DNA of 16,171 nt from a bacterium (GTDB lineage: Bacteria; UBA9089; CG2-30-40-21; SBAY01): NCBI GenBank assembly GCA_040757115.1, contig JBFLYA010000079.1:1-16171 (forward strand), written 5' to 3'. The translations under genes were made by a program, and so were the position numbers. How positions within the stretch are numbered: position 1 is the first letter of the stretch; each line of letters starts with the position of its first letter. This document shows positions 1-16,171 of this stretch, one piece after another. The notes beneath the pieces were generated by a model. The model was given only the letters and a program-made list of their open reading frames with translations. It ran no database searches and was not told where the DNA came from.

Positions 1-54
1 AATTGGCATTCAAATGCAGGTATTACAAAAACTAAAGTGGATGCACTTTATTAA
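1..54 (+). CDS. 3' end of an upstream gene (partial)
   Basis: The frame starting at base 1 is open for 17 codons and closes with TAA at 52-54. It reads NWHSNAGITKTKVDALY, which has protein-like composition. The stop sits directly against the AAAGGAGG ribosome binding site (53-60) of the next gene, a spacing typical of genes within an operon. The fragment is too short to name a family, and it could be a chance open frame. The inference is that the exported-protein operon continues to the left of the window. Confidence 0.42.
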   Translation, partial: NWHSNAGITKTKVDALY

Positions 55-70
55 AGGAGGTGTGAATCTT

Positions 71-913
71 ATGTGGATATTAAAATTAAAAGGAAGGAGG
101 TTCATTTTAGCTTTACTTACTGTGTCCATTATTATGTTAAGTGGCATGGGAAGGTATATAGATGTAGATGGGCTGCGTTTTAAACCCAGTTGGAAACCAG
201 ATGATTGGTGGATAGTTAAAAGTTTCTTAGCTTACCAAATGCCAGAACGGGGAGATGTAAGACCATCTCCAATTCCAGAAGAAAAGAGATTCCGAGTTCA
301 CCGTTTTGATGTAATTGGATTGGAAAAAGTTGATAAGGAAAAATGTTATGTAGTAAAACTTCAATTTGTTCGTTCAAATGTGCGAGAGGCATTCCCAGAA
401 GAACCATTTACCTTGTTATATTATAGAGAAAAGGATTTGACTTTAAGAAAGATAGTGCCATACACAAAAGAAGGAAAGCGAGTCATCAAAATTAATATAT
501 TTGGTAAGCCTTGTGAAGTTGCTGAAGAATATGATATTTCTGCTCCAGTTCTTCGTGATTATGTAGATGGCGGTGGTATACCACTTTCCTTCCCACGATT
601 TGATCTTCCTGGAACATATACAGCCCCAAGAGATATTATTAAGCCAGATAGACCAGGAGTTACTTTTTCTGATGAGAGATTATCTGACCAAAATATGGAG
701 ATAATTTGGGAGGAAAAAGATAATAAAAAGAATGAGATTCTTAAAATAACCTTGAGTAGAGATAATGTTCTAGCAAAACGACAGTTCGAAGTAGTTCAAC
801 ACTGGGTTCAAGGAAAACCTTGGTGGATTTATGCTAAAGAGATATGGGATGATGGAGTACGGTGTGAATCTATCCTTTTGGAATATGGAGATTATAAGGA
901 TAAAATAAAATAG
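71..913 (+). CDS. Exported protein of unknown function, Trp-rich
   Basis: Start chosen at ATG 71 because a strong site, AAAGGAGGTGA (53-63), precedes it. An in-frame ATG at 14 would add 19 residues without such a site. The product is 280 residues. It has a basic N-terminus (KLKGRR) and a hydrophobic stretch at about residues 11-25, consistent with a Sec signal peptide or an N-terminal anchor. There is no lipobox Cys. The rest is soluble, charged and beta-rich in appearance, with aromatic clusters (DDWW near residue 35, KPWW near the C-terminus). I recognise no catalytic motif or family. It is followed 31 bases later by a lipoprotein gene, so it is probably cotranscribed with it. An envelope or periplasmic location is inferred from the N-terminus and the neighbours only. 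Confidence 0.8.
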   Translation: MWILKLKGRRFILALLTVSIIMLSGMGRYIDVDGLRFKPSWKPDDWWIVKSFLAYQMPERGDVRPSPIPEEKRFRVHRFDVIGLEKVDKEKCYVVKLQFVRSNVREAFPEEPFTLLYYREKDLTLRKIVPYTKEGKRVIKINIFGKPCEVAEEYDISAPVLRDYVDGGGIPLSFPRFDLPGTYTAPRDIIKPDRPGVTFSDERLSDQNMEIIWEEKDNKKNEILKITLSRDNVLAKRQFEVVQHWVQGKPWWIYAKEIWDDGVRCESILLEYGDYKDKIK

Positions 914-944
914 AAATATAAAAGGACTTTTTTAGGAGATTTAG

Positions 945-2126
945 ATGTTTATCTTTCAGAAAAATATAATGAAAGAGTTAATAATTTTTTCCTATATCTT
1001 TGTATTAGTGGAAGGTTGTTCTGGAGAGAAAGGCATCAAAACACTGGAAGATAATAATATTTTATCAGTGTTATTGAAACCTAAAGACCAAGACAAGTTT
1101 AAGTTTGGAGAAATATCAGAGGCAGTATTTATTTTGAAAAACCATTCCAATAAAGCAATAGTTGTATTAAATATCAAACCTATTACAAATCATGGTGAAG
1201 ATTCCATCGTTCTTTCGAGTAGTGCATACGGAAGCATTAGTAAATTAGACAATGAGGACGCTTACTGTTATAATGGAATGATACAATGTGCTACTTCGAT
1301 GCTCTTTCACGCTTGTTTGTTGCTGCCCAATCAAGAGGTATTAGTTTTATGTAACTATCGTCCGATTTCTAAAACTGAATGTTTTACGGTTGAATATGTT
1401 TCTGCAAAAGATAAATATGATGGGACACTCAAGTCCCTGAGTCCACTTAACATTTATCTGATAGATAAGAATAAGAAAAATGGTTGGAGTAGTAGTATAT
1501 ATCGTCCTTTTGTGGAAAAGAATTGGCTTAATATATGTAAAGAGACACCTCAAACTGGTCAAGTTGGTCCTGATATTTCAGAGAGGGCGGTTATAATTCC
1601 TGGATTACCTGCAAGACCTACAGTACTAACAACTAAGGTATCGATAGAGTTAGAAAATGGAACATTTTCTGTGGAATCTGCTCAAAAAGTTGCTACTAAA
1701 ATTTTAGGTTCACAACTAAGTAATATTCAGCTTGGTTATAGTAGTGCACTTGGCGGATATATTGTTTTAGAAAGGAATTTTTCCTGGCTTCTTAGAAATG
1801 ATTATCAGGAAAACCGTGGTAGACTACTCTCTCATTTTCCCCTAACAATGTTGAAAGATATAGATTCATTTGGAACTGTTACAATTTGTATTGGCAATAA
1901 GCAGGAAGGATTTGGTCCGGAAAGACATGATGCTGGTTGGAAATTCTGGAATATTTACACTGTTGGTTATGGTGATGGGATGTATACACGAGGAGAATTC
2001 ATTCAGATTAACAAAACGAGTTTGGTAGATTTTTTAGAACAAGTTAAGGAAAAAGATGGAAAGATTACAGAGTATAAATACTTCTTTCGCTCAAGATATT
2101 TTGTTCTTGAATTACCTAAAATGTAA
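945..2126 (+). CDS. Putative lipoprotein of unknown function
   Basis: A 393-residue product. ATG 945 is preceded by TAGGAG (932-937) at a normal distance. A second in-frame ATG at 969 gives a more conventional lipoprotein signal but has a poor binding site. The N-terminus has a Lys, a hydrophobic run (LIIFSYIFVLVEGC) and a Cys at residue 25, so it looks like a type II signal peptide. The lipobox VEGC is imperfect at the -2 position. The region around residues 45-75 (ISEAVFILKNHSNKAIVVLN) resembles an Ig-like beta-sandwich strand pattern. The C-terminal third (residues 225-393) is a separate, aromatic-rich segment containing YTVGYGDGMYTRGEF. No family is recognised. It lies 31 bases after the preceding exported protein and 37 bases before the next gene, so it likely shares their transcript. 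Confidence 0.78.
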   Translation: MFIFQKNIMKELIIFSYIFVLVEGCSGEKGIKTLEDNNILSVLLKPKDQDKFKFGEISEAVFILKNHSNKAIVVLNIKPITNHGEDSIVLSSSAYGSISKLDNEDAYCYNGMIQCATSMLFHACLLLPNQEVLVLCNYRPISKTECFTVEYVSAKDKYDGTLKSLSPLNIYLIDKNKKNGWSSSIYRPFVEKNWLNICKETPQTGQVGPDISERAVIIPGLPARPTVLTTKVSIELENGTFSVESAQKVATKILGSQLSNIQLGYSSALGGYIVLERNFSWLLRNDYQENRGRLLSHFPLTMLKDIDSFGTVTICIGNKQEGFGPERHDAGWKFWNIYTVGYGDGMYTRGEFIQINKTSLVDFLEQVKEKDGKITEYKYFFRSRYFVLELPKM

Positions 2127-2163
2127 CAAAAACAAAAATTTGCAAAAAGGAGGCCTTTTCACT

Positions 2164-3079
2164 ATGAAGAACCAATATTTAAGTTTTTTGGTATTAGTGA
2201 TAGTAAGCATTTCAGGTATCGTATTTGCAGAAGAGGTAGTAAAGAAAGAAACTATACCAGTATTAAAGATTGATAAAAAAATTAATACTATTGAGCAACC
2301 TGTAAATCCAGTAGCACCGCAAGAGTCAATAAAAATTAAGCAACCTTTACCTATACCTAAAATTGAGACAATAAAGGATTTTAATTTTAAGGTAACAGGA
2401 TATGGTGATACTGAGATAATCTTCTTCTCACCTCATATAATTCCACTTAAGACTTCACCTGAAGAGATGTATCGAATAGGAGATTATCTCCAGGCTAAAG
2501 GTGTTTATCGAAGGGATTACCAAACAGAAGTTAATTATATTGATGTGATTAAGATTAATCCAGAAAACCTATCCGAGATTAGCTATTTAAAGATATTCAT
2601 TAAGGGTAATTTATCTTTATCTTATTATAGTTATGTAGAAGTAGAAGGTGAGATTAGTAATATTCTGTCACCTGATTCGGTTTTAGTAGATAGGTTAACC
2701 CATTGGGAAAAAATAGAGATAGATACAGAGGCTATCTATGATGAATGTGCAAATGAGATTATGCTACAAGCAGATATTATTCCAAGCAGCAACAGAAAAC
2801 CCAGAGATAGCTCAATGGCTAAAGAAAGAATATAGTGTATCAAAAATTCCAAAGGAATATATAGAAAAATTACCTGATGCTAAATATAGAGAAATAGTAG
2901 GTTATGATTTTACTAATGAGTTGGTTACATGTACTTTTGAAGGGGATGAATTAATTAAAAATCCAAAATTTGCAGTATCTATGTTTATTAAATGCTTGTA
3001 TGATGATAAGTATAAGAAAGTAGCAAAAATGCAGATCTCTTTCCGTAAGATTGCTAAGGGGCAATTAGGTAGTTATTGA
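2164..3079 (+). pseudogene. Exported protein gene with a probable frameshift near 2780
   Basis: ATG 2164 follows a strong AAAAAGGAGG (2143-2152). The first frame encodes a clear signal peptide (FLVLVIVSISGIVFA), a Pro/Lys/Ile-rich linker to about residue 65, and a folded-looking domain, and it ends at a TAG at 2833-2835. Its last ~16 codons (PSSNRKPRDSSMAKERI) look non-native. The +1 frame over the same bases reads FQAATENPEIAQWLKKEYS and continues well to TGA 3077-3079. Removing one T of the TT at 2780-2781 joins the two into one ~304-residue protein. The cause is either a real inactivating insertion, two genuinely overlapping genes, or a sequence error. The second frame also has an ATG at 2738, but no ribosome binding site precedes it. 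The function is unknown. The stop is 14 bases before the next gene's ATG. Confidence 0.7.
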
Positions 3080-3093
3080 AAGGAGAAATTATA

Positions 3094-6000
3094 ATGCTGA
3101 GATTATCTTATTATGGAGTAACATTATTATTGATATTGTTATCATCTGTCTTAAATGCTCAGGCAGATAATAACAACTCTCCTTTTCCTCTCATTGGCAT
3201 ATTTGGCACTTTGGGAAATGGAGATGGTGAACTTCAACATCCATGCGGATTAGCAGTAGATGATATAAACGAATGGATTTATATTGCCGATACCGGTAAT
3301 AATAAGATAAAGAAGTTCAATCGATTTGGAGACTTCCAGGATTCATTCGGAGGAGTAGGTACTGAGGATGGCAAGTTTATTCATCCTTACGGAGTAGCAG
3401 TAGATACTACTAATGATGATATTTATGTTGTGGATACGGTCAATCATCGTATTCAAAAATTTCATATTGCTCAAGGTACTTATACATTTATACTAAAATT
3501 TGGTGAGATGGGTAGTGGCAATACACAATTTTACTTACCAAGAGATATGGATGTTGGTCATGATGGTAATATTTATGTTTGTGACTCTGGCAACCAGCGA
3601 ATACAAAAATTTAATACATCAGGAGACTGGTTAAATACTATTGGTCAAGATGCAGGATTACTATATCCTTATGGATTAGATGTAGATACTGATGGCAATA
3701 TTTATGTTGCAGATACCTATCATCACCGTATTGTAAAATTTAATTCAAATGGAAACTTTTTAATGGAATTTGGTACTCATGGAACAGGTCCTGGTGAGTT
3801 TTATTTCCCTCGAGATGTAGGAGTAGATAGTAGTGGTAATATCTTTGTTGCTGATACAGAGAATTATCGAATACAAAAATTTGACTCAAATGGTGAATAT
3901 CTTAACTCATTTGGTGTATTTGTTGACTTTCTATCTCCACAAAAGGTAGTCATAGATAAAAACTATAAACTTTATGTAATCGATTCCAATACTAACAAAT
4001 TACGCATTTATGATGTCAGTGATTATATAAGCAATGTATTTGCAAAGCCAAATCCTTTCTCACCAGATAATGATACCTTCCTGGATACTACCTATATTCA
4101 TTATACCATTCCAGAACCAGCAAAAATAACTATTACTATTTATGATAATACCAGTAGTTTAGTCCGAACTTTATTAGAAAATGAAGAAAGATTTACTTCT
4201 TCAAATGCAGAAGAATGGGATGGTAAAGATGATTACGGTATTACAGTTGTTGAAGGAATATATACCTGTAAGATAGATGCAGTAAATGCAGTTAATTATC
4301 ATGCCCCACAGGTATCATGTGAAGTAATGGTATATTATCCTAAAGGGCAAATTTCAGGGACAGTAACTGATGGGATAAATCCTATAGAAGGAGCAGTTGT
4401 TACCGATGGGATAAGATATAATATAACGGATAAAGATGGTAACTATACTATAAAAAATGTCCCGGCAGGTGTTTTTACTGTAATAGCAAGTAAGAGTGGT
4501 TACAGTAGTGCAGGGCAACAGGTTATAGTTGGAATAGAAGAGATAGTTACAGGAATCAATTTTATACTGGTACCTATATCTGCCGCAGGACAAATGTCAG
4601 GTAAGGTAGCTGATGATAAAATGAATCCAATAGAAGGAGCAATAGTATCAGATGGAGATAGACATGACATAACCAATGCCGATGGTGAGTATACAATAAA
4701 GAATATCCCAGATGGGACATATACAGTCACTGCCAGTAAAGAAGGCTTTAAACCAGCATCTCAATCGGTTACAATAACAGATGGAGGAATAGTTGTAGGA
4801 GTAGATTTTATGCTTGAATCAGAAGTTAACCATCCACCTGTATTAGACCCAATTGGAGATAAAGAGGTTGATGAAGGTAAATTATTAGAGTTTATTATTA
4901 CTGCTACTGATGAAGATGATGATATTTTAATCTTTGAGGTTGAGAATTTACCAACAGGAAGTACATTTATTGATGCTAAATTCAGTTGGAGACCTGCTTA
5001 TGACCAGGCAGGAACTTATCCAGTTACTTTCAATGTCTATGATGCTAAGGGCGGTACAGATACTGAAACTATCACAATTACAGTAAATGATATTATTCCT
5101 CCACGCTATGTTTGGATGTATAAATTTGAAAAATTTGATAATAATGAGGTAATTGACTATTTATGTAACATGGAAATTAATGGAGTATTTCTTAGTCTTG
5201 ATGTTAGGAAGATTAATGAAGGAAATCCCAATTACTCTGCAACATATACGGCTAAATTACAGGATTTCATTAACCAGGCTAATACTGAAGGTATTGAAGT
5301 TCATGCCATGACACTTGAAGACCCTAATTTTACCTATGAATCAGAGCATCAAAAGGGAATAGACCTGGTAGAGGATGTAATTGCATATTGCAGAAATAAT
5401 CCTCTTTTAGCATTAAAAGGTGTACATATTGATACTGAGCCACATGCATTAGATGAATGGCAAGATGGAGACTGGAACATACGAGAAATATTGATGCAGT
5501 CGTATGTACTGCTACTTAGTAAAATCAGAGATACTTTAGATGCTAATTCTGATGTCAACCTCCATTTTTCTGCCGGTATTGCCTGGTGGTACAATGAAAA
5601 GGCTAATGAAGGAAAACTACCTTCTGGTGATACCTCAAACTTAGCAAAATATCTACAAACAGTAGTTCCAATGGTGTATGTCTCACCTGATGGAATAATA
5701 AGTCGAGTAGAAGATGAAATTGAGGAGGCAGATACTATTGTAGGTATCAAGGTAGAAGATTTCTTTAACTTTTATAAAGAACTTAAAGATACTATGGTTA
5801 AAATTGATAAAGAGTTTGAGAGCAAAACTCATTATAAAGGTATTTCCGTATTCGAATATAAGACAATGAAAGAGCTATACTTATTACCTACAATTACTAT
5901 CTTTACAGATAAACCCGAATATTATACTAATGATACTCTCACCATAACAGCCTATGTTACTAATCGTGGTAATGATGTTAATGTTGATGTAAAGATTTGG

Positions 6001-6219
6001 CTAAAACTTCCAACTGATAAGTTAATATCATTGATAAATATGTATAATTATACTTTGAAACAAGGTATTGATTTTGAGGTTGATATATTTTACCATACCT
6101 TTGTTGGTAGTGAGCCACCTGGAGTGTATCTTGGAGGCAGTCGATTCTTAAATTTAATAACAGGTAATATTACCAGTGAGGATTTTACCTCTTTTGAATT
6201 TTTAGGTAGCTCTTATTAA
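3094..6219 (+). CDS. Large exported multidomain protein: NHL propeller, FlgD-like Ig, CarboxypepD-reg repeats, Ig, TIM-barrel-like domain
   Basis: ATG 3094 is used, with AAAGGAGA just upstream; the product is 1041 residues. Domains, with approximate residues: signal peptide 1-25 (cleavage near LNAQA); six NHL blades 30-311, each with a G(V/L)AVD-like strand and an (I/L)YVxDxxNxRIxKF-like strand; FlgD-like Ig domain 313-418 (AKPNPFSPDND start, EEWDGKDDYG...EGIY end); two carboxypeptidase-regulatory-like domains at 419-496 and 499-576, both containing PIEGA(V/I)V and DGxYTIKN(V/I)P; PIG/cadherin-like Ig 579-670 (NHPPVLDPIGDKEVDEG); a TIM-barrel-like region 671-929 with HIDTEPH (Glu782); and a C-terminal Ig-like domain 930-1041. 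NHL propellers usually bind proteins or other ligands. The barrel suggests a glycoside-hydrolase-like or pseudo-enzyme role, but no catalytic pair could be assigned. The protein is probably secreted or surface-located. Confidence 0.9.
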   Translation: MLRLSYYGVTLLLILLSSVLNAQADNNNSPFPLIGIFGTLGNGDGELQHPCGLAVDDINEWIYIADTGNNKIKKFNRFGDFQDSFGGVGTEDGKFIHPYGVAVDTTNDDIYVVDTVNHRIQKFHIAQGTYTFILKFGEMGSGNTQFYLPRDMDVGHDGNIYVCDSGNQRIQKFNTSGDWLNTIGQDAGLLYPYGLDVDTDGNIYVADTYHHRIVKFNSNGNFLMEFGTHGTGPGEFYFPRDVGVDSSGNIFVADTENYRIQKFDSNGEYLNSFGVFVDFLSPQKVVIDKNYKLYVIDSNTNKLRIYDVSDYISNVFAKPNPFSPDNDTFLDTTYIHYTIPEPAKITITIYDNTSSLVRTLLENEERFTSSNAEEWDGKDDYGITVVEGIYTCKIDAVNAVNYHAPQVSCEVMVYYPKGQISGTVTDGINPIEGAVVTDGIRYNITDKDGNYTIKNVPAGVFTVIASKSGYSSAGQQVIVGIEEIVTGINFILVPISAAGQMSGKVADDKMNPIEGAIVSDGDRHDITNADGEYTIKNIPDGTYTVTASKEGFKPASQSVTITDGGIVVGVDFMLESEVNHPPVLDPIGDKEVDEGKLLEFIITATDEDDDILIFEVENLPTGSTFIDAKFSWRPAYDQAGTYPVTFNVYDAKGGTDTETITITVNDIIPPRYVWMYKFEKFDNNEVIDYLCNMEINGVFLSLDVRKINEGNPNYSATYTAKLQDFINQANTEGIEVHAMTLEDPNFTYESEHQKGIDLVEDVIAYCRNNPLLALKGVHIDTEPHALDEWQDGDWNIREILMQSYVLLLSKIRDTLDANSDVNLHFSAGIAWWYNEKANEGKLPSGDTSNLAKYLQTVVPMVYVSPDGIISRVEDEIEEADTIVGIKVEDFFNFYKELKDTMVKIDKEFESKTHYKGISVFEYKTMKELYLLPTITIFTDKPEYYTNDTLTITAYVTNRGNDVNVDVKIWLKLPTDKLISLINMYNYTLKQGIDFEVDIFYHTFVGSEPPGVYLGGSRFLNLITGNITSEDFTSFEFLGSSY

Positions 6220-6381
6220 CTACTATATTTATCCGTGCTAATCCGTGTTAATCAGTGGCTGAATAGTTACTTATTTTCAATACATTTATTGTAAGCGTTC
6301 AGCAGTCAGCCATCAGTTGTCAGCTTATATACAAAAGTGTTATTCTTTGTCAGGACGGATTTTTAATGTTATAGTTTCTAT
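6220..6381. other. Convergent intergenic region with dispersed-repeat ends
   Basis: The gap separates the plus-strand exported-protein block from the minus-strand cobO end. It holds one copy of the ATCCGTG/GGCTGAAnnGTTAC repeat (6231-6270). An inverted variant, GTAAGCGTTCAGC (6291-6303), and a CAGTCAGCCATCAGTTGTCAGC stretch (6303-6324) follow. No convincing rho-independent terminator (GC stem plus T-run) was found on either strand. Confidence 0.6.
6231..6270 (+). repeat. Dispersed ATCCGTG...GGCTGAAnnGTTAC repeat, copy 1
   Basis: It reads ATCCGTGCTAATCCGTG, then TTAATCAGTGGCTGAATAG, then TTAC. The reverse complement of 9284-9327 is nearly identical, and looser copies occur at 9459-9497, 9561-9590 and 15247-15282. 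Internally it is a degenerate ~10-11-base tandem (ATCCGTGCTA / ATCCGTGTTA / ATCAGTGGCT). Confidence 0.8.
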
Positions 6382-6912
6382 TTAAAACTCAATCCCTTTT
6401 CTTCTCTGAATTCCTGAGTCATAAGGATGCTTTATTTTTTTTATCTCACTAACTAAATCTGCTTTTTCAATTATTTTCTGCGTTGCCCCACGACCAGTCA
6501 AAACCAATTCCATGCCTGGCGGTTTAGATTCCATTAGTTCTATTATTTCTTCCTCCTTCAAGAAGCCGTCCCGCAAGGAAATTAGAATTTCATCAAGTAT
6601 CAGCATATCGTAGCGATTTTCCTGGTAGAGATTTTTAATAAACTTCAGTCCCTTCTGGCATTCTTCCCGCATCTCGTTGTAGGTAACATCTTTGAAGAAA
6701 TGTGGGTGTTTTTTGGCAACCCCAAAAATATCCACTCCAATTTTTTCTAAGATTTGATGTTCGCCAGATTTCCATCGTGCTGGGGCTTTATGGAAATAAA
6801 CATATCCCACTTTGAAATTATGCCCCTTTGCTCTCACCGCAAGACCAACAGCCGCCGTTGTTTTACCTTTACCTTCTCCAGTATAAATCTGAATCAATCC
6901 CCTTTTTTTCAT
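6382..6912 (-). CDS. cobO: Corrinoid adenosyltransferase (cob(I)alamin adenosyltransferase)
   Basis: CobO/BtuR/CobA-type enzyme that transfers the adenosyl group of ATP to the cobalt of a corrinoid, giving adenosylcobalamin in the cytoplasm. Family marks: P-loop GEGKGKTT at residues 12-19, LILDEI (Walker B-like), ELVLTGRGA, and the C-terminal signature HPYDSGIQRRKGIEF. Its 176 residues match the usual family length. The start is ATG 6912, with AAAGGGGTGA about nine bases upstream. A GTG at 6924 is also in frame, but it would lie inside that ribosome binding site. It begins 16 bases after the stop of the membrane glycosyltransferase gene, so the two are probably cotranscribed. This is not an obvious functional pairing. 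The only cobalamin-related neighbour is the B12-binding-domain radical SAM protein at 13643-15067. Confidence 0.95.
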   Translation of the reverse strand: MKKRGLIQIYTGEGKGKTTAAVGLAVRAKGHNFKVGYVYFHKAPARWKSGEHQILEKIGVDIFGVAKKHPHFFKDVTYNEMREECQKGLKFIKNLYQENRYDMLILDEILISLRDGFLKEEEIIELMESKPPGMELVLTGRGATQKIIEKADLVSEIKKIKHPYDSGIQRRKGIEF

Positions 6913-6928
6913 TAAACAATTCACCCCT

Positions 6929-8785
6929 TTAGAGTTGAAATACCGATATTGCCCCTTGACAGTAAATTAATTTTAAATGATTTTGCATAAATTCGTGATA
7001 TAATCTTTTCTCTTCCTTATTTTGAAAAGAGAAGTAATCAAAATATTTACTTAGCCACTGGCTACCTATTTCATTATAAAGTAAATGGGTTACGCCTGAT
7101 TTCTTTAAATTATCTATCAGGTCTTTTTTATTTTTGGATTTACGGATTAATTCAAGGATGATATTGGTATCGAATTGCGTACTGACTAATTTATCCTGCT
7201 GACAATAGTAACTTCGCACCTCGCCAATAAATAAAATCTTACTTTCTTTTGGTAAATGCTGATTAATATATGAAATAACATCATAATAATCTTTAATGAT
7301 TGATTTTTTAAGGAGAAATTTTTCACATCCATCTTTTTTTAAGCACATCAGATAAGAATTTTTATAGACAGTTTTTGAGACATTAAATAAATTCCATAAC
7401 AGGCAAATAGCCAGTAAAAGATAAAGGTATTTGAACTTCGAAATCACATAGCCTATGACAACACATAATAAAACAAAACAAGGCAAACTAAACCTATCTA
7501 CTGCACAAACATAAGACCAGAACAAAAAGAAAATCCCACAAAAGGTAAGTAAATATTTGAGGTTAAAATCTAATTTTTTAAGTTTCAGAAGGAAGGGTAG
7601 AGAAATAATGAATATTGGACCTACCGGGATTTTTACACCCGTATCCATCCCACCCCATTTAAAACATATATTCCAGAAGAAGATAAATGGTTTTAATAAC
7701 AGGTGTTCTCCGGCACTATATCTGGTCATCTCATGAAGATACCGGCTCTGGTGAATTTGACTCCAATTTTTCCCACCAAAAGTATCGTAAAGCAATGGGA
7801 AAACAGGATTGCCGGTAAAAATAAGGTTTTTTATCAGCCATGGGACAACAGGTATCAAGGCAAATACCCCAAAAATAATCGTTGTTTTAATTGCTTTTAA
7901 AATCCCGTCTTGCCGCCACTTCCCAATTAAAATACTTAAAACTAAAATCCCAAATCCAAACCCGCCAAAATACTTAACACCAATAGATAATCCACAGGTT
8001 AGTCCAGACAGCAATAACCATCCATAAGTCTTTTCTTTATACCAAACTAAAAACGCATAAACCGCTAAAATCTCATAAAAAGTAATGGCAAAATCATTAA
8101 AGGCAGATGTAGCCACAAAAATGGCTAATGGCATACTACAAAAAGATAAAACAGATAAAAAGGCAACCTTTGGAGTAAAATATCTTCTCGCTAAAGAGTA
8201 AATACTCAATCCCGATAATATCCCAAATAAAAAATGTATTAATTTAGCCAGCAAATCTCCATTTAATAAAAGTCCAAGAGTGAAAAGCATTTCGGTATTA
8301 AAGGTATAGTTTGAAAAGCAATTATAGGGTAGATAGATAATCTTATGATGTTTAACATAAATTTCGGGCACGGCTAAATGATAAACCAGGGCATCAAAGG
8401 TAACTGTGGGAACCAGGACTAAAATTATGGCTAAGATGAGGGTAAGTGCAATGAAAAAACTGCAAATTAAAGAAAAGGGATTTAAATTAATTTTTACAAG
8501 AAATTTTCTTAAAAGGTATAAAATTTCACAATAAAAAATGCCTGCTAACAGCACAAATATTAAATAAAAGACCCAATCATAAAGCAAGCCTGATAATCCG
8601 AGGCATAACACAAGATAAGATACACATCCCAATCCTAATCCGGTTGAAAATATTAGTTCCTCTAAAAAACTATGTGTTTTAATCTTAAGGATTTTGAGTA
8701 TCTTCAGCCCCAAACAGAAGGAAATTAGTATCAGAAGAAACAATTGACTAATTTCAGTTAACCTAAGATTCGCCAGATTTATCAT
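6929..8785 (-). CDS. GT-C-type multipass membrane glycosyltransferase (ArnT/PMT-like)
   Basis: A 618-residue integral membrane protein with roughly ten or more hydrophobic helices over residues 12-480 and a C-terminal soluble segment (about 490-618). After the third or fourth helix it has PTVTFDALVYHLAVPEIY. The Asp131 in this first outer loop matches the catalytic acidic residue position of PMT/ArnT-like GT39/GT83 enzymes, which use polyprenyl-phosphate sugars. The substrate is unknown. Start chosen at ATG 8785 because a TTGACA-N17-TACAAT promoter lies directly upstream (8795-8823) and would start the RNA about three bases before this codon. The longer open frame to 8941 would place codons upstream of that promoter and inside a dispersed repeat, and the same peptide is encoded by the other repeat copy near 15340-15437. 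It is likely cotranscribed with cobO. Confidence 0.85.
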   Translation of the reverse strand: MINLANLRLTEISQLFLLILISFCLGLKILKILKIKTHSFLEELIFSTGLGLGCVSYLVLCLGLSGLLYDWVFYLIFVLLAGIFYCEILYLLRKFLVKINLNPFSLICSFFIALTLILAIILVLVPTVTFDALVYHLAVPEIYVKHHKIIYLPYNCFSNYTFNTEMLFTLGLLLNGDLLAKLIHFLFGILSGLSIYSLARRYFTPKVAFLSVLSFCSMPLAIFVATSAFNDFAITFYEILAVYAFLVWYKEKTYGWLLLSGLTCGLSIGVKYFGGFGFGILVLSILIGKWRQDGILKAIKTTIIFGVFALIPVVPWLIKNLIFTGNPVFPLLYDTFGGKNWSQIHQSRYLHEMTRYSAGEHLLLKPFIFFWNICFKWGGMDTGVKIPVGPIFIISLPFLLKLKKLDFNLKYLLTFCGIFFLFWSYVCAVDRFSLPCFVLLCVVIGYVISKFKYLYLLLAICLLWNLFNVSKTVYKNSYLMCLKKDGCEKFLLKKSIIKDYYDVISYINQHLPKESKILFIGEVRSYYCQQDKLVSTQFDTNIILELIRKSKNKKDLIDNLKKSGVTHLLYNEIGSQWLSKYFDYFSFQNKEEKRLYHEFMQNHLKLIYCQGAISVFQL

Positions 8786-8794
8786 CTTATTACC

Positions 8795-8823
8795 ATTGTA
8801 TCTAACACCTAACAGATTGTCAA
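8795..8823 (-). promoter_or_regulatory. Sigma70-type promoter of the membrane glycosyltransferase gene
   Basis: On the minus strand: TTGACA (8818-8823), a 17-base spacer, then TACAAT (8795-8800). The -35 is perfect and the -10 matches five of six. The predicted RNA start is near 8788, three bases before ATG 8785, so the transcript would be essentially leaderless. Confidence 0.7.
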
Positions 8824-8835
8824 GCAATTTAATTT

Positions 8836-9281
8836 TTATATGGGTTATTAACTGGAAGTTTACATAGGATAATACCCATAAATAAGGCATGAGAATAATC
8901 GTTCCGTTAGGAACATAATATCGGTAGGAATAGATAGACAAATCAATCAGTTCCGTAGGAACGATATATTGGTAGAAAATTTATGGAAAGCCATTTACCG
9001 ATATATTGTCCCTCTGGGACATTATTTGTATGATATTTATTTCTACCGATATGTTCTCCCTATGGGACATTAAATGAAGGATGAGGTAGAATTTTCACAT
9101 TCTATTTTTTCCCATTTTATCATAAGAAATGGGAGAAGGCAAGCCAAATGGACATAATTGTCTAAAAATATAGAGAGTTATAGCACTAATTTGACATAGT
9201 GTAGTAATGGTTCACACATAACTTGTTAATTCACTACGAGTATTTAATTCTAAGTAATGTTTTGAATAATAACTGCTATAG
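8836..9281. mobile_element. Long dispersed MITE-like repeat, copy A
   Basis: It matches 15323-15857 nearly base for base apart from three length differences. Ends: TTATATGGGTTATTA (8836-8850) and TAATAACTGCTATAG (9267-9281), which form a 15-base imperfect terminal inverted repeat in the TATAGC(G/A)GTTATTA style. The interior has four small hairpin units: GTTCC/GGAAC at 8901-8914 and 8950-8962, GTCCC/GGGAC at 9008-9020, TCCC/GGGA at 9057-9067. Each is next to a CGATAT-GGTAGAA-like arm, two in one orientation and two in the other. It has no coding capacity for a transposase. It may be a non-autonomous element moved in trans. Confidence 0.8.
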
Positions 9282-9283
9282 TC

Positions 9284-9330
9284 GTAACTATTCAGCCACT
9301 GATTACCATGGATTAGCACGGATAAATAAC
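9284..9330 (-). repeat. Dispersed GGCTGAAnnGTTAC repeat, copy 2
   Basis: In reverse complement it reads ATTTATCCGTGCTAATCC, then a shared TAATCAGTGGCTGAATAG, then TTAC. It is almost the same as copy 1 at 6231-6270, and forms the left arm of the palindromic element. Confidence 0.75.
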
Positions 9331-9351
9331 AGAGGAGAGAAAGCACAGTGG

Positions 9352-9425
9352 TAGGAACAGAGCTTGTTCCTATCCGTTCCGTAGGCGGAAGAACTACAAG
9401 GGTTGTCCTTATAACTCTAAGGACA
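9352..9425. other. Cluster of three strong hairpins
   Basis: TAGGAACA / TGTTCCTA (9352-9359, 9365-9372, loop GAGCT); TTCCG / CGGAA (9377-9381, 9386-9390, loop TAGG); TGTCCTTA / TAAGGACA (9404-9411, 9418-9425, loop TAACTC). All stems are perfect. No T-run follows on either strand, so these are not typical terminators. They could be repeat-element cores or a structured RNA. Confidence 0.55.
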
Positions 9426-9458
9426 GGCAAGTCTCCCAAATACGATTAGCGGGATTTT

Positions 9459-9497
9459 CCGTGTTTCATCTGTGTACATCCGTGGCTGAATCGTTAC
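9459..9497 (+). repeat. Dispersed GGCTGAAnnGTTAC repeat, copy 3
   Basis: CCGTGTTTCATCTGTG, then TACATCCGTGGCTGAATCG, then TTAC. It is a diverged copy in the opposite orientation to copy 2, and forms the right arm of the palindromic element. Confidence 0.65.
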
Positions 9498-9560
9498 CAT
9501 ATTTTTACCTATATCTGAACGCTTACAAAAAATCTTGCGTCCAATAAAAATCAGTATCTC

Positions 9561-9590
9561 ATCCGTGTTCATCTATGGCTGAACAGTTAT
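9561..9590 (+). repeat. Dispersed GGCTGAAnnGTTA repeat, copy 4
   Basis: ATCCGTGTTCATCTATGG followed by CTGAACAGTTAT. It lies immediately downstream of the speA-like stop codon, on the opposite strand. An inverted GTAAGCGTTCAG variant sits at 9514-9525. Confidence 0.6.
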
Positions 9591-9598
9591 GATATTTT

Positions 9599-11065
9599 TT
9601 ACCTTACTACTTTGATTGTTTTTAAAGTTGGGGCTTCGGGGCCATTAAATCGCATTCCAGCTTTAGACTCAAGATTAATATAATCAATAATCCCTTGAGA
9701 TATTCTTTCCCCGGGAAAAAGAAGAGGGATACCAGGAGGGAAAGGAACAATTAATTCAGCTGAAATTTCTCCGGATGCGTGAGTGAATTCTATCGTCTTG
9801 TGCTTACCAAAGACAGCATCATGTGGAGTTAAAACCTGTTCTGGTAAATCATGTAAGAAGTTTATTAATGGACTATATTTTTTAGATAGCTCTTGTGTTT
9901 TTAAAGTATTTATTTCTTCTTTAGAAGTAAAATCCCGCAAGCAAAAAAGTAGATAATCTATATCTTGCTCAGTATCTCCGATACTTATAATCAGGACAAT
10001 GTTAAACAAATCTGACATCTCTATTTTAATCTTATATTGTTCTTGAAGGATTCGCTCTACTTCATACCCAAGGCAACCTATTTTCTTAACTGTAATTGTT
10101 ATTCGAGTAGGGTCTAAATCGTAAACTCCGGGTTTGCCAATTAGTTCTTTACCAAAACAGGACAACCCGGGGATTTTATTTACCTCATTTCGTACTTTTG
10201 TAGCTAATTCAATTGTTTTTGTTAATAGTTTTTCACCTTCGGTTGCCATTTGCATACGAGCACAATCAAGAGAGGCTCTTAAAATACAAGAAGGACTTGT
10301 AGTTTGCAGTAGACTAAGGATTGACTTAACTCGCGCAGGATTTATGCTCTTTCCTTTAATATGAAGCATAGATGCTTGTGTCATCCCAGAAAGCAATTTA
10401 TGGGTGCTATTAACACACATATCTGCTCCTGCCTCCATAGCGGAAGTGGGAAGTAAAGGATGAAATTTAAAATGAGCTCCCCAGGCTTCATCCACTAAAA
10501 GTAACTTATCATAATGATGGGTAATTTGGGCTATTTTTTCAATATCCGTGGTCAATCCATAATAGGTTGGATTAACTATAATTACTGCCTTTGCTTGAGG
10601 ATGTTTTTTGATTGCCTCTTCGACATCCTCAGGGGTAACATTATAAGGAATATGTAACTCCTCATCCATCTCAGAGGGTATAAATACCGGGACTGCACCA
10701 GCTAAGATAACTCCAGAGATAATGGATTTATGAGCATTGCGAGGAACAATAATCTCATCTCCAGAACTACAAACAGAGAGAATCATTACATGGATACCAC
10801 TTGTCGTCCCATTCACTAAGAAGAAAGATTTATCGGCGCCATAGGCTTGTGCAGTAAATAATTGTGCCTCTTCCAACACCTTCTCATAATTCTCTATATC
10901 ATCTATATCCAGGTCTAATTTGAGGACTTCTTCTCCTACAAATTTGCGGAATTTTTCAGTACAACCCTTTCCTTGTTTATGTCCAGGAGTATGAAAAGGT
11001 AGTGTCTTATCCTCTACATATTTAATCATGGCATCAAAATATGGTGTCTGATATTGTGTTAACAT
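9599..11065 (-). CDS. speA: Orn/Lys/Arg decarboxylase family PLP enzyme (probable arginine decarboxylase, short SpeA type)
   Basis: Fold-type I PLP decarboxylase of 488 residues, the length of the short Bacillus-type SpeA/YaaO group. Seen: PFHTPGHKQGKG (residues 23-34), LVNGTTSGIH (83-92), VDEAWGAHFKFH with Asp192 for the pyridine nitrogen, STHKLLSGMTQ with PLP-lysine Lys223, and the C-terminal AELIVPFPPGIPLLFPGE. It decarboxylates arginine to agmatine, or lysine/ornithine to the diamine; the sequence alone does not settle the substrate. The spe neighbours favour polyamine biosynthesis. The start is ATG 11065, with GGAGG five to six bases upstream. A TTG at 11077 is in frame but would precede that site. 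The preceding gene's TAA ends one base before this ATG, so translation is probably coupled. Confidence 0.93.
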   Translation of the reverse strand: MLTQYQTPYFDAMIKYVEDKTLPFHTPGHKQGKGCTEKFRKFVGEEVLKLDLDIDDIENYEKVLEEAQLFTAQAYGADKSFFLVNGTTSGIHVMILSVCSSGDEIIVPRNAHKSIISGVILAGAVPVFIPSEMDEELHIPYNVTPEDVEEAIKKHPQAKAVIIVNPTYYGLTTDIEKIAQITHHYDKLLLVDEAWGAHFKFHPLLPTSAMEAGADMCVNSTHKLLSGMTQASMLHIKGKSINPARVKSILSLLQTTSPSCILRASLDCARMQMATEGEKLLTKTIELATKVRNEVNKIPGLSCFGKELIGKPGVYDLDPTRITITVKKIGCLGYEVERILQEQYKIKIEMSDLFNIVLIISIGDTEQDIDYLLFCLRDFTSKEEINTLKTQELSKKYSPLINFLHDLPEQVLTPHDAVFGKHKTIEFTHASGEISAELIVPFPPGIPLLFPGERISQGIIDYINLESKAGMRFNGPEAPTLKTIKVVR

Positions 11066-11066
11066 C

Positions 11067-11642
11067 TTATCCTCCAACTACTATATTCTCTGAATATTTT
11101 TTATACCAAAAATACATGATTATACCATACCCAATTATTGGAATGAATATAGTCAATAAGGTATATGGAATTAAACCTAATAATACTAATATCGCAAACA
11201 AAACAAAGATTACTACTCCAATACTATCAGTTATAATCCACACCTTAACTTTTGTTGGTGCTTTCTTCCTTCCATGTTCAAAAAACAACAAAATATCCCA
11301 AAAAGAATATAAGATAAAAAGACCCGAAACCCAAATCCAATAATAGGTTATTTCTTTTGAGGAAGAAGTATAAATCAGTTTATATATTACAAATAAGATT
11401 ATTGTATCTGTTGCAAATCGCCATTTAGTTTCTGAATAAGGTTTTTCAAAATCAGTCTCATGAACTATTATCCAATCACTTACGACAACAATGTATGTGA
11501 AAAAGAACAAGATATATCCCATTGCACTTGAGATTTTTTCAAAGTTACTAAATCCAATCCCTAATATAACTCCATACATTACATCGATAAAACTAAATAG
11601 ATATTTTGATTCTTTTTTGACAATAGAGGTCTCTTTATTCAT
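11067..11642 (-). CDS. Six-helix membrane protein of unknown function in the polyamine operon
   Basis: 191 residues, with about six hydrophobic helices: near residues 15-32 (FSFIDVMYGVILGIGF), 41-60, 77-90, 99-120, 133-160 and 163-180. Charged loops lie between them, including ETDFEKPYSETKWR after helix 2. No family is recognised. Its ATG overlaps the speE stop by eight bases (ATGAATAA) and it has no good ribosome binding site of its own, so reinitiation after speE is likely. Its own tail carries the GGAGG that serves the speA start. This tight embedding between two polyamine enzymes suggests a linked role such as transport, sensing or membrane tethering, which is inference only. A TMEM175-like channel resemblance (short FxD in helix 1) is too weak to claim. 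Confidence 0.85.
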   Translation of the reverse strand: MNKETSIVKKESKYLFSFIDVMYGVILGIGFSNFEKISSAMGYILFFFTYIVVVSDWIIVHETDFEKPYSETKWRFATDTIILFVIYKLIYTSSSKEITYYWIWVSGLFILYSFWDILLFFEHGRKKAPTKVKVWIITDSIGVVIFVLFAILVLLGLIPYTLLTIFIPIIGYGIIMYFWYKKYSENIVVGG

Positions 11643-12540
11643 TTTCTAATTTCCAAATCAAATCTTTTGAATTAAATATTCCATATGGAAGTTTATTTGA
11701 AACAATATCTTTGAGAAATTCTGGTAATATAAAACAACCTTGATGAATCTCAGGTGTATAATATTTAAAATTCAATCCTCTGTCGTTAATTCTTCTTTTA
11801 ATTTCTTCAATTTTTATTTCATCAGGTCTAAACGTCTTTGAACCGATAGTAAAACTCCAATAGATCCCAGGATAAGTTGGAACTATTGCGGTATAAACCT
11901 TGACCACAGGAAATACTGTTTTCATATTATTGACTACCATTTGAAGCATATTAGGCTGAAATATAGGGGACCCACTCTGTGTAACTATTATTCCACTATC
12001 ATTCAAATATCGAGCCGCAGTTTGATAGAATTGAGGTGTGAACAAATTTACTGCCTCTCCAATTGGGTCAGTTGAATCTACCAATATTATATCATAAGAT
12101 TCTTTGCTATTCTGAAGAGTTATGCTTGCCTCAGCAAATATTAAATTTACTCGACTGTCTTTATATGCATCTTTTGATATATCAAGATATTCCTGGCAGA
12201 TTGAAACTACTTCCTTGTCTAACTCAACCATAGTTACTTTTTCAACAGGATGGCGCAAAACTTCACGCAAAGTGCAACCATCACCACCACCAACAATATA
12301 AACAGAACCTGGTTCAGGATGTGTTAGAAGTGGTGAATGAACCAGCATTTCATGATAAATAAATTCATCCGTCTCAGTTAATTGAACGATGTCATCTAAA
12401 AGTAACATTTTACCAAATTGATATGAATCTACAATTTTAATATTTTGATAAGCAGATTGCTTTTCGTATAATAGATTTTTAATTTTGTAACTGTGGGCAC
12501 AATACGGAGTAGCAAAATCTTTAATCCATTCTTCAAACAT
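11635..12540 (-). CDS. speE: Spermidine synthase (polyamine aminopropyltransferase)
   Basis: Transfers the aminopropyl group of decarboxylated S-adenosylmethionine to putrescine or a similar amine, in the cytoplasm. The 301 residues fit the family. Seen: N-terminal beta domain with LLLDDIVQLTETDEFIYHEML (Tyr62-His63-Glu64), the nucleotide-binding GGGDGCTLREVLRH (residues 84-97), MVELDKEV for ribose contact, and DSTDPIGEAVNLF (155-167) with the substrate and catalytic aspartates Asp155 and Asp158. Start ATG 12540 follows AGAGGAG at about ten bases. The first gene of the speE-membrane protein-speA cluster. speD lies 647 bases upstream on the same strand, separated by a MITE-like element. No convincing promoter was found directly before speE. 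Confidence 0.96.
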   Translation of the reverse strand: MFEEWIKDFATPYCAHSYKIKNLLYEKQSAYQNIKIVDSYQFGKMLLLDDIVQLTETDEFIYHEMLVHSPLLTHPEPGSVYIVGGGDGCTLREVLRHPVEKVTMVELDKEVVSICQEYLDISKDAYKDSRVNLIFAEASITLQNSKESYDIILVDSTDPIGEAVNLFTPQFYQTAARYLNDSGIIVTQSGSPIFQPNMLQMVVNNMKTVFPVVKVYTAIVPTYPGIYWSFTIGSKTFRPDEIKIEEIKRRINDRGLNFKYYTPEIHQGCFILPEFLKDIVSNKLPYGIFNSKDLIWKLENE

Positions 12541-12603
12541 CTACATTTTCTCCTCTTTGTAATCGCTCAGGTGTAGGTAAAAATATGGTAACTATAACTC
12601 AAA

Positions 12604-12944
12604 TGGGTGTGGCTATTCTTAAACGACAGGAGATTTATTGTATCTCCTATGGTTATGTAAAAAAGAGTTAATAAAAAAGTTCCCTTCGGGTATAGATATA
12701 AAGTAGCCATCTTAATATCTCTATCAGAGATAGTCTATTTTCAGTTATCTTTGTGTTCTTTGTGTCTCCTTTGAGAACTTTGTGTTTAATAATGTAGGTA
12801 TCCTTAATTTAACCACAAACCTTACGAAGTTTTTCACAACGCTCACAGAGATATAGATTTATAATGTAATGTTCTTTATAAACAGATTCCTTAAAAAGGA
12901 ACAGGAAGTCTGTTTTAACCGTCGTCCAAAAGTAGCCACACCCA
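12604..12944. mobile_element. MITE-like element between speD and speE (24-bp TIRs, 7-bp duplication)
   Basis: The outer ends are TGGGTGTGGCTA (12604-12615) and TAGCCACACCCA (12933-12944). Extended to 24 bases (12604-12627 and 12921-12944) the two inverted repeats match at 20 positions and end in ACGAC. Both sides are flanked by the direct repeat ACTCAAA (12597-12603 and 12945-12951), as expected of a target site duplication. The 341-bp interior has no transposase. It holds hairpins AGGAGAT/ATCTCCT (12628-12648), TATCTCT/AGAGATA (12716-12732) and AAACAGA/TCTGTTT near the right end, plus a CTTTGTGTTCTTTGTGTC tandem (12749-12766). The family of the mobilising transposase is not assigned. Confidence 0.85.
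12749..12786 (+). repeat. CTTTGTG-type degenerate tandem repeat
   Basis: CTTTGTGTT CTTTGTGTCT CCTTTGAGAA CTTTGTGTTT: a ~9-10-base unit repeated four times. A related inverted stretch follows (AACCACAAACC at about 12820), and a CTTTGCGTCTCTGCG relative lies in the repeat near 15549. Confidence 0.6.
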
Positions 12945-13171
12945 ACTCAAATTTCAAAACGCAAAGATCAAAACTATAACTTAAAACTAAAGAGTTCTCC
13001 ATCAGTCGCAATAAATCTTAATCAGTCTCTTAGAGAGTTCATAGAGTTATTGTAATTACAATCTCTTAATTCTACAAACTCTTAACTCTATAAACTCTAT
13101 TAGTTTTAAGGTTTTGAGATGAGGTTTTGAGTTTTGACTTTTGAGTTAATATTGTCCAGCCTAATGGATAG

Positions 13172-13185
13172 GGCTGAACGGTTAC
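13172..13185 (+). repeat. GGCTGAACGGTTAC repeat end, copy 5 (partial)
   Basis: Only the conserved terminal 14 bases of the dispersed family are present, next to the speD stop codon. The left bases also pair in CAGCC/GGCTG (13157-13161, 13172-13176). No T-run follows on the minus strand, so a terminator call is not supported. Confidence 0.5.
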
Positions 13186-13187
13186 TC

Positions 13188-13565
13188 CTATTTGTATTTT
13201 AATGGTGCACCATGTGGTTTTAAAATCCCTCTTTTAATCTCATGCAAGGTAAAATTTTTTGCCTTGAGTTCTTTTACCAGATAATCTGCGGCATCTTCAG
13301 GTTTCAATACTGTTCCACAGGTAAAAACATCACCTGCCGCATAGTTATATTCAGGCCAGGTATGGATGGATAAATGCGATTCTGCGATGACAACTATGGC
13401 ACTCACACCATGTGGTGAAAATTTATGTGAAGATGTCTTAAGTACAGTAGCACCACAATTTTCTGCCGCAGAGACCAATATGTGCTCTACCTTCTTTTCA
13501 TCATTTAAGATGTCTTTATCACATTCATATAATTCTATGAGTAAATGTTGTCCCAATGCCTCCAT
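13188..13565 (-). CDS. speD: S-adenosylmethionine decarboxylase proenzyme, prokaryotic class 1B type
   Basis: Pyruvoyl enzyme that makes decarboxylated S-adenosylmethionine, the aminopropyl donor for SpeE. The 125 residues match the short Thermotoga/Bacillus-type family. Self-cleavage is expected between Glu62 and Ser63 in AESHLSIHTWPE, turning Ser63 into the pyruvoyl group. His68 (processing) and Cys83 in AAGDVFTCG (proton donor) are present, so the enzyme looks intact. Start ATG 13565 has TAGGAGAG about seven bases upstream. It has its own TTGACA promoter (13596-13624), giving a leader of about 25 bases. It lies upstream of speE on the same strand, but the repeat element at 12604-12944 separates them, so readthrough is uncertain. 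Confidence 0.96.
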   Translation of the reverse strand: MEALGQHLLIELYECDKDILNDEKKVEHILVSAAENCGATVLKTSSHKFSPHGVSAIVVIAESHLSIHTWPEYNYAAGDVFTCGTVLKPEDAADYLVKELKAKNFTLHEIKRGILKPHGAPLKYK

Positions 13566-13595
13566 TTCATCTCTCCTATAAAATTTAACCTTAAT

Positions 13596-13624
13596 ACTTT
13601 ACATTAAAATACAGGATTTGTCAA
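13596..13624 (-). promoter_or_regulatory. Sigma70-type promoter of speD
   Basis: Minus strand: TTGACA (13619-13624), a 17-base spacer, TAAAGT (13596-13601, four of six consensus bases). The -35 begins within 20 bases of the upstream radical SAM gene's stop, so speD appears to be transcribed on its own. Confidence 0.6.
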
Positions 13625-13642
13625 GAAAAATTTTACATCCTT

Positions 13643-15067
13643 CTATCTCATCGTCTTACCACTTATTACCTTTATACCTGCTTTTACCTTTTTTTTAAAT
13701 TCGCCAAAGGATTTTATTTTAAGCAATTCCTTGAGGATATATGTTGGTCTTGTGTAAAAATACTTATAGGAATAATCAATTAATTCAAGTAATTCCGCAG
13801 AGGTAAGGTTTTCTTCCCAATATTCGGGTTGAAAGTTTTCTGTTGGATTTTGGGCAAAGTCGTGCCAGAAGTCTCTTTTTATAATTCCCTGTTCCAGTCC
13901 CTTTTGGTAAATATAGGTAGCCGGAAATGGCGTTGTAATGGTAATGTGGACAAAATCAGGGTTTAGTTTTTTGGCAAATTTTAAGGTTTGTAAAATATCC
14001 TCTTTAGTTTCTGTAGGTGAGCCAATCATAAAATAAGCCAGGGTAGAAATTCCTATCTTTTTAGTCAGACGAAATGCCTCTTCTACCTGCGTTAATGTAA
14101 TTCCTTTCCTTAAAACCTTAAGTATTTTTTCAGTTCCTGCCTCAACACCGTAATGGATTCTTTCACAATTAGCCTGTTTTAATTTTTTTAGCATCGTCTC
14201 ATCGACTGTATCCACTCGCACCCTTATATCCCAGCCAATATCTAATCTTTCCTTGATAATCTCATCGCAAATATCCAATACTCGTTGTCTATCAATGGAA
14301 AAGGTATCATCATAGATTAAAAATTCATTAATCCCCAGTTTAATACATTCTTTCATTTCCAAAATGACATTTTTCGCCGAATGTGCTCTAAATCGTTTCC
14401 CAAGGTGAGGTCTTGAACAAAAACTGCAATTATAAGGACAGCCGCGGCTGGTAATCATCGTCGTAATCGGGTTTCGTTTGGCAATCAAAGAAGAGTATTT
14501 TTTATAAGGGACCAAATGTCTTGCCGGATGCGGGAGTTCATCTAAATTTGTTATAAAATCTCGCGAGCCGGTATTGTATATTTTCCCATTGGCTTTAAAT
14601 ACTAATCCAGGGATATTCTTTAATTTCTCTAAATCATTAATATTATCCACCAATTCTGCAAAGGTGATTTCTCCCTCACCTAAGACTAAAAAGTCGATTT
14701 CAGGGAAAGATATTGTTTCGTTCGGGTAGATATAGATATGTGGACCACCTAAGACAATCTGGATTTCCTTAGAGATATTTTTAATCAGCTTAGCCGTTTT
14801 AAGAACATCAATCAATGTAAATGTCATCGTGGTCATTCCCACAACATCAGGATTGGTTTGTCTAATTTTTGATTCCAGTTCGTCGTAGTTTATTCCCTCT
14901 ACCTGGGAATCCAATATCTTTACTTGATGAGATGTCCGTTTCTCAAGGTAACCAGCGATATACAGTAATCCTAATGGTGGATTATATCCTCGCTCTTCAT
15001 CAATTATTGAGGGATTATTTCCTTTTAAGGTATATTTTGCTGGTGGATTGATTAATAATATTTTCAT
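13643..15067 (-). CDS. B12-binding-domain radical SAM protein
   Basis: 474 residues. The N-terminal ~140 residues form a Rossmann-like B12-binding domain (MKILLINPPA, PPLGLLYIAGYL, DVVGMTTMTFT, IVLGGPH, EIDFLVLGEGE). The radical SAM core follows, with CPYNCSFC (Cys210, Cys214, Cys217) for the 4Fe-4S cluster that cleaves S-adenosylmethionine. Later motifs are FLIYDDTFS, ERIHYGVEAGTEKILK and FMIGSPTETKED. The usual B12 DxHxxG is DSQVEG here (residues 53-58), so the cobalt-ligating His is absent, as in many members of this class. The substrate is unknown; methylations and ring formations are typical of relatives. ATG 15067 is chosen over TTG 15073 because the promoter at 15075-15104 predicts an RNA start at about 15068, next to it. 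Confidence 0.9.
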   Translation of the reverse strand: MKILLINPPAKYTLKGNNPSIIDEERGYNPPLGLLYIAGYLEKRTSHQVKILDSQVEGINYDELESKIRQTNPDVVGMTTMTFTLIDVLKTAKLIKNISKEIQIVLGGPHIYIYPNETISFPEIDFLVLGEGEITFAELVDNINDLEKLKNIPGLVFKANGKIYNTGSRDFITNLDELPHPARHLVPYKKYSSLIAKRNPITTMITSRGCPYNCSFCSRPHLGKRFRAHSAKNVILEMKECIKLGINEFLIYDDTFSIDRQRVLDICDEIIKERLDIGWDIRVRVDTVDETMLKKLKQANCERIHYGVEAGTEKILKVLRKGITLTQVEEAFRLTKKIGISTLAYFMIGSPTETKEDILQTLKFAKKLNPDFVHITITTPFPATYIYQKGLEQGIIKRDFWHDFAQNPTENFQPEYWEENLTSAELLELIDYSYKYFYTRPTYILKELLKIKSFGEFKKKVKAGIKVISGKTMR

Positions 15068-15074
15068 CACCAAT

Positions 15075-15104
15075 AATATACCAGATATAGATGGTATTTG
15101 TCAA
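15075..15104 (-). promoter_or_regulatory. Sigma70-type promoter of the radical SAM gene, predicting a leaderless RNA
   Basis: Minus strand: TTGACA (15099-15104), an 18-base spacer, TATATT (15075-15080). Only seven bases separate the -10 box from ATG 15065-15067, placing +1 within about a base of the start codon. No ribosome binding site is present. Confidence 0.7.
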
Positions 15105-15246
15105 GAAGAAGATATTGAAACTTACCCATATCTTTTAATCTTAAGTTTTTATATCTATTCAGGTTATGACAAGTTTTATTTGATATTAACTCAAAACCCA
15201 AATGTCAAAAGTCAAATCTACAACTCAAAACTTAAAACTGATGTCC

Positions 15247-15282
15247 TTATTCAGCCACTGATTAACACGGATTAACACAGAT
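15247..15282 (-). repeat. Dispersed ATCCGTG/GGCTGAA repeat, copy 6
   Basis: In reverse complement: ATCTGTGTTAATCCGTG, then TTAATCAGTGGCTGAATAA. It has the same core as copy 1, but the terminal GTTAC is lost. Confidence 0.7.
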
Positions 15283-15457
15283 AGAATAGAATGAGTTAAA
15301 ATATGAAAGATAACAGAGGATATTATAGCGGTTATTAACTGGAAGTTTACATAGGATAATACCCATAAATAAGGTATGAGAATAATCCTTCCGTTAGGAA
15401 CATAATATCGGTAGGAATAGATAGACAAATCAATCAATTCCGTAGGAACGATATATT

Positions 15458-15591
15458 GGTAGAATGAAAGGTAATGAGTCTTGCGAAGTAGTAAAATTTC
15501 CCATTTTTCATTTCCTATTTTACATTTTACATTTTACATTTATTTTTCCTTTGCGTCTCTGCGATGAATTAGTCTAATCGCACAGGTAGAA
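15458..15591. mobile_element. 120-bp insert flanked by GGTAGAA direct repeats
   Basis: Copy A has a single GGTAGAA at 8971-8977. Copy B has GGTAGAA at 15458-15464, then 120 extra bases (15465-15584, starting TG and ending CA), then GGTAGAA again at 15585-15591, after which the match resumes. This is the pattern of an insertion with a 7-base target duplication. Inside are an ATTTTAC tandem (15517-15541) and CTTTGCGTCTCTGCG. There are no extended terminal inverted repeats. A deletion in copy A between the two GGTAGAA sites would look the same. Confidence 0.6.
15517..15541 (+). repeat. ATTTTAC short tandem repeat
   Basis: Three perfect 7-base ATTTTAC units plus ATTT, inside the 120-bp insert. 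Confidence 0.85.
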
Positions 15592-15925
15592 AATTTATGG
15601 AAAGCCATTTACCGATATATTGTCCCTATGGGACATTAAATGAAGGATGAGGTAGAATTTTCACATTCTATTTTTTCCCATTTTATCATAAGAAATGGGG
15701 GAAGGCAAGCCAAAGGGATATAATTGTCTAAAAATATAGAGAGTTATAGCACTAATTTGACATAGTGTAGTAATGGTTCACGCATAACTTGTTAATTCAC
15801 TACGAGTAGTTACGAGTATTTAATTCTAAGTAAAGTTTTGAATAATAACTGCTATAGCAAGTAAAGGGTAGAGCGAAAAAAATAGCAGATAGTGATGTTT
15901 TCCGCGCTACTCTCTACATATCATC

Positions 15926-16111
15926 TTATCCTTACCCACAAGTTTTAGTGGACACCGTAAAGCGTGAGAAGGAAGGGGTTTTAATAATTGACAATTGACA
16001 ATTCACCACTCACCATTATTAAGGAAATTTAGGGAAAAAATTGTGAATGGTGAATTGTGAATGAATGCATAGTTAATAACATTGTCCATTAAAAGATGTG
16101 GGTAAGGATAA
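15926..16111. mobile_element. 186-bp MITE-like element (29-bp TIRs, 11-bp flanking direct repeats)
   Basis: The left end starts TTATCCTTACCCACA (15926-15940) and the right end finishes TGTGGGTAAGGATAA (16097-16111). Over 29 bases (15926-15954 and 16083-16111) the inverted repeats match at 26 positions. Direct repeats CTACATATCAT flank at 15914-15924 and 16113-16123, each one base away from the inverted repeat. The interior has an inverted pair of ATTCACC/GGTGAAT words (about 15988-16062). No transposase is present. It ends ~30 bases before a possible start codon at 16142. Confidence 0.83.
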
Positions 16112-16141
16112 ACTACATATCATAGGGGGAAATTAAAGATA

Positions 16142-16171
16142 ATGTTTCAAAATCTGTTTTATTTCTTATTA
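16142..16171 (+). CDS. Possible 5' end of a gene running off the window
   Basis: ATG 16142 opens a frame of ten codons to the window edge (MFQNLFYFLL), hydrophobic enough for a signal peptide or membrane helix. AGGGGGA (16124-16130) lies about 11 bases upstream, a little far for a ribosome binding site. Ten codons cannot establish a gene. Confidence 0.3.
   Translation, partial: MFQNLFYFLL

Follow-up and report, generated by a model that had tools for sequence, protein, structure and literature searches.

An orphan gene for a probable membrane protein within a spermidine gene set that most likely replaced another in place

Bacterial operons can become mosaics through gene displacement in situ: foreign homologues replace native genes, and the flanks are kept. 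Membrane proteins linked to polyamine levels include the known bacterial polyamine exporters MdtJI (SMR family), PaeA (CorC/CNNM-like), and Blt (MFS).

Polyamine gene clusters also spread horizontally, with speD and speE as neighbors and with interchangeable, non-homologous diamine-forming enzymes (PMC10407285; PMC8503589). It has been raised as a possibility that an entire cluster is transferred and takes the place of the host pathway (PMC10407285). In Leptospirillum ferrooxidans, a lysine decarboxylase gene lies directly downstream of speD and speE, and a missing agmatinase or agmatine deiminase has served as the criterion for predicting ornithine decarboxylases (PMC8503589).

The window (the whole stretch of DNA analyzed, 16,171 nucleotides from genome G000) contains a locus that resembles each of these systems in part. 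It shares with the horizontally spread clusters the speD and speE neighbors and the interchangeable diamine-forming enzymes. Unlike those clusters, it reveals a replacement at a single site when near-identical genomes are compared, and the new set includes an extra membrane gene, here termed X. As in mosaic operons, native genes appear to have been replaced in place between kept flanks; unlike in mosaic operons, the displaced and incoming sets share the speE function only, and their partner genes are non-homologous. Like MdtJI, PaeA, and Blt, the X product is a probable membrane protein with a possible link to polyamine levels. However, it has no above-cut-off Pfam match to any of their families, and it differs from MdtJ and MdtI in size and helix number.

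Two gene sets at one site

Comparison with a sister genome of the same genus, G001, delimits a swapped segment at window positions 8797 to 13228 (no strand assigned). Outside this segment the two genomes are 95–99% identical in DNA (96.7% over 2146–6942, 98.6% over 6932–8797, and 95.5% over 13228–15119); inside, DNA continuity is absent and the genes differ. The left breakpoint lies at the start of a PMT_2 gene. The right breakpoint falls within the last codons of speD (13188–13565, minus strand), the native AdoMet decarboxylase gene, which profiles and the comparison with G001 show to be common to both genomes and retained in the window.

The counterpart in G001 (contig C39, locus L026, 12485–15258) carries three genes in the same direction: a spermidine synthase gene, speE'; a speD-like gene encoding 140 residues; and an agmatinase gene. 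The window carries speE (11635–12540, minus strand; PRK00811 and TIGR00417 profiles), a foreign-type spermidine synthase 37% identical to the speE' product; X; and a gene for an Orn/Lys/Arg decarboxylase (9599–11065, minus strand, with its start ATG at 11065; PF01276) of about 488 residues and the "ancestral" AAT-fold form.

The sister set, with two SpeD homologues, one SpeE, and SpeB, matches clusters described previously (PMC10407285; PMC8503589). Its 140-residue SpeD homologue (L026 13566–13988, adjoining the agmatinase gene) scores 78 bits against an AdoMet decarboxylase cut-off of 75.65 bits, barely over. The agmatinase gene beside a second SpeD homologue fits the gene context of the pyruvoyl-dependent arginine decarboxylases (PMC10407285), making this homologue a candidate SpeD-derived enzyme of that type. 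In G000, neither agmatinase (PF00491) nor agmatine deiminase (PF04371) was detected, and control genomes were positive. By published reasoning (PMC8503589), this favors an ornithine (or lysine) decarboxylase, so the window enzyme, labeled "speA" in the first-pass annotation, may act on ornithine or lysine.

Which set is native? In eight other genomes of the phylum, the order is speD followed by a G001-type speE. The speE' product is 49–54% identical to those of phylum relatives, and the window SpeE about 37% identical to all of them; the window decarboxylase was searched for in relatives of its own phylum and was not found. The closest relatives of both foreign enzymes are those of locus L074, from Candidatus Stahlbacteria (SpeE 65–66%, decarboxylase 72% identical), and loci L075 and L076, from two metagenome-assembled genomes (SpeE 68%, decarboxylase 65%). 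The window SpeE joins these three in a tree with support of 0.977. Moreover, neither the native speE' nor any agmatinase gene was found elsewhere in G000, which argues for a true replacement and not a chimeric contig. The locus displays the hallmarks of in-situ displacement of a polyamine cassette by horizontal transfer: its flanks are conserved, the genes between them are non-homologous or xenologous, and those that came in have foreign affinities. Most likely, the window genome took up a foreign speE-decarboxylase set and lost its own.

The acquired cassette would have displaced the native speE'-(speD-like)-agmatinase set through recombination in the shared flanks, one being the 3' end of speD and the other the beginning of the PMT_2 gene. 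An inverted repeat of 40 nt, 88% complementary, brackets speE, X, and the decarboxylase gene (repeat comparison; left arm 9490–9529, right arm 12556–12595, no strand assigned). It encloses no transposase gene, and its arms may be the limits of the segment that moved.

Several further observations, in this region and in related loci, deserve mention. Dispersed intergenic repeats of several families lie at 8942–9270, 9284–9341, 15248–15299, and 15429–15846; they recur on other contigs of G000, and one is shared with the sister genome. A gene that is intact in the sister (305 residues; L026 5579–6496) corresponds to two overlapping window reading frames (2056–2835 and 2738–3079), which suggests a frameshift behind the split gene at 2056–3079. 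The window yielded no Rfam match, and a promoter scan found it about as rich as shuffled sequence. At locus L009 (genome G008, of the same phylum), speE is nearer the foreign type than the native one, and distant from both. Finally, speE of L074 (6061–6888) has an in-frame stop within its coding region, representing either a pseudogene or a sequencing error.

Gene X and its junctions

Gene X (11642–11067, minus strand) is an open reading frame of 191 codons (576 nt) that begins with ATG. Its junctions are as the first-pass annotation described them. At the upstream junction (...GAAAATGAATAA...), the X start overlaps the speE stop by 8 nt, ATGAATAA (11635–11642, minus strand). At the downstream junction (...GTAGTTGGAGGATAAGATG...), one base separates the X stop TAA from the decarboxylase ATG, and the final X codons (11067–11080, minus strand) carry GGAGG, which probably serves the decarboxylase gene as its ribosome binding site. 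An in-frame stop lies just upstream of X; the ATG in ATGAATAA is the sole ATG before helix 1, and the next, at codon 22, falls within that helix. ATGAATAA therefore contains the only likely start.

X is a real gene. Among 5,000 dinucleotide shuffles of the 576 nt, read in six frames, the longest open run was 56 codons at the median and 169 at most; none reached 191, so the reading frame is not a chance opening. X and speE very probably are co-transcribed, and a single message would carry speE, X, and the decarboxylase gene. Because the X ATG is preceded only by a weak GGAA, translation of X presumably relies on ribosomes that terminate at the speE stop and reinitiate there. The end of X would in turn supply the decarboxylase ribosome binding site, and so the main sequence-supported effect of X may be continued coupling of the downstream enzyme.

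How much does the overlap itself reveal? The X ATG is built from the last codons of speE, and the L074 speE C-terminus likewise reads GATGAATAA with no X behind it. The 8-nt overlap is thus partly an accident of the speE C-terminus; since it comes free with that end, it says little about the dosage control proposed initially.

Hydropathy analysis of the predicted X protein reveals six hydrophobic segments; positive charges fall at the amino terminus, in loop 4, and at the carboxyl terminus. This pattern is consistent with cytosolic location of both termini and makes a six-helix membrane protein probable, as first proposed. Five aspartates (Asp20, 56, 79, 116, and 139) are each placed some 5–7 residues inside the cytosolic end of helices 1 to 5, a pattern spotted post hoc. 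Read with that caution, the aspartates suggest cation binding; the best guess, made with little confidence, is that X is a small membrane protein that binds cations. (A three-fold two-helix repeat, prompted by the aspartates in helices 1, 3, and 5, was rejected: hairpin comparisons gave p values of 0.30–0.55 by shuffling.)

The view that X belongs to no recognized family held up against Pfam (E values up to 10), NCBIfam (up to 5), PHROGs, PADLOC, and PDB sequences, none of which gave a match. All that emerged were weak fragment matches to MFS_Mycoplasma and DUF443, with E values of about 0.004 and below cut-offs. An AlphaFold2 model from the single sequence, with no alignment, had a mean pLDDT of 51.6; for that reason, the folds that it matched (14-3-3, an Mrp antiporter fragment, and GPCR fragments) were set aside.

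Translated searches for homologues were negative elsewhere in G000; in 19 genomes of its phylum; in 386 genomes sampled from its phylum and domain, its own apart; in 147 genomes from the phylum of the nearest enzyme relatives; and in plasmids and phages. Together these searches represent about 530 distinct genomes at moderate sensitivity. X was absent from L074, L075, and L076, and a pattern scan of viral contigs found none. An exact-peptide scan of GTDB (84,980 species), the one search to cover archaeal genomes, also found none; these two wider scans reach close relatives only. Weak or relaxed-threshold matches proved on inspection to be unrelated, non-coding, or chance alignments. There is good support for the lack of close relatives, and not for the lack of distant ones. 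All were single-sequence searches, which can miss remote homologues, so X could belong, in diverged form, to a broader family.

Origin and possible role of gene X

The neighborhood survey suggested for X tells against conservation beside speE and the decarboxylase gene. In L074, the gap between these genes is 109 nt and empty; in L075 and L076, a spacer of about 1.8 kb holds a family-18 glycosyl hydrolase gene on the opposite strand. X is absent from all 39 other same-strand speE-decarboxylase pairs, these three nearest cassettes included; 35 of the 39 have gaps below 400 nt (median 34). (Membrane genes adjoining the decarboxylase gene in other genomes proved to be housekeeping neighbors, SecD/SecF and BacA.) The lack of X in the nearest relatives and the other pairs argues that X most likely is a late insertion into the acquired cassette, and not a conserved polyamine component. 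Tight packing between polyamine enzymes was correctly noted at the outset; that it implies a polyamine-linked component is not supported.

The best explanation, favored with somewhat better than even confidence, is that X is a real lineage-specific orphan, inserted late between speE and the decarboxylase gene of a horizontally acquired spermidine cassette that replaced the native set. The location of X can be explained without a dedicated polyamine role. As a counterpoint, X is tightly coupled on both sides, and maintained operon coupling often is functional.

A possible variant, though not the leading one, is that X belongs to an existing small-membrane-protein family, uncatalogued or very diverged and with a function unrelated to polyamines, and was brought in by a separate, independent insertion; the late-insertion explanation accommodates this variant, which differs solely in the origin of X. 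Dispersed repeats that recur elsewhere in the genome are abundant in the spacers around the cassette, which points to a rearrangement-prone region, and many candidate-phylum proteins fall outside profile libraries. Nevertheless, recombination scar, transposase, and repeat are absent at both ends of X, and relaxed search thresholds yielded chance alignments only.

Could X be a polyamine-specific exporter, importer, or sensor that arrived with the foreign cassette, balancing the new pool, with its dose set by co-translation? Position and coupling speak for this, as does a size typical of small transporters; moreover, six predicted helices with five aspartates near the cytosolic face could bind a polycation. 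Yet the nearest-relative cassettes all lack X, transporter families in Pfam and NCBIfam do not match it, and the association with polyamine genes is a single instance that cannot be told from chance. The first-pass annotation said that homologues mainly away from polyamine genes, or a clear match to an unrelated family, would weaken the link; neither outcome was seen, since no homologue was found. A polyamine role for X is unsupported and, on balance, unlikely. X may nonetheless have originated in the donor, within a relative outside the sequenced set, and have had a polyamine role there.

Somewhat less likely again is that X is a young, de novo gene: a hydrophobic, AT-rich reading frame born in the spacer that follows speE, with its ATG borrowed from the last speE codons. 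The uniformly negative homology searches, the very low GC content of X (27.8%), the presence of that ATG in L074 without X, and the variable spacer (109 nt versus about 1.8 kb) all agree with such an origin. However, a length of 191 codons, with six well-spaced helices and charges that follow a consistent pattern, would be large for a gene born de novo. The synonymous codon choice of X also leans toward genomic usage, an equally high score being reached by 2.95% of simulated genes.

A bolder proposal, and an improbable one, is that X founds a new small-membrane-protein family that would handle polyamines or another cation through an aspartate belt at the cytosolic face, recruited at the pathway replacement for tolerance of the new polyamine output.

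Assembly chimerism, with speE, X, and the decarboxylase gene coming from another organism in the sample, is the least likely reading and very unlikely overall: the genome is in 462 contigs and misassembly could result from dispersed repeats close to the left breakpoint, but two joins would be required, the displaced native genes are missing from a 99.9%-complete genome, the tetranucleotide profile and GC content match most other sampled contigs, and the right side is without a long repeat in the sampled stretches.

Significance of the locus

Taken alone, X has little significance, with one known instance; pending a second, it is an orphan of the ordinary kind. The operon swap is more informative, the position of X being weak evidence for a polyamine role. 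The locus does show that a non-conserved gene can appear tightly integrated.

More broadly, two genomes of one genus, 95–99% identical at this site, have two non-homologous routes to spermidine from one position: in G001, probably an arginine route with agmatinase; in the window genome, a PLP-dependent Orn/Lys/Arg decarboxylase without agmatinase. The locus thereby offers a new and unusually clean example of the known process of in-place gene displacement, and a concrete case of the whole-pathway replacement raised previously (PMC10407285).
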